A stretch of 64,000 bases of DNA from Nocardioides albertanoniae (GTDB taxonomy: Bacteria; Actinomycetota; Actinomycetes; Propionibacteriales; Nocardioidaceae), in contig NZ_VFOV01000001.1 in the NCBI RefSeq assembly GCF_006716315.1, positions 726,501 through 790,500 on the forward strand, in the 5' to 3' direction. Of this stretch, positions 1 to 64,000 are shown in pieces. The notes beneath the pieces were generated by a model. The model did no database searches and was not told where the DNA came from. It was given only the letters and a program-made list of their open reading frames with translations. A program made the position numbers and the translations under genes. Numbering within the stretch: the first letter of the stretch is position 1; each line of letters starts with the position of its first letter.

Positions 1-2585
1 AGTTTTCGGCCGACAAGTTCACCACCAAGGCCCGTGAGGCGATCGAGGCCGCCCAGCTGTCCGCCACCACGGCGGGCAACACCACCACGGAGCCGATCCA
101 TCTGCTCGTCGCGCTGCTGCAGCAGGACGAGGGCACCGCGAGGTCGATGGTCAACAAGTCGGGCGTCGACGCCGACGAGGTGCTCCGGCTCGCGACCGCC
201 GAGCTCGACGGTCTCCCGCGGGCCAGCGGGTCCACGGTGCAGCAGCCCGCCGCCTCCGGTGGGCTGACCCGGGTGCTGGCCGGCGCGATCACGCTGGCCA
301 CGTCGTTGAAGGACGACTACGCCGCCACCGAGCACCTGCTCATCTCGCTCGCGACCGTCGAGTCGTCGGCGCAGAAGGTGCTCAAGGACGTCGGGCTCAC
401 CGAGAAGGGCATGCGTGAGTCGCTGAAGGCCGTGCGCGGCAACCGCCGGGTGACGTCGCAGGATGCCGAGGACTCCTACGAGGCGCTCGAGAAGTACTCC
501 CAGGACCTCACCGATGCCGCCGAGCGCGGCAAGCTCGACCCGGTGATCGGGCGCGACTCCGAGATCCGCCGGGTCGTCCAGGTGCTGTCGCGGCGTACGA
601 AGAACAACCCGGTGCTCATCGGTGAGCCCGGTGTCGGCAAGACGGCGGTCGTCGAAGGGCTCGCGCAGCGGATCATCGCGGGCGACGTACCCGACTCGCT
701 GAAGGGCCGTCGTGTGCTCTCGCTCGACCTGGCGGCGATGGTCGCCGGGGCGCAGTATCGCGGGCAGTTCGAGGAGCGGCTCAAGGCCGTGCTGGAGGAG
801 ATCAAGGCCGCCGAGGGGCAGGTCATCACCTTCATCGACGAGCTGCACACCGTCGTCGGCGCGGGCGCCGGTGGCGACTCCGCGATGGACGCCGGCAACA
901 TGCTCAAGCCGATGCTCGCGCGCGGTGAGCTGCATATGATCGGCGCGACCACGCTCGACGAATACCGCGAGCGGATCGAGAAGGATCCGGCCCTGGAGCG
1001 TCGCTTCCAGCAGGTCTTCGTGGGCGAGCCGTCGGTGGAGGACACCGTGCAGATCCTGCGCGGGATCCAGGAGAAGTACGAGGCCCACCACGGCGTGCGT
1101 ATCACCGACGCCGCGCTGGTGGCTGCCGCCTCGCTCTCCGACCGCTACATCACCGGGCGGCAGCTTCCCGACAAGGCGATCGACCTCATCGACGAGGCCG
1201 CGTCGCGGCTGCGGATGGAGATCGAGTCGTCTCCGGAGGAGATCGACCAGCTCCGGCGCGCCGTCGACCGGTTGAAGATGGAGGAGTTCGCGCTCTCCAA
1301 GGAGTCCGACGACGCCTCGCTGGAGCGCCACGCCGCGCTGCGCAAGGAGCTCGCCGACAAGGAGGAGTCGTTGCGCGGGCTCGAGGCTCGCTGGGAGCGG
1401 GAGAAGGCCTCGCTCGAGGGCGAAGGTGCTTTGCGCAAGCAGCTCGACGCGCTGCGCAGCGAGGCCGAGAGGCTGCAGCGTGAGGGGTCGTTGGGCGAGG
1501 CGTCCGAGATCCTCTACGGCAAGATCCCGGTGCTCGAGGAGCAGATCGCCGCGGCGGCTGCTGCCGAGGACGAGGTCACCGACCGGCTGGTCGGTGAGGA
1601 GGTCGCGGCCCAGCAGATCGCCGAGGTGGTCGAGGCGTGGACCGGCATCCCGACCGGCAAGATGCTCCAGGGCGAGCAGGCCAAGCTGCTCGAGATGGAG
1701 GCCGAGATCGGGCAGCGGCTGATCGGCCAGCGCTCCGCGGTGACCGCGGTCGCTGACGCCGTACGCCGCTCGCGTGCGGGCATCGCCGACCCCAACCGGC
1801 CCACCGGTTCGTTCCTGTTCCTGGGACCGACGGGCACGGGCAAGACCGAGCTGGCCAAGTCGCTGGCCGACTTCCTCTTCGACGACGAGCGCGCGATCGT
1901 GCGTATCGACATGTCGGAGTACGCCGAGAAGCACTCGGTCGCTCGTCTGGTCGGAGCGCCTCCGGGCTACGTCGGCTACGACGAGGGCGGTCAGCTGACC
2001 GAGGCCGTGCGACGTCGCCCCTACTCGGTGGTGCTGCTCGACGAGGTCGAGAAGGCACACCCCGAGGTCTTCGACATCCTGCTCCAGGTGCTCGACGACG
2101 GTCGCCTGACCGACGGCCAGGGTCGCACCGTCGACTTCCGCAACACGCTCCTCATCCTCACCTCCAACCTCGGTTCCAACTTCCTGGTCGACCCGGTGAT
2201 GGAGGAGCACGAGAAGCACGAGTCGGTGATGGCGGTGGTGCGGGCCTCGTTCAAGCCCGAGTTCCTCAACCGTCTCGACGAGGTGGTCATGTTCGACGCG
2301 CTGTCGTTGACCGACCTCACCAGGATCGTCGACATCCAGCTCGGCCTCCTGGAGAAGCGTCTGGCCGTACGCCGCATCTCGATCTCCGTCACGCCCGCCG
2401 CGCGGGAGTGGCTGGCCGAGGCAGGCTACGACCCGGCGTACGGTGCCCGGCCGCTGCGCCGCCTCATCCAGTCCGCCATCGGCGACCCGCTCGCCCGGAT
2501 GCTCATCGGCGGCGAGGTCACCGACGGCGGCGAGGTCCACGTCGACCGCGACCCCTCCGGCGACGGCCTCACCCTCGAGGTCTGA
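1..2585 (+). CDS. clpB: ATP-dependent disaggregase ClpB (5' end cut by window edge)
   Basis: This is a Hsp100 chaperone that, with DnaK, extracts and refolds aggregated proteins in the cytosol. Reading starts in phase at base 3 and gives 860 residues; ClpB is usually about 860-870, so only a few N-terminal residues are missing. The visible start ([13 protein letters not shown]) is the Clp N-domain. The first AAA module has Walker A GEPGVGKT near residue 207 and Walker B FIDELH. A long charged middle-domain coiled coil lies at about residues 395-525, which separates ClpB from ClpA. The second AAA module has [17 protein letters not shown] and an intact C-terminal small domain. A large hairpin follows the stop. 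No promoter is in view. Confidence 0.97.
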
Positions 2586-2602
2586 CCCACCACCCATCCC
2601 CT

Positions 2603-2695
2603 GCCGAGGAGTCACCCCCGCAGGCCGAGAAGTCACTCCTGCAGGTCGAGTGGGCATCCAGGTGCCCACTCGACCTGCGAACGTGACTTCTCGGC
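2603..2695. repeat. Inverted 21-bp repeat units forming a large hairpin after clpB
   Basis: Two head-to-tail 21-bp units (2603-2623 and 2624-2644; core GAAGTCACTCCTGCAG) are followed by an inverted copy. The arms 2624-2656 and 2663-2695 are complementary at about 29 of 33 positions around a 6-base loop. The element lies between clpB and the kinase promoter and could end clpB transcription. The same unit forms the array on the far side of the kinase gene. Confidence 0.8.
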
Positions 2696-2701
2696 GGTCG
2701 A

Positions 2702-2713
2702 TAATCTCCTCAT
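2702..2713 (+). promoter_or_regulatory. Leaderless-type -10 for the kinase gene
   Basis: TAATCT at 2702-2707 is followed by six bases and then the ATG at 2714. The spacing predicts that transcription begins at or next to the start codon. No Shine-Dalgarno sequence is present. Confidence 0.6.
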
Positions 2714-3295
2714 ATGCGGCGAGGACGGATCATCCTGCTCAACGGGGCATCGAGCTCGGGCAAGAGCAGCATCGGACGCGAGCTGCTGCCACTTCTCGAC
2801 GACCCGTGGTTCCTGATGCCGGTCGACGAGATCAGCGGCATGCGATCGACCGTGCACGCGCGTGATCTCGACGATGCCCAGATCGCGCAGATGCTGCGGC
2901 GCACCCGGCTCGGCTATCACCGAGCGGTCGCGGCCATGGCCTCGGTCGGCAACGACGTGATCATGGACTATCCGCTCAGCGAGTCCTGGCGTATCGACGA
3001 CCTCGTCGAGGTGCTCGAGGGGTTCGACGTCACTCTCGTCGAGGTCTGGTGCTCACCCGAGGAGCTCGAGCGGCGCGAGACGGCACGCGGAGACCGCCCC
3101 TCCGGCCTGGCCCGCTCGCAGAACCTCGTCTACACCCATGCGTACGACCTCCGCGTCGACACCACCGCCACCCCTCCCGCCGCCTGCGCACACACGATCG
3201 CCGAAGCCCTGCAGACCCCCACGATCCCCAGGACTCCGAAGGCCTTCGACCGCCTCCGATCCCACGCCGAGAAGTCACTCCTGCAGGCCGAGTAG
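2714..3295 (+). CDS. P-loop kinase of the chloramphenicol phosphotransferase-like family
   Basis: 193 residues. A Walker A motif GASSSGKS at residues 11-18 directly follows a short beta strand, and the DEISGM and VIMDYPLSE segments fit the CPT-like kinase fold, which phosphorylates small hydroxylated substrates. Family members are often called chloramphenicol phosphotransferases, but the substrate here cannot be told from sequence, so resistance should not be assumed. The start follows a leaderless-type -10. The last residues (AEKSLLQAE) are encoded by the first unit of the 21-bp repeat array, and the stop codon lies in the second unit, so the native C-terminus appears to have been replaced or extended by repeat DNA. 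Confidence 0.8.
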   Translation: MRRGRIILLNGASSSGKSSIGRELLPLLDDPWFLMPVDEISGMRSTVHARDLDDAQIAQMLRRTRLGYHRAVAAMASVGNDVIMDYPLSESWRIDDLVEVLEGFDVTLVEVWCSPEELERRETARGDRPSGLARSQNLVYTHAYDLRVDTTATPPAACAHTIAEALQTPTIPRTPKAFDRLRSHAEKSLLQAE

Positions 3296-3463
3296 TGACG
3301 GGCGACGGTCGAGAGGTCACGTCTGCAGGCCGAGAGGTCACTTCTGCAGGTCGAGGAGTCACCCGCGTGACTACTCGACCTGCAGAAGCGACTCCTCGAC
3401 GTACGGCGGTGACGTCTCGGCCTGCAGACGTGACTCTTCGGCCTGCAGGAGTGACTTCTCGAC
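3266..3463. repeat. Mirrored array of 21-bp repeat units
   Basis: Five forward units start at 3266, 3287, 3308, 3329 and 3350, exactly 21 bp apart (core GAGAGGTCACTTCTGCAG). A dyad centre GTCAC-CCGC-GTGAC lies near 3358-3371. Inverted units then start at 3380, 3401, 3422 and 3443, with a half unit at 3371-3379. Units differ at a few positions, so this is an old or diverging array. It overlaps the 3' end of the kinase gene and ends about 70 bp before the next start. Two helical turns per unit would place equivalent bases on one DNA face. Confidence 0.85.
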
Positions 3464-3532
3464 GGGCGGGGTGGGGGTTGTCGACGGGTGGGGGTGAGGG
3501 GAGTTGGGGCGGATGAGAAAATGGTTCCCGAC

Positions 3533-4639
3533 ATGTCTGAAACAAAGGTTCCCCGCCCAGGTCAGGCCACCCTCGCCGGGTGGCTCATCGTGCTCGGTTC
3601 GCTGCTTACGGTGGTGGCGGCCTGGGACCAGATCTCGGGGCTGCGCAGCCTCGACACCCGGGAGCGGGTGGAGAAGGTGCTCTCCGAGCCCCCGCTGGCA
3701 GGCTCGGGGATCGGTCTCGACAGCATCCTCGACTTCATGCACGTGGCGGCGCTGGTCACCGGGGCGTTCGCGGCGGCGGCGGTGATCCTCGGGTGGCACG
3801 TGCTGCAGCGCAGCAAGCAGGCACGGCTCGCGCTCACCATCATCGCGGCGCCGCTCTTCTTCGGCGGCATGTTCGGCGGCGGCTTCTGGTCGACGTTGGC
3901 AGCGGTCGCCGTCATCCTGCTGTGGATGTCGCCCACCCGCGACTGGTTCGACGGAGTCTCACCGACCAAGCGTGAGGCCGAGGGCGGGGGAGACCCGGAC
4001 CAGAAGACGTACGTCCCGCCGGCTCCGCCGCAGGCCACCGACCCGAGCACCGGGTCGGCCCCCGACTCGACCACTGACTCGACTTCCGACTCGACTCCTG
4101 GCACGGTTCGCCTCTCGGAGCGGCAGCCGCCGCCGTGGGCCGGCCCGATGGTTCACGCGAAGACCACGAGCAGCACGCGCCGACCGGGCGCGGTGATGGC
4201 CGCGGCGGCGCTGACCTGGATCGGGTCCGGGGTCACCGCGCTGATGATGATCGCCTCGGCGGTCACCGCGACCGCCAACCCCGATCTGATCCTCGAGCAG
4301 GTGCGCAAGCAGGCGGAGAGCGACGCGGCCACGCGCGAGATGGCCAAGCTCTACACGACCGACATCATCATCGCCTCGGCCTGGTCGATGGCGATCCTGG
4401 TGACGCTGGTGTGCGTCGCGGCGGCAGTCTTCGCCGTCCTTGCGCTCCGCCGCTACGCGTGGGCGCGGATCGCGCTGATGATCACCGCCGGGCTCGCGGC
4501 ACTCGCGCTGCTCCTCTTCGCGCTGGCCTTCCCGCCCGCCGTCGCCATCTCCCTCGCCGCGGTCGCGACCTTCTCGTTCCTGCTGCGTCCGGAGACGGCT
4601 GCCTGGTTCCGCAGCCGCGGCGACGACGCCACCCGGTAA
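3533..4639 (+). CDS. Multi-pass membrane protein, function unknown
   Basis: 368 residues from the ATG at 3533. An in-frame ATG at 3521 and an earlier one at 3488 would add residues that look like translated repeat DNA, so I prefer 3533. About three hydrophobic segments (ATLAGWLIVLGSLLTVV, then VTGAFAAAAVILGW, then a long one) precede a Pro/Ser/Thr/Asp-rich linker near residues 145-205. About three or four more segments then run to the C-terminus. The second half, beginning RRPGAVMAAAALTWIGSG, resembles the membrane part of the next gene (RPGTVTAAAVMTIVGA), so the two are probably paralogous. I do not recognise a functional family. Confidence 0.75.
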   Translation: MSETKVPRPGQATLAGWLIVLGSLLTVVAAWDQISGLRSLDTRERVEKVLSEPPLAGSGIGLDSILDFMHVAALVTGAFAAAAVILGWHVLQRSKQARLALTIIAAPLFFGGMFGGGFWSTLAAVAVILLWMSPTRDWFDGVSPTKREAEGGGDPDQKTYVPPAPPQATDPSTGSAPDSTTDSTSDSTPGTVRLSERQPPPWAGPMVHAKTTSSTRRPGAVMAAAALTWIGSGVTALMMIASAVTATANPDLILEQVRKQAESDAATREMAKLYTTDIIIASAWSMAILVTLVCVAAAVFAVLALRRYAWARIALMITAGLAALALLLFALAFPPAVAISLAAVATFSFLLRPETAAWFRSRGDDATR

Positions 4640-4641
4640 GT

Positions 4642-4683
4642 CCCGACCGGTAAGCCCCGACCGATAAGCCCCGACCGGACAAA
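4642..4683. repeat. Three 14-bp direct repeats
   Basis: Units CCCGACCGGTAAGC at 4642, CCCGACCGATAAGC at 4656 and a diverged copy at 4670, with weaker versions on both sides. They fill the gap between the two paralogous membrane-protein genes. Confidence 0.7.
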
Positions 4684-4726
4684 GACCCGACCCGATATAC
4701 AGCAGCCGGTGAGACCACCGGCCGGA

Positions 4727-4739
4727 TAGGCTCCGCGGC
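4727..4739 (+). promoter_or_regulatory. Leaderless-type -10
   Basis: TAGGCT at 4727-4732 lies seven bases before the ATG at 4740, and no ribosome binding site is visible. Confidence 0.6.
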
Positions 4740-5450
4740 ATGTCAGATCAGTACGGCTCCTTCGACAACCCCTACGGCGGAAAGCCGCCGTTCGAGGGTC
4801 AGGAGCCGCCTGTGCAACAGCCCGTCCCGCCTCCGCCCCCGACGCCGTACGCCCCGAACCAGCCGCAGGGGTGGGGTCAGGTCCCGCCGGGCTACGGTCA
4901 GGCGCCCCCGGGGTACGGCCAGGTGCCTCCGGGCTACGCCCAGCCCCAACCGGGATACGGCCAGCCCCCGGCGTACCTTCCCTATTACCCGCCGAAGCAG
5001 GTCGATCCCGACGCCCGTCCGGGCACGGTGACCGCGGCCGCGGTGATGACGATCGTGGGCGCCGTGATCTCGTTGTTGATCTCGCTGTTCATGGTCCCGG
5101 CAGGCATCGCCGACTACAACGACCCGTCGTCCTCCGACAAGGGCGTCACCCTGACGATGGTGATCTGGTTCGTCGTGTGCGGCGTGCTGAGCCTGGCCGC
5201 GATCCCGCTCGGGATCATCGTGCTGTTCCGCTCGAAGGTCGCTCGGATCCTGCTCACCGTCATCGGCTCGATCGCCGCGCTGCTCTCGATCTTCGTGGTG
5301 CTCTACCCGGCGCTGATCATCACCGCGCTGGTGATGTTGTACGCCGGCAGAGCAGGCGCCTGGTTCGCCCGGCGTGCGCCGGGCGACCCCTGGCAGCAAC
5401 CGGTCGTGGCGCCGCCGGGCACGACGCCGCCGACCCACCAGCGTTACTAG
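4740..5450 (+). CDS. Proline/glutamine/tyrosine-rich N-tail membrane protein
   Basis: 236 residues. The first 85 or so are Pro/Gly/Tyr/Gln rich, with repeated PPGYGQ-type units. Three or four hydrophobic segments follow (TVTAAAVMTIVGAVISLLIS, VIWFVVCGVLSLAAIPLG, ILLTVIGSIAALLSIFVVL and the next stretch). Such low-complexity cytoplasmic tails are common on actinobacterial membrane proteins and may mediate clustering, but no function can be assigned. It appears related to the preceding membrane protein. Its stop overlaps the stop of the convergent DedA gene by four bases. Confidence 0.75.
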   Translation: MSDQYGSFDNPYGGKPPFEGQEPPVQQPVPPPPPTPYAPNQPQGWGQVPPGYGQAPPGYGQVPPGYAQPQPGYGQPPAYLPYYPPKQVDPDARPGTVTAAAVMTIVGAVISLLISLFMVPAGIADYNDPSSSDKGVTLTMVIWFVVCGVLSLAAIPLGIIVLFRSKVARILLTVIGSIAALLSIFVVLYPALIITALVMLYAGRAGAWFARRAPGDPWQQPVVAPPGTTPPTHQRY

Positions 5451-6124
5451 CCGACGAGCGAGTCGTCCTTGGCGCCGTTCTTGCGGCCCCGCACCATCTT
5501 GTAGACCCGCACGGCGATCCAGGCGACGACGGCGACCGCGACGACGACGATGACGATGTTCTGGAAGCGGCCGACGATGGGCTCGACCTTCTCCCAGTTG
5601 TCGCCGAGCTGGTAGCCGGCGACGACGAAGATGGTGTTCCAGATCGCGGAGCCGATGGTGGTGAGGACGAGGAACTTCCAGATCGGCATCCGGGTGACGC
5701 CGGCGGGCACGGAGATCAGGGAGCGGAAGATCGGGATGAAGCGGCCGAAGAAGACCGTCCAGGCGCCGTACTTCTCGAAGAACGCCTCGGTCTTCTCCAG
5801 GTCGGAGGTCTTGACCAGCGGCAGTTTCTCGCCCACCCAGTAGACGCGGTCGCGCCCGATGAGCGCGCCGACGAGGTAGAGCGCGAGCGCACCGACGACG
5901 GAGCCGAGCGTGGTCCAGATCAGCGCTTCGGCGATCGTGAAACGGCCCTGGGCGGCGGTGAATCCGGCCAGCGGCAGGATGATCTCGGAGGGCAGCGGCG
6001 GGAAGAGGTTCTCCAGCGCGATGCCGAGGCCGGCGCCGACCGGGCCGAGCTTGTCCATCAGGTCGACGGCCCAGCCGGCGACGCCGGTGAGCTCCTCGGT
6101 CTGGGTGGCGGCGGTGAGGATCAT
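5447..6124 (-). CDS. DedA-family membrane protein
   Basis: 225 residues. DedA (SNARE-associated Golgi protein) family members are inner-membrane proteins tied to membrane homeostasis and lipid flipping. The family pattern is clear: ENLFPPLPSEIILPLAG with the conserved acidic and proline residues, GALIGR, FFEKYG, and the FGRFIPIFRSLISVPAG segment with its key arginines, followed by membrane segments to a basic C-terminus. A second, different DedA gene lies at 7970-8719. It converges on the Pro-rich membrane protein, with overlapping stops. Confidence 0.9.
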   Translation of the reverse strand: MILTAATQTEELTGVAGWAVDLMDKLGPVGAGLGIALENLFPPLPSEIILPLAGFTAAQGRFTIAEALIWTTLGSVVGALALYLVGALIGRDRVYWVGEKLPLVKTSDLEKTEAFFEKYGAWTVFFGRFIPIFRSLISVPAGVTRMPIWKFLVLTTIGSAIWNTIFVVAGYQLGDNWEKVEPIVGRFQNIVIVVVAVAVVAWIAVRVYKMVRGRKNGAKDDSLVG

Positions 6125-6195
6125 GATGCTCGCTTCTCGGGATCAGGGGTGTCGGTGGCCGGGCGGCCGAAGCCTAGCGACCCAACATGAAGGAT

Positions 6196-6732
6196 CTATG
6201 AAGCGGTGTTGACCGCGTCCAGGTCCGCCCGGGTCAGCACCGACCGGACCTCCAGCGAGACGTCACGCAGCGACTCCCCGGGCTCCGGCGACCGGTCGAT
6301 CGCACACACGACGGTGTCGACGATCGCACCGAGCGGACGCAACGCGTTGACGGCGTCGCGCACCGCACCGCCGGAGGTGATCACGTCCTCGATCAGCGTC
6401 ACCTTCTTCCCGGAGAAGGAAGGGCCCTCGGCGAGCTTGGCGGTGCCGTACTCCTTGGCCTTCTTGCGGATGAAGATCGCCGGGATACCGGTCTTGGCCG
6501 ACACCATCGTCACGATCGGGATGCCGCCGAGCTCGAGGCCGCCGAGGAGTTCGGTGCCTTCGGGCAGCAGCTCGACGATGCGAGCAGCGACCCGCTCGAG
6601 GAGCTCGGGGGAGGCCTCGAAGAGGTATTTGTCGAAGTAGGTGTCGCTGACCTGCCCCGAGCGGAGCGTGAACTCCCCGTGGAGGCGGCAGGTGGCGTCG
6701 ATGTCGGCGGCGAGGGCGGCGTCGGTTGTCAC
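6196..6732 (-). CDS. pyrE: Orotate phosphoribosyltransferase
   Basis: PyrE joins orotate to PRPP to make OMP in pyrimidine synthesis. The PRPP-binding motif VTLIEDVITSGGA lies at about residues 110-122 of 178, and the catalytic loop RKKAKEYGT near residue 90. A longer frame exists upstream, but I chose the GTG at 6732 because PyrE proteins begin at this point and because TAGGCT lies seven bases before it, the spacing of other leaderless genes here. An in-frame ATG at 6753 would overlap the divergent gene's start. The gene shares its -10 region with the aminotransferase. Confidence 0.92.
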   Translation of the reverse strand: MTTDAALAADIDATCRLHGEFTLRSGQVSDTYFDKYLFEASPELLERVAARIVELLPEGTELLGGLELGGIPIVTMVSAKTGIPAIFIRKKAKEYGTAKLAEGPSFSGKKVTLIEDVITSGGAVRDAVNALRPLGAIVDTVVCAIDRSPEPGESLRDVSLEVRSVLTRADLDAVNTAS

Positions 6733-6738
6733 GGGCCA

Positions 6739-6745
6739 TAGCCTA
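6739..6745. promoter_or_regulatory. Shared symmetric -10 for pyrE and the divergent aminotransferase
   Basis: On the + strand TAGCCT (6739-6744) stands seven bases before ATG 6752. On the - strand TAGGCT (6745-6740) stands seven bases before GTG 6732. The two hexamers share five base pairs. With only 19 bases between the start codons, both genes seem to use one palindromic -10. Confidence 0.6.
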
Positions 6746-6751
6746 AGTCCC

Positions 6752-7951
6752 ATGAGCGAGGGCGAGGTACCGACCATCGGCAGTACGACCGCGCGACGAC
6801 TCCAGGGCATCCCGCCGACGATCTTCGCCGAGATGTCGGCCCTGGCCGTGGCCACGGGCGCGGTCAACCTCGGCCAGGGCTTCCCCGACGTGGACGGCCC
6901 GGCCGAGATCATCAAGGAGGCCGTCGCCGCGTTGGAGAGCGGGCGCAACCAGTACGCGCCCGGCCCGGGCGTCCCGGCGCTGCGCGAGGCCGTCGCGGCC
7001 CACCAGCGACGCCACTACGGCCTCGCCTTCGACCCCGCCCGTGAGGTCGCTGTCACCACCGGCGCCACCGAGGGCATCGCCGCCGCCATCCTCGCCCTGG
7101 TCGACCCGGGCGACGAGGTGATCCTCGTCGAGCCCTACTACGACAGCTACCCGGCGATGGTGCAGTTCGCCGGCGGCGTACGTCGCCCGGTGACCCTCAG
7201 TCTCGACGCCTCCGCGCCGGGCGGGAGGCTGCCGCGCGAGGCGCTCGAGGCGGCCGTCTCGGCGAAGACCAAGCTCCTCATGCTCAACACCCCGCACAAC
7301 CCGACCGGCACCGTGCTCACCCGCGACGAGCTGGAGACCGTCGCCGCCTTCGCGCGCGACCACGACCTGACGGTGGTCTCCGACGAGGTCTACGAGCACC
7401 TCACCTTCGACGCCATGGCGCACATCCCGATCGCGACCCTCGACGGGATGCGCGAGCGCACCCTGACCCTGTCGAGCATCGGCAAGTCGTTCTCCTTCAC
7501 CGGTTGGAAGGTCGGCTGGGCCACCGGCCCCGAGCGTCTCGTGCAGGCGCTGCTGGCGGCCAAGCAGTGGATGACGTTCACCTCCGGTGCGCCGCTGCAG
7601 CCTGCGGCTGCGTACGCCCTCGATCATCTCGACGGCTGGCCGAAGGAGCTCGCCCACGATCTGCAGGGGCGCCGCGACCTGCTCTGCGCCGGGCTGCGTG
7701 AGATCGGCCTCGACGTGACGATCCCGGAGGGCACCTACTTCGCCGTCTCCGACGTCGAGGAGCTGGGCTGGGCCGACTCGCTGGAGTTCTGCCGGGCGCT
7801 GCCCGAGCGGGCCGGGGTCGTGGCCGTGCCGCTCCAGGGCTTCTATGACACGGATGCCGGGAAACACCTGGTCAGGTGGACCTTCACCAAGCAGCGCGAC
7901 GTGATCGAGGAGGCGTTGGAGCGACTCTCGAACGGGCGGCTCGCCCGCTAG
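6752..7951 (+). CDS. PLP-dependent class I/II aminotransferase
   Basis: 399 residues of fold-type I aminotransferase. Visible features are NLGQGFPD near residue 32, the cofactor-binding TTGATEGIAAA, the NPTG motif in LNTPHNPTGTV, DEVYEHL, and the Schiff-base lysine in SSIGKSFSFTGWKVG (Lys 245). The closest families I recognise are kynurenine/methionine aminotransferases and DapC-type N-succinyldiaminopimelate aminotransferases; sequence alone does not choose between them. A longer frame runs upstream through pyrE, but the ATG at 6752 fits the family N-terminus and the -10 spacing. The stop lies in the first of three 11-bp repeats. Confidence 0.88.
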   Translation: MSEGEVPTIGSTTARRLQGIPPTIFAEMSALAVATGAVNLGQGFPDVDGPAEIIKEAVAALESGRNQYAPGPGVPALREAVAAHQRRHYGLAFDPAREVAVTTGATEGIAAAILALVDPGDEVILVEPYYDSYPAMVQFAGGVRRPVTLSLDASAPGGRLPREALEAAVSAKTKLLMLNTPHNPTGTVLTRDELETVAAFARDHDLTVVSDEVYEHLTFDAMAHIPIATLDGMRERTLTLSSIGKSFSFTGWKVGWATGPERLVQALLAAKQWMTFTSGAPLQPAAAYALDHLDGWPKELAHDLQGRRDLLCAGLREIGLDVTIPEGTYFAVSDVEELGWADSLEFCRALPERAGVVAVPLQGFYDTDAGKHLVRWTFTKQRDVIEEALERLSNGRLAR

Positions 7952-7980
7952 TGATCAGCTAGTGATCAGCTAGTGATCAG
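7948..7980. repeat. Three perfect 11-bp direct repeats at a convergent junction
   Basis: CTAGTGATCAG occurs three times, at 7948, 7959 and 7970. The first copy holds the aminotransferase stop (TAG 7949-7951) and the third holds the DedA stop on the other strand (7970-7972). The repeat offers stop codons on both strands. Confidence 0.9.
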
Positions 7981-8719
7981 CAGGGTCGCGGTCCACGGGA
8001 GCCGAAGCGGTCTCGCCGCGGTCGGCGGTGGCCGCGGCCGAGCCGTGCCGCCGACGCCACCACTCCACCATCGCCGGCACGAAAGCGAGCGCGAAGAGCA
8101 GCAGCACCAGATAGTCGATGTTGTCGGCCAACCATGGCCAGCGTGATCCCACGAAGAAGCCGAACAGGGTCACGCTGAGCACCCACATCACGCCACCGAC
8201 GAGGCTCCAGAAGTAGAACCGCCGCCGGTCCATCCGGGTGACCCCGGCGACCACGGTGACATAGGTGCGTACGAACGCGACGAACCTGCCGATGACCAGC
8301 GCCTTGTTGCCGTGCTTGTCGAAGAACGTGCGGGTCTGGTCGATGTGTCGTCGCTTGATGAAGCGGTTGTCGCTCCGATAGAGCCCCGGCCCGATCCTGC
8401 GGCCGATCTCGTAGCCGGTGACGTTGCCGGCGAAGGCGGCCGCCAGGAAGAAGAGCATCGCGATCACGATCTCGACGCCGGGCGGGCCAGGGAAGATGTC
8501 GATCTTGTCGGTCGCGATGAAGACACCGAGCGCGACCAGCAGGCTGTCACCGGGCAGGAACGGGAAGAAGAGACCGCACTCGATGAAGATGATGAACAGG
8601 CTGATCCAGAAGAGCGGCTCGCCGAAAGTGGCCAGCAGAAAGTCTGGGCTCATCCATTCGAGGCCGGCCAGCATCGGCGCCGAAACGCCCGCACCCATCA
8701 CACCGCCCACGGTACCCAT
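7970..8719 (-). CDS. DedA-family membrane protein (second copy)
   Basis: 249 residues from the ATG at 8719; a frame to 8770 exists but would overlap the divergent methyltransferase start. DedA hallmarks are FIECGLFFPFLPGDSLLVA near residue 45, GYEIGRRIGPG, FFDKHGNKALVIGRF, and RTYVTVVAGVTRMDRR with conserved arginine and glycine. A membrane hairpin and a basic, acidic-ended tail follow. It has the FFPFLPGDSLL signature, whereas the copy at 5447-6124 has FPPLPSEIILP, so the two belong to different DedA subgroups. A small dyad ACAAC-TCTT-GTTGT lies just upstream (8725-8738). Confidence 0.88.
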   Translation of the reverse strand: MGTVGGVMGAGVSAPMLAGLEWMSPDFLLATFGEPLFWISLFIIFIECGLFFPFLPGDSLLVALGVFIATDKIDIFPGPPGVEIVIAMLFFLAAAFAGNVTGYEIGRRIGPGLYRSDNRFIKRRHIDQTRTFFDKHGNKALVIGRFVAFVRTYVTVVAGVTRMDRRRFYFWSLVGGVMWVLSVTLFGFFVGSRWPWLADNIDYLVLLLFALAFVPAMVEWWRRRHGSAAATADRGETASAPVDRDPADH

Positions 8720-8757
8720 AGGTAACAACTCTTGTTGTCGAATAACCTGTCCAGTCG

Positions 8758-9447
8758 ATGAACCAGACACCGCCGCCCGAGGGCGATCCCAGAGCTCCGT
8801 ACGACCCGATGCCCCACGGGCAGCCCGAGGTCGGGCTCGGCCCGTGGGAGGGGGAGTGGCCCGACGGCGAGCAGTGGGACCCGGAGCTGCTGGCCGCCGG
8901 TGACCGCCGCAACGTGGTCGATCGTTACCGTTACTGGAGGCTCGAGGCGATCGTCGCCGACCTCGACCAGCGCCGCCACACCTTCCACGTCGCGATCGAG
9001 AACTGGCAGCACGACTTCAACATCGGCACCATCGTCCGCACCGCCAACGCCTTCCTCGCCGCCGAGGTGCACATCGTCGGCAACCGTCGCTGGAACCGTC
9101 GCGGCGCGATGGTCACCGACCGTTACCAGCACGTGCACCACCACCCCGACGTGCCCGCGCTCGCCGCCTACCTGCACGAACGAGACGTACGCCTCCTCGG
9201 CATCGACAACCTGCCGGGATCGCTCCACCTGGAGACGATGGCGCTGCCGGAGAAGGTCTGCTTCCTCTTCGGCCAGGAGGGCCCGGGGCTCTCCGAGCAG
9301 GCCCGCGACAGCGTCGACGGCACCTTCTCGATCGCCCAGTTCGGCTCGACGCGCTCGATCAACGCCTCCGCCGCGGCCGCGATCGCGATGCACTCCTGGA
9401 TCGTCCAGCATGCCGATCTCTCCGCCGAGGAGGCATGGCGCGGCTGA
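8758..9447 (+). CDS. TrmH/SpoU-family RNA 2'-O-methyltransferase
   Basis: 229 residues. The three SPOUT motifs are present: NIGTIVRTANAF starting at residue 88, FLFGQEGPGLS near residue 170, and FGSTRSINASAAAAIAMH near residue 200 with the conserved Asn. These form the knotted SAM site that methylates ribose 2'-OH on tRNA or rRNA. An N-terminal extension of about 60 residues is Pro/Gly rich. TAACCT lies nine bases before the ATG, and no Shine-Dalgarno is seen. The target RNA position cannot be inferred. Confidence 0.88.
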   Translation: MNQTPPPEGDPRAPYDPMPHGQPEVGLGPWEGEWPDGEQWDPELLAAGDRRNVVDRYRYWRLEAIVADLDQRRHTFHVAIENWQHDFNIGTIVRTANAFLAAEVHIVGNRRWNRRGAMVTDRYQHVHHHPDVPALAAYLHERDVRLLGIDNLPGSLHLETMALPEKVCFLFGQEGPGLSEQARDSVDGTFSIAQFGSTRSINASAAAAIAMHSWIVQHADLSAEEAWRG

Positions 9448-9573
9448 CGAGCGAGCCGGTTCGGTACAGGTGTTACGCCCGTCAGGCTGATCCGCTAAAG
9501 TTAACCGCGGGTCGCCCGGACGTCGCGCTCTTCTCGAGCGTGTGGCCTCGGGGCCGGGCGGCAGCGGGGGCGG

Positions 9574-10137
9574 TCAGCGCCTCTGGATCCGATAGCGGAT
9601 CTTCACCTGCTCGCCGCTCTGCGAGACGTCGATGACCTGCATCCGCTCGCTGGTGATGCGCCGGGGGAGAAGCGGCGCGCCCGCTCCGAGAGTGACCGGG
9701 CAGATCCCCGCCACCACCTCGTCGAGCAGCCCGGCGTCGTCGAACTGACCGACCAGGTCGCCGCCGCCCACCAGCCAGATCCCGCCGTCGACGGCCGCCG
9801 CGATCTCGTCGTAGACGGGCTTCACCTCGCCCTGCACGAAGTGCACCTGCGTGCCCTGGACCTCCGGCAGGTCGGTCGCGTGCGTGAACACCCACACCGG
9901 CCGCTCGTCGTAGAACTCCCGCCACTGCTCCGGTCCGGTCAGCATCTCCGGGTGGCGGTCGATCATCCAGCGGTACGTCGTGCCGCCCATCACCAGCGCC
10001 GCCGACTCCGCCATCAGCCGCTCCCACGACGTCTCGTCGTCGCCGTGCGGCGTCTCGAAGAGCCAGTCGAGGGAGCTGTTCTCGTCGGCGATGTAGCCGT
10101 CCAGCGATGTCGCGGTGAAGTAGGTGACCTTGGGCAT
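9574..10137 (-). CDS. Dihydrofolate reductase-like (RibD C-terminal domain) reductase
   Basis: 187 residues. The sequence starts MPKVTYFTATSLDGYIAD, typical of RibD-C/DHFR-like NADPH reductases, followed by LVMGGTTYRWM, WVFTHATDLPEV and GGIWLVGGGDLVGQF, the dinucleotide-binding strand-turn. Members reduce pteridine- or flavin-pathway substrates, but most, including this one, have no assigned substrate. A longer frame upstream is rejected because TAGCGT lies seven bases before the ATG at 10137. It is divergent from the aldolase gene. Confidence 0.85.
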   Translation of the reverse strand: MPKVTYFTATSLDGYIADENSSLDWLFETPHGDDETSWERLMAESAALVMGGTTYRWMIDRHPEMLTGPEQWREFYDERPVWVFTHATDLPEVQGTQVHFVQGEVKPVYDEIAAAVDGGIWLVGGGDLVGQFDDAGLLDEVVAGICPVTLGAGAPLLPRRITSERMQVIDVSQSGEQVKIRYRIQRR

Positions 10138-10150
10138 GACGTCGACGCTA
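10138..10150 (-). promoter_or_regulatory. Leaderless-type -10 for the DHFR-like gene
   Basis: TAGCGT on the - strand (10150-10145) is followed by seven bases and the ATG at 10137. Confidence 0.5.
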
Positions 10151-10365
10151 GACCTGCCGTGCGGCGTACGCCTGACCGTTCTTGCTCTGTCCGCCGCGGC
10201 CCCGACGACCGCCGCGGCCGCCACGAGAGCTGCGCCGGCGCCGGTGACAGATCGGTTGTCCTGGTTGATCGATCCAACCGCGGTCGTTGGGTGGGGTGGC
10301 CGGGGGTCGCATTACGCTGGCCACCAGCGCCCCGGTCGATAAACGGATCTCAAGGAGACCCCCAG

Positions 10366-11388
10366 ATGCCCATCGCCACCCCCGAGAAGTACGCCGAGAT
10401 GCTCGCGACAGCGAAGGAGAAGGGGTTCGCCTTCCCGGCGATCAACGTCTCCTCGTCGCAGACGCTCAACGCGGCGCTGGCCGGCTTCGCGGAGGCCGGC
10501 TCGGACGGCATCATCCAGATCTCCACGGGCGGCGCCGAATACCTCTCCGGCCCCACGGTCAAGAACATGGTGACCGGCTCGGTGGCCTTCGCGGCGTACG
10601 CGACCGAGGTCGCCAAGTCCTACGACGTCAACATCGCGCTGCACACCGACCACTGCCCCAAGGACAAGCTCGACGGCTTCGTACGTCCCCTCCTCGAGCT
10701 CTCCTCCGAGCGCGTCCAGCGCGGCGAGGCGCCGCTGTTCCAGAGCCACATGTGGGACGGGTCGGCGGTGCCGCTGGAGGAGAACCTGGAGATCGCCCAG
10801 GAACTGCTCGCGACCGCCAAGGCCGCCCACATCGTGCTCGAGATCGAGGTCGGCGTGGTCGGCGGCGAGGAGGACGGCATCGTCGGGGCGATCGACGACA
10901 AGCTCTACTCCACCCCCGGCGATGCCATCGCCACCGCCGAGGCGCTCGGCACCGAGGGCTACCTGACCGCGCTCACCTTCGGCAACGTGCACGGCGTCTA
11001 CAAGCCGGGCAACGTCAAGCTCCGCCCCTCCATCCTCAAGGACGCGCAGGACGCGGTCGTCTCCAAGCTCGGCCTGGCCGACGGCTCGCGCCCGTTCGAC
11101 CTCGTCTTCCACGGCGGCTCCGGCTCGAGCGCCGAGGAGATCGCCGAGGCGGTCTCCTACGGCGTGGTGAAGATGAACATCGACACCGACACCCAGTACT
11201 CCTTCACCCGCCCCGTCGCCGGCCACATGCTCGCCAACTACGAGGGCGTCCTGAAGGTCGACGGCGAGGTCGGTAACAAGAAGGCGTACGACCCGCGCGC
11301 CTGGGGCAAGCTGGCCGAAGCCGGCATGGCCACGCGGGTCGTCGAGGGCGCACAGCACCTCGGTTCGGCGGGCAACACCATCCACTGA
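10366..11388 (+). CDS. fba: Class II fructose-bisphosphate aldolase
   Basis: 340 residues. This zinc-dependent enzyme cleaves fructose 1,6-bisphosphate in glycolysis and makes it in gluconeogenesis. Visible residues are FPAINVSSSQTLNAAL, the LHTDHC segment (His 93, Asp 95, His 96) with catalytic acid and zinc ligand, EIEVGVVGGEEDG, GNVHGVYKPG, and the substrate-phosphate loop DLVFHGGSGSS. The long class II type, with the inserted KLRPSILKDAQ region, matches actinobacterial enzymes. AAGGAG at 10353-10358 stands eight bases before the ATG, so unlike many neighbours this gene has a leader and a ribosome binding site. The upstream gap of about 230 bp shows no gene. Confidence 0.97.
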   Translation: MPIATPEKYAEMLATAKEKGFAFPAINVSSSQTLNAALAGFAEAGSDGIIQISTGGAEYLSGPTVKNMVTGSVAFAAYATEVAKSYDVNIALHTDHCPKDKLDGFVRPLLELSSERVQRGEAPLFQSHMWDGSAVPLEENLEIAQELLATAKAAHIVLEIEVGVVGGEEDGIVGAIDDKLYSTPGDAIATAEALGTEGYLTALTFGNVHGVYKPGNVKLRPSILKDAQDAVVSKLGLADGSRPFDLVFHGGSGSSAEEIAEAVSYGVVKMNIDTDTQYSFTRPVAGHMLANYEGVLKVDGEVGNKKAYDPRAWGKLAEAGMATRVVEGAQHLGSAGNTIH

Positions 11389-11576
11389 CGACACGCCGTG
11401 GAGGGGCCAATGGTCCCGTTTGGGAAAACGTTGTGAAAACGGCGTAGCAAACACGCCGTTATGTCGTTGTGCGGGTCATAGGTAAAGCGATTCAATGCCC
11501 CTCGGGTAGACGTCGACGTGGTTCTTGACCGTCGGTCCGCCCCTTAAGCATTGATCTTGGGAGGGACATCCTCGGT

Positions 11577-13352
11577 ATGGAAACCACTGCACGAAACCGC
11601 ACAATCGGCGGGATCGTCATAGGCGCGATCATCTTGATCCTGCTGCTCGTCTTGTTCTCTTGTACCGTCAACAGCGACCCGGAGAGCTCGCCGAAGAAGG
11701 ACCCGACGACCGGGGAGTCCTCGCTCCCCGGCGATCAGGACACGATCGAACCCGAGGACAAGCCGTCCGAGTCGGAATCCGACGACGCCGAGGGCGAGGC
11801 CGACGAGGACGACATCGTCCCGGCCGCCAACACCGGTGTCTCGTTCATCCCGGCGGGCAACGTCCCGTCCGGGAGCACCCCGACCTGTGAGCTCGACAAG
11901 AGCGCCTGCGAAGACACCCGCCCCCCGGGTGCCGGTGTCGACATCTGCGAGATCCGCCCCGATCTCGACCAGTGCCAGCCGCCGCCCACCACGCCTCCTC
12001 CGGGCGACGGTGAGCCCACGACGCCTCCGGGTGATGGCGACGACGACAACGACCTGCCGGTCTGCGACATCCTTCCGGATCTGCCGCTCTGTGACGACGA
12101 CGGCGACGACCCGGGCCCCGGCGACCCCGGCGAGGATGACGAGACTGCTCCCGAGGCGGTTGTCCTCGACGAGTGCGACGTGCTGACCAACACCGCCGCG
12201 AAGATCGACTGGTCCAAGGCGAAGGACAAGAGCGGGATCTCGCACTACACGGTGACCTCGTCCCCGAACGCTGACGACCCGGGCGACACCGAGGAGACCT
12301 CGGCGACCTACGGGCACCTCGACGCGGGTCAGACCTACACCTTCACGGTCACGGCGACCGACAACGCGGGCAACGAGTCCGAGGACAGCAACGAGATCGA
12401 CTGCGTCATGGACGTCACTGCGCCTGAGGTGCCCCAGAACGTGACGGTCGAAAACGGTGACCCGAGCGACAGCACGCTAGACGTCAGCTGGGATGACGCC
12501 GAGGACAACGAGGACGGCGTCGATAACGTCACCTACAACCTCTACCGCGACGGCACACGCGTCGGGCCGGTCAACGGCACTTCGTATGAGGACACCGGTC
12601 TGAAGGCTGGCACGGAGTACACGTACACCGTCACCGCCGAGGACAGTGCTGGCAACGAGTCCGAGCCTTCTGCCGAGGCTCCGGGGACGACCACCAAGGT
12701 CGCTCCGACCGTTCCGCAGAACGTCAAGGTCACCAACCCCTCTCTCGGGGGATTCGATGTGGCCTGGAAGGGTTCGACGGACGAGGACGGCGTGACGCCG
12801 GTCAACGAGATCGACTACATCGTCGAGGTTCACGGCGGTCTCCTTGGGGGAATTCTCTGCACCAAGACCGTTACCGGAGAGACGTCCACGTACGTCAACT
12901 GCCTGCTGAGCGAAGACGCAACGGTCACGGTGACGGCTCGGGACGGCGACGGCAACGAGTCGGCGCCCAGTGACTCGGCCCCGGTCACCGGCAAGCAGAA
13001 GGCTCAGGCCGATAACCCGGCCTTGCGCTCGAACACGCCGGGCAAGGACAAGTCCGAGGCTCCGGCCGAGGACCCGAAGCTGCCCGAGGTCCCGACCGAG
13101 GTGCCCTCGGACGAGCCGACCGACGAGAAGTCGCCGCTGCTCCCGCCGTTGGGTGACGTGCTCGGTGGCGACAAGGACTCCGAGGAGCAGGTGAACCCGG
13201 AGCCGAGCGAGTCCGAGAGCCCGGCCGAGCGTCCGACGACGGAGGAGCCGGCCGAGGAGAAGAGCGACAAGGACGCTCCTGCTGAGGACGAGGACGGTCT
13301 GCTCGACGGCATCGTCGGCGGTCTGACCGCCGCAGTGGCCGCAGTCTTCTAG
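11577..13352 (+). CDS. Membrane-anchored surface protein with fibronectin type III-like modules
   Basis: 591 residues. A basic start and one hydrophobic segment (residues about 10-28) end in LFSC; the lipobox is imperfect, so either a lipoprotein or a signal anchor is possible. A very acidic Ser/Glu/Asp linker follows, with a Cys motif used twice (ICEIRPDLDQC and VCDILPDLPLC). Three tandem fibronectin type III-like modules at about 200-285, 285-375 and 378-465 carry the TYTFTVTATDNAGNES pattern. A second acidic Pro/Glu tail ends in a short hydrophobic stretch. No enzymatic domain is visible, so an adhesive or spacer role outside the membrane is likely. GGAGG near 11561 precedes the ATG. A strong terminator follows. 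Confidence 0.8.
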   Translation: METTARNRTIGGIVIGAIILILLLVLFSCTVNSDPESSPKKDPTTGESSLPGDQDTIEPEDKPSESESDDAEGEADEDDIVPAANTGVSFIPAGNVPSGSTPTCELDKSACEDTRPPGAGVDICEIRPDLDQCQPPPTTPPPGDGEPTTPPGDGDDDNDLPVCDILPDLPLCDDDGDDPGPGDPGEDDETAPEAVVLDECDVLTNTAAKIDWSKAKDKSGISHYTVTSSPNADDPGDTEETSATYGHLDAGQTYTFTVTATDNAGNESEDSNEIDCVMDVTAPEVPQNVTVENGDPSDSTLDVSWDDAEDNEDGVDNVTYNLYRDGTRVGPVNGTSYEDTGLKAGTEYTYTVTAEDSAGNESEPSAEAPGTTTKVAPTVPQNVKVTNPSLGGFDVAWKGSTDEDGVTPVNEIDYIVEVHGGLLGGILCTKTVTGETSTYVNCLLSEDATVTVTARDGDGNESAPSDSAPVTGKQKAQADNPALRSNTPGKDKSEAPAEDPKLPEVPTEVPSDEPTDEKSPLLPPLGDVLGGDKDSEEQVNPEPSESESPAERPTTEEPAEEKSDKDAPAEDEDGLLDGIVGGLTAAVAAVF

Positions 13353-13365
13353 TCGATCACGCCAA

Positions 13366-13403
13366 ACAGGGCGGGGAGAGCCGAAAGGCTCTCCCCGCCC
13401 TGT
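13366..13403 (+). terminator. Hairpin terminator after the surface-protein gene
   Basis: A perfect 17-bp stem (13366-13382 with 13387-13403) closed by a GAAA tetraloop begins 13 bases after the stop codon. No U-tract follows, as is common in actinobacteria. Confidence 0.85.
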
Positions 13404-13712
13404 CGCGTGTGCTGGTGGGCGACGGCAGGGTGACGTTCACCGAGTTACCTCGGTGAGCATCCACGCCAGCCCGACCACCAAAAAGAAACAAACACCCGCA
13501 AACCAAAGAGTCGGATGCCCAGCGCCCCCCACAAGCCCTGGACACCCGACGATCTTGGGCGAACGACACAAGCATGCGTCAGCCGTGCGTTCAGAGTAGG
13601 CACAGAAACGCCCTTCGATCCAGATAGTTAAGACTCAATTCATCAACTTCCTGATCTGATCTGCCGCTTTACGCTCAGGAGCCGGCTGCGGCGACCGTTC
13701 TCAGTCAAATCA
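13404..13712. other. Non-coding stretch upstream of the GntR regulator
   Basis: About 310 bases with no supported gene. It holds the palindromic repeat at 13435-13462, then an A-rich, lower-GC run (13478-13520), then 13610-13680 with the direct repeat TGATC-TGATC. The lower GC than its surroundings suggests a regulatory or acquired spacer. I see no RNA gene in it. Confidence 0.5.
13435..13462. repeat. Palindromic repeat, copy 1 (second copy at 56650-56677)
   Basis: A 28-base sequence whose core is the hairpin CACCGAG-TTAC-CTCGGTG. It matches 27 of 28 bases at 56650-56677, and a third diverged copy begins at 56588. Such REP-like dispersed palindromes are usually intergenic, as here. Confidence 0.8.
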
Positions 13713-13740
13713 TATGGAGCCATACATTAGGATTTCGGGC
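13713..13740 (+). promoter_or_regulatory. GntR-gene promoter with an overlapping dyad
   Basis: TAGGAT (13728-13733) lies seven bases before the GTG at 13741. Just upstream is the dyad TATGG-AG-CCATA (13713-13724), placed where a bound repressor would block RNA polymerase, so autoregulation is plausible. Confidence 0.5.
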
Positions 13741-14472
13741 GTGCGTGTGATGACGTCCCGAGCCCGTGCGGCCATCTTCGCCCCGATCGGCGACGAGGGC
13801 AGGGCTGCGCGGGTGGAGAGCCGCCTGGCCGAGGCGATCCGTTCGGGCGTGCTCGCTCATGGCGAGCGGCTCCCGAGCGAGCCCGAGCTGGCGCAGATGC
13901 TCGGGGTCGCGACGGTCACCGCGCGGGAGGCGTTGGTCGCGCTGCGGGCCAAGGGGCTCGTGGTGACGACGAGGGGGCGTGGCGGCGGCTCGTTCGTGCG
14001 AGCCCCGGAGAGCGAGGATCTCGTCGAACACCGGCTCGCCTCGATGTCGCGCATCGAGCTGCGCGACCGGGCGATGTTCTACCTGGTGGTGCTCACCGGA
14101 TGTGCGGAGATCGCGGCGGAGCGTACGGACCCTGACGAGGTGGAGGACCTGCGTGACCTGCTGATCCCGCTCAACGTCGCCAGCGTGGCCCGCTGGCGCA
14201 ATGCCGACAGCGAGCTCTACCTGTCGGTGGCCGCGCTGACGCAGTCGGCCAGGATGACGCGCGAGGTGGTGCGTCAGGAGGCCGACTTCGGCGCGTTGCT
14301 CAGGATCCCGCTCAACGAGCCGGTCTTCCGGGAGGCGACCGCGGTGAGGCATCAAGAGCTTGTCGAGGCCCTGGCGGCCGGGGATGCGGTGCGGGCTCGG
14401 GAGAGCGTACGAGAGCATGTCGCCCACGCCCTCGAGCGCTTGGCCGAGATCCATGACGCGGTGCGACGATGA
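13741..14472 (+). CDS. GntR-family transcriptional regulator (FCD/FadR type)
   Basis: 243 residues from GTG 13741, chosen for the leaderless-type -10; an ATG at 13714 and another at 13750 are alternatives. The winged helix is clear (LAEAIRSGVL, ERLPSEPELAQMLGVATVTA, VTTRGRGGGSFVRAP). The C-terminal half is helical, as in FCD ligand-binding domains, ending in HQELVEALAAGDAVRARESV, which is characteristic. FCD regulators bind carboxylic acids. It is followed after 43 bp by a Cache-domain gene, probably in one transcript, and a convergent MFS exporter lies beyond. Confidence 0.88.
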   Translation: MRVMTSRARAAIFAPIGDEGRAARVESRLAEAIRSGVLAHGERLPSEPELAQMLGVATVTAREALVALRAKGLVVTTRGRGGGSFVRAPESEDLVEHRLASMSRIELRDRAMFYLVVLTGCAEIAAERTDPDEVEDLRDLLIPLNVASVARWRNADSELYLSVAALTQSARMTREVVRQEADFGALLRIPLNEPVFREATAVRHQELVEALAAGDAVRARESVREHVAHALERLAEIHDAVRR

Positions 14473-14515
14473 ACGAGCGACGACGAGAGAGAGCGGGCGA
14501 TACGGAGGTGGTCGC

Positions 14516-15175
14516 GTGACCGAGACGATGACGGCCCTGGACTGCGTGGCACAGGTCGAGAACCACTTCGGGCCGATCGTGACCGAGCTCGAGCGCGTAC
14601 GCCGCGAGGTCGGTGCCCTCTTCGAGCAGGGCCCGGTCACCAGCACGTCGCTGCGGACCCGGCTCGAGCCGGGCACGCTGGAGTTCCTGCGCAACCCCGA
14701 CCTCGTCGGCGGCGGGTTCGTCGTCTCGCCGGGTGCGCTCAGCGACCGTCGCCTCTACCTCGCCTGGTGGCAGGGGGCGGAGCGCGCCTTCCTCGGCGAG
14801 GCCGATGCGCCGGCGACCGGGGAGGCGATCGACTACACCCGTCAGCCCTGGTATCGGACCCCGGAGCGCACGGGCGAGCTGACGCTCGTCGGGCCGTACG
14901 TCGACTTCGTCTGCACCGACGAATACGTCATGACCGCGACCGTGCCGGTCTACGTCGACGGCCGCATGGTCGGTGTCGCCGGCGCGGACACGCTCGTCGA
15001 GACGCTCGAGACGATGCTGCTGCCGGGTCTGCGCGAGGCCGGGGCGACGCTGGTCAACGGACTCGGCAAGGCCGTCGTCTCCGCCGACCCGCAGCTCGCC
15101 ACCGGCGATCCGCTCAACAGCGCGCGCGACCTGATCCCGTGCCGCGACCTGGCGCTCTCGGTCGCCCTGTCCTAG
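14516..15175 (+). CDS. Stand-alone Cache (PDC-like) sensor-domain protein
   Basis: 219 residues from the GTG at 14516, with GGAGG at 14504-14508 as ribosome binding site. The region LYLAWWQG to GRMVGVAGADTLVETLETMLLP has the order of a Cache ligand-binding domain (tryptophan-rich centre, QPWYRTPERTGELTLVGPYV, then the VPVY-GxxxGVAGAD finish). Cache domains normally sit outside the membrane in chemoreceptors and kinases. This one has no signal peptide, membrane segment or output domain. Its position behind a GntR regulator suggests that it binds the same small molecule in the cytosol or works with the regulator. Confidence 0.72.
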   Translation: MTETMTALDCVAQVENHFGPIVTELERVRREVGALFEQGPVTSTSLRTRLEPGTLEFLRNPDLVGGGFVVSPGALSDRRLYLAWWQGAERAFLGEADAPATGEAIDYTRQPWYRTPERTGELTLVGPYVDFVCTDEYVMTATVPVYVDGRMVGVAGADTLVETLETMLLPGLREAGATLVNGLGKAVVSADPQLATGDPLNSARDLIPCRDLALSVALS

Positions 15176-15178
15176 CGG

Positions 15179-16657
15179 TCAGCCGTCCGAGCGCTTGGCT
15201 AGGTGCCGGGGCGTGGTGAAGAAGAGCGCCGCGACGAACCCGACCGCCAGCGCGGCGGCGGGCAGCAGCATCACGTCGGACATCGCACCGGCGAACTTCG
15301 ACGCCACCGCAGCGGGGATCGCCGAGCCGGCAGCGGTCTCGTGGCCTCCGGCGAGCGCGCCGCCGAGGCCGTGGGCGTTGAGGTGGAGGTCGATGAGCAC
15401 CGCGACGGCAGCCGAGCCGATCACCGAACCGACGAGGCGGGTGGCGTTGTAGACGCCCGCCCCGGCGCCGGCCTGCCGCATCGGCAGGTTGCGGGTCGCG
15501 GTCGCGGCCAGCGGAGACCACACGGCGGCCGAGCCGAGGCCGAAGACGGCCACCGGCGCGATCAGGGTCCAGATCGCGGAGTCGACGGTCATCGGACGGG
15601 TGAGCCAGAAGAGGGAGACGGAGCAGAGGAAGAAGCCCATGCCGGCCAGCAGCCGCGGGTGCATCCGGTCGGTCAGCCTGCCGACGAACGGTGCGGCGAC
15701 GAACGAGACCAGCGCCATCGGCACCATCAGCATCGAGGCCTCGAGCGCGGTGTAGCCACGCACGAGCTGTGCGTAGAGCATGAGCGGGAAGCCCATCGCG
15801 ACCGCGGCGAAGCCCATGCAGGAGATCGCCAGGCTGGAGACGGAGAAGTTGCGGTCGGCGAAGATCTGCAGCGGCACGAGCGGCTCGTTGCGGTTGCGCG
15901 ACTGCCACCAGACGAAGAGCGCCATGATCGCGATGCCGCCGGCGACGAGCAGCCAGGTGAGCGTGTCCCACCCGCGCTTCTCCCCGTTCTGCAGGCCGAA
16001 GACGACGCAGAACATCCCGAGCCCGCTGAGCGCGACGCCGAGCCAGTCGAAGGTGTGCTGATGGGTCTCCAGCACCGGCACGAGCCACCAGTTGAGCACG
16101 ATCGCGATGATGCCGATCGGCACGTTGACGAAGAAGATCCACTCCCAGCCGCCGGCCGCGACCAGCAGCCCACCGGCGAGCGGACCGACCAGGGTGGCCA
16201 TCCCGGCGGTCGCGCCCCACAGCGCCATCGCCGAGCCGCGTCGATCGGCCGGGAAGATCCGGGTGATGGTCGCCATCGTCTGTGGCGTCATCATCGCCGC
16301 CCCGAGGCCCTGCACGGCCCGCGCGGCGACCAGCGACTCGATGTTGTGGGCCAGCCCGCACCACAGCGAGGAGGCGGTGAAGACGGCGAGGCCGGCCAGG
16401 TAGACCCACTTGGGTCCGATGCGGTCACCGAGGCGTCCCATGATCAGCACCGGGATGGCGTAGGTCAGCATGTAGGCGCTTGTCACCCACAGCACGGCGT
16501 TGGCGCTGGCGCCGAGCTCCGACATGATGTCGGGGGTCGCGACGGTCACGATCGTCATGTCGACCAGCAGCATGAAGAAGCCGATGCACAGCGCGAAGAG
16601 CGCCCTCCACGGATGCTCGGTCGCGGGCGCCGACGTCGTCGCGGTGGTCTGGGTCAT
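15179..16657 (-). CDS. MFS drug exporter, DHA2 (14-helix, EmrB/QacA) type
   Basis: 492 residues from the ATG at 16657. About 14 membrane helices are predicted. The first-loop motif GRLGDRIGPKWVYLAG and the helix-5 antiporter motif (ATLVGPLAGGLL) are intact, and MTIVTVATPDI in helix 1 carries the acidic residue typical of DHA2 pumps. These proteins export drugs or cations with proton antiport. It is convergent with the GntR-Cache pair, three bases beyond its stop. Substrate unknown. Confidence 0.87.
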   Translation of the reverse strand: MTQTTATTSAPATEHPWRALFALCIGFFMLLVDMTIVTVATPDIMSELGASANAVLWVTSAYMLTYAIPVLIMGRLGDRIGPKWVYLAGLAVFTASSLWCGLAHNIESLVAARAVQGLGAAMMTPQTMATITRIFPADRRGSAMALWGATAGMATLVGPLAGGLLVAAGGWEWIFFVNVPIGIIAIVLNWWLVPVLETHQHTFDWLGVALSGLGMFCVVFGLQNGEKRGWDTLTWLLVAGGIAIMALFVWWQSRNRNEPLVPLQIFADRNFSVSSLAISCMGFAAVAMGFPLMLYAQLVRGYTALEASMLMVPMALVSFVAAPFVGRLTDRMHPRLLAGMGFFLCSVSLFWLTRPMTVDSAIWTLIAPVAVFGLGSAAVWSPLAATATRNLPMRQAGAGAGVYNATRLVGSVIGSAAVAVLIDLHLNAHGLGGALAGGHETAAGSAIPAAVASKFAGAMSDVMLLPAAALAVGFVAALFFTTPRHLAKRSDG

Positions 16658-16703
16658 GCACACAGTCAACACCTCGCTGGGGAGGGCAGGCACAATGGCT
16701 CTC

Positions 16704-17117
16704 ATGACGCATCAGGACCTGCTCGCCGGACCGCCTCCCACCCACCTTCCGGCCGACCCGGCCACCGACGACCTGGCCGCCGGCATCGAGCCCGCCGAGG
16801 TCGTACGCCGCCACCCCGCCTCGCCCGCGGCCTGGGCCGCGCTGGCCACGGCCGCCAAGGAGTCCGGCGCCGAGGACGTCACCATCTACGCCTTCGCCCG
16901 CGTCGGCTACCACCGCTCGCTCGACATGCTGCGCCGCAACGGCTGGAAGGGCCACGGCCCGGTGCCGTGGGAGCACGAGCCCAACCGCGGGTTCCTCACC
17001 AGCCTGGCCCTGCTCGCCGCGCAGGCCAAGGCGATCGGTGAGACCGAGGAGTGGGAGCGCTGCAGCGAGTTCCTGCGTGACAGCAGCCCGGCGGCGTACG
17101 ACGCCCTTCTCGGCTGA
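16704..17117 (+). CDS. DUF3151 family protein
   Basis: 137 residues, a conserved actinobacterial cytosolic protein of unknown function. Its hallmarks are the start THQDLLAGPPPTHLP, then FARVGYHRSLDMLRRNGWKG, the invariant PVPWEHEPNRGFL, and WERCSEFLRDSSP. I chose the ATG at 16704, which matches the family N-terminus and has CACAAT seven bases upstream, rather than the in-frame ATG at 16695. The gene is divergent from the MFS exporter. Confidence 0.85.
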   Translation: MTHQDLLAGPPPTHLPADPATDDLAAGIEPAEVVRRHPASPAAWAALATAAKESGAEDVTIYAFARVGYHRSLDMLRRNGWKGHGPVPWEHEPNRGFLTSLALLAAQAKAIGETEEWERCSEFLRDSSPAAYDALLG

Positions 17118-17173
17118 TCCGGCGAGCCCGGCACAGCATCGATACCGAATCGCGTCGCACCAGCGATCTCGCC

Positions 17174-17185
17174 TAGCCTTGGGCT
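17174..17185 (+). promoter_or_regulatory. Leaderless-type -10
   Basis: TAGCCT at 17174-17179 with six bases before the GTG at 17186. Confidence 0.6.
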
Positions 17186-18706
17186 GTGACTGAGCAGCCC
17201 AACGCCAACGTGACCGCACCGGAGCTCGACGAGCCCAGCTTCGACGAGCAGAGCCTGGTGCGGCGCGAGAAGCGGGAGCGGCTGCTGACCGAGGGGAAGG
17301 CGGCGTACGCCATCTCGGTCGGTCGCACGCACACGCTGGCCGAGGTGCGCGAGGCCTACGAGGACAAGCTCGAGTCGGGCGAGGAGACGCAGGACGTCGT
17401 CACCGTCGCCGGCCGGGTCATGTTCGTGCGCAACACCGGCAAGCTGGCCTTCGCCACCCTGCAGGAGGGTGTCGGCACCCGCCTCCAGGTGATGCTCTCC
17501 CTCGCCGAGGTGGGGGAGGAGTCGCTCGCGGAGTGGAAGAGCCTGGTCGACCTCGGTGACCACGTCGCCGTCACCGGCCGGGTGATCTCCTCGCGTCGCG
17601 GCGAGCTCTCGGTGATGGCCTCGAGCTGGGAGATGGCCGGCAAGGCGCTGCGCCCGCTGCCGGTGCTCCACAAGGACCTCTCCGAGGAGGCGCGGGTCCG
17701 GCAGCGTTACGCCGACCTGATCGTGCGCCAGGAGGCGCGCGACATGGTGCGCACCCGTGCCTCGATCACCCAGGCGGTGCGCCGCCGCCTCGAGGACGAC
17801 GGCTACCTCGAGGTCGAGACGCCCGTGCTCCAGCTCATCCACGGCGGCGCCCACGCGCGCCCGTTCAACACCCACATGAACGCCTTCGACCAGCAGATGT
17901 CGCTGCGGATCGCGCTCGAGCTCAACCTGAAGAAGGCCGTCGTCGGCGGTGTCGACAAGGTCTACGAGATCGGCCGGATCTTCCGCAACGAGGGCGTCGA
18001 CTCGACCCACTCGCCGGAGTTCACGATGGTCGAGGCCTACCAGGCCTACGGCGACCAGTTCACCATCGCGGAGATGCTCAAGGGGCTCTTCCTGGCCGCC
18101 GCCGACGCGATCGGCACCCGCCAGGTCGAGACACCCGCAGGTGTCATCGACCTCGACGGCGAATGGACGTGGCTGCCGGTCTACCAGGGTGTCTCCGAGG
18201 CCGTCGGGGTCGAGGTCACGCCCGACACCGACCTCGACACGCTGCGGGCGCTCGCCGAGAAGCACGACGTCGAGCTCGACCCCGCCTGGGATGCCGGCAA
18301 GGTCGTCATGGAACTGTGCGGCGAGCTCGTCGAGCCCCACCTGCTCCAGCCGACCTTCCTGTGCGACTTCCCGGCGATCGCCCAGCCGCTGGCCCGCCTC
18401 AACGACGACGAGCCGCGCCAGGTGCTCGCCTGGGACCTGATCATCGGCGGTGTCGAGCGCGGCACCGGGTTCACCGAGCTGATCGACCCGGTCGTGCAGC
18501 GCGAGATCCTCACTGCCCAGTCGCTGATGGCAGCCGGCGGCGACCCCGAGGCGATGCAGTTCGACGAGGACTTCCTGCGCGCGCTGGAGTACGGCGCCCC
18601 GCCGATGGGCGGCATGGGCTTCGGTCTCGACCGGATGATCATGCTCTTCACCGGTGCCGGCATCCGCGAGACCATCCTCTTCCCGCTGTTGAAGCCCGAG
18701 GCCTGA
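17186..18706 (+). CDS. Divergent class II lysyl-tRNA synthetase-like protein
   Basis: 506 residues with the LysRS layout: an N-terminal OB-fold anticodon domain (VVTVAGRVMFVRNTGKLAF near 68), motif 2 as GRIFRNEG, and motif 3 as MGFGLDRMIMLF. Several normally fixed positions differ. The usual THHN is THMN, PELYLKR is LELNLKK, SPLARR is QPLARL, and the Asn of the lysine-pocket NGFSELND segment is Thr 427 (GTGFTELIDP). ATP-binding and several lysine-pocket acids remain. It may charge tRNA-Lys or be a paralogue with another aminoacyl target. A canonical lysS is not in the window. GTG start with its own promoter. Confidence 0.75.
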   Translation: MTEQPNANVTAPELDEPSFDEQSLVRREKRERLLTEGKAAYAISVGRTHTLAEVREAYEDKLESGEETQDVVTVAGRVMFVRNTGKLAFATLQEGVGTRLQVMLSLAEVGEESLAEWKSLVDLGDHVAVTGRVISSRRGELSVMASSWEMAGKALRPLPVLHKDLSEEARVRQRYADLIVRQEARDMVRTRASITQAVRRRLEDDGYLEVETPVLQLIHGGAHARPFNTHMNAFDQQMSLRIALELNLKKAVVGGVDKVYEIGRIFRNEGVDSTHSPEFTMVEAYQAYGDQFTIAEMLKGLFLAAADAIGTRQVETPAGVIDLDGEWTWLPVYQGVSEAVGVEVTPDTDLDTLRALAEKHDVELDPAWDAGKVVMELCGELVEPHLLQPTFLCDFPAIAQPLARLNDDEPRQVLAWDLIIGGVERGTGFTELIDPVVQREILTAQSLMAAGGDPEAMQFDEDFLRALEYGAPPMGGMGFGLDRMIMLFTGAGIRETILFPLLKPEA

Positions 18707-18716
18707 TCCCTGGCAT

Positions 18717-18729
18717 TAAGGTGCCAGGC
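18717..18729 (+). promoter_or_regulatory. Leaderless-type -10
   Basis: TAAGGT (18717-18722) lies seven bases before the ATG at 18730, inside the short gap after the LysRS-like gene. Confidence 0.55.
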
Positions 18730-19710
18730 ATGGAGATCGGCCAGTCGCAGACGCTGATGACCGCGCTGGGGTTCACCCCCGACGCGGCACAGCTCTACAG
18801 TCGTCTCCTCCCGCTCAACGGCTGGCCGTTGGTGGTCGTGGCGGCGACGCTCTCGACCTCGGAGGAGGAGCTGACGCAGGCGGCCGCGCCGCTGAGCGAC
18901 AACGGCGTGATCTCCGTCGGCGAGACCCTGACCGTGCTCGGGCCGACCGCGGTCGTCGCCCACATGCTGGAGCGCGCCGCGATCAGGGCGCAGGACGCCC
19001 ACGACCACCTGCTCAAGATCTCGCACTCGGTGCCCTACGTCGCCGGCACCGCGGCCCGCCTGCAGACGACGATCGGTGAGGAGCACCCGATCGACGGCGA
19101 GGTGATCGCCACCGAGTTCTCCCCGGAGATCTTCGAGCGGATGGTCGCGGCGACCTCGGGCGACCTGCTGTGGCTACGCCCGACGGTGACCGTGCATCCC
19201 TCGGAGATGCGGTTCATCTCGGCGATAGAGTCCACGATCGCCACCGGCCGCCGATGCCGCGGCATCTACCCGCTGGCGGCGCTGAAACAGTCGCCCGACG
19301 TGCTGCGGATGCGGGTGGAGGTCGGCGAGGAGATCCGGATCCTGCCGCGCGTCTCCACGCACCTGATGGTGGTCGGCAGCACCCACGCGGTCTTCCCGGA
19401 TCCGCTCGGCCCGGTCGAGCAGCCGGTCGTCAACGTACGCCAGCGGGCAGTGATCGAGCTGGTCACCAGCTACTTCGAGGAGCTGTGGCGGCGGGCGCTC
19501 CCGGCGGCAGAGCTCGACGACCTGCCTGGCGCCGAGCGCCGGCTGCTGCTCGCCGAGCTCGCCAGCGGTGCCCAGGACGAGCAGATCGCCCGGCGGCTCG
19601 GGGTGTCGCTGCGTACGGTCCGGCGACGGGTCGCCGAGCTGCTCGAGGACCTCGACGCGACCTCTAGGTTCGAGGCCGGCGCGGAGGCCGCGCGACGGGG
19701 CTGGTTGTGA
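18730..19710 (+). CDS. HTH transcriptional regulator with LuxR-type C-terminus
   Basis: 326 residues. The start (LGFTPDAAQLYSRLLPLNGW) resembles a TrmB-like winged helix that reads LuxR-class regulators in actinomycetes. The middle carries a sensor-like region. The C-terminus has a LuxR/GerE helix-turn-helix, AQDEQIARRLGVSLRTVRRR, near residues 280-300. It follows the LysRS-like gene by 23 bp but has its own -10. The stop codon falls in the first unit of a 12-bp tandem repeat. Target and ligand are unknown. Confidence 0.8.
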   Translation: MEIGQSQTLMTALGFTPDAAQLYSRLLPLNGWPLVVVAATLSTSEEELTQAAAPLSDNGVISVGETLTVLGPTAVVAHMLERAAIRAQDAHDHLLKISHSVPYVAGTAARLQTTIGEEHPIDGEVIATEFSPEIFERMVAATSGDLLWLRPTVTVHPSEMRFISAIESTIATGRRCRGIYPLAALKQSPDVLRMRVEVGEEIRILPRVSTHLMVVGSTHAVFPDPLGPVEQPVVNVRQRAVIELVTSYFEELWRRALPAAELDDLPGAERRLLLAELASGAQDEQIARRLGVSLRTVRRRVAELLEDLDATSRFEAGAEAARRGWL

Positions 19711-19750
19711 GCCCGGTTGTGAGCCCGGTTGTGAGCCCGGTTGTGAGCCC
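19703..19750. repeat. Four perfect 12-bp tandem repeats
   Basis: GGTTGTGAGCCC occurs four times head to tail, with a degenerate fifth copy after it. The first copy contains the stop codon of the HTH regulator. Copy number could vary between strains without changing the protein. Confidence 0.9.
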
Positions 19751-19818
19751 GGAAACGAGTCCGGTGATGAGCAGAGATGACCCCGCGGCGTACGTCTTGG
19801 TAATGTGCTGTCGCAAGA

Positions 19819-21242
<1,424 letters not shown>

Positions 21243-21245
<3 letters not shown>

Positions 21246-21254
21246 GGTGTCCGC
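21243..21254 (+). promoter_or_regulatory. Leaderless-type -10 overlapping the purA stop
   Basis: TAAGGT (21243-21248) begins with the purA TAA stop codon and lies six bases before the purD GTG. Confidence 0.55.
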
Positions 21255-22550
21255 GTGACTTCTCGCAAGATCCTCGTCGTCGGCACCGGTGGTCGTGAGC
21301 ACGCGCTCGCGCTGAAGCTCTCCCAGGAGGGGAACGAGGTGTACGCCGCGCCCGGCAACCCCGGGATCGCGGAGTTCGCCGAGCTCCGCGACGTCGACAT
21401 CATGTCCGGCGCCGCGGTCGCCGCTCTGGCGGGCGAGCTGGGCGTCGATCTGGTCATCGTGGGCCCGGAGGCTCCGCTGGTGGCCGGCGTCGCCGACGCG
21501 GTTCGTGAGCGCGGCATCGCGGTCTTCGGGCCCTCGGAGGCGGCCGCTCAGCTGGAGGGGTCGAAGGCGTTCTCCAAGGACGTGATGTCGGTGGCCGGGG
21601 TGCCGACCGCCGGGTCGCGGGTCGCGACCACACCCGAGGAGGCCGCGGCGGCGCTGGACGAGTTCGGCGCTCCCTACGTCGTCAAGGACGACGCCCTCGC
21701 CGCCGGCAAGGGTGTCGTCGTGACGCGCGACCGGGACGAGGCGCTGGCGCACGCGGAGGCCTGCGACCGGGTCGTGATCGAGGAGTTCCTCGACGGCCCC
21801 GAGGTCTCGCTGTTCGCGATCTGTGACGGCTCGCGTGCCTACGCCCTGCAGCCGGCGCAGGACTTCAAGCGGATCTTCGACGGCGGCAAGGGTGGCAACA
21901 CCGGCGGGATGGGCGCCTACTCGCCGCTCCCGTGGGCGCAGCCGGACCTCGCCGAGGTCGTGCTCTCGACGGTGGTCGAGCCGACGCTGGCCGAGATGAC
22001 CGAGCGCGGTGCGCCGTTCGTCGGGTGCCTCTACGTCGGTCTCTCCCTGACCGCCAAGGGCCCCAAGGTGATCGAGTTCAACTGCCGCTTCGGCGACCCC
22101 GACTCCCAGCCCGTGCTCGCCCTGCTCGAGTCCTCGCTCGGTGACCTGCTGTTCGCGGCCGCCACCGGCGCGCTCGACACCGTCGAGGCGCCGACCTTCT
22201 CCGACGGTGCCTCGGTGACGGTCGTGCTGGCCTCGGCCGGTTATCCGGAGTCGTCCTCCAAGGGCGACGTCATCACCGGTGCCGGCAACGCCAACTCGAT
22301 CAACGACGTCGACGTGATCCACGCCGGCACGAAGATCGTCGACGCCTCCACTCCGGAGGAGCCCGCCCACCGTCACCTGGTCACCGCCGGAGGCCGCGTG
22401 CTGGCCGTCCGGGCGACGGGCTACGACATCGACGACGCCCGCTCGCGTGCGTACGCCGCAGCCGACCTGATCAGCTTCGACGGCCTCCAGCGGCGCACCG
22501 ACATCGCCGCCGAGCCGCTCGGGGTCGTCGAGGGCGCCTCGCTGCTCTGA
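21255..22550 (+). CDS. purD: Phosphoribosylamine-glycine ligase (GAR synthetase)
   Basis: 431 residues. PurD joins phosphoribosylamine to glycine with ATP, the second step of purine synthesis. The N-domain starts [17 protein letters not shown]. The ATP-grasp domain shows [18 protein letters not shown], the family signature [14 protein letters not shown], and [14 protein letters not shown] with metal-binding residues. The start is GTG with an own -10, nine bases after purA, so it may be transcribed both with purA and alone. A long palindrome follows the gene. Confidence 0.97.
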
Positions 22551-22570
22551 GGGAGGCATGTTCGGGCCGC

Positions 22571-22625
22571 TGTGACAGAGGGCCCGACCTAGTGAACTGT
22601 TCACAAGGTCGGACCCTCTGTCACA
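22571..22625 (+). terminator. 55-bp near-perfect palindrome after purD
   Basis: Arms 22571-22590 and 22606-22625 pair at 19 of 20 positions. The centre is itself palindromic (GTGAAC-T-GTTCAC, 22592-22604). It lies 20 bases after the purD stop and ends 9 bases before the -10 of the next gene. It can act as a terminator; its symmetry would also allow cruciform formation or protein binding. Confidence 0.7.
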
Positions 22626-22634
22626 GCCGAGCAG

Positions 22635-22646
22635 TAGGCTCGCGTC
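22635..22646 (+). promoter_or_regulatory. Leaderless-type -10
   Basis: TAGGCT (22635-22640), six bases before the ATG at 22647. Confidence 0.6.
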
Positions 22647-22925
22647 ATGACGTGGGTCGTCTTCGGTGTCGCGTTCACGCTGGTGCTCGCGCTGATCATC
22701 TGGGCGAGCAACACCGCGCTCCGCTCCTCACGCAAGCGCGGGTCGACGATCGGCGACGGACTGGGCAGCTTCATCGACGTCTTCGACCCCGCACAGGCGC
22801 GTGCTGCGCGCGACCTGAAGGAGCAGGACAACGTCGGTCACGTCATCCCGTCGCCGGATGGTGACGACCCGCCCCACGGTGTCGACCTGAATGCCGGGCG
22901 GGTCACGATTCGGAAGGCGGAGTGA
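22647..22925 (+). CDS. Small single-pass membrane protein
   Basis: 92 residues. One membrane helix at about residues 2-22 (TWVVFGVAFTLVLALIIW) is followed by a basic stretch and a soluble tail with FIDVFDPAQARAARDLKEQ, which looks helical. No known family is recognised. It has a good leaderless-type -10. Its last 23 bases overlap the 3' end of the convergent DUF4032 gene. Confidence 0.7.
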   Translation: MTWVVFGVAFTLVLALIIWASNTALRSSRKRGSTIGDGLGSFIDVFDPAQARAARDLKEQDNVGHVIPSPDGDDPPHGVDLNAGRVTIRKAE

Positions 22926-24117
22926 CGGCCTCGTCGGGGCGGTGCTCGATGATGTCCTCGTAGTAGGACTCGGCGGCGTTGATCAGCTTGACCCACTCGC
23001 CGGCGAACTCCGAGAGCACCCAGCGGTGCTCGAGGATCTCGTGGAACATCTGCGCCGGGGTGAGCTTGGCGGCGGCACCGGGCGGTCGCATGGCGACGAT
23101 GGGGTCGTAGACCTCGCGCACCCACCGGCCGGCGGCGATCTCGATCGGCAGGTTGCCGAGGTCGCGGGTGGCGCGGAAGGCGGCGATGTCGTTGAGGATC
23201 CGCCGCGCCTGGGCGTCCTGCACGTCGAGACCGGTCAGCGTACGCAGCTCGCGTCGATGATGGCCGAGCTCGACGACCCGTGGCCGGAGCGCGACCGTGT
23301 CGCCGTCGTCGCTGGTGGTGATGTCGAGCTCCTCGACGTCGAAACCGAGGTCGTGAAGCCGCTCGATGCGCTGCTCGATGTGCCACATCTCCTGGGCCGA
23401 GAAGACCTGCTCCTCGGTGAGCTCACGCCACAGCGCGTCGTAACGACTCTGCAGCCGCTCGACGATCGCGTCGATCGGGAACGACTCCGGCAGCGAGTCG
23501 CTCGCCTGCAGGTCGAGCAGCTCCCCGTAGATGTTCTGGTAGGCGACGTCGAGGTCGTACTCCCGCAGCCGGTCGGACAGGTCGGCCTTGAGCTCTCCGG
23601 TCTCCGCATCGACCAGGTAGGCGGCGAAGCCGGCGGCGTCACGCACGAACAGCACGTTCGACAGCGACACGTCGCCCCAGTAGAAGCCGGCCAGGTGGAG
23701 GCGCACGAGCAGGACGACGAGGGCGTCGATCAGGCTGGGTAGCCGGTCGGCGGCCAGGCCACGCTCGAACAGCGCCCGATAGGGGAGCGAGTAGGTCAGG
23801 TGGTCGGTCATCAGCGCGGCGCCGAGATCGTTGCCGTCGCGGTCGGTGCGGCCGGTGACGACGCACTTCGGGACCACCGTCGGCAGCCCGAGGCGCTGCA
23901 GCTCGCGCAGCATGTCGTACTCCCGCCGGGCGATGTCGGCCTGGGTCGCCTTGACCGCGTAGATGTTGTTGCGCACCCGCACGATGCGTACGACGTGACG
24001 GCTCAGCCCGCGGGTCAGCGGCACCACGACATCGTCGGGCCACTCCTCCAGGGGAAGCGACCAGGGCAGGGTGTAGAGGGCCGGATCGGGCCGGCTGGCG
24101 AGCATCCGCAGGGCCAT
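22903..24117 (-). CDS. DUF4032 kinase-like protein
   Basis: 404 residues. The N-terminal half has an aminoglycoside/LPS-kinase-like core: NNIYAVKATQ with the candidate ATP lysine, REYDMLRELQRLGLPTV, and a catalytic loop HLAGFYWGDVSLSNVLF with Asp and Asn in the right places, then VDAETGEL as the DFG-like site. The C-terminal half is the DUF4032 region, which is conserved in actinobacteria. The substrate is unknown. TAACGT lies six bases before its ATG, and purB diverges 48 bases away. Confidence 0.82.
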   Translation of the reverse strand: MALRMLASRPDPALYTLPWSLPLEEWPDDVVVPLTRGLSRHVVRIVRVRNNIYAVKATQADIARREYDMLRELQRLGLPTVVPKCVVTGRTDRDGNDLGAALMTDHLTYSLPYRALFERGLAADRLPSLIDALVVLLVRLHLAGFYWGDVSLSNVLFVRDAAGFAAYLVDAETGELKADLSDRLREYDLDVAYQNIYGELLDLQASDSLPESFPIDAIVERLQSRYDALWRELTEEQVFSAQEMWHIEQRIERLHDLGFDVEELDITTSDDGDTVALRPRVVELGHHRRELRTLTGLDVQDAQARRILNDIAAFRATRDLGNLPIEIAAGRWVREVYDPIVAMRPPGAAAKLTPAQMFHEILEHRWVLSEFAGEWVKLINAAESYYEDIIEHRPDEAVTPPSES

Positions 24118-24129
24118 GTGGCCACGTTA
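24118..24129 (-). promoter_or_regulatory. Leaderless-type -10 for the DUF4032 gene
   Basis: TAACGT on the - strand (24129-24124) and six bases before the ATG at 24117. Confidence 0.55.
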
Positions 24130-24165
24130 GTGGGGGTCGGGGTGGGGCATGGGAGAATATCGACC

Positions 24166-25587
24166 GTGACTGTGGTGCCCAACGTCCTTGCCAACCGCTA
24201 CGCAGCGGCCGACCTCGCCGGGATCTGGAGTCCCGAGCACAAGATCGTGCTGGAGCGTCAGCTCTGGATCGCGGTGCTCAAGGCTCAGAAGGATCTGGGC
24301 ATCGAGGTCCCCGACGGGGTCGTGGAGGCCTACGAGAAGGTCGTTGAGACCGTCGACCTCGACTCGATCGCGGCCCGTGAGCGGGTGACCCGCCACGACG
24401 TGAAGGCGCGGATCGAGGAGTTCGCCGCGCTGGCCGGCCACGAGCACATCCACAAGGGCATGACCAGCCGCGACCTGACGGAGAACGTCGAGCAGCTCCA
24501 GGTGCTCTCGAGCCTGAAGGTCATCCGCGACCGCGCCGTCGCGACGCTGGCTCGCCTCGCGCGGCTCGCCGCAGAGCACGAGACCACCGTCATGGCGGGT
24601 CGCAGCCACAACGTCGCCGCCCAGGCGACCACGCTCGGCAAGCGGTTCGCCACCGTCGCCGACGAGATGCTCGTCGGTCTGGCGCGCGTCGAGGACCTGA
24701 TCGGCCGCTACCCGCTGCGCGGGATCAAGGGCCCGATGGGCACCGCGCAGGACATGCTCGACCTGCTCGACGGCGACGCCGACAAGCTCGCTGCGCTCGA
24801 GGAGCGGGTCGCCGCCCACCTGGGGTTCGAGAACGTCTTCACCAGCGTCGGCCAGGTCTACCCGCGCTCCCTCGACTTCGACGCCGTCTCGGCGCTGGTC
24901 CAGCTGATCTCGGGCCCGTCCAACCTCTCGACCACGATCCGGCTGATGGCCGGCAACGAGCTGGTCACCGAGGGCTTCAAGGAGGGCCAGGTCGGCTCCA
25001 GCGCGATGCCGCACAAGATGAACTCGCGCTCCACCGAGCGGGTCAACGGCCTCTCGGTCGTGCTGCGCGGCTACCTCTCGATGATCTCCGAGCTGGCCGG
25101 CGACCAGTGGAACGAGGGCGACGTCTCCGACTCGGTCGTGCGCCGGGTCGCGCTGCCGGACGCGTTCTTCGCCGCCGACGGTCTCTTCCAGACCTTCCTG
25201 ACCGTGCTCGACGAGTTCGGCGCCTTCCCGGCCGTGATCCAGCGCGAGCTCGACCGCTACCTGCCGTTCCTGGCGACCACCAAGGTCCTGATGGCCGCCG
25301 TCCGCAACGGCGTCGGCCGCGAGGAGGCCCACGAGGCGATCAAGGAGGCCGCCGTCGGCACCGCGCTGTCGATGCGCAAGGGCCAGGCCGAGAACGACGT
25401 CTTCGCCAAGCTCGGCGCCGACTCCCGCCTCGGCCTGACCGAGGAGCAGATCACCTCGCTCGTCGCCGAGCCGATCGAGTTCACCGGTGCCGCCGTCGCG
25501 CAGGTGCAGGAGGTCGTACGCCGCGTGGAGGCCGTCACCGCCCGCCACCCCGAGGCCGCTGCGTACGCACCGGGAGAGATCCTCTGA
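24166..25587 (+). CDS. purB: Adenylosuccinate lyase
   Basis: 473 residues. PurB releases fumarate twice in the pathway: from SAICAR to AICAR, and from adenylosuccinate to AMP. The fumarase-superfamily signature is GSSAMPHKMNSR, with the catalytic-serine loop. Other fixed segments are HKGMTSRDLTENVEQ and AGRSHNVAAQATTLGKR with the catalytic His. The start is GTG at 24166; a frame running much further upstream lies antisense to the DUF4032 gene and is not credible. The -10 is less clear (GAGAAT or GAATAT). A nudix gene begins two bases after the stop. Confidence 0.97.
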   Translation: MTVVPNVLANRYAAADLAGIWSPEHKIVLERQLWIAVLKAQKDLGIEVPDGVVEAYEKVVETVDLDSIAARERVTRHDVKARIEEFAALAGHEHIHKGMTSRDLTENVEQLQVLSSLKVIRDRAVATLARLARLAAEHETTVMAGRSHNVAAQATTLGKRFATVADEMLVGLARVEDLIGRYPLRGIKGPMGTAQDMLDLLDGDADKLAALEERVAAHLGFENVFTSVGQVYPRSLDFDAVSALVQLISGPSNLSTTIRLMAGNELVTEGFKEGQVGSSAMPHKMNSRSTERVNGLSVVLRGYLSMISELAGDQWNEGDVSDSVVRRVALPDAFFAADGLFQTFLTVLDEFGAFPAVIQRELDRYLPFLATTKVLMAAVRNGVGREEAHEAIKEAAVGTALSMRKGQAENDVFAKLGADSRLGLTEEQITSLVAEPIEFTGAAVAQVQEVVRRVEAVTARHPEAAAYAPGEIL

Positions 25588-25589
25588 GC

Positions 25590-26003
25590 GTGGGCCCGGT
25601 CGGCGGGCCGGTCATCACCGTCGCCGCCGTGGTCTTCCGCGACGCCGAGGGGCGGATGCTGACGGTGCGCAAGAACGGCACCGAGAAGTTCATGCTGCCC
25701 GGCGGGAAGCTGGAGCCGGGGGAGTCGGCGGCGCAGGCGGCCGTCCGCGAGGTCGCAGAGGAGCTCGGCGTACGTCTTCGTCTCGAGGAGCTCGCGCTGC
25801 TGGGCGAGTTCGACTCCGACGCGGCCAACGAGCCGGGTCATCTGCTGCGGTCGACGGTCTTCACCTGGACCGGCGAGGTGAGCCCGGACGCTGCCGCCGA
25901 GATCGCCGAGCTGCGCTGGGCGAGCCTCGCCGAGATCGTCGAAGGAGCGCAGTTCGCGCCCCTGACCAGGGAGCACGTAGTCCCCGCCCTCCAGCCTTCC
26001 TGA
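25590..26003 (+). CDS. Nudix hydrolase
   Basis: 137 residues from the GTG at 25590, two bases after the purB stop, so it is almost surely co-transcribed and may be translationally coupled. The nudix box is complete: GGKLEPGE, then REVAEELG, with the metal-binding glutamates. Preceding TEKFMLPGG is typical. Enzymes of this family hydrolyse nucleoside diphosphates linked to another group, often as house-cleaning of oxidised nucleotides. Pairing with purB hints at a nucleotide substrate, but that is inference. Confidence 0.88.
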   Translation: MGPVGGPVITVAAVVFRDAEGRMLTVRKNGTEKFMLPGGKLEPGESAAQAAVREVAEELGVRLRLEELALLGEFDSDAANEPGHLLRSTVFTWTGEVSPDAAAEIAELRWASLAEIVEGAQFAPLTREHVVPALQPS

Positions 26004-26043
26004 ATCCCTACGGCGGGCTGCCGCACGGTGGCAGACTGTCGGT

Positions 26044-26943
26044 ATGTCCGGGTACTTCGCCGCAGACTCGATCGTCGTCCGTGCGATGCGTCAGCGGGCC
26101 GTCGGGCTGAGCTGGGGCCAGCGGGCGCTGGTGGTCGGCGGGCTGCACCCGCGGCTCTTCGTCGGCACCGCGCAGCACACCGCCCACCGGGCGACGCCTT
26201 ACACCCGGCTCGCGCTGACGGCTCGACTGATGGAGACGGTCTTCCTCGGCACCAAGGAGGAGGCCGACCGCGCGCTGGAGTTCACCGCCAAGCGGCATGT
26301 TCCCGTCGAGGGCACGATGGAGGTCGACGGCGGGCCGCATCACCCGGCGGGCGCTCCGTACTCGGCCCTCGACCCGGGGCTGATGTGGTGGACGGCGGCG
26401 TTCGCGCTCGACTCGGTGGAGTTCATGTACGACGCCCTGGTCCGCCCGCTGCGCCCCCACGAGCGCGAGGAGCTCTTCGACGGGTTCGTGACCTGGGCCG
26501 TTCTCTTCGGGATGCCGGCGGAGGCCGCGCCGGCGTCCTATCCCGACTTCCGCCGCCGCTTCGACGCCTGGCTCGTCTCCGACGAACCGCATCTGGTCGA
26601 GGAGGCCCGTCTGGTCGGACGCAACATCGCGGGCACCTCGGGCTATCGCCTCCCCGGCGGTCCGCTGACCTCCGAGACGCTGCGCACCGTCGTGCAGGGC
26701 AGCCTCCCGCCGGTCGTGCGCGAGCACTACGGCATCGATTGGTCGAGCGCCGACGAGGCCCGCTGGCGCGCCGTACGCAGCGCCAGCCGTCTCGCCCACG
26801 GCCGGCTCTCGCTCCTCGGGCCCACACCGCTCCTGCGCGGCAGGAGCGAGCGCTTCTACCAGGTCGTCCAGCGCGGGGAGCAGTCGTTGGTGCGACGGGG
26901 CGGAGTCAGCATCCCCGGTGTCTCCGACGTCACGCCTGCTTGA
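26044..26943 (+). CDS. Oxygenase MpaB-family protein (DUF2236)
   Basis: 299 residues. The DUF2236 layout is visible: HTAHRATPYTRLALT, ETVFLGTKEEADRAL, AKRHVPVEGTM with a conserved His, then YSALDPGLMWWTAAF. In the family I expect a Trp-x-His after the Asp-Pro; here it reads WWTAA, so this histidine seems absent, and haem or metal chemistry may differ. Members include MpaB-type oxygenases and rubber-cleaving Lcp. CAGACT lies six bases before the ATG. The 3' end overlaps the convergent ArsR gene by 14 bases. Confidence 0.75.
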   Translation: MSGYFAADSIVVRAMRQRAVGLSWGQRALVVGGLHPRLFVGTAQHTAHRATPYTRLALTARLMETVFLGTKEEADRALEFTAKRHVPVEGTMEVDGGPHHPAGAPYSALDPGLMWWTAAFALDSVEFMYDALVRPLRPHEREELFDGFVTWAVLFGMPAEAAPASYPDFRRRFDAWLVSDEPHLVEEARLVGRNIAGTSGYRLPGGPLTSETLRTVVQGSLPPVVREHYGIDWSSADEARWRAVRSASRLAHGRLSLLGPTPLLRGRSERFYQVVQRGEQSLVRRGGVSIPGVSDVTPA

Positions 26944-27268
26944 CCGGAGCGCCCTCCTCGGCCGAGAGCACGGCGTCGAGCAGCCCGGGGAACCGCGCAT
27001 CGAGGTCGGCGCGGCGCAGCGAGAGACGCCGCGCGCGGCCGTTCGCCTCGTTGCGGACCACCCCCGAGGTGCGCAGCACCTTCATCAGGTGTGACTTGGT
27101 CGACTTCGGCACGTCCGGGTTGCTCAGGTGGCACTCGGCCATGTCGAGAGGGCCGTCGACCAGCTGCCGCGCGATCGCGAGTCGCTCCGGGTCGCTGAGT
27201 GCGAAGAGCACAGCGGTCAGGGAGAGGTCGGCGCGCTCGGGGTGCGGGAGGTCCGGGGAAGAACTCAT
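26930..27268 (-). CDS. ArsR-type winged-helix regulator
   Basis: 112 residues. The pattern LFALSDPERLAIARQLVDG, then SHLMKVLRTSGVVRNEANGR, is typical of ArsR-family winged helices. No metal-binding CxC or paired cysteines are seen, so it probably senses an organic ligand or acts constitutively. It is divergent from an MFS exporter with an obvious palindromic operator between them, and so is likely the local repressor. Confidence 0.85.
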   Translation of the reverse strand: MSSSPDLPHPERADLSLTAVLFALSDPERLAIARQLVDGPLDMAECHLSNPDVPKSTKSHLMKVLRTSGVVRNEANGRARRLSLRRADLDARFPGLLDAVLSAEEGAPVKQA

Positions 27269-27351
27269 GGTTCGATAATAGTTGCACAGTCAGAGGAAGC
27301 CACGTAGGCTCCTTAATGGTTCGAAATAGTTCGAACTATTAAGGAGTGGAG
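27269..27351. promoter_or_regulatory. ArsR/MFS divergent control region with palindromic operator
   Basis: A perfect 16-bp palindrome AATAGTTCGAACTATT lies at 27325-27340. A related sequence GGTTCGATAATAGTT overlaps the ArsR start side (from 27271), and CCTTAAT/ATTAAGG flank the palindrome at 27311 and 27338. Two operator-like copies therefore cover both promoters. AAGGAG at 27341-27346 is the MFS ribosome binding site. Confidence 0.7.
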
Positions 27352-28560
27352 ATGTCGGCAGGAGTAGTGAGCGACGCGGCGACCGACGCCGTCGCAGGTC
27401 GCCGGGCCGGGGCAGGCGTGGCCGTGGGGGCGGTCGTGCTGATGATGGCCGGAGCCAGCGCTCCGTCGCCCTTCTATCCCGGGCTGACGCTCGACCTCGG
27501 GCTCGCGCCGTGGGTGATGACAGCGGTCTTCGCCGTCTATGCGATCGCGTTGCTGGTCACGCTGCTCGTGCTCGGCTCGGTCTCCGACCATGTCGGCCGT
27601 AGGCCGGTGGTGACCGCGGGGTCCCTCCTCCTGGCCGCCAGCTTCGCGCTCTTCCAGGGCGCTGACACTGCTGCCGTCCTCTTCGGGGCTCGGATCCTGC
27701 AGGGGGTCGCCAGCGGCCTGCTCCTCTCGACCCTCTCTGCCGCCGTCGCCGACTTCGAGCGGCCCTCGCGTCCCGGCTCGGCGGCGGTCGCCAACGCCGT
27801 CGCCCCGATGGTCGGGCTCGCGGTCGGGGCCGTCTCCGCCGGTGTCGTGCTGCAGGTGGCGGGCGATGCGCAGCTGGTCGTCTTCGACACGCTGGTCGTG
27901 CTCTCGCTCCTCCTCGCCGCCGCGGTGTGGCTGATCCCGGAGACCGCTCCGCGACACGAGGGGCTGCTCGCCTCGCTGCGTCCGCGGGTGGCCGTGCCGC
28001 CGGCGATCCGTGGCCTGCTCGCCCGCAGCGCGCCCGCGATCTTCGCCGGCTGGGCCACCGGTGGCCTCTTCCTCTCCCTCGGGGCGGCGATCGTGCGCAC
28101 GGAGCTGGGTGCGACCAGCCATGTCCTCCAGGGGCTGGCGATCGGGGTCCTGGCCGGGTCCGGTGCGGTCGCGGCGTACGTCTTCAGGAACCGCTCCCCG
28201 CGGGTGACGACGCTCTACGGCACGGCTGCCCTCGCCGGCGGCACCGCGCTCAGCCTGCTCGCGCTCCCGACCGGGTCGCCGGTGGCCTACCTGGTCGCGG
28301 TCGTGGTCGCCGGATCCGGTTTCGGTACGGCGTTCTTCGGCATCCTGCGCACGATCATGCCGCTGCTGCCGGCCCATGAGCGGGCCGAGGTCTTCGCGGT
28401 GATCTTCATCGTGTCCTACCTGGCCTTCGGTGTCCCGGCCGTCGTCGCGGGGCTGCTGACCCCGCAGATCGGGCTCGCCGCCACGACCTACGCCTACGGT
28501 GCCGTCGTCATAGCGCTCTCCGCGACGGCCGGGCTGCTGCGCTGGCGCAGCGACCACTGA
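27352..28560 (+). CDS. MFS efflux transporter, 12-helix type
   Basis: 402 residues from the ATG at 27352, preferred over the GTG at 27346 because AAGGAG ends five bases before the ATG. About 12 helices. The loop motif GSVSDHVGRRPVVTAG is intact, and the LQGVASGLLLSTLSAAV region is typical of sugar/drug exporters. It is paired with and probably repressed by the divergent ArsR protein. Substrate unknown. Confidence 0.85.
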   Translation: MSAGVVSDAATDAVAGRRAGAGVAVGAVVLMMAGASAPSPFYPGLTLDLGLAPWVMTAVFAVYAIALLVTLLVLGSVSDHVGRRPVVTAGSLLLAASFALFQGADTAAVLFGARILQGVASGLLLSTLSAAVADFERPSRPGSAAVANAVAPMVGLAVGAVSAGVVLQVAGDAQLVVFDTLVVLSLLLAAAVWLIPETAPRHEGLLASLRPRVAVPPAIRGLLARSAPAIFAGWATGGLFLSLGAAIVRTELGATSHVLQGLAIGVLAGSGAVAAYVFRNRSPRVTTLYGTAALAGGTALSLLALPTGSPVAYLVAVVVAGSGFGTAFFGILRTIMPLLPAHERAEVFAVIFIVSYLAFGVPAVVAGLLTPQIGLAATTYAYGAVVIALSATAGLLRWRSDH

Positions 28561-28573
28561 TCTCTCAGGTGAT

Positions 28574-29170
28574 CTAACGGGCCAGCGCGCCACCGTGGGT
28601 GGCGAGCTTGCGGGCGACCTCGGCGAGGTCGGCACGCCAGACGTCCTCGGGGCCGGGCGGCAGGATGTCGTCCCAGTCGGGGGAGAAGCTGCCGCGCACG
28701 GAGAGCAGGCCCTTCGGGCGGGCCAGGAACCACATGTGCAGGTGCTCGGCGCCGTCGCCGATGCGCATCGCGTGGCAGCGGGCGATGTTGGGGAGGCTCT
28801 CCACGATCCGGGCGATCCGCACGGTGAGCACACCGAACTCTGCCGCCTGGTGCTCGTCGAGGTCGGGCAGGTCGTAGTGCTCGAGCGGCTCGAGCATCAG
28901 CACGAGCGGCAGGCCGGACTGCTGCAGATGCTTCACCCGCCAGCTCTCGTCCTGCCAGATAACGCCGGGCAGATCGGTGCCGCACAGGTTGCAGTCGGCC
29001 CCGTCCTTGCCACGGCGTGGCTCCTCGGCGCCGGGCGCCGCGAGCGGCTTCGGAGCGATCTCCCCGTCGCGTACGACCCACGGGAAGACATCCCATTCGG
29101 TCACGCTCGGCGTGGGCAGGTCGCCGCCGGCCTGGACGCGGGCATAGATCTCTTCAGCTGTCTCGGCCAT
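28574..29170 (-). CDS. HIT-like domain protein
   Basis: 198 residues from the ATG at 29170. A CNLC pair near residue 60 could hold zinc, as in GalT/HIT proteins. The C-terminal part has GAEHLHMWFLARP, matching the His-x-His core of the HIT nucleotide-binding site, though the full three-histidine HxHxH is not obvious. HIT proteins hydrolyse or transfer nucleoside monophosphates. It is divergent from purC, with a strong inverted repeat between them. Confidence 0.68.
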   Translation of the reverse strand: MAETAEEIYARVQAGGDLPTPSVTEWDVFPWVVRDGEIAPKPLAAPGAEEPRRGKDGADCNLCGTDLPGVIWQDESWRVKHLQQSGLPLVLMLEPLEHYDLPDLDEHQAAEFGVLTVRIARIVESLPNIARCHAMRIGDGAEHLHMWFLARPKGLLSVRGSFSPDWDDILPPGPEDVWRADLAEVARKLATHGGALAR

Positions 29171-29197
29171 GGCTCGAACGATGCCACAGTGGGCGTA

Positions 29198-29272
29198 GAT
29201 GTAACACGCCGTTTGCAGGACTATCGGGTCGTTCCGAGAGGGCGAGCAGCCCCACGAACGACGTGTTACATC
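29198..29272. repeat. Inverted repeat between the HIT-like gene and purC
   Basis: GATGTAACACG at 29198-29208 pairs perfectly with 29262-29272, and the match extends to 15 of 16 bases. A second nested pair GTCGTTC/GAACGAC lies inside. It stands upstream of both genes and could be an operator or a REP-like element. Confidence 0.6.
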
Positions 29273-29303
29273 CCGCGACGGCATCGCCGCCTCCGCGATC
29301 TCT

Positions 29304-29315
29304 TAGGCTGGCCCT
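29304..29315 (+). promoter_or_regulatory. Leaderless-type -10 of purC
   Basis: TAGGCT (29304-29309), six bases before the GTG at 29316. Confidence 0.6.
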
Positions 29316-30224
29316 GTGGCTGAACTCAACATCCCGCAGGCTCCGGCGATCCCGGGCGCGAAGCACCTCCACTCCGGCAAGGTGCGCGACCTCTACGAGC
29401 TCGAGGAAGGTCCGTACGCCGGCCAGCTGCTGATGGTCGCCAGCGACCGCATCTCGGCGTTCGACCACGTCTTCGACACGGTCATCCCCGACAAGGGTGA
29501 GATCCTCACCAGGCTGTCGCTGTGGTGGTTCGAGCAGTTCGAGGACCTGGTGCCGACCCACGTGCTCTCGACCGACGTGCCGGAGTCGGTGGCCGGCCGT
29601 GCGGTGGTCGCCCAGAAGCTCCACATGCTCCCCGTCGAGTGCGTCGCGCGCGGCTATCTGACCGGCTCGGGCCTGCGGGAGTACGCCGAGACCGGCGAGG
29701 TCTGCGGCATCCGTCTGGTCGACGGCCTGGTCGACGGCTCCCGTCTCACCCCGCCGATCTTCACGCCGGCAACAAAGGCCGAGATCGGTGACCATGACGA
29801 GAACGTCACCTACGAGTACGTCTCGAAGCTGATCGGTGAGGACGATGCCGCCGAGCTGCGTCGGCTGACCCTCGACATCTACCAGCGCGCCGACGAGATC
29901 GCGCGCGGCCGTGGCCTCATCCTGGCCGACACCAAGTTCGAGTTCGGCGTGCGGCAGGACGATCTCGGCATCCGCACGATCGTGCTCGCCGACGAGGTGC
30001 TCACGCCCGACTCGAGCCGCTACTGGGACGCGTCGCAGTGGCACCCCGGCTCCGCGATCCCCAGCTTCGACAAGGACGTCATCCGTCGGTGGCTCCTCTC
30101 GCCCGACTCCGGCTGGGACCGTGCCGCGGGCGGCCCGCCGCCGGACCTCCCCGAGGAGATCGTCGAGCGCACCCGGGCGCGGTACGTCGAGGCGTACGAG
30201 AAGCTGACCGGGCTTCGTTTCTGA
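29316..30224 (+). CDS. purC: SAICAR synthetase
   Basis: 302 residues. PurC couples CAIR with aspartate using ATP. Signature segments are HSGKVRDLYEL, the SAICAR signature LPVECVARGYLTGSG, the ITEKPAK-like TPATKAEIGDHDENV, LILADTKFEFG, and DEVLTPDSSRYW. The single-domain long form is usual for actinobacteria. GTG start with leaderless-type -10. It is followed 85 bp later by the acyl-CoA synthetase gene. Confidence 0.97.
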   Translation: MAELNIPQAPAIPGAKHLHSGKVRDLYELEEGPYAGQLLMVASDRISAFDHVFDTVIPDKGEILTRLSLWWFEQFEDLVPTHVLSTDVPESVAGRAVVAQKLHMLPVECVARGYLTGSGLREYAETGEVCGIRLVDGLVDGSRLTPPIFTPATKAEIGDHDENVTYEYVSKLIGEDDAAELRRLTLDIYQRADEIARGRGLILADTKFEFGVRQDDLGIRTIVLADEVLTPDSSRYWDASQWHPGSAIPSFDKDVIRRWLLSPDSGWDRAAGGPPPDLPEEIVERTRARYVEAYEKLTGLRF

Positions 30225-30309
30225 CCAGTTGTTCCTGAGACGCGTGTCGCACTAACTTCGGTGTCGGGGTAGGTTGTGATCCGCACCACGCAGACCCAAT
30301 GGAGGCCAA

Positions 30310-31872
30310 GTGTCCACGTACAACCTCGCTTCGCTGCTCGAAGAGTCCGCCGCGAAACATCTCGAGCGCACCGCGATCGTCCTCGGTGACATCCGTCTGA
30401 GCTACGCCCAGGTCGACGGCGCCGCCAACCAGGTGGCCAACCTGCTGGCGAGCAAGGGCATCGGCGCGGGCGACCGGGTCGCCCTGATGAGCCCGAACCT
30501 GCCCTACTTCACGATGGTCTACTTCGGCATCCTCAAGGCCGGGGCGACCGTCGTGCCGCTCAACGTGCTGCTCAAGGGGCGCGAGGTCGCCTACCACCTC
30601 GAGGACTCCGACGCGAAGGCCCTCTTCGCCTTCGAGGGCACGCCCGAGCTCGCCATCGGTGCGGAGGCCCACGCGGGTGCGCAGGCTGCCGGGGTCGAGA
30701 ACTTCTTCGTGATCACCGCCGACCCGACCGCACCCTCGCCGATCGAGGGCGTCACCACTCTGGGTCAGGGCATCGGCACCCAGCCGCCCACCTTCGACAC
30801 GGTCGCCACCGACGAGGACGACACCGCGGTCATCCTCTACACCTCCGGCACCACCGGGCAGCCCAAGGGCGCCGAGCTGCGCCACCGCAACATGCGCGAC
30901 AACGCGCTGGCCGGTGCCGACCTCTTCGGTGCCGACGCCGAGCGCCCCGACACCTATCTGGCGGTGCTGCCCCTCTTCCACGCGTTCGGCCAGACCGTCG
31001 TGCAGAACGGCGCGATCGCCTTCGGCGGCACCGTCGTGCTGCTGCCACGCTTCGAAGCCAACGCCGCGCTGGCCACGATGCTCAAGGAGAGCGTGACCTT
31101 CTTCGCCGGTGTGCCGACGATGTACTGGGGCCTGCTCGGGGCCCTCTCCGAGGACGTCGACGTGGCCACCATCGCCAAGAACCTGCGCGTCGCCGCCGCC
31201 GGTGGCTCGGCGCTCCCGGTCGAGATCCACAAGGAGTTCGAGAAGCGCTTCGGCGTGACCATCCTCGAGGGCTACGGCCTCTCCGAGACGTCTCCGGTGG
31301 CCTCCTTCTCCGTCTACGGCCAGCCGGTGCGCCCCGGTTCGATCGGTGTCCCGATCCCCGGGGTCGAGATGAAGCTCGTCGACCCGGCGTCGTGGGACGA
31401 GGTCGAGTGGACCCCGGAGGCGATCGGCGAGATCGCGATCAAGGGCCCCAACATCTTCAAGGGCTACTTCAACCGCCCCGAGGCCACCGCCGAGGTGCTC
31501 ACCGACGAGGGCTGGTTCCGCTCCGGCGACCTCGCCAAGCGCGACGAGGACGGGTGGTACTACATCGTCGACCGCGCCAAGGAGCTCATCATCCGCGGCG
31601 GCTTCAACGTCTACCCGCGTGAGATCGAAGAGGTCCTGCTCACCCACCCGGCGGTCTCGCTGGCCGCCGTCATCGGCGTCCCGCACGACTCCCACGGCGA
31701 GGAGATCAAGGCCGTCCTCGTGCTCAAGCCCGGCGCCTCGGCGACCCCCGAGGAGATCGTCGAGTGGAGCAAGGAGCAGATGGCGGCCTACAAGTACCCC
31801 CGCGTCGTCACCATCGTCGACGCCCTCCCCATGACCGCCACCGGCAAGATCCTCAAGCGCGAGCTCAAGTAG
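30310..31872 (+). CDS. Long-chain fatty-acid/acyl-CoA synthetase (AMP-forming)
   Basis: 520 residues of the ANL superfamily. It activates a carboxylic acid as acyl-AMP, then acyl-CoA. The P-loop LYTSGTTGQPKGAE, the GYGLSETSPVASF segment, the hinge WFRSGDLAKRDEDGWYYIVDR and the C-terminal lysine PMTATGKILKREL are all intact. The FadD type is most likely; chain length cannot be judged. The start is GTG at 30310 with GGAGG at 30301-30305. A perfect terminator hairpin follows. Confidence 0.92.
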   Translation: MSTYNLASLLEESAAKHLERTAIVLGDIRLSYAQVDGAANQVANLLASKGIGAGDRVALMSPNLPYFTMVYFGILKAGATVVPLNVLLKGREVAYHLEDSDAKALFAFEGTPELAIGAEAHAGAQAAGVENFFVITADPTAPSPIEGVTTLGQGIGTQPPTFDTVATDEDDTAVILYTSGTTGQPKGAELRHRNMRDNALAGADLFGADAERPDTYLAVLPLFHAFGQTVVQNGAIAFGGTVVLLPRFEANAALATMLKESVTFFAGVPTMYWGLLGALSEDVDVATIAKNLRVAAAGGSALPVEIHKEFEKRFGVTILEGYGLSETSPVASFSVYGQPVRPGSIGVPIPGVEMKLVDPASWDEVEWTPEAIGEIAIKGPNIFKGYFNRPEATAEVLTDEGWFRSGDLAKRDEDGWYYIVDRAKELIIRGGFNVYPREIEEVLLTHPAVSLAAVIGVPHDSHGEEIKAVLVLKPGASATPEEIVEWSKEQMAAYKYPRVVTIVDALPMTATGKILKRELK

Positions 31873-31902
31873 GTCATTTCGTACGCCGGCACAGCCATAG
31901 CT

Positions 31903-31937
31903 CGAAGGTCGCAGCCACTCGGTGGCTGCGACCTTCG
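31903..31937 (+). terminator. Hairpin terminator at a convergent junction
   Basis: A perfect 16-bp stem (31903-31918 with 31922-31937) with a three-base loop. It lies between the acyl-CoA synthetase stop and the stop of the convergent MFS gene and probably serves both. Confidence 0.85.
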
Positions 31938-31944
31938 GCATGGA

Positions 31945-33537
31945 TCACCGATGAGCCTCGGTGACATCGTCGGCCGGCTCGTTGGCTCGCTGAGGACCAC
32001 GGGCAAGGACATAGATGAACAGGATGGTCATCACCGCGGCTCCGGCCCACATCGCGTCCTGCCATCCTGCGACGAACGACTCCTGCGCCGCACGGACCAG
32101 GGCAGGGGCTTTGTCGCCGGCGCCGCCCGCGGCGGCGACGGCGTTCGCGATGCCCTCGCGGGCGGAGTCCGCGACGTCGTTCGGAACTCCGGCGAGATGA
32201 TCGTCGATCGCGCCCTTGTAACCGGCTGAGAGGACGGCTCCGAGGAGGGCGATGCCCAGTGCGGTGCCGAGCTCGCGGGTGACGTCGTTGAGGGCGGACG
32301 CGACGCCTTGGCGGTCCCGGGGCAGTGAGCCGGTGATCGCCTCGGTCGACGGCGTCATGGACAGACCCATGCCGAGGCCCATGGCGAGCATCCCGGGCAG
32401 GACCGCGAGATAGCCACCTTCGATGGAGACCAGGCTGGCCATGAGGGCAAGCCCGGTGCCGACAAGGAGGATGCCGGTGGCCATGGTGGCTCGTGCTCCG
32501 ATGCGGGCGGCGACCCGTGGGGCGAGGCCGGAGGCGAGCATCATCAGCAACGCCATCGGCATCATCGCCAACGTGGCCCGCAGCGCTGACCACCCGAGCA
32601 CTGCCTGGAGGAACGGGAAGAGCACCACGAAGATCCCTGCCTGCACGCCGAAGACCACCAGCAGTGCGACCGATCCGCTGGCCAGGCTCCGCTCGCGAAA
32701 GAGCCGGACGTCGAGCAGGGGCGCCATCTGGCGCACCTCCCAGGCGACGAAGGCGACGGCGGCGATGGTGCCACCGATCAGTCCGATCATCGTCGCCGGT
32801 TCCGTCCAGCCGTGGACCGGACCCTCGTGGAGGGCGAAGATCAGCCCGAGTACGGCGAGGACGGAGGTGGTCGACCCGATGGTGTCGAACCTGTGCTGGC
32901 TGTCCTCGCGCGAGTTGGGCACGGAGCGCACGATCATCGCGACCGCGACCAGAACGAGCGCGACCGGCAGGACGAAGAGCCAGCGCCAGGTGGCGACGTC
33001 GACGAGCAGCGCGGACAGGTACATGCCCAGGATTCCGCCACCGCCGGCGACGCCGGTCCACACGCCGATCCCCTTGGCACGTTCCTCCTCGGGGAAGGTC
33101 GAGGTGATCACCGCGAGGGTGACCGGCATGATCATGGCCGCGCCTACGCCGGAGACGAATCGTGAGGCGAGCATCATCTCCGAGGAGGTGGCCAGGCCGG
33201 CTGTCACGTTAGCGATACCGAAGACCATGAGTCCGACGAGCAACACCGGTTTGCGGCCGATCCGGTCTCCGAGGGCGCCAAGCGGCAGTAGCAGCGCGGC
33301 GAGGCTGATCGTGTAGATGTTGATGAACCACAGCACGGTGCTCTGTGAGGCGTCGAACTCGACGGCCAGATCGGGCTGCGCCACGTTGAGGCCGGTGACC
33401 GAGGCGATGACTGCCATCAGCGCGATGCAGACCGCGATCAGGATCGCGCGGCGTTGCCGCGCGTCATGAATGGTGGGGTCACCCTCCTCGACCGAGTCGC
33501 CCGGGTCGGTGCTGATGATCGGTGGATTGGTGCTCAA
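31945..33537 (-). CDS. MFS drug exporter, DHA2 type
   Basis: 530 residues from the TTG at 33537, chosen because AAGGAAG stands six bases upstream; the frame stays open further but would overlap the divergent regulator. About 14 helices, motif A LGDRIGRKPVLLVG, and the helix-5 region GMYLSALLV are present. The C-terminal loop and last helix are normal (MTILFIYVLARGP). It is divergent from the XRE-cupin regulator, which likely controls it. Confidence 0.85.
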   Translation of the reverse strand: MSTNPPIISTDPGDSVEEGDPTIHDARQRRAILIAVCIALMAVIASVTGLNVAQPDLAVEFDASQSTVLWFINIYTISLAALLLPLGALGDRIGRKPVLLVGLMVFGIANVTAGLATSSEMMLASRFVSGVGAAMIMPVTLAVITSTFPEEERAKGIGVWTGVAGGGGILGMYLSALLVDVATWRWLFVLPVALVLVAVAMIVRSVPNSREDSQHRFDTIGSTTSVLAVLGLIFALHEGPVHGWTEPATMIGLIGGTIAAVAFVAWEVRQMAPLLDVRLFRERSLASGSVALLVVFGVQAGIFVVLFPFLQAVLGWSALRATLAMMPMALLMMLASGLAPRVAARIGARATMATGILLVGTGLALMASLVSIEGGYLAVLPGMLAMGLGMGLSMTPSTEAITGSLPRDRQGVASALNDVTRELGTALGIALLGAVLSAGYKGAIDDHLAGVPNDVADSAREGIANAVAAAGGAGDKAPALVRAAQESFVAGWQDAMWAGAAVMTILFIYVLARGPQRANEPADDVTEAHR

Positions 33538-33608
33538 TGGACTTCCTTTCAGATCCTGCCTGACACTGGATTCGATGGTCCGAAGTTCTGTGCGGATTCG
33601 CAAACGTT

Positions 33609-33624
33609 GTTGCCGATTGGCAAC
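33609..33624. promoter_or_regulatory. Operator-like dyad between MFS and XRE-cupin genes
   Basis: GTTGCC-GATT-GGCAAC, a perfect 6+6 dyad. It covers the -10 candidate CAACAT (33621-33626) of the regulator gene, six bases before its ATG, and lies about 70 bases upstream of the MFS start. Confidence 0.55.
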
Positions 33625-33632
33625 ATGGGGGC

Positions 33633-34244
33633 ATGGACGACTCGCCCAATCGCACACTCGACGAGGTGGGGCCGCGACTGAAGCAGCTGCGCCAACGTCG
33701 CGACATCACCCTCAGCCACCTGGCTGAGGAGACTGGGATCTCGACCAGCACACTGTCCCGGCTCGAGGCGGGCCTGCGCCGCCCGACCCTGGAACAGCTC
33801 CTTCCCCTGGCGCGGGCCTACGGAGTCACCCTCGACGACCTCGTCGACGCGCCACCTACCGGCAATCCGCGCATCAACCTGCGCCCCATCCCTTGCGCGG
33901 ACGGCTCGATGATCCTGCCCCTGACCCGGAGGCCGGGCGGCATTCAGGCCTACAAGTTCGTCCTTCCCGCCGGCCGCGACGATGCCCACCCCGACCTGCG
34001 TACTCACGAGGGACACGACTGGGTGTACGTCCTCAACGGCAGGCTCCGGCTCGTCCTCGGCGAGCACGACCTGATCCTCGAGCCCGGTGAGGCAGCGGAG
34101 TTCAACACACGCACGCCGCACTGGTTCGCAGCCACCAGCTCAGGACCGGTGGAATACCTCAGCTTGGTCGGCAAGCAAGGGGAACGCGCTCACGTTCGGG
34201 CCGCCCCCAAAGCGCCGAGCGCGCGTCGAGGCGCTGCGAGGTGA
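33633..34244 (+). CDS. XRE-family regulator with C-terminal cupin
   Basis: 203 residues. The helix-turn-helix at about 14-68 includes LSHLAEETGISTSTLSRLEAG. The C-terminal cupin (about 110-180: HEGHDWVYVLNGRLRLVLGE, then LEPGEAAEF) would bind a small ligand. XRE-cupin proteins commonly repress nearby exporters or catabolic genes. Gene order and the overlapping dyad suggest autoregulation and control of the divergent MFS gene. Confidence 0.88.
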   Translation: MDDSPNRTLDEVGPRLKQLRQRRDITLSHLAEETGISTSTLSRLEAGLRRPTLEQLLPLARAYGVTLDDLVDAPPTGNPRINLRPIPCADGSMILPLTRRPGGIQAYKFVLPAGRDDAHPDLRTHEGHDWVYVLNGRLRLVLGEHDLILEPGEAAEFNTRTPHWFAATSSGPVEYLSLVGKQGERAHVRAAPKAPSARRGAAR

Positions 34245-34307
34245 ACTGCCTGCTGGTCCGTGACACCTGGAACGCCCGGACCGCGAGCATCGGTCGTGAC
34301 GTGGCGG

Positions 34308-34931
34308 CTACGGCCTGATGTGATCGTCGCGGTCCACGCCGAGCGCGTCGAGGGCTGCCTCGACGGCTGCGATCCGCCCGGCTCGGTCGGCTGGGATGAG
34401 CTCGACGGAAGCGTGACCGTCGGTGATCCGGATACCCAGGAGCGTGCGGTCCAGGTGGGGGAGCCGCTCGACCTCGACCTGGAGAGCGCTCGATCTCCGG
34501 TCGAGGACCCATCTCGGCTCCGTGTCGCCCGTGCTCCAGACCTCGATGAGACCAGGGCGGACGCCGAGAGCGATCGCCGCGCCGTTGTTGAGGCTGACCA
34601 GGTTCACTCCCAGCGTCCGCGCGTGATCCCTGGTGCCTTTCGACGCGAATCCTGTGATCACGTCGGCATCAGGATGGGCCGCGAGGATTCGTTCGGCCAG
34701 GACGCGCCGGCGGCGGTTCATCATCGGCATGACCAGGATGATCACGATTGCGATCAGGGCCCAGGTCACAGCAACTGTCACCAGGATGTCCACGGCTTGG
34801 CCGTCGGGGCCGAAGGCTCGGACCAGCAGGGTGGCAGCGAGCGGCGTGACACCGAGCGCCACCTTTGCCAGATGACCTCGTCGCTCCGCGCGTTTGCTGA
34901 GCAGGTGGTGTCGTGCGCGTGGCTCGGTCAT
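34308..34931 (-). CDS. Two-helix membrane protein with cytosolic domain, unknown function
   Basis: 207 residues from the ATG at 34931, with GGGAGG eight bases upstream. Two adjacent hydrophobic segments (VALGVTPLAATLLVRAF and a TVAVTWALIAIVIILVM stretch) at about residues 24-72 are followed by a basic loop and a soluble alpha/beta domain (ILAAHPDADVITGFASKGTRDHAR). The layout resembles proteins that anchor a regulatory domain to the membrane. No family recognised. Confidence 0.65.
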   Translation of the reverse strand: MTEPRARHHLLSKRAERRGHLAKVALGVTPLAATLLVRAFGPDGQAVDILVTVAVTWALIAIVIILVMPMMNRRRRVLAERILAAHPDADVITGFASKGTRDHARTLGVNLVSLNNGAAIALGVRPGLIEVWSTGDTEPRWVLDRRSSALQVEVERLPHLDRTLLGIRITDGHASVELIPADRAGRIAAVEAALDALGVDRDDHIRP

Positions 34932-35070
34932 CGGGGGACCTCCCAGGATTCTGGTGGAACCGGATTGTTGCGTGCTGGGACGCGGAAGGCCATGGATTTC
35001 GGGATCACCGGCAACCACGCACGGTGAACCGCAACGGCAGGCACCCTGAGCCACGGTCGTCGGGCGGCGG

Positions 35071-36315
35071 TCACCTGATGGACCGCTCGCTCCGTGACGG
35101 TGTGCGGAAGCCGAGCATCGGTCGGGAGGTTGCGCCGACGGCGGCGAGGGCGAGGAGACAGGCGATGCCGCCGCTGACCAGGGCGAACGAGCCGGACGTC
35201 AGCTGAGCGACGGCGCCGCCGCGGAGGTCGCCGAGCTCCGGCCCGCCGGTGCCGATGATCATCTCGACCGCTGCGGTGCGGCCACGCAGGTCGTCGGGCA
35301 CGGCGAGCTGGATCAGGGTGCCGCGGGTGACCACGCTGACCGAGTCGGCCGCGCCGGCGATGGCGAGCAGGCCGAGGCAGAGCCACGGCGCGGTGACCAG
35401 GCCGACCGCACCCACACTGATGCCCCACACCGCGGCGGCACCGATCGTGACCAGGCCCGGGCGGGTGCGCCTGGTGAACGTGCCCGAAACCAGCGAGGCT
35501 GCCACGCCACCGACCGCGATCGAGGTCAGGAAGAGCCCGAGCGTACGCGGGTCGCCGCCGAACCTCTCCTCGTTGATGACGGGGAACAGGCTCACCGGCA
35601 TCGCCAGGACGGTCGCGGCCAGATCTACGAGGAGCACACCGCGGATGACCGGCTGCGTGGCGGCGAACCGGAGGCCCTCGAGGATTCCGCCGCCGTTGGT
35701 GCGCTGTGCCGGGGCGAGACGGGGGAGGCCGGCGACGCCGAGGAACCCGGCGGCGAAGGAGGCCGCGTCGACGGCGTACGCGATCTCGAGGCCGGCATAG
35801 CCGATGATCAGCCCGCCCAGCGCGGGGCCGAGGAGCATCGACCCCTGGAAGCTCAGCCGGTTGAGCGCGAGGCCGGCGCCGACCTGGTCGGCGGGCAGCA
35901 GGCGGGGGATCACTCCCATGCCTGCGGGTGCGGCCACGGAGCCGGCGGCCGCCATCGCGGCGACCAGGAGCAGGACGACACCGAGCGACGACGGCGAGGT
36001 GCCCAGCCAGAGAGCCTGCGTCATCAGCAGCACTGCCAGGACCAGCTGCACGATGTTGGTCGTCATCAGGATCGTGCGTCGGTCGACACGGTCGGCGACC
36101 GATCCGCCCCAGAGCCCGACGGTCAGCATCGGCACGAGCTGTGCGATCGCGACACTGCCGGACCAGAACGGGCTGTGGGTCGCCTCCCAGACCTGGAACA
36201 TCACCGCGACGATCGTGATCTGCCCACCGAGCCCCGAGATCGCGCGCCCGATGAAGAAACGCCGGAAAGCGGGTGACGTACGCAACGGGGTGATGTCGAT
36301 CAGCAGGTGGCGCAC
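35071..36315 (-). CDS. MFS transporter, EntS-like (MFS_3)
   Basis: 414 residues, 12 helices. [24 protein letters not shown] and [15 protein letters not shown] match the EntS/MFS_3 group, whose best-known member exports enterobactin. No siderophore genes are nearby, so the cargo is open. The start is GTG at 36315, with TAGGAT eight bases upstream on the - strand. It is divergent from purS and has no adjacent regulator. Confidence 0.83.
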
Positions 36316-36383
36316 GAGGATCGATCCTAAGGACCGGGCGCGTCGAGGTGCGAACGGTTTAGGTGAGCGGCGTACGCCCGACC

Positions 36384-36395
36384 TAGACTGCAGCC
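36384..36395 (+). promoter_or_regulatory. Leaderless-type -10 of purS
   Basis: TAGACT (36384-36389), six bases before the ATG at 36396. Confidence 0.6.
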
Positions 36396-36659
36396 ATGCC
36401 TCGCGTTGTCGTCGACGTCATGCCCAAGCCCGAGATTCTCGACCCGCAGGGGAAGGCCGTCCTCGGCGCCCTGCCGCGGCTCGGGTTCACCGGGGTCACC
36501 GAGGTCCGCCAGGGCAAGCGGTTCGAGCTGGAGATCCCCGAGGTCACCGACGCCGCGCTCGCGCAGATCGAGAAGCTGGCCGAGACCTTCCTGGCCAACA
36601 CGGTGATCGAGAACTTCGTCGTGCGCGTGGAAGAGCCGGCTCAGGAGACCACCCGATGA
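36396..36659 (+). CDS. purS: FGAM synthase subunit PurS
   Basis: 87 residues. PurS bridges PurQ and PurL in the three-part formylglycinamidine synthase and is needed to form the complex. The family pattern [39 protein letters not shown] and NTVIENFVV is clear. It overlaps purQ by the ATGA arrangement, giving translational coupling. Its partner PurL is encoded about 7.6 kb downstream. Confidence 0.95.
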
Positions 36660-37324
36660 AGATCGGCGTCATCACCTTCCCGGGCACCCTCGACGACGTC
36701 GACGCCCAGCGTGCGGTGCGCGTCGGTGGCAACGAGGTCGTCGCGCTCTGGCACGGCGACCACGACCTCCAGGGCGTCGACGCGGTGATCCTGCCGGGTG
36801 GCTTCTCCTACGGTGACTACCTGCGCTGCGGTGCCATCTCCCGCTTCGCCCCGATCATGACCGAGGTCATCGAGGGTGCTCAGAAGGGCCTCCCGGTGCT
36901 CGGCATCTGCAACGGCTTCCAGATGCTGGTCGAGTCCCACCTGCTCCCCGGCGGCCTGCTGCGCAACGACCACCTCAAGTTCATCTGCCGTGACCAGAAG
37001 CTGCGCATCGAGAACACCTCGACCGCCTGGACCTCCGCGTTCACGCAGGACCAGGAGATCGTGGTGCCGCTGAAGAACGGCGAGGGGCAGTACGTCGCCG
37101 ACGCCGACACCATCAAGCAGCTCGAGGACGAGGGCCGGGTCGTCGCCCGCTACCTCGACGTCAACCCCAACGGCTCCGCGGCCGACATCGCCGGCATCAC
37201 CAACGCCGCCGGCAACGTCGTCGGCCTGATGCCCCACCCCGAGCATGCCGTCGAGAGCCTCACCGGCTCCGGCACCGACGGCCTCGGCTTCTTCACCTCG
37301 CTGGCCGAGAAGGCCTTCGCCTGA
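36656..37324 (+). CDS. purQ: FGAM synthase glutaminase subunit PurQ
   Basis: 222 residues. This class I glutamine amidotransferase subunit provides ammonia to PurL. The nucleophile is in GICNGFQML, with the supporting [14 protein letters not shown] oxyanion region and the His-Glu pair in [10 protein letters not shown]. It starts inside the purS stop (ATGA) and is followed by a long perfect palindrome that probably ends the operon. Confidence 0.97.
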
Positions 37325-37338
37325 GCTTCGACATCCGA

Positions 37339-37372
37339 ATCGGCCCGGCCAGCGATCGCTGGCCGGGCCGAT
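37339..37372 (+). terminator. 34-bp perfect palindrome after purQ
   Basis: Both halves (37339-37355 and 37356-37372) are exact complements with the centre GCGATCGC. The RNA hairpin would have a strong GC-rich stem about 15 bp long with a small loop. It begins 15 bases past the stop. No U-tract. Confidence 0.8.
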
Positions 37373-37389
37373 GTCGTTCGGGGCGGTCG

Positions 37390-37475
37390 CTCCGTCAAGG
37401 TATGCAGGTCAGCGCTCACATCCCGTGCGGAGCTCCGCGAGGGATGTGAGCCTCCGGCTGCATACCTTGACGGAG
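37390..37475. repeat. Triple-nested inverted repeat
   Basis: Perfect 18-bp outer arms (37390-37407 with 37458-37475), perfect 11-bp middle arms (37414-37424 with 37441-37451), and a central palindrome GCGGAGCTCCGC (37427-37438). It lies between purQ and a convergent MFS gene, seven bases from the MFS stop. The centre and flank GGAGCTCCGCG also occur in the element at 56626-56637. Confidence 0.85.
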
Positions 37476-37481
37476 GAACAC

Positions 37482-38918
37482 TCACTCAGCCACGACGACC
37501 GGCGCCGGAGCGTACGACCGCGTCCGGGAGGGCCGGCGGAGCACCAGGGTCAGCGACGCGATGATGCCGATCGAGGCCAGCGCGGCGGCGGCGTAGAAGG
37601 CCTCACGCATCCCGGGTACGACCTCGCCGGGTGTGCCGTTGGCGACGTAGACCGAGGCGATCACGGCCAGGCCGATCGACCCGCCGAGCTGCTGGGTCGT
37701 CTGCACCAGTCCGGAGGCGGCGCCTGCGTGAGCGGGGTCGACGCCCTCGAGCCCGAGGGCCATCGTGGCGGTGAAGACGAGCGAGGCGAAGGCGCCGTTG
37801 AGGATGAACGGCACGAGCACCGCGCCGGCGTACGAGCTGGTCTCCGACACCGTGCTGAGCAGCAGGAACGAGAGCGTCAGGCCGATTGCGCCGAGCACCA
37901 GAACTCCCGGCATCCCGATCCGGGCGGCGATGCGGGGCGACACCCGTGACATCGCGAAGATCGTGAGGCTCAGCGGCAGGAACGCCAGCCCGGAGGTGAG
38001 CGGCCCCATGCCCAGCGCACCCTGCAGGTAGATCACCGTCAGGTAGAACGTCGAGAACTGCGCGCCGACCAGGCCGATCGCGGCGATGAACGCGGTGACG
38101 CGGCGATGGCTGTTGAAGAGGTGGAGCTGCAGCAGCGGGTGGGCGACCCGGCGTTCGGTGAGCACGAGCGCGACCAGCAGGAGCAGGCCGACGGCGATGC
38201 CGCCGATGGTGCGAGCCGAGGTCCAGCCGTGCTCGGGTGCACCGATCAGCGACCAGACGATCGCGGCCGCACCGCCGGTCGCGGTCACGGCGCCGACGAC
38301 GTCGAAACGCCCCGGTCGGCGCGCGGTCTCGGAGACGAGCCGGCTGACGAGGGCGAGGACGACCAGGCCGATGGGCACGTTGATCAGGAGCGTCCAGCGC
38401 CACGACCCGACATCGGTCAGGATGCCGCCGAGGATCAGTCCGATCGAGGCGCCGCTGGAGGAGACGGCGGCGAAGAGCGCGATCGACTTGGCGCGAGCGG
38501 CCTCGTCCTTCGCGGAGGTGGTGAGCAGGGCGAGCACCTGCGGGGCGGCGATCGCAGCGCCGAAGCCCTGCAGGGCCCGGGCGGCGACGAGCAGGTCGTC
38601 GGTCGGCGCGAACCCGCCGGCGAGGGAGAAGAGGGTGAAGACGGAGAGACCGGCGACGAACGTACGCCGCCTGCCGAACACGTCGCCGAGCCGACCGCCG
38701 AGCAGCAGCAGGCCGCCGAAGGCGAGGGTGTAGCCGTTGAGCACCCAGGTGAGTGCCGCCGGGGTGAACTCGAGGTCGCGGGCGATGCGGGGGAGTGCGA
38801 CGTTCACGACCGCCGAGTCGAGCACGATCATCAGCTGGGCGACCAGGACCAGGGCGATCCCGGCGCCGGCGGTCTTGGTGGTCGCGGGTGGCGTGGGTGG
38901 TGCCACGGTGGTTGTCAT
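37482..38918 (-). CDS. MFS drug exporter, DHA2 type
   Basis: 478 residues, about 14 helices. MIVLDSAVVNVALPRIA in helix 1, the GGRLGDVFGRRRTFVAG loop, and ASIGLILGGIL in helix 5 are typical of this pump group. AGGAG lies eight bases before the ATG. It is divergent from a TetR gene with two matched palindromic operators in the shared region. Confidence 0.87.
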   Translation of the reverse strand: MTTTVAPPTPPATTKTAGAGIALVLVAQLMIVLDSAVVNVALPRIARDLEFTPAALTWVLNGYTLAFGGLLLLGGRLGDVFGRRRTFVAGLSVFTLFSLAGGFAPTDDLLVAARALQGFGAAIAAPQVLALLTTSAKDEAARAKSIALFAAVSSSGASIGLILGGILTDVGSWRWTLLINVPIGLVVLALVSRLVSETARRPGRFDVVGAVTATGGAAAIVWSLIGAPEHGWTSARTIGGIAVGLLLLVALVLTERRVAHPLLQLHLFNSHRRVTAFIAAIGLVGAQFSTFYLTVIYLQGALGMGPLTSGLAFLPLSLTIFAMSRVSPRIAARIGMPGVLVLGAIGLTLSFLLLSTVSETSSYAGAVLVPFILNGAFASLVFTATMALGLEGVDPAHAGAASGLVQTTQQLGGSIGLAVIASVYVANGTPGEVVPGMREAFYAAAALASIGIIASLTLVLRRPSRTRSYAPAPVVVAE

Positions 38919-38954
38919 TCGTGAGCTCCTGGTGGAGACGGAGGAGTAAGATGA

Positions 38955-39003
38955 AACGGAGAAAGACTCCGCTTCATAGACATTAACGGAGGGTGTCTCC
39001 GTT
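38955..39003. promoter_or_regulatory. Two TetR operators between MFS and tetR
   Basis: AACGGAG-N5-CTCCGCT at 38955-38973 and AACGGAG-N5-CTCCGTT at 38985-39003, centres 30 bp apart. The second is a perfect dyad; the first has one mismatch. The layout suggests two repressor dimers covering both promoters. Confidence 0.75.
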
Positions 39004-39087
39004 TAGCAATGCATTTAGCACCCGAGGCGGTGCTTGCTGATAACTTGAGGCCCCGCAGCAAGGGCGGGAGCCACCGAGGAGGACCGA

Positions 39088-39639
39088 ATGAGAGCCGATG
39101 CGCAGCGCAACCGCGAGCGGCTGATCGAGGTCGCCCATCAGGTCTTCAAGGAGCGCGGTCTCGACGCGCCGCTCGACGAGGTGGCCCGCCGTGCCGGCGT
39201 CGGCCCCGGCACCCTCTATCGCCACTTCCCGACGCGGGAGGCGCTCCACGAGGCGATCTTCTCCTCGTGGATCGAGGAGGTGCGCTCGCACGTCGACAAG
39301 GCGATGCTGACCGAGGGCGGGAGCCGGGAGAAGCTGCTGGCGTGGTTCGAGGAGTACGTCGCGCTGCTGACCCGCAACCATGGTGCGGCCGCGAAGATCA
39401 CCGCATCCCTCGGCTGCCAGGACTCGCCGCTGCGCACCAAGTGCCAGGCCTACGCCGACGCCAATGAACGGGTCCTCGAGGCGATGGCCGACGACGGAGC
39501 GTTGCGTGAGGGCGTCGACAACCTCGACGTCTGCCGCCTCCTCGGCGGGGTCGCCACCATGGCCGACCAGTCCTCGCTCGACGCCCACGCCGTACGCCCC
39601 ATGCTCGACGTCATCGCCAACGGCGTGCTCAGGTCCTGA
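39088..39639 (+). CDS. TetR-family repressor
   Basis: 183 residues. The N-terminal helix-turn-helix is canonical (HQVFKERGLDAPLDEVARRA, GVGPGTLYRHFPTREAL). The helical ligand domain is typical of AcrR-like proteins. Two operator copies upstream make autoregulation and repression of the divergent MFS exporter likely. GAGG near 39077 could serve as ribosome binding site. Confidence 0.9.
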   Translation: MRADAQRNRERLIEVAHQVFKERGLDAPLDEVARRAGVGPGTLYRHFPTREALHEAIFSSWIEEVRSHVDKAMLTEGGSREKLLAWFEEYVALLTRNHGAAAKITASLGCQDSPLRTKCQAYADANERVLEAMADDGALREGVDNLDVCRLLGGVATMADQSSLDAHAVRPMLDVIANGVLRS

Positions 39640-39659
39640 CCGGCCGACCGCGCGTGCGG

Positions 39660-39671
39660 CACACTGGACAC
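39660..39671 (+). promoter_or_regulatory. Leaderless-type -10
   Basis: CACACT (39660-39665), six bases before the ATG at 39672. Confidence 0.45.
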
Positions 39672-40178
39672 ATGTCCTTCACCTCGCCGGTCGGCGGCCA
39701 GAAGAGCCCGCTGAAGCTGGAGTTCCCCCAGTCGCTAGCGACCTACGACGACTACGCGGCCGCGCAGAAGACCGTCGACTTCCTCTCCGACAAGGAGTTC
39801 CCGGTCGAGAACTGCATGATCGTCGGCACCGAGCTGAAGCAGATCGAGCGGATCACCGGCCGCCTCACCTGGGGCAAGGTCGCGCTCGCGGGTGTGCTCT
39901 CCGGCGCCTGGCTCGGCGTCTTCGTGGGCCTGATCATGTCGCTCTTCGGCGGCGACGACTTCCTGTTCCGGCTGCTCTCGACGGTGCTTCTCGGCATCGT
40001 CTTCGGCCTCATCTGGTCGCTGATCGGCTACAGCGCCACCCGCGGCACCCGCGACTTCTCGAGCGTGAAGGTCGTGGTGCCGTCCAGATACGAGGTGCTG
40101 GTCGAGCACAAGGTCGCCGCCCGCGCCCGCGAGCTGCTCGCCGAGCTTCCGGGCGCACTGCCCAACCCCTTCGCCTGA
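39672..40178 (+). CDS. General stress protein, YflT-like
   Basis: 168 residues. YDDYAAAQKTVDFLSDKEFP, IVGTELKQIERITGRLTWGK is the recognised YflT/Gsp17M-like domain. Two hydrophobic segments with glycines follow (VALAGVLSGAWLGVFVGLI and a second), then RDFSSVKVVVPSRYEVLVEH. Family members are often part of the general stress regulon; direct function unknown. Leaderless-type -10. A terminator stem starts just before its stop codon. Confidence 0.82.
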   Translation: MSFTSPVGGQKSPLKLEFPQSLATYDDYAAAQKTVDFLSDKEFPVENCMIVGTELKQIERITGRLTWGKVALAGVLSGAWLGVFVGLIMSLFGGDDFLFRLLSTVLLGIVFGLIWSLIGYSATRGTRDFSSVKVVVPSRYEVLVEHKVAARARELLAELPGALPNPFA

Positions 40179-40200
40179 CCGGGAAGGCCGGGCGAAGGGG
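40166..40200 (+). terminator. Terminator hairpin spanning the stress-protein stop codon
   Basis: CCCCTTCGCC (40166-40175) pairs perfectly with 40191-40200, placing the TGA stop in the loop. Confidence 0.7.
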
Positions 40201-40210
40201 CCGGACAGGA

Positions 40211-40342
40211 TCAGAGATCGCGACGGATCTCGTCGGGCTCGGGCAGATCGGCCGACCGCTGTAGGTTCATCACCGCGGCGGCCAGGCCGCCCCAGATGAC
40301 GAGCATGGCCACGATCATCATCGTGATGGCTGCTGCACTCAT
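40211..40342 (-). CDS. MetS-type small subunit of a sodium symporter
   Basis: 43 residues: one membrane helix (ITMMIVAMLVIWGGLAAAV) followed by a short acidic/basic tail. This matches MetS-family small subunits, which pair with MetP-type NSS transporters. Its ATG overlaps the TGA stop of the large subunit (ATGA), so the two are translationally coupled and likely form one complex. Confidence 0.82.
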   Translation of the reverse strand: MSAAAITMMIVAMLVIWGGLAAAVMNLQRSADLPEPDEIRRDL

Positions 40343-41898
40343 GACTGCTGTCCCTTCTCCTGGTTGCTGTCGCTGGTGAGGCTGGGGTCGAGCAATGCGT
40401 TCGGGTCTCGCCACGGTGCTCGGGCAGCGAGGGCGCCGAAGACGATGACGATGCCCGCCACTCCCCATCCGAAGACGGCGAGCAGCCAGCCGGGATAGCC
40501 GCCGTAGGGCTCCTTGACATCGGTCCAGAAGGCCAGACCGAGCACGAGCAGCAGGCCCAGCGGCGCGACCACCGAGACCAGCACGCGCCACCACATGCCG
40601 ACGTCGATCACGCTGCCGTCGCTCAGGTGGCTGCCGAGCATGGGAAGTGCGCGCAGCCCCCAGGCGATGACGATCATCGAGACGACGGCGACGAGCAGGA
40701 TGCCGAACTGGTTGATGAAGTGGTCGATGATGTCGAGGACGTACAGGCCGCTGGTGGTCGAGAGGAAGACCAGGCTGACGATCGCCATCGGCAGCGAGAC
40801 CGCCACCGTGGCACCGGTGCGCGACATGTCGAACTTGTCGCGCACGGCGGAGATCACGACCTCGATCACCGAGATCAGCGACGTGAACCCGGCGATCACC
40901 AGGGAGCCGAAGAAGAGCACGCCGATCAGCGCACCAGCCGGCGCCTCGCTGATGATCGCCGGGAACGCGATGAACGCGAGCCCGACACCGTCGGTGGCGA
41001 CGTCACCGACTGCGACGCCGCTGGCCTGAGCCATGAAGCCGAGGGCCGCGAAGACACCGATGCCGGCGAGCAGCTCGAAGCTGGAGTTGGCGAAGCCGAC
41101 CACCATCCCGCTCGAGGGCATGTCGGTGTGCCGGTGCACGTAGGAGGAGTAGGTGATCATGATGCCGAAGCCGATCGACAGCGAGAAGAAGATCTGGCCG
41201 TACGCCGCCGCCCACACCGAAGCGTCGGTGAGTGCTGCCCAGTCGGGTGTGAACAGCGCGTTGAGACCCTCGGCCGCACCAGGCAGGAACAGCGATCGCA
41301 CGACCAGCGCGCCGAAGGCCAGGATCAGGACCGGGATGAAGACGATCGACGTGGCGCCGATGCCCTTCTGCACGCCGAGGATCAGCACCACGATGATCGC
41401 TGCCCACACCAGGAGCAGGGGGATCAGCACGCCGGCGACGACGTTGAAGTCGACGCCGGGGTCGCCGGCCTGCAGGAACTCACCGAAGAAGAAGCCCTCG
41501 GGGTCGTCGCCCCACGACTTGTCGATCGAGAAGAACGTGTAGCGCAACGCCCACGCCAGCACTGCCGCGTAGTAGACGGCGACCATGAAACAGATGCCGA
41601 CCTGCCACCATCCCAGGCCCTCGGCTCCGGGGCGGAGCCGGGCGAACGACAACGGCGCCGAGCCGCGGAACTTGTGCCCCAGGGAGTAGTCGAGGAGCAG
41701 GAACGGGATGCCTGCGGTGAGCAGCGCCACCAGGTAGGGGATGACGAAGGCGCCGCCGCCGTTCTCATAGGCGACATAGGGGAAACGCCAGATGTTGCCG
41801 AGACCGACCGCGGACCCGATCGCCGCGAATATGAACACTCTGCGTGAAGAGAACGAGCCCCTCTTCTGCTCGATCTCCTCGTCTTTGGCTGTGGTCAT
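40339..41898 (-). CDS. NSS-family sodium-dependent amino-acid transporter (MetP-like)
   Basis: 519 residues from the ATG at 41898, with GGAGG upstream. The NSS signature AIGSAVGLGNIWRFPYVAYE begins at about residue 27 and holds the sodium and substrate sites. About 11-12 helices follow. With the MetS-like partner, a methionine/alanine importer is the best guess, as described for the MetPS system of Corynebacterium. The substrate is inferred from the pairing, not from residues. Confidence 0.88.
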   Translation of the reverse strand: MTTAKDEEIEQKRGSFSSRRVFIFAAIGSAVGLGNIWRFPYVAYENGGGAFVIPYLVALLTAGIPFLLLDYSLGHKFRGSAPLSFARLRPGAEGLGWWQVGICFMVAVYYAAVLAWALRYTFFSIDKSWGDDPEGFFFGEFLQAGDPGVDFNVVAGVLIPLLLVWAAIIVVLILGVQKGIGATSIVFIPVLILAFGALVVRSLFLPGAAEGLNALFTPDWAALTDASVWAAAYGQIFFSLSIGFGIMITYSSYVHRHTDMPSSGMVVGFANSSFELLAGIGVFAALGFMAQASGVAVGDVATDGVGLAFIAFPAIISEAPAGALIGVLFFGSLVIAGFTSLISVIEVVISAVRDKFDMSRTGATVAVSLPMAIVSLVFLSTTSGLYVLDIIDHFINQFGILLVAVVSMIVIAWGLRALPMLGSHLSDGSVIDVGMWWRVLVSVVAPLGLLLVLGLAFWTDVKEPYGGYPGWLLAVFGWGVAGIVIVFGALAARAPWRDPNALLDPSLTSDSNQEKGQQS

Positions 41899-42028
41899 GC
41901 TGCCTCCTCGGCGGTCTGCCGGCTCCGCCGTTCGGAGCTGCGATCGGGCCATGCTAGTAGCCGAGGTGAGCGGCCCGCAGGCGCCTAGGAGTAAAGAACC
42001 CCGGCGGGTATCGCCGGTCGCTGCCGGG

Positions 42029-43384
42029 TCAGCGGCCGTGGGCCAGGTCGTACCAGGTCACCTCGGTGGCCATGCCGTGGGCGGTGCGACCGAGGCGCTT
42101 CTGGTAGGCCACGAGGGCGACGTGGGTGTTCTGGTCGAGCACCCCGGTGACCTTGGCGCGCTCGGGGGCCGAGGTGGCGTTGAGGGCGCGCTGCAGGTCG
42201 CGCACGCGCTCGCCGGTCGCGCCGCGCTTGAGGAGCGGTCGGCTGTTGGCGGCCCACAGCGTCTTCCAGGCCGGCATGGTCCAGGTCTTGCGCACCTGGA
42301 GCCCGTGCGAGCGCTGCCAGGCGTTGACGGCCTTCACCAGCTCGGGCCCGTACGTCCCGTCGACGGTGCCGCGGAAGCTGCCACGCTCGCTGAGCATGCA
42401 CTTGAGCGCCTTCACGTAGACGGGCGAAGGGGTGTAGGAGCTCGACTTCGGGGCGAGGGCGGGGTAGCCGGTGAAGCTGACGGGCACACCGCCGCAGTGG
42501 GTCATCGCTCTCGCGGACCTCGAGCCGCGACCGAGGTCGATGTAGTTGGAGTCGACCTCGATGGTGACGCCGCCGTGGGTCTCCTTGTGGGGCCCTCGAT
42601 ACTGCTTGGCGCGGCGGTGGTTGTCCCAGACCCAGCCGGGGAGGAACTTGGTCGAGGTGTTGGCGCGGCCGTCCCAGTCGGCGATCCAGCCGTCTGCCGG
42701 GTAGGTGAAGCCGCGGGGGTGGGCGCGCAGGACGTCGTACATCGCCTTGATCCCCGAGGCGGCGCTGGAGTAGAGCGCCGGGCGGTAGCCGAGCTTCTTG
42801 ATCCGGTAGTTCCAGGCCGAGACGAACCACATCGCAGACTCACGGCACCGCTTGTTGTCGATGTCGAAGCCCTCGAGGTCGTAGAACATCGTGCTTCCGG
42901 CGCGGATGCCGTAGTGCCTGGCGGCCTTGACGGTCGCGTTGGCCTCGCTGATGCCCTGGCGCTTGGCGGAGGCGTAGCGCTTGGTCGGGTTCGAGCTGAT
43001 CCGCGGGTCGTCGCTGTAGCGCGGGTACGTCGGGTTGCAGGAGGCCTGCCGGCCGAGCGTGATCGGCAGCAGCCGCCAGCCGCGCGCCTGCTGGTGGCGC
43101 ACCCAGGACGGGCTGAGGTGGGTCTGCTTGCGGCAGCCGCGCGACTTGCCGGAGATGTAGATGCCGACGGCGGCGTACTTGGAGTGCTTGCGCCAGCGCT
43201 CCATCGCGCTCTGGGACGGGGCGTCGCACTGGTCGAAGCCGAAGCCGGTGAAGTTGCCCGGCGTCACAGGGTTGGCGGCGGCGGCCGGGCTCGGTGCGGA
43301 CAGGCCCGCGACCGCGATGACACCCGAGATCACACCGGCGCCGACTGCGCGCCTGACGATTCTGAATCTGGTGTAGTCGCCCAT
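42029..43384 (-). CDS. Secreted DUF1906 glycoside-hydrolase-like protein with peptidoglycan-binding domains
   Basis: 451 residues. The signal peptide is about 1-37 (arginines, hydrophobic core, SPAAAA); RRAV is near a Tat-type motif but not a clear twin-arginine match. Residues about 45-300 form the DUF1906/Rv2525c-like TIM-barrel domain (GFGFDQCDAPS, FYDLEGFDI with acidic residues, IADWDGR, SNYIDLG). The rest carries two peptidoglycan-binding-like repeats (KCMLSERGSFRGTVDGTYG and GERVRDLQRALN). The likely role is binding or cleaving a cell-wall glycan. Confidence 0.85.
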   Translation of the reverse strand: MGDYTRFRIVRRAVGAGVISGVIAVAGLSAPSPAAAANPVTPGNFTGFGFDQCDAPSQSAMERWRKHSKYAAVGIYISGKSRGCRKQTHLSPSWVRHQQARGWRLLPITLGRQASCNPTYPRYSDDPRISSNPTKRYASAKRQGISEANATVKAARHYGIRAGSTMFYDLEGFDIDNKRCRESAMWFVSAWNYRIKKLGYRPALYSSAASGIKAMYDVLRAHPRGFTYPADGWIADWDGRANTSTKFLPGWVWDNHRRAKQYRGPHKETHGGVTIEVDSNYIDLGRGSRSARAMTHCGGVPVSFTGYPALAPKSSSYTPSPVYVKALKCMLSERGSFRGTVDGTYGPELVKAVNAWQRSHGLQVRKTWTMPAWKTLWAANSRPLLKRGATGERVRDLQRALNATSAPERAKVTGVLDQNTHVALVAYQKRLGRTAHGMATEVTWYDLAHGR

Positions 43385-43575
43385 ACCTCGCCACGGTAAT
43401 CACAATCGTCACACCAGCACCAGCAGACGCGCTCAGAGGAGCCCGTTTAGTTGACCTGGCATCAGGGCACGCCCGTGTGCTGCGTGTCGGAACATCCGAG
43501 CCATTGGCCCCTAACCAATGGACCCGAGCGGCGTTACTTTGGTAAAGGAGCGGACCGCAAGGGGGAGGTGACGCC

Positions 43576-44220
43576 ATGGAGAAGAGACGCGACTGGGCTA
43601 CGCCGGTGCTCTTCGCGATCACCGTCATGCTGTCGCTGACCGTCGCCGCGATCATCCATGTCGCCCGCGGTGGTGAGGGGATCGGCCCCTTCGCGGTCGC
43701 CGACCAGGTCAGCTCGTCGACCCGCCAGGTCAACACCCCCTACGTCTGCTGGGACGGCAACGGCGCCGGCTCGCTCACCCGCTGCCCCGACCCACGTGGT
43801 CAGGACGGCCTGACGTGGGTCTTCCCCGGATATGACGGTGCCGCCCGGCAGGGCAGGTGCGGGATGAGCGAGACCGGTTCGCGCGACCTCTTCGTCGAGT
43901 GCTCGATCAGCTGGCACGGTCAGCAGGTCTACGTGCACTACGCCTTCTGGAGCGACTGGCACACCGGCGAGAAGAAATACACCGCCCTCGGCTCCACCCC
44001 GCTGATCGCGCAGCGCTCCGACGGCGCGATGTCGCTCTCCTGGCGCCCGCGCCGGATGCCCACCCCGCACGGCGCGGCCTCCTGGGTCGCTGCCCAGATG
44101 GTCGAGGGCCACGGCTGGAGCTCGGCGGCGTACGCCGGAGACGACGACGTCGCCAGGGACGCCCTCGAGGAGTTCGGCGAGATCCGCGACCTGAGGCAGT
44201 GGCGCGGGCTGCCTCGCTAG
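43576..44220 (+). CDS. Membrane-anchored extracellular protein, unknown function
   Basis: 214 residues. One N-terminal helix (VLFAITVMLSLTVAAIIHV) anchors an outside domain with four cysteines (VCWDG, RCPD, GRCGM, VECS), probably two disulfides, and a Trp-rich middle. GGGAGG stands before the ATG. The upstream gap holds a 7+7 dyad CCATTGG/CCAATGG (43501-43521) near its promoter. I do not recognise the family. Confidence 0.68.
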   Translation: MEKRRDWATPVLFAITVMLSLTVAAIIHVARGGEGIGPFAVADQVSSSTRQVNTPYVCWDGNGAGSLTRCPDPRGQDGLTWVFPGYDGAARQGRCGMSETGSRDLFVECSISWHGQQVYVHYAFWSDWHTGEKKYTALGSTPLIAQRSDGAMSLSWRPRRMPTPHGAASWVAAQMVEGHGWSSAAYAGDDDVARDALEEFGEIRDLRQWRGLPR

Positions 44221-44274
44221 CGGCGCAGGAGTCTCGGCGTCGGTGACGAGTCGGGGGATTGCCTACTTCTGACG

Positions 44275-44287
44275 TAGATTTTCCCTC
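44275..44287 (+). promoter_or_regulatory. Leaderless-type -10 of purL
   Basis: TAGATT (44275-44280), seven bases before the GTG at 44288. Confidence 0.55.
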
Positions 44288-46576
44288 GTGTCCGAGACTT
44301 CGTCGCCCGCCGCCGCGTCCGATCTTCCGCTCCTCGACACCGTGCACCACGCTGCCGGTGACCCCGACCGCGAGCTGCCCTGGGCCGAGCTCGGCCTGAA
44401 GGAGGACGAGTACGCCGAGATCAAGAGCATCCTCGGCCGCCGGCCGACCGGTGCCGAGCTCGCGATGTATTCGGTGATGTGGTCCGAGCACTGCTCCTAC
44501 AAGTCCTCCAAGGTGCACCTGAAGCAGTTCGGCGAGATCCCGCAGGAGACGCCGGCCGGCAAGATGCTCGCCGGCATCGGTGAGAACGCCGGCGTGCTCG
44601 ACGTCGGGCAGGGCTACGCGGTCACCTTCAAGGTCGAGTCGCACAACCACCCGAGCTATGTCGAGCCCCACCAGGGCGCCGCGACCGGCGTCGGCGGCAT
44701 CGTCCGCGACATCCTCGCGATGGGCGCGCGCCCGGTCGCTGTGATGGACCCGCTCCGCTTCGGCCCGCTCAGCGAGCCCGACACGCACCGCGTGCTGCCC
44801 GGGATCGTCTCCGGCGTCGGCCACTACGGCAACTGCCTCGGCCTGCCCAACATCGGTGGCGAGGCCGTCTTCGACGCCTCCTACCTCGGCAACCCGCTGG
44901 TCAACGCGCTCTGCGTCGGCGTGCTGCGCCACGAAGACCTGCACCTCGCCAAGGCGAGCGGCGCGGGCAACCTGGTGATCATGTACGGCGCGCGCACTGG
45001 TGGCGACGGCATCGGCGGCGCCTCGATCCTGGCCTCCGTGGAGTTCGACGAGGACGGTCCGGCCAAGCGCCCCAGCGTGCAGGTGGGCGACCCGTTCATG
45101 GAGAAGCTGCTCATCGAGTGCACCCTCGAGCTCTTCTCCTCGGGCATCGTGCGCGGCATCCAGGACTTCGGCGCGGCCGGCATCTCGTGCGCCACCTCCG
45201 AGCTGGCCGCCGCCGGTGACGGCGGCATGCACGTGCACCTCGAGCGGGTGCCGCTGCGCGACTCGACGCTCGCTCCGGAGGAGATTCTGATGAGCGAGTC
45301 GCAGGAGCGGATGATGGCCGTCATCGCGCCCGAGGACGAGGCGACCTTCATGGCCATCTGCGAGAAGTGGGACGTCGAGGCGGCCACCATCGGCACCGTG
45401 ACCGGCGAGGGCCGGCTGCGTGTCGACTGGCACGGCGAGACCATCGTCGACGTCGACCCGACCACCGTCGCCCACGACGGCCCGGTCTACCAGCGCCCGT
45501 TCGCCCGCCCGTCGTGGCAGGACGCGCTCCAGGCCGACGTCGCCGAGAAGCTTGCCCGCCCGGTGTCCGCCGACGAGCTCCGCTCGACGATTCTGACGCT
45601 GGTCGCCTCGGAGAACCTCTGCGACAAGTCGTGGATCACCGAGCAGTACGACCGCTACGTGCGCGGCAACACGGTGCTCTCCCAGCCCGCCGACGGCGGC
45701 ATGATCCGCGTCGACGAGTCGACCAACCTCGGTGTCGCGCTGGCCACCGACGCCAACGGCCGGTTCGCCAAGCTGGACCCGTACGCCGGTGCCCAGCTCG
45801 CGCTCTCGGAGTCCTACCGCAACGTGGCCTCGGTCGGCGCCAAGCCGCTGGCCATCTCCGACTGCCTCAACTTCGGTTCCCCGGAGGACCCCGACGTGAT
45901 GTGGCAGTTCGCCGAGGCCACCCGCGGCCTGAAGGACGCCTGCCTCGAGCTCGGCATCCCGGTCACCGGCGGCAACGTCTCCCTCTACAACCAGACCGGC
46001 GAGGTGGCGATCCACCCGACCCCGGTGGTCGCGACGCTGGGTGTGATCGACGATGTCACCACGCGTACGCCCTCGGAGTTCCAGGCCGCCGACGAGGTCG
46101 TCGTGCTGCTCGGTGAGACCCAGGAGGAGCTCTCCGGCTCGGAGTGGGCCCACGTCGCCCACGGTCACCTCGGCGGCCTGCCGCCCGCGGTGAACCTGGC
46201 GGCGGAGAAGGCCCTGGCCGAGCTGCTCGGCGAGGCGCGCTTCATCACCTCCGCCCACGACCTCTCCGACGGCGGCCTGATGCAGGCGCTGGCCGAGCCG
46301 GCGATGTCGTCGGGCATCGGCGTCTCCGTCACGCTCGCCGGCGACCCGTTCGTCGCGCTCTTCTCCGAGTCGGTCGCCCGTGCGATCGTCACCGTCAAGG
46401 CCGACGACGTGGAGCGGCTCACCGCGCTGGCCGAGCGCCACGGCGTCGCGGCGACGAAGCTCGGTGTGACCGGCGGCGCCTCCTACGCGATCGCCTACGA
46501 CGGCGACACCGTCGAGATCCCGCTCGAGGAGCTCACCGGGGTCTGGCGCTCGACGCTGCGCGACGCCCTCGGCTGA
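44288..46576 (+). CDS. purL: FGAM synthase large subunit (short PurL)
   Basis: 762 residues, the small PurL form that needs separate PurS and PurQ, matching their presence here. It makes FGAM from FGAR, ATP and ammonia. [45 protein letters not shown] and GNVSLYNQT are family hallmarks, and both pseudo-symmetric ATP-binding halves are complete. GTG start with leaderless-type -10. The last 82 bases overlap the convergent DUF2306 gene. Confidence 0.97.
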
Positions 46577-47250
46577 CCGGCGCGGGCCGCGCGCCGGCGC
46601 GGCTTGCGGTGGATGATCCACTCGGCGATCAGCAGGTTCACGACCCAGCTGACCCAGGCTGACGCCGCGGCGGCGCTGGCGAGGGTGGGGTCCTCGGTGC
46701 CGATGTCGGCGCCGGTCATGGCCTCGGGCACGAAGATGATGAGCATGACCATGCCCCAGAAGCGGTTGGCGACGATGGAGAACGCCATCGCATAGCTGCG
46801 ATACATCCACTCGCGGTGGTCCTTGAAGCGGCGCTGCCGTGCGGCGCGGTAGCCCTGCACGGTGAACAGCAGGAACAGCACGCCCAGGAACGTGTTGCCG
46901 ACCTGCTGCGACGGCCCGGCCGCGGGGAACTGGCTGGTCACCAGGGCTGCCACGCCGGTGGGGATCGCCATGACCACGTAGGTGCGACCGGTCCAGCGGT
47001 GCACCGTGGGGTGGTTGTTGCGCAGCCACGGCCACAGCTGGAGCACGCCGCAGCAGAGCATCACCGAGCCGAAGAAGATGTGTGTGACCAGCGCCGGGTA
47101 GAAGGCCGGCCCGCGGTCGGGGTCGCTGAGCGCCTGCGACGGGTCGAGGCCCACATATCTCGGCAGTGCCGTCGCCAGGAAGATCACCGTCGCCGCGGCC
47201 AGCGGGAAGACCCACCACTGCCTCGCCAGAGGTCTTGTCGTCGTGCTCAT
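46495..47250 (-). CDS. DUF2306 membrane protein
   Basis: 251 residues, seven or so helices. DUF2306 features include [34 protein letters not shown] with conserved His, and [13 protein letters not shown]. Similar proteins share a cytochrome-b561-like arrangement of histidines, but no cofactor is proven. The last 35 or so residues are low-complexity Arg/Ser and come from DNA antisense to purL, so the real stop may be fixed only loosely by selection. Confidence 0.8.
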
Positions 47251-47341
47251 GAGCCGTCCGATCTAATAGCGTATGATGTTAACTGTTTATAGAATACGCA
47301 GATAGAGGAGGCGGTCAACCCGTTTCCGGACGGGGCAGGGC

Positions 47342-48073
47342 ATGATGGACGTGATGAGCTCTGATCTGATCCCTCGCCTGTGGGGCAAGCTTCCGGCCGG
47401 CCGGCGTGGCCCGAAGCCGGCGCTGAACGTCGCCCAGATCGTCGAGGCTGCCTATGTCATCGCAGACGAGCAGGGTCTCGCGGCCGTGTCGATGGCGCGG
47501 GTCGCCGACGCCGTCGGCTGCTCGCCGATGGCGCTCTACCGCCACGTGACGAACAAGGAAGAGCTGCTCGTGCACCTCGGCGACCGGCTCAGCGCCGATC
47601 TGGTCGAGCCGCCTCGCGACCTGGGCTGGCGCGAGGGCCTGGCGGCGTGGATGCGCGCTCAGGTCGACATGGCGGTGAGCCGGCCCTGGTTCCTCGATCT
47701 CCCGCTCGCCTCCACGCTGCCCGGGCCCCACCGCCTCGCCTGGGTCGACCTGGGTTTCCACTACCTGCGCGAGGTGAGCCTGCCTCCCGAGGAGAAGCTG
47801 GCGATCTTGGGCATCGTCGCGCAGTACGCCCTGGGCGAGGCCAGGATCGAGATCGAGGCCGCGCGGTCGACGGAGAATCCCTATGCCTCCTTCGAGCAGA
47901 TGCTCGTGACGTACGCCGATCCGGAGCGCTTCCCGAACCTGATGTCGTCGATGGCCAGCTGGCGCCCGGCGGGACCAGGCGAGGAGTCGGAGTCAGGCGA
48001 CCCGTCGGCGTTCGGGCAGAGCCTGTTGATGGCGGGCATCGAGGCCCACATCGAGCGCAGCTCTCCCCGCTGA
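47342..48073 (+). CDS. TetR-family regulator
   Basis: 243 residues from ATG 47342; ATG 47354 would also work and the ribosome binding site is weak. The HTH is clear (VSMARVADAVGCSPMALYRHVTNKEELL). The C-domain (MAVSRPWFLDLPL, LTYADPERFP-like) is of the type found near exporters. It is divergent from the DUF2306 gene, with AT-rich DNA and GCGTAT/ATACGC half-sites (47269-47299) between. The convergent MFS gene is downstream. Confidence 0.85.
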   Translation: MMDVMSSDLIPRLWGKLPAGRRGPKPALNVAQIVEAAYVIADEQGLAAVSMARVADAVGCSPMALYRHVTNKEELLVHLGDRLSADLVEPPRDLGWREGLAAWMRAQVDMAVSRPWFLDLPLASTLPGPHRLAWVDLGFHYLREVSLPPEEKLAILGIVAQYALGEARIEIEAARSTENPYASFEQMLVTYADPERFPNLMSSMASWRPAGPGEESESGDPSAFGQSLLMAGIEAHIERSSPR

Positions 48074-48078
48074 CCCGC

Positions 48079-48171
48079 CGAGTCGGCTCGTCAAGACGCG
48101 CCGACTCGACGTTAATTTTTGTCAGGATGCGCCGACTCGACCTGATCTCTGGTCGGGACGGGCCGACTCGA
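48079..48171. repeat. Terminator plus three 31-bp-period repeats
   Basis: CGAGTCGGC (48079-48087) and GCCGACTCG (48100-48108) form a 9-bp stem followed by a T-rich tract, a good intrinsic terminator for the TetR gene. The 20-base segment ending GCCGACTCGA recurs at 48090, 48121 and 48152, exactly 31 bp apart, with variable bases between. The last two copies encode the C-terminus of the convergent MFS protein. Confidence 0.75.
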
Positions 48172-49618
48172 TGGTGGCTCGGGCCGATGGGGTGCGCCGG
48201 AAGACGATGAGCGCGATGAGCGCGGAGATCGCCATCATGGTGACCGGGAGCCAGAAGGCGGCCTGCATGGCCTCGGCGGCCAGGGGCGCGACCTCGGCGC
48301 GCGCGGCCGGTGTCACCGAGCTGAGCGCACCGATGCCGTCACCGGCCAGGCCGGGAAGGCGCGTGGAGAGCGCGGCGGCGAGGAGCACCGAGACGCCGGC
48401 CGTGCACAGTGCGGTGGCGAGCTGGTTGAGCACGTTGATCATCGTCGAGCCGGCCGGGATGGCGCTGTCCTCGAGGTAGCGCGTGGCGATCGTCATCGTC
48501 GGCAGCATCACGAACCCGGCGCCCGCGGTCGCGATCGCGTGGGTCGTGGCGAGCGCGAGCATCGAGGCGTCGGCGCTGAGCTGGAGCGCGAGGGCGCCGA
48601 ACGCCAGGGTGGAGACCACGATGCCCGAGCCGACCACCGGCAGCGGCGGGAAGCGGTCGATGAGGCGCCCGGAGATCTGGATCATGATGCCGGCCGCGAT
48701 GCCGGCCGGAGCCATCAGCAGCCCGGCCGTGGTGGCCGACTCGCCGCGTACGACCTGCCAGTAGAGGGGCACCAGGATCATCGAGCCGAAGTAGCCGCCC
48801 GCGAAGCAGACCAGCAGCGCGGCGCTGCCGCCGGTCAGGCGGCGACGCAGCAGCCGGATGTCGAGGAGCGGTGCCGGCGCGCGGAGTGCGTGCCGCACGA
48901 ACAGCGCCACCAGGACGACGCCGGCGACGATCGGGATGAGCACGTCGGGGGCGAGCAGCGTGTCTTCGGCGAACGACGTGCCCAGCACGAGCAGGGCCAT
49001 CGCGGGCGGCAGCAGGAGCAGGCCACGACGGTCGAGGCGGGTGCTGGCGCCGTCGGTCAGGCGGGGGAGGTTGCGCAGCCCGAGGAGCAGGCCGCCGATG
49101 CCCAGCGGCAGGTTGATCAGGAACATCCACCGCCACGACATGGTGTCGAGCAGCCAACCGCCGAGCATCGGCCCGAAGACTGGGCCGATCAGCACCGGCA
49201 GGCCCATCAGGGCCATCAGCCGGCCGCGCTGCTCGGGCGGCGCCGACCGCAGCGTCAGCGTCATCGCGGCCGGCATCACGAAGCCGCCGCCCAGCCCCTG
49301 CAGCACTCGGAACGCGATCAGCGACTCGACGTTCCACGACGCCGCGACCAGGCCGGAGCCGATCGTGAAGACGCCGATCGCGGTCAGGAAGACCTGGCGG
49401 GCGCCGAAGCGGCTGATCGCCCAGGCTGCGGCCGGGATGACCGTCGCCAGCGCGAGCGTGTAGCCGGTGGCCACCCACTGGATCACCGGAAGCGAAGCGC
49501 CCGTCTCCTGGGAGAGACGGGCGATCGCTACCGCGACGATCGTGATGTCGATGGGGATCATCACCGTGCCGGTGATGACGGTGAGCACGATCGTGGTCGG
49601 GCTGGGGTGGCGGGTCAT
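48122..49618 (-). CDS. MFS drug exporter, DHA2 type
   Basis: 498 residues, about 14 helices. IPIDITIVAVAIARLS and GFVMPAAMTLTLR fit the EmrB-like group. The usual acidic motif A loop is degenerate (ISRFGARQVFLTA lacks the G-x-L-x-D-R core), which may alter coupling. The last 15 residues come from the repeat at its 3' end. The promoter has MerR-type geometry. It is next to an ABC exporter transcribed on the same strand. Confidence 0.83.
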   Translation of the reverse strand: MTRHPSPTTIVLTVITGTVMIPIDITIVAVAIARLSQETGASLPVIQWVATGYTLALATVIPAAAWAISRFGARQVFLTAIGVFTIGSGLVAASWNVESLIAFRVLQGLGGGFVMPAAMTLTLRSAPPEQRGRLMALMGLPVLIGPVFGPMLGGWLLDTMSWRWMFLINLPLGIGGLLLGLRNLPRLTDGASTRLDRRGLLLLPPAMALLVLGTSFAEDTLLAPDVLIPIVAGVVLVALFVRHALRAPAPLLDIRLLRRRLTGGSAALLVCFAGGYFGSMILVPLYWQVVRGESATTAGLLMAPAGIAAGIMIQISGRLIDRFPPLPVVGSGIVVSTLAFGALALQLSADASMLALATTHAIATAGAGFVMLPTMTIATRYLEDSAIPAGSTMINVLNQLATALCTAGVSVLLAAALSTRLPGLAGDGIGALSSVTPAARAEVAPLAAEAMQAAFWLPVTMMAISALIALIVFRRTPSARATIESARPDQRSGRVGAS

Positions 49619-49624
49619 GAGTCC

Positions 49625-49655
49625 AGTGTGAAAGCTGAAGTCAACTTCAGGTCAA
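49625..49655 (-). promoter_or_regulatory. MerR-type promoter of the MFS gene
   Basis: On the - strand, TTGACC (49655-49650), a 19-base spacer containing the perfect dyad CTGAAG-TTGA-CTTCAG, then CACACT (49630-49625), then six bases and the ATG at 49618. A 19-bp spacer with a central dyad is the hallmark of MerR/SoxR-controlled promoters. Confidence 0.6.
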
Positions 49656-49662
49656 GTGGGTT

Positions 49663-50469
49663 TCAGCTCGCCCGGTCCATGGTCCGTACGCCGACGAGCA
49701 CCCCGATCGCCGCGACGACCGCTCCCGCGACGAAGCCGCCGGCGACGACATCGGCCGGAAACTCACCGGCGAAGAGCGCACGCTCGGCCTCGACGACGTA
49801 CGTCATCGGGTTGATGTCGCTGAGGAACCGCAGCCATCCGGGGGCGCCGTCGAGGGGGAGGAGCACGCCGGAGAGGAGCAGCAGCGGGAAGATCAGCATC
49901 TGCTGCACCGTCCAGAAGACCCAGTCCTGCTCCTTCGCGGCGGTGGCCAGGGCGAAGCTGAGCGCGCCCATCCCGATCGCGAACAACGAGACGATGACGG
50001 CGCCGACCAGGACCCCGGCGAGGTGGAGATCGAAGCTGAACGGGGTGACCACGACGAGGATCGCGACCGTCTGGAACAGCACCGGCACGACCTCCTTCAG
50101 GGCCCGCCCGACCAGCAGCGACGGCCGGGAGAGAGGCGAGACCAGCAGCCGCTCGTGGGAGCCGGAGCGGATCTCCGCGGTCAGGTCGGCGCCGGTCATG
50201 GAGGCGCCCATCAGCGCCGTCATGACGACGATGCCCGGCACGAACCACTGCAGCGCGCTGCCGCTCTCGACCGCGGGCAGGAGCGGCGCGAACAGGCCCA
50301 GGAAGACCAGCGGCTGCACCATCGCGAAGAGCATCGAGGCCGGCTGGCGCAGCTTCGGGGTGAGCTCGCGGACCAGCACGGTCCAGGTGTCGACGAGGAA
50401 CCCGGTCGGCCTGCTCGCGAGGCGGGCGGTGCGCTGGATCTCCGCGCTCGGGACGGTGATGGTGCTCAT
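49663..50469 (-). CDS. ABC-2 type exporter permease (DrrB-like)
   Basis: 268 residues from the ATG at 50469, with AAGGAG upstream; the frame stays open far upstream, antisense-like, and is not used. Six helices. MFAMVQPLVFLGLFAPLL, GSHERLLVSPLSRPSLLVGR and FPLLLLSGVLLPLD match DrrB-type permeases of drug/antibiotic exporters. Its start overlaps the ATPase stop by four bases, so the two form one complex. Confidence 0.88.
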   Translation of the reverse strand: MSTITVPSAEIQRTARLASRPTGFLVDTWTVLVRELTPKLRQPASMLFAMVQPLVFLGLFAPLLPAVESGSALQWFVPGIVVMTALMGASMTGADLTAEIRSGSHERLLVSPLSRPSLLVGRALKEVVPVLFQTVAILVVVTPFSFDLHLAGVLVGAVIVSLFAIGMGALSFALATAAKEQDWVFWTVQQMLIFPLLLLSGVLLPLDGAPGWLRFLSDINPMTYVVEAERALFAGEFPADVVAGGFVAGAVVAAIGVLVGVRTMDRAS

Positions 50470-51491
50470 GCTGCTGCTCCTTCGGTGTGGGTGGTGGAAC
50501 CGGCCGACTCCGCCGACTGCGCCGACTCGCGCAGGCTGCGGCCGGTGAGGTCGAGGAAGACGTCGTCGAGGGTGGGTGCGTGCACCTCCATGCGGATCGC
50601 GGGGGTGCCCTGGGTGGCCAGGTCGATGGCCAGCCCCGGCGCCTTCTCGGTGCCGCGCGGCGTACGGATGGTGACCTGGGTGCCGTGCCGCTCGATGAGC
50701 GTGGGGCCGGCCGATCCCGTCTCGGCGCGGGCGGCGGCGGACGCAGCCTCGGACTCGGTGGCGAAGCCGAGGACCACCAGGTCGCCGAGACGGTCCTTGA
50801 GCCGCGACGCGGTGTCGTCGGCGATCACGACCCCGTGGTCGACGACGATCACTCGTCCGGCGAGGGCGTCGGCCTCCTCGAGGTAGTGGGTGGTGAGCAC
50901 GATCGTGGTGCCGTCGTCGTGGAGGCGGCGGATCTGCTCCTGCAGGTTGGCGCGGTTCTGCGGGTCGAGGCCGGTCGAGGGCTCGTCGAGGAAGAGCACC
51001 TCGGGGTGGTTGAGCAGCCCGATCGCGATGTCGAGCCGGCGCCGCTGGCCGCCGCTGAGCGTCTGCACCGGACGGTCGGCATGGTCGTGCAGGTCGAAGG
51101 CGATGAGCAGCTCGTCGATGCGCGGCTTCGCGGCGGCACGCGGGATGCCGTGCGCCCGGGCCTGCGACATCAGCTCGTCGCGGCCGCGCTGGACGAACGC
51201 GGCGGCGTTGCCCTGCCCCACGTATCCGATCGAGCGCCTCACGGCTGCTCGGGAGCGAAGGACGTCGTGGCCGGCGACCTCGGCGGTGCCGGAGGTCGGT
51301 GGGATGAGAGTGGTCAGCATCCGCAGTGTGGTCGACTTGCCGGCTCCGTTGGGGCCGAGGAACGCGACGAGCTCGCCTTCCTGGATCTCGAGGTCGAGCC
51401 CGCGTACGGCCTCGACGGTCTTCTTGCCCCGGGTGAAGCTCCTGGTCAGGCCTTCGGTGCGGATCACCGGTCGGTTGGTGTAGTGCGTCAT
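50466..51491 (-). CDS. ABC exporter ATPase (DrrA-like)
   Basis: 341 residues from the ATG at 51491; upstream in-frame ATGs would overlap the divergent regulator's promoter. Walker A GPNGAGKST, Q-loop region, signature LSGGQRRRL, Walker B EVLFLDEPSTGLDP and the switch His (LTTHYLEEAD) are all intact, and the C-terminal extension is as in DrrA. It energises export by the overlapping permease. Likely control is by the divergent WYL protein. Confidence 0.9.
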   Translation of the reverse strand: MTHYTNRPVIRTEGLTRSFTRGKKTVEAVRGLDLEIQEGELVAFLGPNGAGKSTTLRMLTTLIPPTSGTAEVAGHDVLRSRAAVRRSIGYVGQGNAAAFVQRGRDELMSQARAHGIPRAAAKPRIDELLIAFDLHDHADRPVQTLSGGQRRRLDIAIGLLNHPEVLFLDEPSTGLDPQNRANLQEQIRRLHDDGTTIVLTTHYLEEADALAGRVIVVDHGVVIADDTASRLKDRLGDLVVLGFATESEAASAAARAETGSAGPTLIERHGTQVTIRTPRGTEKAPGLAIDLATQGTPAIRMEVHAPTLDDVFLDLTGRSLRESAQSAESAGSTTHTEGAAA

Positions 51492-51539
51492 GCGACCAGC
51501 CTCTGAAGTAATCAGGCCAGGTTCTGTCCGCTTTCGAAA

Positions 51540-51637
51540 CAATTTTGCATAATTGAGGTTGATAAGCCGACCGATCGGGTAAGAGTGTGACTGCGCCGCG
51601 ACGGTCGGCTCGTGGAGGGGGCAAGCCGACCGTCGCG
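51540..51637. promoter_or_regulatory. Dyads between the ABC operon and the WYL regulator
   Basis: CAATT-TTGCAT-AATTG (51540-51555) sits in an AT-rich promoter region. A 13-bp perfect inverted repeat (51598-51610 with 51624-51636), with AGCCGACCG also at 51575, lies nearer the regulator. Either could be the regulator's binding site. Confidence 0.55.
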
Positions 51638-51694
51638 CCGGATCGGTCGACAGCCTCACCGGGATTCAGGCCATGGACTGACCGCAATCGTGTC

Positions 51695-51706
51695 TACGGT
51701 GGTCTC
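51695..51706 (+). promoter_or_regulatory. Leaderless-type -10
   Basis: TACGGT (51695-51700), six bases before the ATG at 51707. Confidence 0.55.
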
Positions 51707-52660
51707 ATGAGCACGAGTGCCCGGATGCTGCAGCTGCTGTCGCTGCTGCAGACCCATCGATTCTGGCCCGGCACCGAGCTGTCCAGCCGTCTCGAGGTCA
51801 GCGAACGTACGCTGCGCCGCGACATCGAGCGGCTGCGTGACCTCGGCTACGACGTCGATGCCAGCCGAGGCGTCGCCGGCGGATACCAGCTTCGCGCCGG
51901 CAACGCGCTGCCGCCGCTGCTGCTCGACGACGACGAGGCGGTCGCGATCGCCGTCGGGCTGCGTACGGCCGCGGCCGGGCTGGTCGCCGGGATGGGCGAC
52001 ACCTCCGCACAGGCGCTCGGGAAGGTGGTCGCGCTGATGCCGCCGCGGCTGCGCCGCCGGATGGACGCGGTCACCTCGCAGACCGACTCGCTGCCCTGGG
52101 GTGGCCGGGTGTCGCTGGACGCCGGGGTGCTCGGGGTCCTCGCCCAGGCCTGTCGCGACGACGAGGCGCTGACCTTCGTCTACCAGGCTCCCTCCGCCGA
52201 GCCGGCCCAGCGCCGGGTCGAGCCGCACCGGCTCGTGATGCTCGGCAGCCGGTGGTATCTGCTCGCCTACGACCGGGTGCGCCACGACTGGCGCTCGTTC
52301 CGTGTCGACCGGGTCAGCGCCCCGATGACCACCGGCCAGACCTTCCGCCCCCGCGAGATCCCCGGCGGAGACGCGGCTGCCTACGTGCAGGCCGGGATCC
52401 GTGCCCGGCCCGCGGCCCATGACGTCTCCGTCGTGCTGCAGGCCGAGCCCGACGTGGTCGCGCGCCGGGTGGGGCGCTGGGGCGACGTCGAGCCCGCCGA
52501 GGGCGGCTGCCGGCTGCGGATGCAGGTCGACGACCTGGGGTGGCCGGTGATGATCCTCGTCGGGATCGACGCCGACTTCACCGTCGAGCGGCCCGCGGAG
52601 CTCGCCGAGCTGGTCGCGAAGGCGGGGGAGAGGTTCGCCCGCTCGGGCGCCCGGTCGTGA
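51707..52660 (+). CDS. WYL-domain transcriptional regulator (YafY-like)
   Basis: 317 residues. The N-terminal HTH_11 domain includes FWPGTELSSRLEVSERTLRR and GVAGGYQL. The middle WYL domain has SRWYLLAYDRVRHDWRSFR; WYL domains bind single-stranded nucleic acid or other ligands. A WCX-like C-terminus follows. It is divergent from the DrrAB-like operon and is its probable regulator. Confidence 0.9.
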   Translation: MSTSARMLQLLSLLQTHRFWPGTELSSRLEVSERTLRRDIERLRDLGYDVDASRGVAGGYQLRAGNALPPLLLDDDEAVAIAVGLRTAAAGLVAGMGDTSAQALGKVVALMPPRLRRRMDAVTSQTDSLPWGGRVSLDAGVLGVLAQACRDDEALTFVYQAPSAEPAQRRVEPHRLVMLGSRWYLLAYDRVRHDWRSFRVDRVSAPMTTGQTFRPREIPGGDAAAYVQAGIRARPAAHDVSVVLQAEPDVVARRVGRWGDVEPAEGGCRLRMQVDDLGWPVMILVGIDADFTVERPAELAELVAKAGERFARSGARS

Positions 52661-52672
52661 GGGCGCCCGGCG

Positions 52673-53221
52673 TCACTGCTCCTCGCGCCGCCATTCCTCG
52701 CGCAGCAGGCCGTAGACGACCAGATCGCGGCGCTCGCCCGGATAGGCCTGGGCCCCGCGCATGGTGCCCTCGAGGGTGAAACCGAGGCGCTCGGCCACCG
52801 CACGGCTGCGCGTGTTCATCACCGAGGTGTCGATGATCGCGCGGGCGATGTCATGGTCCTTGAAGAGCGTGTCGAGCAGCGCCGAGACGGCCCGGGTGAC
52901 CAGGCCGCGGCCCTCATAGTCCTCGCCCAGCCAGTAGCCGATCGTCGCCGACTTCTCGTAGAGGTTGATGCGGGCGGTCGTCGCGCCGGCGACCTGACCG
53001 TCCTGGCGGATGACGCACGGGATCATCTCGCCCTTGACCCACTGGGTCAGCAGGTAGGTGCCGAGCGAGGCGACGCTGATCATGCTCTGGTCGGAGTGGG
53101 CCCACGGCTCCCACTCGCGCAGATGCTCGAGGTTGGCGTTGATGAGCTTGTGGACGCCGTAGTCGGTCGAGCGGTCACGCAGGACGATCTCCGCCCCGTC
53201 GCCGAGGTCGATGTTGAACAC
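52673..53221 (-). CDS. GNAT N-acetyltransferase (RimJ/RimL-like)
   Basis: 182 residues. The acetyl-CoA motif A is IGYWLGEDYEGRGLVTRAV with the GRG loop, followed by MNTRSRAVAERLGF, as in RimJ/RimL enzymes that acetylate N-termini of ribosomal or other proteins. The start is GTG at 53221 with TAGGAG upstream. It is third in an apparent operon, 16 bases after the beta-lactamase-fold gene. Confidence 0.86.
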   Translation of the reverse strand: MFNIDLGDGAEIVLRDRSTDYGVHKLINANLEHLREWEPWAHSDQSMISVASLGTYLLTQWVKGEMIPCVIRQDGQVAGATTARINLYEKSATIGYWLGEDYEGRGLVTRAVSALLDTLFKDHDIARAIIDTSVMNTRSRAVAERLGFTLEGTMRGAQAYPGERRDLVVYGLLREEWRREEQ

Positions 53222-53237
53222 AGGTCTCCTACGCCGG

Positions 53238-54047
53238 TCAGGGACGGGCTTCGGATAGTACGCCGCCGGCCGGCCGCAGCGCCTCCAGGAGCTGCTCCCC
53301 GTGGGCCCGCATCCGAGCCAGCACCGGACCGACCTCGCCCTCGAAACGGCAGATCGCAGCGTACGCAGCCCGCCGGTAGCCCACCTCGAGCAGCCCGACC
53401 TCGGCGCGCACGCCGTCGTCGGTGCCGGTCTTGCTCCACACCCGCAGACCGTCGACCGGACCGGTGGAGGAAGGCTCGGTGTGCGCCAGCGGGTCGAGGC
53501 CGAACGCGGAGGAGAGCATCGAGAGGTCCGTGGCCGGCGCCAGCCAGGACAGCACGGTCGGGTGCGGCTCCCGGAAGTAGGCGACCCAGTCGGAGGCGCA
53601 GCCCGTGGAGAGCATCGGTGGACCCTCGGGGCGGCGTACGTCGCGCACCGAGTCGAGCAGCGTCGACCCGCCTGCGGCCAACCGCTCGGCGACCGCCTGG
53701 ACCGCAGCGATGCCGACGTGGTCGAGGAGCACGTTGGTGGCCAGGTTGTCGGAGACCGCGCCGACCAGGCGCGCGCAGTCGCCGACCGTGAGCGAGGCGG
53801 CGTCGAGGTGCTGCCACAGCCCGCTGTCGGCGACCGGGGCCACGGCGTCCTTGCGCAGCAGCTGCCGGCCCACCGACGGGTCGGCGTCGATCAGCTCGGC
53901 GAGGTGGTGGAGCAGGAAGAGCTTGCCCACGCTCGCGGTCGGCAGGAGCAGGTCGGGGTCGTGCTCGAGGATCACGTCGCCCGAGGCGGTGTCGACCGCG
54001 AGGATCGACCACCGGGCCGGTCCGGGCTGTCGGGTCGCCGGGCTCAT
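53238..54047 (-). CDS. Class A beta-lactamase-fold serine hydrolase without Glu166
   Basis: 269 residues from the ATG at 54047, which overlaps the upstream gene's stop (ATGA). The active-site triad matches class A spacing: SVGK with Ser 39 and Lys 42, SDN at 99-101 (60 residues on), and KTGT at 206-209. The Omega-loop ExxLN that supplies the deacylating Glu is not found; position 135 is Arg. No signal peptide is seen, unlike true beta-lactamases. It is probably not an antibiotic-resistance enzyme but a cytosolic or membrane-associated serine hydrolase or penicillin-recognising protein. Confidence 0.78.
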   Translation of the reverse strand: MSPATRQPGPARWSILAVDTASGDVILEHDPDLLLPTASVGKLFLLHHLAELIDADPSVGRQLLRKDAVAPVADSGLWQHLDAASLTVGDCARLVGAVSDNLATNVLLDHVGIAAVQAVAERLAAGGSTLLDSVRDVRRPEGPPMLSTGCASDWVAYFREPHPTVLSWLAPATDLSMLSSAFGLDPLAHTEPSSTGPVDGLRVWSKTGTDDGVRAEVGLLEVGYRRAAYAAICRFEGEVGPVLARMRAHGEQLLEALRPAGGVLSEARP

Positions 54048-54766
54048 GACGCCGACTGGTCCTCGCGCAGCTCCCCGACGACCTGGATCTTCTGCCAGAT
54101 CTTGCTGGAGAGGTCGACGGTGAGCGTCTCGACGGTGCTCACCGTGTCGAGGACGACGTTGTCCTGGGAGTCCTCGGCGCACAGCGCGGCGGTCTTGCCG
54201 ACGAGGCTGAGCAGCTCGGAGCAGTAGTCGAGGTAGTGGGCCAGCTCGTCGGCGTCGAGGGTGAACCGCACGCTGGCCTGCGTCGGGGTGAACCCGGTGC
54301 GCAGCCGCTCGGGGTCCTTGGTGAGCTGGTGCATGTCGATGATGTGGGCCAGTGAACGCAGCCGGTGGAGCAGCCTCAGCGCCCGTGAGCGCAGCAGACG
54401 CTCGGGGATCGTGTAGAGGAAGAAGATCGCGACGGCGGCGAAGATGAGGTCGTTGACGGTGCTCTCCATGAGCGGCAGCCACTGCACGCCGGTCAGCGTC
54501 TCGTCGCCGAACGCCGTCGCGAGCGCCCAGACGATGGCGGCCAGGGTGAGTGCCAGGACGATCGCGATCAGCGTGCGGGAGGCGGCCCGTGTCCACAGGA
54601 GCCGCCGGCGGAGCCGGTCGCCGACGTCGGAGGTCTCCTTGATCAGGGCGGACAGCTCCTCCGCGACCTTCACGAGGCCACGGCTGGGGAACCGTGCGGC
54701 GATCCGCCCGTGCAGCGTCTCGACGGTGCGCAGCACCTGCGCCGACTCAAGTCTCTCCAGTCCCAC
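54044..54766 (-). CDS. Two-helix membrane protein, unknown function
   Basis: 240 residues from the GTG at 54766; TACGCT lies eight bases upstream on the - strand. Two membrane segments (TLIAIVLALTLAAIVWAL near 63-82 and STVNDLIFAAVAIFFLYTIP near 102-122) divide a basic helical N-domain from a C-domain rich in helices. A much longer frame continues across the M20 peptidase on the other strand but is not coding. It is first in an operon with the beta-lactamase-fold gene. Confidence 0.72.
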   Translation of the reverse strand: MGLERLESAQVLRTVETLHGRIAARFPSRGLVKVAEELSALIKETSDVGDRLRRRLLWTRAASRTLIAIVLALTLAAIVWALATAFGDETLTGVQWLPLMESTVNDLIFAAVAIFFLYTIPERLLRSRALRLLHRLRSLAHIIDMHQLTKDPERLRTGFTPTQASVRFTLDADELAHYLDYCSELLSLVGKTAALCAEDSQDNVVLDTVSTVETLTVDLSSKIWQKIQVVGELREDQSAS

Positions 54767-54826
54767 GTCACCGGAGCGTAGTGCCCGCGACCGCCGACGT
54801 GGTGGGAGTCGGGTGAGCCCGGCGGA

Positions 54827-54838
54827 TAAAGTGGGGTC
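54827..54838 (+). promoter_or_regulatory. Leaderless-type -10
   Basis: TAAAGT (54827-54832), six bases before the GTG at 54839. Confidence 0.6.
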
Positions 54839-55195
54839 GTGCCAGCCCGACTCAAGCCCGCGGCGGCCGCAGCCGTCGCCGATGCTCTCGACCGCGTACG
54901 CAACGGGGAGCAGGCCAAGGCCGACCTGCGGCTCCTGACCAAGCACTTCCTCGCCCTCCTCGAGGAGCGTGCACCGGGCAAGAGCGTGGAGGTCCGGGTG
55001 CCGCCCTACGCAGCGGTGCAGGTCATCGACGGCGTCAGGCACACCCGAGGCACTCCGCCGGCGGTGATCGAGACCGACGCGGCGACCTGGATCGCGCTCG
55101 CCACCGCCGAGCTGACCTGGGCAGAGGCCGTCGACAGCGCCCGGGTCCGCGCCTCGGGAGAGCGCACCGATCTCTCGGTCCATCTGCCCTTGTAA
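54839..55195 (+). CDS. Sterol-carrier-like (SCP) small protein
   Basis: 118 residues. It resembles actinobacterial SCP-like proteins such as the mycobacterial Rv0807/MSMEG_5817 type: VADALDRVRNGEQAKADLRLLTKHFLALLEE-like helices, then VEVRVPPYAAVQ and TPPAVIETDAATWIALATAEL strands. In mycobacteria this gene also lies near purL and purF, which supports the match. Such proteins bind lipids; the ligand here is unknown. The stop codon TAA overlaps the next gene's -10. Confidence 0.7.
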   Translation: MPARLKPAAAAAVADALDRVRNGEQAKADLRLLTKHFLALLEERAPGKSVEVRVPPYAAVQVIDGVRHTRGTPPAVIETDAATWIALATAELTWAEAVDSARVRASGERTDLSVHLPL

Positions 55196-55204
55196 TCTCA
55201 TTCC
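55193..55204 (+). promoter_or_regulatory. Leaderless-type -10 of the M20 peptidase gene
   Basis: TAATCT (55193-55198) begins with the upstream stop codon TAA and lies six bases before the ATG at 55205. Confidence 0.6.
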
Positions 55205-56569
55205 ATGAGCAACTCCACCGAAGACATCAAGGCCCGGGTAAGCGAGCTCTTCCCCGGGATCCGCAAAGACCTCGAGGACCTGGTGCGCATCGAGTCGGTG
55301 AGCGCCGACCCCGAGCGCCTGAGCGAGGTGGAGAAGAGCGCGGAGAAGACCCACGCGCTCTTCGCCGCGGAGGGCTTCGACGTGGAGATCGTGCGCGCCT
55401 ACGACGGCGCCCCGCCCGCGATCGTGGGCGAGAAGAAGGGGCCGGAGGGTGCGCCGACGGTGCTGCTCTACGCCCACCACGACGTGCAGCCGGAGAACGA
55501 CCACGCCGACTGGGACACTCCGCCGTTCGAGCCGACCGAGGTCGGTGAGCGTCTCTACGGTCGCGGCGCGGCCGACGACAAGGCCGGCATCGCGGCCCAC
55601 GTCGGCGCGGTCCGGGCGCTGGCCGCTCTGGGCGAGAACGGTGAGCTGCCGGTGACGGTCCGACTCTTCATCGAGGGTGAGGAGGAGGTCGCCTCCGGCA
55701 CGCTCCCCGCGCTCCTGGAGAAGTTCAAGGACCGGCTCGAGGCCGACGTCATCGTCATCGCCGACTCCGGCAACTGGGACATCGGCGTGCCCGCGCTGAC
55801 CACCTCGCTGCGCGGCCTGATCCGCGTCGACGTCGCGCTGCGCACCTTGACCCACGCGGTCCACTCCGGCATGTGGGGCGGTCTGGCTCCCGACGCGATC
55901 ATGGCCCTCGTACGCCTCCTCGACACCCTCTGGGACGAAGACGGTGCGCCCGCGGTCGAGGGTCTGGTCAGCGGCACCGCGGCCGACGTCGACTACCCGG
56001 AGGAGCGGCTGCGTGCCGAGTCCGGGGCGATCGAGGCGCTGCAGTGGGTGGGCAAGGGATCGGCCGTCGAGCGGATGTGGACCCAGCCGGCGATCACGAT
56101 CACCGGCATCGACGCCCCCAAGGTCGATGGTGCCTCCAACACCCTCGCGGCGAGCGCACGCGCCAAGGTCACCATCCGGATCGCCCCGGGCGACTCCGGT
56201 GAGAACGCGGTCGCCGCCCTCACCAAGCACCTGGAGAAGCACGTTCCGTGGGGCGCCGAGCTGACCACCACGGTGGTCGACACCGGCGAGCCCATCGTCC
56301 TCGACGCGACCGGACCGGCCTACGACGCCGCCCGCGCGGCCTTCACCGAGGCCTGGGACGGCACCGCCCCCATCGACATGGGCGTGGGCGGATCGATCCC
56401 GTTCATCGCCGAGTTCCTCGAGGCGTTCCCGAAGGCGAGCGTGCTGGTCACCGGCGTCGAAGACCCCGACACCCGCGCCCACGGCGCCAACGAGGGTCTC
56501 CACCTCGCTGAGTTCGAGCGCGTCATCGTCGCCGAGGCACTGCTGCTCCAGAAGCTGGGACGCGGCTGA
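55205..56569 (+). CDS. M20-family dipeptidase
   Basis: 454 residues. Metal ligands are visible: LLYAHHDVQP (His, Asp), RGAADDKAG (bridging Asp), EGEEEV (catalytic and ligand Glu), and the downstream HSGMWGG. This PepV/carnosinase-like group cuts dipeptides or short N-acyl amino acids in the cytosol. The lid domain is complete. It follows the SCP gene by nine bases. Confidence 0.9.
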   Translation: MSNSTEDIKARVSELFPGIRKDLEDLVRIESVSADPERLSEVEKSAEKTHALFAAEGFDVEIVRAYDGAPPAIVGEKKGPEGAPTVLLYAHHDVQPENDHADWDTPPFEPTEVGERLYGRGAADDKAGIAAHVGAVRALAALGENGELPVTVRLFIEGEEEVASGTLPALLEKFKDRLEADVIVIADSGNWDIGVPALTTSLRGLIRVDVALRTLTHAVHSGMWGGLAPDAIMALVRLLDTLWDEDGAPAVEGLVSGTAADVDYPEERLRAESGAIEALQWVGKGSAVERMWTQPAITITGIDAPKVDGASNTLAASARAKVTIRIAPGDSGENAVAALTKHLEKHVPWGAELTTTVVDTGEPIVLDATGPAYDAARAAFTEAWDGTAPIDMGVGGSIPFIAEFLEAFPKASVLVTGVEDPDTRAHGANEGLHLAEFERVIVAEALLLQKLGRG

Positions 56570-56586
56570 CCGGCTGACCGGCTGAC

Positions 56587-56677
56587 CGTTCACCGAGGTA
56601 TCTCGGTCGAGCCGCGCTGCCTTCGTGGAGCTCCGCGAAGGCAGCGTGCGTTCACCGAGCTACCTCGGTGAGCATCC
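56587..56677. repeat. Composite palindromic element after the M20 peptidase
   Basis: It contains a diverged copy (about 56588-56607) and a near-exact copy (56650-56677) of the 13435 repeat. Between them is an 11-bp perfect stem (56615-56625 with 56636-56646) whose loop GGAGCTCCG resembles the centre of the element at 37427. The element lies between convergent genes. Confidence 0.8.
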
Positions 56678-56684
56678 GGCCGCG

Positions 56685-58505
56685 CTACCCGACCCCGGGC
56701 AGAGTCAGCGCGACCCGGGTGCCGTTACCCGGGCTGGAGTCGAGTTCGACGAGCCCCTGGTGACGCCGGGTGATCTGTTCGACCAGGGTCATCCCGAGAC
56801 CGGCGCCGCGCGAGCCGCCGAGCGCGGAGTTGGAGCCTCGGTAGAACGCGTCGAAGACCTTCGAGTGCTCCTCGAGGTCGATCCCGACACCGGCGTCGGC
56901 GACGATGATGGTGACCTCGTTGCCGGCGCTGTAGAGCGTGACGTTCACCCGTGAGCCGCGGTGGCTGTAGGTCAGCGCGTTCTTCACCAGGTGTAGGAAG
57001 GCCGCCCGCAGCTCGCGCGGGTCGCCCCGGACGTACGCCGGTCCGGTCGGTGTCGTCAGGACACACTCGATGTCCTTGCGGGCGCCGTCGGGGTCGAGCT
57101 CGTCGAGCACGTCGTCGAGCATCTCGGAGACCTCGATGGTGGTCTCGCCGGGAGCGTTCGCCGGGTCGGCGACCCTCGAGAGCAGCAGCAGGTCGCCGAC
57201 GATGCCCTCGATCTGGGCGCTGCGCGCGGTGAGCGTCTCGACCTGCACGATCCACTGCAGGGTGTTGACGTGCTCGCTGCCCAGGGCGTTGAGCGAGGTG
57301 CCGAGCGCGGTGACCGGGATGCGGAGCTCGCGGGCGACCGCCTCGATCAGCCGGTTGCGCTCACGGTCGGCGTCGGCCAGCTGTTGGGCGAGGTCTCGCT
57401 CCTGCGTGTAGGCGTTCGCGGTGAGCACGATGCGCCCGAAGTCGCGGCCCAGCTCCAGCGCCAGCCGCCCCTCCGCGTCGCTCCACGTCGGGCGCCCGGG
57501 GGAGCGCAGCAGCACGATGTGACCCAGCCACTCGTAGTCGGCGCCGACCGGCACGACGAGCGCGCTCTCGGCCCCGAGGGTCTCGAAGAACTTGTCGGCG
57601 ACGGCAGCCTGGTCGTTCCACTCCGAGGAGTCGGTGATGCGCTGACGTCGCTGGATCGAGTAGGTGCCCTCGGCCCAGTAGCGGGCCGAGTTGCGTGAGG
57701 TGAGCGCGGCGAGGGCGGGGTCGGGATCCCAGTTGAGGCCCGGTGTGGAGTGCACGACCATCCGGCGGCCGGGGCCCTTGGTCGCCATCCAGATGCCATC
57801 GGCGTCGAGACCGCGGATCAACGCGTCGTGGCTGGCGTCGAGCACCTCGGCGAGGCTGAGCTTGGAGCTGGCGTCGCGCAGGAACTCCTTGGCCGTCTCG
57901 AGGTTGGCGGCACGCTCGAAGAGCTGCTCCCGCTCGAGATAGCCGAGCACGACCCGCTGGGCGCGCTTCGCGAACCGGTTGAGCACACGCCGATGGGTGA
58001 AGTCGGGCCGGTGCCCGCTGATCGGCATGTCGACCGAGAGGCAGCCCCGGATCTCGCCGTCGTCGTCGAGGATCGGCGCGATCAGCATGTCGTGGGGATG
58101 CCAGGCGTCGGAGGCGTTGATCATGTTGGTGGTGGCGATCCAGGTGCCCTCATGGAGATTGACCCGCTCGTGCGGGACGAACCGCCAGGCGCCCCAGTTC
58201 TCGCCCCGGGCGAGGTTGTCGCGCAGGTCGGAGAGGGCCCACCGGGTGCCGAGGATCTCCTCGGCGGTCTCGCGCTCCCCGTTGGCGTTGAGGGCGCTGA
58301 TCATGCCGTTGAGCGCGACCACCTCGAGCTGGTCGCCACGCACCACGTTGACCACGGCGATGCCGAACCCGAGGAGCTCGCAGATCCCCTCGGCGATCAT
58401 CTGGAGAGCGGGGTCCGCCACCGGTGTCACCTCAGGAGTCGTCGCCTGTCGACCCGACGTGCGCGGTGCTACGTCGAGGGCATCGGCTGACTGTGGTGGG
58501 GGCAT
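56685..58505 (-). CDS. GAF-domain histidine-kinase-like protein lacking the phospho-acceptor His (Arg)
   Basis: 606 residues from the ATG at 58505. An N-terminal GAF domain (ALQMIAEGICELLGFGIAVV) is followed by a second sensor region with LDADGIWMATKGPG and LGHIVLLRSPGRP, a helical dimerisation part, and an HATPase_c domain with N-box HLVKNALTYS, G1 DAGVGI and G2 RGAGLGM. In the H-box the usual His is Arg 392 (EAVARELRIPVTAL). It may bind ATP and dimerise but cannot autophosphorylate at that site. It is third of three tandem paralogues. Confidence 0.86.
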   Translation of the reverse strand: MPPPQSADALDVAPRTSGRQATTPEVTPVADPALQMIAEGICELLGFGIAVVNVVRGDQLEVVALNGMISALNANGERETAEEILGTRWALSDLRDNLARGENWGAWRFVPHERVNLHEGTWIATTNMINASDAWHPHDMLIAPILDDDGEIRGCLSVDMPISGHRPDFTHRRVLNRFAKRAQRVVLGYLEREQLFERAANLETAKEFLRDASSKLSLAEVLDASHDALIRGLDADGIWMATKGPGRRMVVHSTPGLNWDPDPALAALTSRNSARYWAEGTYSIQRRQRITDSSEWNDQAAVADKFFETLGAESALVVPVGADYEWLGHIVLLRSPGRPTWSDAEGRLALELGRDFGRIVLTANAYTQERDLAQQLADADRERNRLIEAVARELRIPVTALGTSLNALGSEHVNTLQWIVQVETLTARSAQIEGIVGDLLLLSRVADPANAPGETTIEVSEMLDDVLDELDPDGARKDIECVLTTPTGPAYVRGDPRELRAAFLHLVKNALTYSHRGSRVNVTLYSAGNEVTIIVADAGVGIDLEEHSKVFDAFYRGSNSALGGSRGAGLGMTLVEQITRRHQGLVELDSSPGNGTRVALTLPGVG

Positions 58506-58593
58506 CCTTGCTCTCGGGTCAGGCTGGCATGTGTGTTGCAACAACGTGGCAGTCTTGAGGATCGTGGCACCACGGAGTGTTGCACGAATACCC

Positions 58594-58636
58594 CAACCTG
58601 TGCAGGTGTGCGTCACAGTCTCGACCAGATTGTGAC
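58594..58636. promoter_or_regulatory. Shared operator-like motif and hairpin before HK-like gene 1
   Basis: CAACCTGTGCAGGTG at 58594-58608 resembles the palindrome at 60511-60526, before the next paralogue. A near-perfect 10-bp hairpin (58612-58621 with 58627-58636) lies just upstream in the transcript direction and may end the preceding mRNA. Confidence 0.5.
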
Positions 58637-58649
58637 AAGCCGTTAGGGA

Positions 58650-60485
58650 TCAGTAGACGCGGCCGAGCGGGAGCACCAGGGAGACGCGGGTGCCCGTGCC
58701 GGGCTCGGAACGCAGCGTGACGCGGCCGTCGTGCCGGCGGGCGACCCGGTCGACGATGCTGAGGCCGAGCCCGACGCCCTTCCGGCCGCCGACCGCCTTG
58801 CTGGTGCCGCGGTAGAACTCGGTGAAGATCTGCAGCTGTTCGGCCGCAGGGATGCCGACCCCGTTGTCGGCCACCGAGACCGCCACCTCGTTCGCGCTGG
58901 CCACGAGGTAGAGCCGCACCCGGCCACCGCGGTGGGTGTAGACCAGCGCGTTGTCGACCAGCCTGAGGATCGCCGCTTTGAGCTCGCTGCGGTCACCCAT
59001 CACCGCGACGTCGTGGTTCGGCACGTCGAGACTGACCTCGATGCCACGCTTCTCCGCCTCGTACGTCCGCTGCTCGTGGACCTCCTCGAGCAGCGAGGAC
59101 AGGTTGACGTAGGTGAGCGTCGGCCGGGAGGACGGATCGGAGAAGCGGGAGAAGAGGAGCAGGTCGTCGACCATCGAGACGAGCTGGTCGGACCGGCTGA
59201 TCAGGTTGCCGACCTGCTGGAACCAGGTCGGCGAGCCGCGCTCCTCGTGACCGATGGCGTTGATGCCGGTGGTGAGCGCGGTGAGCGGGTAGCGCAGCTC
59301 CTGCGCGACCGACTCGATGAGCCGGCTGTGCACCTTGTCGGCAGTGGCGAGGCGCTCGGCCAGGTCGCGCTCGCGCGTGTAGGCGTTGGAGGTGAGCACG
59401 ATGCGGCCGAAGTCGCGGCCGAACTCCATCGCGAGGCGCCCCTCGGCGTCGGTCCAGCGGGGACGTCCGGCGCTGCGCAGCAGCACGAGATGGCCCAGCG
59501 AGGTGGTCTCGACCCCGATCGGCACGACCAGGAGCGAGTCGGCTCCGACCGAGTCGAGGAACTCGATGCCGAAGACGGCGAACTTGCGCCGCTCCGGATC
59601 ACGGTGGTCGCGCAGGCGCACGAGCAGGTCGCGGTTGACGATCGCGTGCTGTCCCTCTCGCCACAGGTTCGAGTCACGGTAGGACTGGCCCGCGGCGAGC
59701 GCGTGCTCGCTGGGGTCCCAGTTGACGCCGGGAGAGGCGTACGCCACGGCCGCGCCGTCGCCGTCGTCGGTCTGCACGTAGAGGCCGTCGGCGTCCAGAC
59801 CGCGGCTCATCGCGTCGTGCGCCGCCTCCAGCACACCGGTGAGACCGAGCTGGGAGTTGGCCTCGCGCAAGAAGGCCTGGGCCTCGAGCAGGTTGTTGGC
59901 TCGCTCCTCCAGGTATTCGCGGTGCAGCGTCAGCAGCACGGCCCGCTTGGCCTGGCGGGCGAACCGGTTCAGGATGCGCTGCTGTCGCCGTCCCGGCCGA
60001 TGGCCGCTGAGCGGGCGGTCGACGGAGAGCACGCCGACGAGCTCGCCGTCCTCGTCGTAGAAGGGTGCGAGCAGCTCATCGAGCCGGTGCCAGTCCTCCG
60101 GACGCTTCATCAGGTCTTCGTCGGTGTCGGGCACCCAGTAGCCCTCGGCCTCCCCGATGGTGTTCTTCTCGTGCGGGACGAACTTGATGTCGCCCCAGTC
60201 CACCGACATCTCCAGCAGGTCGGTGACCACCGAGACCGGGAACCGGGTGCCGAGCATCTCCGAGACCGTCGTCTCGCTGCCGGCGGTGCGTCCGATCTCG
60301 TCGCCGGTCGCCGCGACGATCTCGAACTCGTCACCTCGCCTGATGTTGATGACCGCCGCGCCGAAGCCGACCAGCTGGGTCACCCCTTCGGCGATCAGCT
60401 GCAGCCCAGGATCCGGAGCTGCGTACGCCTCGTCGCCGGACGCGCCGCGTGGCGCGTCCGGTCGCTGAGGAGGCGTGCTGGTCAT
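58650..60485 (-). CDS. GAF-domain histidine-kinase-like protein lacking the phospho-acceptor His (Gln)
   Basis: 611 residues, ATG at 60485 with GGAG upstream. Domain order is as in its neighbours: GAF (LQLIAEGVTQLVGFGAAVI), second sensor domain, dimerisation helices, HATPase_c. In the H-box the His is Gln 395 (ESVAQELRYPLTAL). The ATP boxes are intact: RLVDNALVYTH, DNGVGI, KGVGLGLSIV. Sequence similarity to gene 1 is strong throughout, so the two arose by duplication. Confidence 0.86.
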   Translation of the reverse strand: MTSTPPQRPDAPRGASGDEAYAAPDPGLQLIAEGVTQLVGFGAAVINIRRGDEFEIVAATGDEIGRTAGSETTVSEMLGTRFPVSVVTDLLEMSVDWGDIKFVPHEKNTIGEAEGYWVPDTDEDLMKRPEDWHRLDELLAPFYDEDGELVGVLSVDRPLSGHRPGRRQQRILNRFARQAKRAVLLTLHREYLEERANNLLEAQAFLREANSQLGLTGVLEAAHDAMSRGLDADGLYVQTDDGDGAAVAYASPGVNWDPSEHALAAGQSYRDSNLWREGQHAIVNRDLLVRLRDHRDPERRKFAVFGIEFLDSVGADSLLVVPIGVETTSLGHLVLLRSAGRPRWTDAEGRLAMEFGRDFGRIVLTSNAYTRERDLAERLATADKVHSRLIESVAQELRYPLTALTTGINAIGHEERGSPTWFQQVGNLISRSDQLVSMVDDLLLFSRFSDPSSRPTLTYVNLSSLLEEVHEQRTYEAEKRGIEVSLDVPNHDVAVMGDRSELKAAILRLVDNALVYTHRGGRVRLYLVASANEVAVSVADNGVGIPAAEQLQIFTEFYRGTSKAVGGRKGVGLGLSIVDRVARRHDGRVTLRSEPGTGTRVSLVLPLGRVY

Positions 60486-60510
60486 GGGTTCTCCGCCGAG
60501 ATCGAATCTG

Positions 60511-60526
60511 CAACCTGTTACAGGTG
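60511..60526. promoter_or_regulatory. Palindromic motif before HK-like gene 2
   Basis: CAACCTGTTACAGGTG contains the 13-bp palindrome ACCTGT-T-ACAGGT. It sits 25 bases upstream of the start at 60485 and matches the motif before gene 1. Confidence 0.55.
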
Positions 60527-60533
60527 CACAAGG

Positions 60534-62426
60534 TTAAACAATGGGCAAGGTCACACGGAACGTGCTTCCTGAGCCAGGGGCTGAATCGACCGAGATCAGA
60601 CCGCCGGAACGACCGACGATCCGCGACACGATGGTCAGGCCGAGCCCGGTGCCCGGCTGCTTGAGAGCAGTGGGGTTCGTCGAGCGGAAGAACTCGGTGA
60701 AGAGACGATCCTGGTCGTCGGGGGAGATGCCGAGGCCCTGGTCGGTCACCCTGAGCTCGAACCAGGCGGGGCTGGTGCGTGTGCTGACGGTGACCTGGCC
60801 GCCCTCGGGGCTGTATTTGATCGCGTTGGTGACCAGGTTGATCAGCACGCGGTCGAGGTCGCCGGGGGCCATGGTCACGTAGACGTCGTCGGGCGGCATG
60901 TCGAAGACGAGCTCGTGGCTGTCGTTGGGCGGGGCCTCGGCGCTCAGCTGGCTGTGCACCTCGGAGAGCACGTGCGCGACCTGGACGGGCTCGGTCGTCG
61001 GCAGGTGGTCGGGGTCGGAGACCTTCGACAGGGTCGCGAGGTCGGCCACGATCTTCTCGGTGCGGTCACGGTTGCGCGTGAGCGCGGTCAGCACCTCGGC
61101 GTACTCCTCCTCCGACTCCGCGTAGGGCAGCGACTCGATGTTCCAGCGGAACGCGGAGAGGGGGTTCTTCAGCTCGTGGGCGACCGTCGCGATGAGCCGG
61201 CTCTTGTGGGCCTCGAGCTCGCGCAGGGAGTCGACCGCGGCCCGCTGACGCAGGTAGGCCCGGGAGTTGTGGACGACACGACCGAAGTCGCGCCCGAGGT
61301 CGGCGGCGGTGATCAGCTCGAGCTCGCTCCAGTGGGGCTTGTCGGTGCCGCGGCACAGCAGCATCGCTCCGTACCAGGTCTGGCCGGAGCCGATCGGCAC
61401 ACCGACGACCGAGCCGAGCGGGTGGCGCTGGATCCACTCGGTGATGGCCGCCTGGGCCTCCGGGTCGGGGTGGGGCAGGCGCTCGGCGCCGTCGCGGGTC
61501 TGCACCGTGATGCTGCGCTGCTCCCACAGGTAGCGCCCGTAGTCGACCATGAACTGCACGTTGGTCAGGTCTTCGATCGGGAGCTTGAACTCCTCGCGGT
61601 AGACCTTCGTGCGGATGCCCTTGCCGCCCGGCTTGGACAGGTGCAGCCAGAAGTCGGTCAGGTCGAGCACGTCGACCAGCCCGGTGCTCAGCGAGTTGAG
61701 GATCTCGTCGGGGTCGAGCTCGCGCCCGGCGCGGCGGATCACGTCGCGAGCGGCCTCCGCGAGGCGTACCTGCTCGGAGAGCTCCTCGCGCTCGAGGGCG
61801 AGCAGGATCGCGCGCTGAGCCTGCACCGCGTGGCGGCTCAGGATGGCGCGCTTCTCGGCGTCGGGCCGACGGCCGTCGCTGGGGAGGTCGACCATGAACG
61901 TCCCGCGCAGACGTCCGCTCTCGTCGCGCAACGGTGCGACCAGGAGGTCGAGCGGATCCCAGGCGCCGGACTCGTTGAGCCGCTCGCGGTTGGAGGTCCA
62001 GCCGACCTCGGCGTCGGTGTCGTCGCGACGCTCGGCGGGCACGAACATGAAGATCCCCCAGTCGTCGGCGCGAGACAGGTCGCGCTCGAGCTGGGAGAGG
62101 GGCGTGGAGAGGCCGTGGAGCTTCTCCCGTGCCGCCTCGGGGCCGGAGACGACGGCGACGTGCAGGCGGTTGTCGGGGCGCGCGATGCTGATCGTGGCGG
62201 CCTCGAAACCGGCCAGAGCGGTCAGGCTGTCGGCGATGAGCTGGAGGTCGGAGAGATCCTCACCATCGGTGAGGAGACCACCCATCTCGGCGAGATCGGT
62301 GGTGATCGTCGTCATCGTCGTGGTGAAGTCGCTTCTGGCGCGGCCGCCGCCCAGTGGAGGCGGAGCGAATCCCGGCGGCACCGTCAGTCGGTGACCACCG
62401 GCGGGCTGGGGCGCTGAAGAAGTCAT
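60534..62426 (-). CDS. GAF-domain sensor histidine kinase (intact H-box)
   Basis: 630 residues from the ATG at 62426. GAF domain (LQLIADSLTALAGFEAATI), second sensor domain (ILNSLSTGLVDVLDLTDFWL, then VVGVPIGSGQTWYGAML), HisKA with the phospho-acceptor His 417 in ATVAHELKNPLSAF, and HATPase_c (NLVTNAIKYS, DQGLGI, GTGLGLTIV). It is first in a three-gene set and the only one with a complete H-box. No transmembrane helices are seen, so it is a cytosolic sensor. No response-regulator gene is nearby. It is divergent from purF. Confidence 0.9.
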   Translation of the reverse strand: MTSSAPQPAGGHRLTVPPGFAPPPLGGGRARSDFTTTMTTITTDLAEMGGLLTDGEDLSDLQLIADSLTALAGFEAATISIARPDNRLHVAVVSGPEAAREKLHGLSTPLSQLERDLSRADDWGIFMFVPAERRDDTDAEVGWTSNRERLNESGAWDPLDLLVAPLRDESGRLRGTFMVDLPSDGRRPDAEKRAILSRHAVQAQRAILLALEREELSEQVRLAEAARDVIRRAGRELDPDEILNSLSTGLVDVLDLTDFWLHLSKPGGKGIRTKVYREEFKLPIEDLTNVQFMVDYGRYLWEQRSITVQTRDGAERLPHPDPEAQAAITEWIQRHPLGSVVGVPIGSGQTWYGAMLLCRGTDKPHWSELELITAADLGRDFGRVVHNSRAYLRQRAAVDSLRELEAHKSRLIATVAHELKNPLSAFRWNIESLPYAESEEEYAEVLTALTRNRDRTEKIVADLATLSKVSDPDHLPTTEPVQVAHVLSEVHSQLSAEAPPNDSHELVFDMPPDDVYVTMAPGDLDRVLINLVTNAIKYSPEGGQVTVSTRTSPAWFELRVTDQGLGISPDDQDRLFTEFFRSTNPTALKQPGTGLGLTIVSRIVGRSGGLISVDSAPGSGSTFRVTLPIV

Positions 62427-62439
62427 CGGGTCGATTATC
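62427..62439 (-). promoter_or_regulatory. Leaderless-type -10 of the intact kinase
   Basis: GATAAT on the - strand (62439-62434) is followed by seven bases and the ATG at 62426. Between this promoter and the purF promoter, the region 62440-62563 has no gene. Confidence 0.5.
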
Positions 62440-62563
62440 CGGGATGAACTGGTCGGACGGTAGGGCGGACGTGGATAAGTCTTTGCATTCATGATCCCGA
62501 GTCGTTCATGTGACCACCCTTACAGGGCTGTCAAGGGTTTGGGCGATCGCCTGCGTCCGCCCG

Positions 62564-62576
62564 TACACTCCTAGTC
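62564..62576 (+). promoter_or_regulatory. Leaderless-type -10 of purF
   Basis: TACACT (62564-62569), seven bases before the GTG at 62577. Confidence 0.55.
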
Positions 62577-64000
62577 GTGGTCAACCTCACCAGCTCAGGT
62601 AGGCACGTGTCCCGACGCAAGGGTGGCGATGGCCGGCTCACCGCCGCCCTCGACCCCCACGACCAGGGTCCCCAGGACCACTGCGGGGTCTTCGGTGTGT
62701 GGGCGCCGGGCGAGGACGTCGCGAAGCTGACGTACTTCGGCCTGTACGCGCTGCAGCACCGTGGCCAGGAGTCGGCGGGCATCGCTGTCAGCAACGGGCG
62801 CCAGATCCTGGTCTACAAAGACATGGGCCTGGTCAGCCAGGTCTTCGACGAGCCGACCCTCGAGTCGCTCAAGGGGCACGTCGCCATCGGCCACGCGCGC
62901 TACTCCACCACCGGTGCCTCGGTGTGGGAGAACGCGCAGCCGATCTTCAAGCCGACGCCCAACGGCTCCGTCGCGCTCGGTCACAACGGCAACCTGATCA
63001 ACGTCGCGGCGATGCGTACGGCCGCGGAGAAGCTGCCCGAGCACTCCGAGGGGCGCCGTGCGCCGGTCTCCACCAACGACACCTCGCTGCTCACCGAGCT
63101 GCTCGCCTACCACCCCGACTCCTCGCTGGAGGACCGGGCGCTGGAGGTGCTGCCGACCATCACCGGCGCCTTCTCGCTGGTGTGGATGAACGAGGACACC
63201 CTCTTCGCCGCCCGTGACCCGCAGGGCATCCGCCCGCTGGTGCTGGGCCGCCTCGACCGCGGCTGGGTGGTCGCCTCCGAGGACGCCGCGCTGGCCACCG
63301 TCGGCGCCTCCGTCGTCCGTGAGGTAGAGCCCGGCGAGATGATCGTCATCGACGAGTCCGGGCTGCGCTCGGTGAAGTTCGCCGAGCCCGACCGCAAGGG
63401 CTGCGTCTTCGAGTACGTCTACCTGGCCCGGCCCGATGCCAACATCGCCGGCCGCAACGTGCACGAGTCGCGCGTCGAGATGGGCCGCGAGCTTGCTCGT
63501 GAGTACCCCGTCGACGCCGACCTGGTCATCCCGGTGCCCGAGTCCGGCATCCCCGCCGCCACCGGCTACGCCCTGGAGAGCGGCCTGCCGTTCGGCCAGG
63601 CGTTCGTGAAGAACGGCTACGTGGGGCGTACGTTCATCCAGCCGTCGCAGACGCTGCGCCAGCTCGGCATCCGGCTCAAGCTCAACGTGCTCGAGCACAT
63701 GGTGCGCGGCAAGAAGATCGTCGTGGTCGACGACTCGATCGTGCGTGGCAACACCCAGCGCGCCCAGGTGCGGATGCTGCGCGAGGCGGGCGCCCTGGAG
63801 GTCCACGTGCGGATCTCCTCGCCGCCGGTGAAGTGGCCGTGCTTCTACGGCATCGACTTCGCCACCCGCGCCGAGCTGATCGCCAACGGCCTCTCGGTCG
63901 ACGAGATCGCCGCGTCGGTCGGTGCCGACTCGCTGGGCTACATCTCGATCGACGGGATGATCTCGGCGACCCGCCAGGAGCCCTCCACCCTGTGTGCAGC
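62577..64000 (+). CDS. purF: Amidophosphoribosyltransferase (3' end beyond window)
   Basis: About 474 residues are visible. PurF starts purine synthesis by making phosphoribosylamine from PRPP and glutamine. A propeptide of 35 residues precedes Cys 36 in DHCGVFGVW, which becomes the N-terminal nucleophile after cleavage. RGQESAGIAVS, HARYSTTG, HNGNLIN and TNDTSLL are N-domain hallmarks, and VVVDDSIVRGNT is the PRPP loop. Cysteines in PVKWPCFYGIDF and near the end (STLCA) match iron-sulfur ligands of Bacillus-type PurF. GTG start; the coding frame is open to the edge. Confidence 0.97.
   Translation, partial: MVNLTSSGRHVSRRKGGDGRLTAALDPHDQGPQDHCGVFGVWAPGEDVAKLTYFGLYALQHRGQESAGIAVSNGRQILVYKDMGLVSQVFDEPTLESLKGHVAIGHARYSTTGASVWENAQPIFKPTPNGSVALGHNGNLINVAAMRTAAEKLPEHSEGRRAPVSTNDTSLLTELLAYHPDSSLEDRALEVLPTITGAFSLVWMNEDTLFAARDPQGIRPLVLGRLDRGWVVASEDAALATVGASVVREVEPGEMIVIDESGLRSVKFAEPDRKGCVFEYVYLARPDANIAGRNVHESRVEMGRELAREYPVDADLVIPVPESGIPAATGYALESGLPFGQAFVKNGYVGRTFIQPSQTLRQLGIRLKLNVLEHMVRGKKIVVVDDSIVRGNTQRAQVRMLREAGALEVHVRISSPPVKWPCFYGIDFATRAELIANGLSVDEIAASVGADSLGYISIDGMISATRQEPSTLCA

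Follow-up and report, generated by a model that had tools for sequence, protein, structure and literature searches.

Two of three tandem GAF-HisKA-HATPase genes in Nocardioides albertanoniae are likely, judging from sequence comparison, to encode pseudokinases with conserved roles. The trio occupies positions 56685-62492, minus strand, of the window, the whole stretch of 64,000 nucleotides that was analysed. Such roles are suggested by the conserved non-His states of genes 2 and 3, their mostly kept ATP motifs, purifying selection and the co-occurrence of the genes; residue states, conservation, selection, synteny and co-occurrence were all read directly from the genomes. The original prediction had proposed pseudokinases at this place, and that part stands, although the N-box of both proteins has lost two residues. 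In our preferred reading gene 1 would be the working kinase, and genes 2 and 3 sensing pseudokinases that modulate it, probably via heterodimers; we see about even chances of this being right or wrong.

Organisation of the locus

Gene 1 (60534..62492; ORF list and Pfam) is a GAF-HisKA-HATPase_c kinase with the acceptor His in the motif HELKNP. Its H-box lies at 61158-61184, its N-box (NLVTNAIKYS) at 60810-60839, G1 at 60723-60749 and G2 at 60627-60653. After a gap of 48 bp follows gene 2 (58650..60485), a putative pseudokinase in which Gln stands in for the acceptor His (QELRYP). It has the H-box at 59283-59309, the N-box (RLVDNALVYT) at 58935-58964, G1 at 58848-58874 and G2 at 58752-58778. 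Gene 3 (56685..58616), also a putative pseudokinase, has Arg at the acceptor site (RELRIP), the H-box at 57312-57338, the N-box (HLVKNALTYS) at 56964-56993, G1 at 56877-56903 and G2 at 56781-56807. All these features are on the minus strand, and genes 2 and 3 too were assigned from the ORF list and Pfam. The three reading frames are where they were predicted to be, and the codons in the acceptor position are, as claimed, CAC (His, 61176..61178), CAG (Gln, 59301..59303) and CGC (Arg, 57330..57332), again on the minus strand, the Gln and Arg codons each being a single base from a His codon. The first start of the gene 3 frame is the GTG at 58616; to arrive at Arg 392, the earlier numbering must have counted from an ATG at 58505.

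Divergent from gene 1 is purF (62577..64000, plus strand; first plus-strand start L053:14077), which extends beyond the window end and is followed by purM outside it. The other boundary of the syntenic block consists of a convergent M20 peptidase gene (55205..56569, plus strand) and a gene for an SCP_3 protein (54839..55195, plus strand). A promoter and terminator scan of the locus gave no usable signal.

Each of the three proteins has Pfam matches to GAF, HisKA and HATPase_c. HATPase_c exceeds its cut-off in each of them, and HisKA exceeds the cut-off of 26.9 bits in gene 1 (38.4 bits) and gene 2 (28.2 bits) and falls below it in gene 3 (21.5 bits, E 0.00025). Two GAF-like regions had been predicted throughout; Pfam finds two stretches in each of genes 2 and 3, but one in gene 1. 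The 19-residue hydropathy maximum is 1.38 in gene 1, 1.73 in gene 2 and 1.85 in gene 3, the latter two above the common transmembrane threshold of about 1.6. The maximum of gene 2 falls within a Pfam GAF, and those of genes 1 and 3 sit in the N-terminal region, read as the first GAF. It is plausible that the sensor parts of all three kinases are cytosolic, with two GAFs.

Conservation of the acceptor position

The full trio was found in 9 of 215 Nocardioides genomes and a partial trio in none at comparable scores, with five candidates scored per genome. It is also present in six named loci, including those of N. luteus, N. albus and N. turkmenicus, which overlap partly with the same genomes. 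Gene 1 has His in 9/9 trio genomes, and so have its relatives in 120 of 120 cases among the matches listed (296 in total). Retention of Gln and Arg in orthologues had been put forward as a sign of function, and it is what we observed: the genes occur jointly in all nine trio genomes, gene 2 with Gln in eight and Leu in one, gene 3 with Arg in nine. Gln is not strictly kept in gene 2, as besides the Leu a metagenomic orthologue (P0021), nested in the Gln group, carries His; this residue may have reverted, may be an error in the sequence, or may indicate that the site is free to vary. Together, the Leu and this His suggest that no particular residue is required there. A His three residues on (ELH), found in gene 2 of 8/9 genomes, was considered as a substitute acceptor and rejected; the window's gene has Arg at this position, so this His is no general substitute.

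Above the cut-off there are 14 other HisKA matches in the window's genome (the weak match L166 was left out), and all 14 have His. In a published survey, 722 of 76,471 HisKA domains (0.9%) are without it (PMC12632262). Against these figures, the loss of His in two tandem kinases is more than would be expected by chance.

Median dN/dS values over 36 pairs, given for sensor, DHp and CA, were 0.175, 0.042 and 0.116 in gene 1, 0.212, 0.130 and 0.125 in gene 2, and 0.230, 0.216 and 0.186 in gene 3. The range of 0.04-0.23 in every domain, together with the conserved states, rules out sequence error or recent decay. A slow decay, with genes 2 and 3 as redundant duplicates heading for loss, would agree with the variable acceptor residue of gene 2 (Q, L, H) and with the somewhat faster evolution of both genes (mean dN 0.062 and 0.068 vs 0.045 in gene 1), but we hold it to be very improbable, as the frames are open in 9/9 genomes, dN/dS is far under 1 in all domains, the N-box substitutions are fixed and deep relatives have similar defects.

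The ATP site and the dimerisation domain

The N-, G1- and G2-boxes had been described as kept in all three proteins. This holds for the second N-box Asn, the G1 Asp and the G2 Gly, which, like the F-box Arg, are found in 18/18 sequences of genes 2 and 3 (the F-box Arg is retained in all three proteins), but not for the first N-box Asn, replaced by R in gene 2 and H in gene 3, nor for the N-box Lys, replaced by V and T respectively. Both are absent from 18/18 sequences. The Lys was present in 93/95, 39/39 and 120/120 His-bearing relatives, overlapping sets that come to 252/254 as tabulated, vs 0/18 of genes 2 and 3; P0046, with Arg and degenerate ATP boxes, was excluded from the motif counts. 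Most ATP-site motifs are kept, but the loss of two N-box residues makes predicted ATP-binding partners that donate phosphate less likely than was implied.

It is conceivable that genes 2 and 3 act as FasB-like donors, their CA domains binding ATP and phosphorylating the His of gene 1 across a mixed dimer. We regard this as improbable, because the N-box Lys and first Asn are missing in 18/18 sequences and this Lys touches the ATP phosphates in PhoQ and HK853. The kept second N-box Asn, G1, F-box Arg and G2 and the purifying selection on the CA domains of both genes argue for it, as does the proposal for FasBC that the FasB kinase domain phosphorylates FasC (PMC12675982).

A role of genes 2 and 3 as phosphatase subunits, dephosphorylating a regulator phosphorylated by gene 1, has a small chance of being correct. 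The ExxN motif is present in gene 2 of 7/9 genomes, but the window's gene 2 has Tyr and one other has Ser, and gene 3 has Ile in place of Asn/Thr in 9/9. HisKA phosphatase activity is reported to be possible without the His, although the His does contribute to the reaction (PMC12632262).

The E(+1) and P(+5) of the H-box are present in 27/27 sequences (three genes, nine genomes). Their presence in 18/18 of genes 2 and 3 would suit homodimers of these proteins, serving outside gene-1 dimers as sensors or scaffolds that attach to another kinase or to a response regulator, perhaps in its phosphorylated form. This is the manner of DivL in Caulobacter, which is encoded alone, membrane-bound and equipped with PAS domains, and which acts on proteins encoded elsewhere, unlike the tandem arrangement here. 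DivL is similarly of the HisKA type, with a weak nucleotide site and a different residue in place of the acceptor His; it is reported to have no kinase or phosphatase activity, to use its docking face for binding DivK~P and to keep a conserved signalling role without kinase activity, which is the likeness we draw (PMC4211667). It comes from a different phylum, and its acceptor site is Tyr, as compared to Gln/Leu and Arg in genes 2 and 3. In all nine genomes having the pseudokinases they stand in tandem with a His-bearing relative, which speaks against action outside gene-1 dimers, and we find such action rather unlikely.

Origin and distribution at the purF locus

One tree combined 25 out of 46 proteins with 8 others and with 16 array rows, which came from G206, G005 and three trio genomes; in it genes 2 and 3 formed one group with other non-His relatives (R, S) with a support of 100/100. 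P0021 is the only His row in the group, so the non-His state is older than the species.

The order purF, kinases, M20 peptidase, with one to four kinases, was present in 82 of 120 genomes looked at. Loci with one or two kinases were all-His in 71/71 cases, and a non-His kinase was found in 11/11 loci with three or more, to which such kinases are restricted (11/11 vs 0/71). The N. luteus group has a purF-adjacent kinase with His and two partners without. In two of the eleven (G206 and G005) the purF-adjacent kinase has lost its His (Arg, Gly) and the neighbours have kept theirs. The N-box of these R/G kinases is intact, and trans-phosphorylation suits them better. In other species extra genes lie between kinases and M20; of 16 such stretches examined and read by eye, 11 have molybdenum-hydroxylase-like ORF C-termini and 4 a PucR-like end.

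The best trees place G206/G005 apart from genes 2 and 3, but their common grouping was not rejected in AU tests, for which the groups were defined after the trees were viewed (p 0.254 with 50 rows, 0.117 with 49 rows). Two independent losses of His are not upheld, since a single origin passes these tests. The deep forks are modestly supported (84/93 in the 50-row tree), and a 124-row tree, 50 rows of which were reused in the smaller one, gave a long-branch warning. The link between kinase number and His loss rests on at most two lineages, so a p-value for it carries little weight. It is possible, though doubtful, that the purF-linked kinases form a hetero-oligomer family whose phospho-acceptor can reside in any one of the paralogues; if true, this would imply a natural series that begins with homodimers and leads to obligate hetero-oligomers, with subunits dedicated to signal input.

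Response regulators

The window was correctly predicted to be without a response regulator: none of the 46 Response_reg matches of the genome (Pfam) falls in 726501-790500, and the nearest is about 10 kb past the window end, beside a weak HATPase match of its own. A home-made receiver profile found no receiver between purF and M20 in the nine trio loci, where the three kinases fill the interval; built from four rows that include a wrong-frame ORF (L146), this profile screens only weakly beyond the window, whereas inside it Pfam was used. In one of 82 purF loci (L103, genome G224; M20 not found there) the second kinase is followed by a regulator of the OmpR/PhoB type. We do not regard it as the partner, since the protein most similar to it in the window's genome is only 50% identical and adjoins a kinase of its own, and in the next best genomes (G138, G177) its relatives and the purF kinase are on different contigs. 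Five regulators in the window's genome have no HATPase match within 10 kb (3189013, which has an ANTAR domain, 2190444, 3665579, 3715058 and 4549261), and none of these was tied to the trio.

Proposed mechanism and known systems

In the preferred reading gene 1 would be the only protein phosphorylated on the canonical His, and the response regulator receiving the phosphate from it would be encoded outside the locus. Genes 2 and 3, whose catalysis has presumably been lost with the acceptor His and the N-box Asn and Lys, would keep the folds of the GAF sensor, the DHp and the nucleotide pocket, and pair with gene 1 through the DHp helices into heterodimers. Ligands of their GAF regions and nucleotide pockets may then shift the kinase/phosphatase balance of gene 1, up or down.

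A literature search, with subscription journals largely outside its coverage and the genus and purF little queried, found no publication on this locus. The statement that no named system has this layout is not quite right, as FasB-FasC of group A Streptococcus were proposed in 2025 to be a heterodimer of adjacent kinases with one defective partner; two-hybrid data show hetero- and not homodimers, and FasC is the proposed pseudokinase, with its H246 shown to be necessary (PMC12675982). Both systems have adjacent kinase-like genes. FasB-FasC differ in being membrane proteins, two and not three, and in having a response regulator in their operon; it is the proposed pseudokinase FasC that holds the His and can dispense with its CA domain, opposite to what is seen in genes 2 and 3. 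The trio has one source of His, but it does not appear complementary in the FasBC sense, as gene 1 shows no defect.

RetS and GacS of Pseudomonas aeruginosa are, unlike the trio, hybrid kinases, and their genes are unlinked. They are similar in that one kinase inhibits the other via a heterodimer; RetS is also described as a phosphate acceptor from GacS (PMC12189002). HrrS and ChrS of Corynebacterium glutamicum are paralogous actinobacterial kinases whose native forms heterodimerise, and an inactive ChrS alters signalling; this defect is a laboratory-evolved CA frameshift and not a natural loss of His, and truncated ChrS gave no heterodimers in two-hybrid assays (PMC9491836).

The preferred reading has precedents in FasBC, DivL and RetS, and for heterodimers also in HrrS-ChrS, and the trio is a variation on them. 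To our knowledge few pseudo-histidine kinases have been studied, mostly as single genes. Here one syntenic locus offers a comparison of one to four paralogues, with His lost at different positions, and lets one ask, with purified cytosolic proteins, how a His-less kinase affects the working one beside it, and whether catalysis is more readily lost once a kinase gene has been duplicated.

Results

The three kinase genes lie in tandem on the minus strand of a 4.97 Mb Nocardioides genome (window at C1:726501-790500). Gene 1 (60534-62492) and gene 2 (58650-60485, 48 bp past gene 1) both gave GAF, HisKA and HATPase_c matches in Pfam, and gene 3 (56685-58616) gave GAF and HATPase_c matches, with HisKA under the Pfam cut-off. 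The spacing between genes 2 and 3 is 33 bp if a GTG start is used, and larger with the ATG at 58505. Identity is 48-49% between genes 2 and 3, and 32-34% between either of them and gene 1. The codons at the H-box phospho-acceptor position are CAC, CAG and CGC in genes 1, 2 and 3. Gene 1 is divergent from purF-purM, gene 3 is convergent with an M20 peptidase gene and an SCP_3 gene, and a PurL-like gene is found farther away within the window.

A profile of genes 1-3 was searched against 215 genomes of the genus, and from the score-sorted list, with five candidates scored per genome, complete trios were found in 9/215. The acceptor residue was His in gene 1 (9/9), Gln (8/9) or Leu (1/9) in gene 2, and Arg in gene 3 (9/9). 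The H/Q/R pattern was also seen in 6/6 named loci, those of Nocardioides sp. YR527, N. luteus (two), N. turkmenicus, N. albus and one MAG, a separate collection which overlaps with the genus genomes, apparently for five of the six. In the protein database, whose orthologue sets overlap with the genus genomes, Arg was present in 17/17 gene 3 orthologues, Gln in 8/9 gene 2 orthologues, and His in 120/120 of the gene 1 relatives listed, the best 120 of 296 matches. The ninth gene 2 orthologue, the metagenomic P0021, has His at the acceptor site. A reversion or an error seems likelier for this His than an ancestral state, because P0021 is nested in the Gln group as sister to the window's gene 2 (tree support 99/99). 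Given P0021, the Gln of gene 2 may be dispensable.

Eight database relatives with 42%-55% identity to gene 3 (P0018, P0027, P0028, P0030-P0034) have Arg (five) or Ser (three) at this site and fall in the same group as genes 2 and 3 in the tree (support 100/100), which most simply suggests that the non-His state is the ancestral condition of the group. P0031 had matches at E<=1e-105 in 9/341 genomes of the family, only the trio genomes; the matches were genes 2 and 3 themselves, and no further genomic locus of the P0031 type was found among the 341 at that threshold. Another database protein, P0046 (584 aa, GAF-HisKA), has an acceptor Arg, degenerate N, G1 and G2 boxes, and HATPase_c under the Pfam cut-off.

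From the listed matches (181/215 genomes matched), 121 loci from 120 genomes were hand-picked, and kinases were counted at E<=1e-30, a threshold that misses weaker or broken ones. purF was within the fetched stretch in 82/121 loci, usually adjoining a kinase. These purF loci held one kinase in 52 cases, two in 19, three in 10 and four in 1; in some two-kinase loci roughly 3 kb of DNA carrying other genes separated the kinases. The acceptor His was present in 90/90 kinases from one- and two-kinase purF loci, and at least one non-His kinase in 11/11 with three or more, namely the nine trios and genomes G206 and G005. A Fisher test on kinase number versus the non-His state ignores kinship, and its value is not a usable probability. 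His was found in 39/39 kinases of the 39 loci without purF in the fetched stretch, and in 9/9 loci of family members outside the genus. By our reading of the ORFs, molybdenum-hydroxylase-subunit-like genes separate the kinases from one another, or a kinase from M20, in 11/16 stretches (L101, L106, L107, L108, L112, L120, L125, L126, L187, L207, L223), a few of which also have a PucR-like regulator.

All 18 copies of genes 2 and 3 retain the H-box Glu (+1) and Pro (+5), the second N-box Asn, the G1 Asp and Gly, the F-box Arg and the G2 Gly. The first N-box Asn is replaced in 18/18, by Arg in gene 2 and His in gene 3, and the N-box Lys, which touches the ATP phosphates in solved kinases, by Val or Thr in 18/18. 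In relatives that bear the acceptor His, this Lys is present in 9/9 trio gene 1 copies, 93/95 kinases at purF loci other than trio gene 1, 39/39 elsewhere, and 120/120 of the database matches listed, an overlapping set. The missing His is thus not the only change in genes 2 and 3, whose nucleotide site is modified in a fixed manner. At position +4, where Asn or Thr is the phosphatase residue in HisKA-type kinases, gene 2 has Asn in 7/9 copies, with Tyr in the window's own copy, and gene 3 has Ile in 9/9.

The purF-adjacent kinases of G206 (L143:7295-9073, minus strand, acceptor Arg, four-kinase array) and G005 (L169:4940-6931, plus strand, acceptor Gly, three-kinase array) share 62% identity. 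Starting at purF, the acceptor order is Arg, His, His, His in G206 and Gly, His, His in G005. The ATP-site motifs are intact in both, N-box included, so these would be a pseudokinase kind distinct from genes 2 and 3, with the acceptor His gone and the catalytic motifs complete.

Median dN/dS (NG86, 36 pairs; absolute values are rough owing to high GC and the simple method) was 0.148, 0.182 and 0.220 over the full length of genes 1, 2 and 3, and 0.116, 0.125 and 0.186 for their ATP-binding (CA) domains. The strongest constraint was on the dimerisation domain (DHp) of gene 1, 0.042.

A Pfam search found no response regulator in the 64-kb window, and kinases take up the purF-M20 interval in the nine trio loci. 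A response regulator was seen beside the kinases in one of the 82 purF loci, an OmpR/PhoB-type protein (L103:688-1377, minus strand) encoded directly past the second kinase of genome G224. Five receivers in the window's genome have no HATPase match nearby, among them an ANTAR-domain response regulator (L250:774-1403, minus strand; genome C1:3189013).

Discussion

Pseudo-histidine kinases and kinase heterodimers are already known, and PMC12632262 puts HisKA domains without the acceptor His at 0.9%. No match was found in the searchable, mostly open-access literature to a trio with two selected His-less members, nor to the N-box loss or the link of kinase number to His loss at the purF locus.

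The main rival account of genes 2 and 3 is a DivL-like one, in which they would act as homodimers sensing a receiver. Their sensor, DHp and nucleotide pocket are all retained under selection, and they accompany gene 1 in 9/9 genomes. Most simply, we think, they would modulate gene 1 as partners in mixed DHp dimers. Mixed dimers are reasonable because of the known parallels FasB-FasC, HrrS-ChrS and RetS-GacS. Of the three, gene 1 alone is able to bear the phosphoryl group at a canonical His, and genes 2 and 3 would serve as its input subunits.
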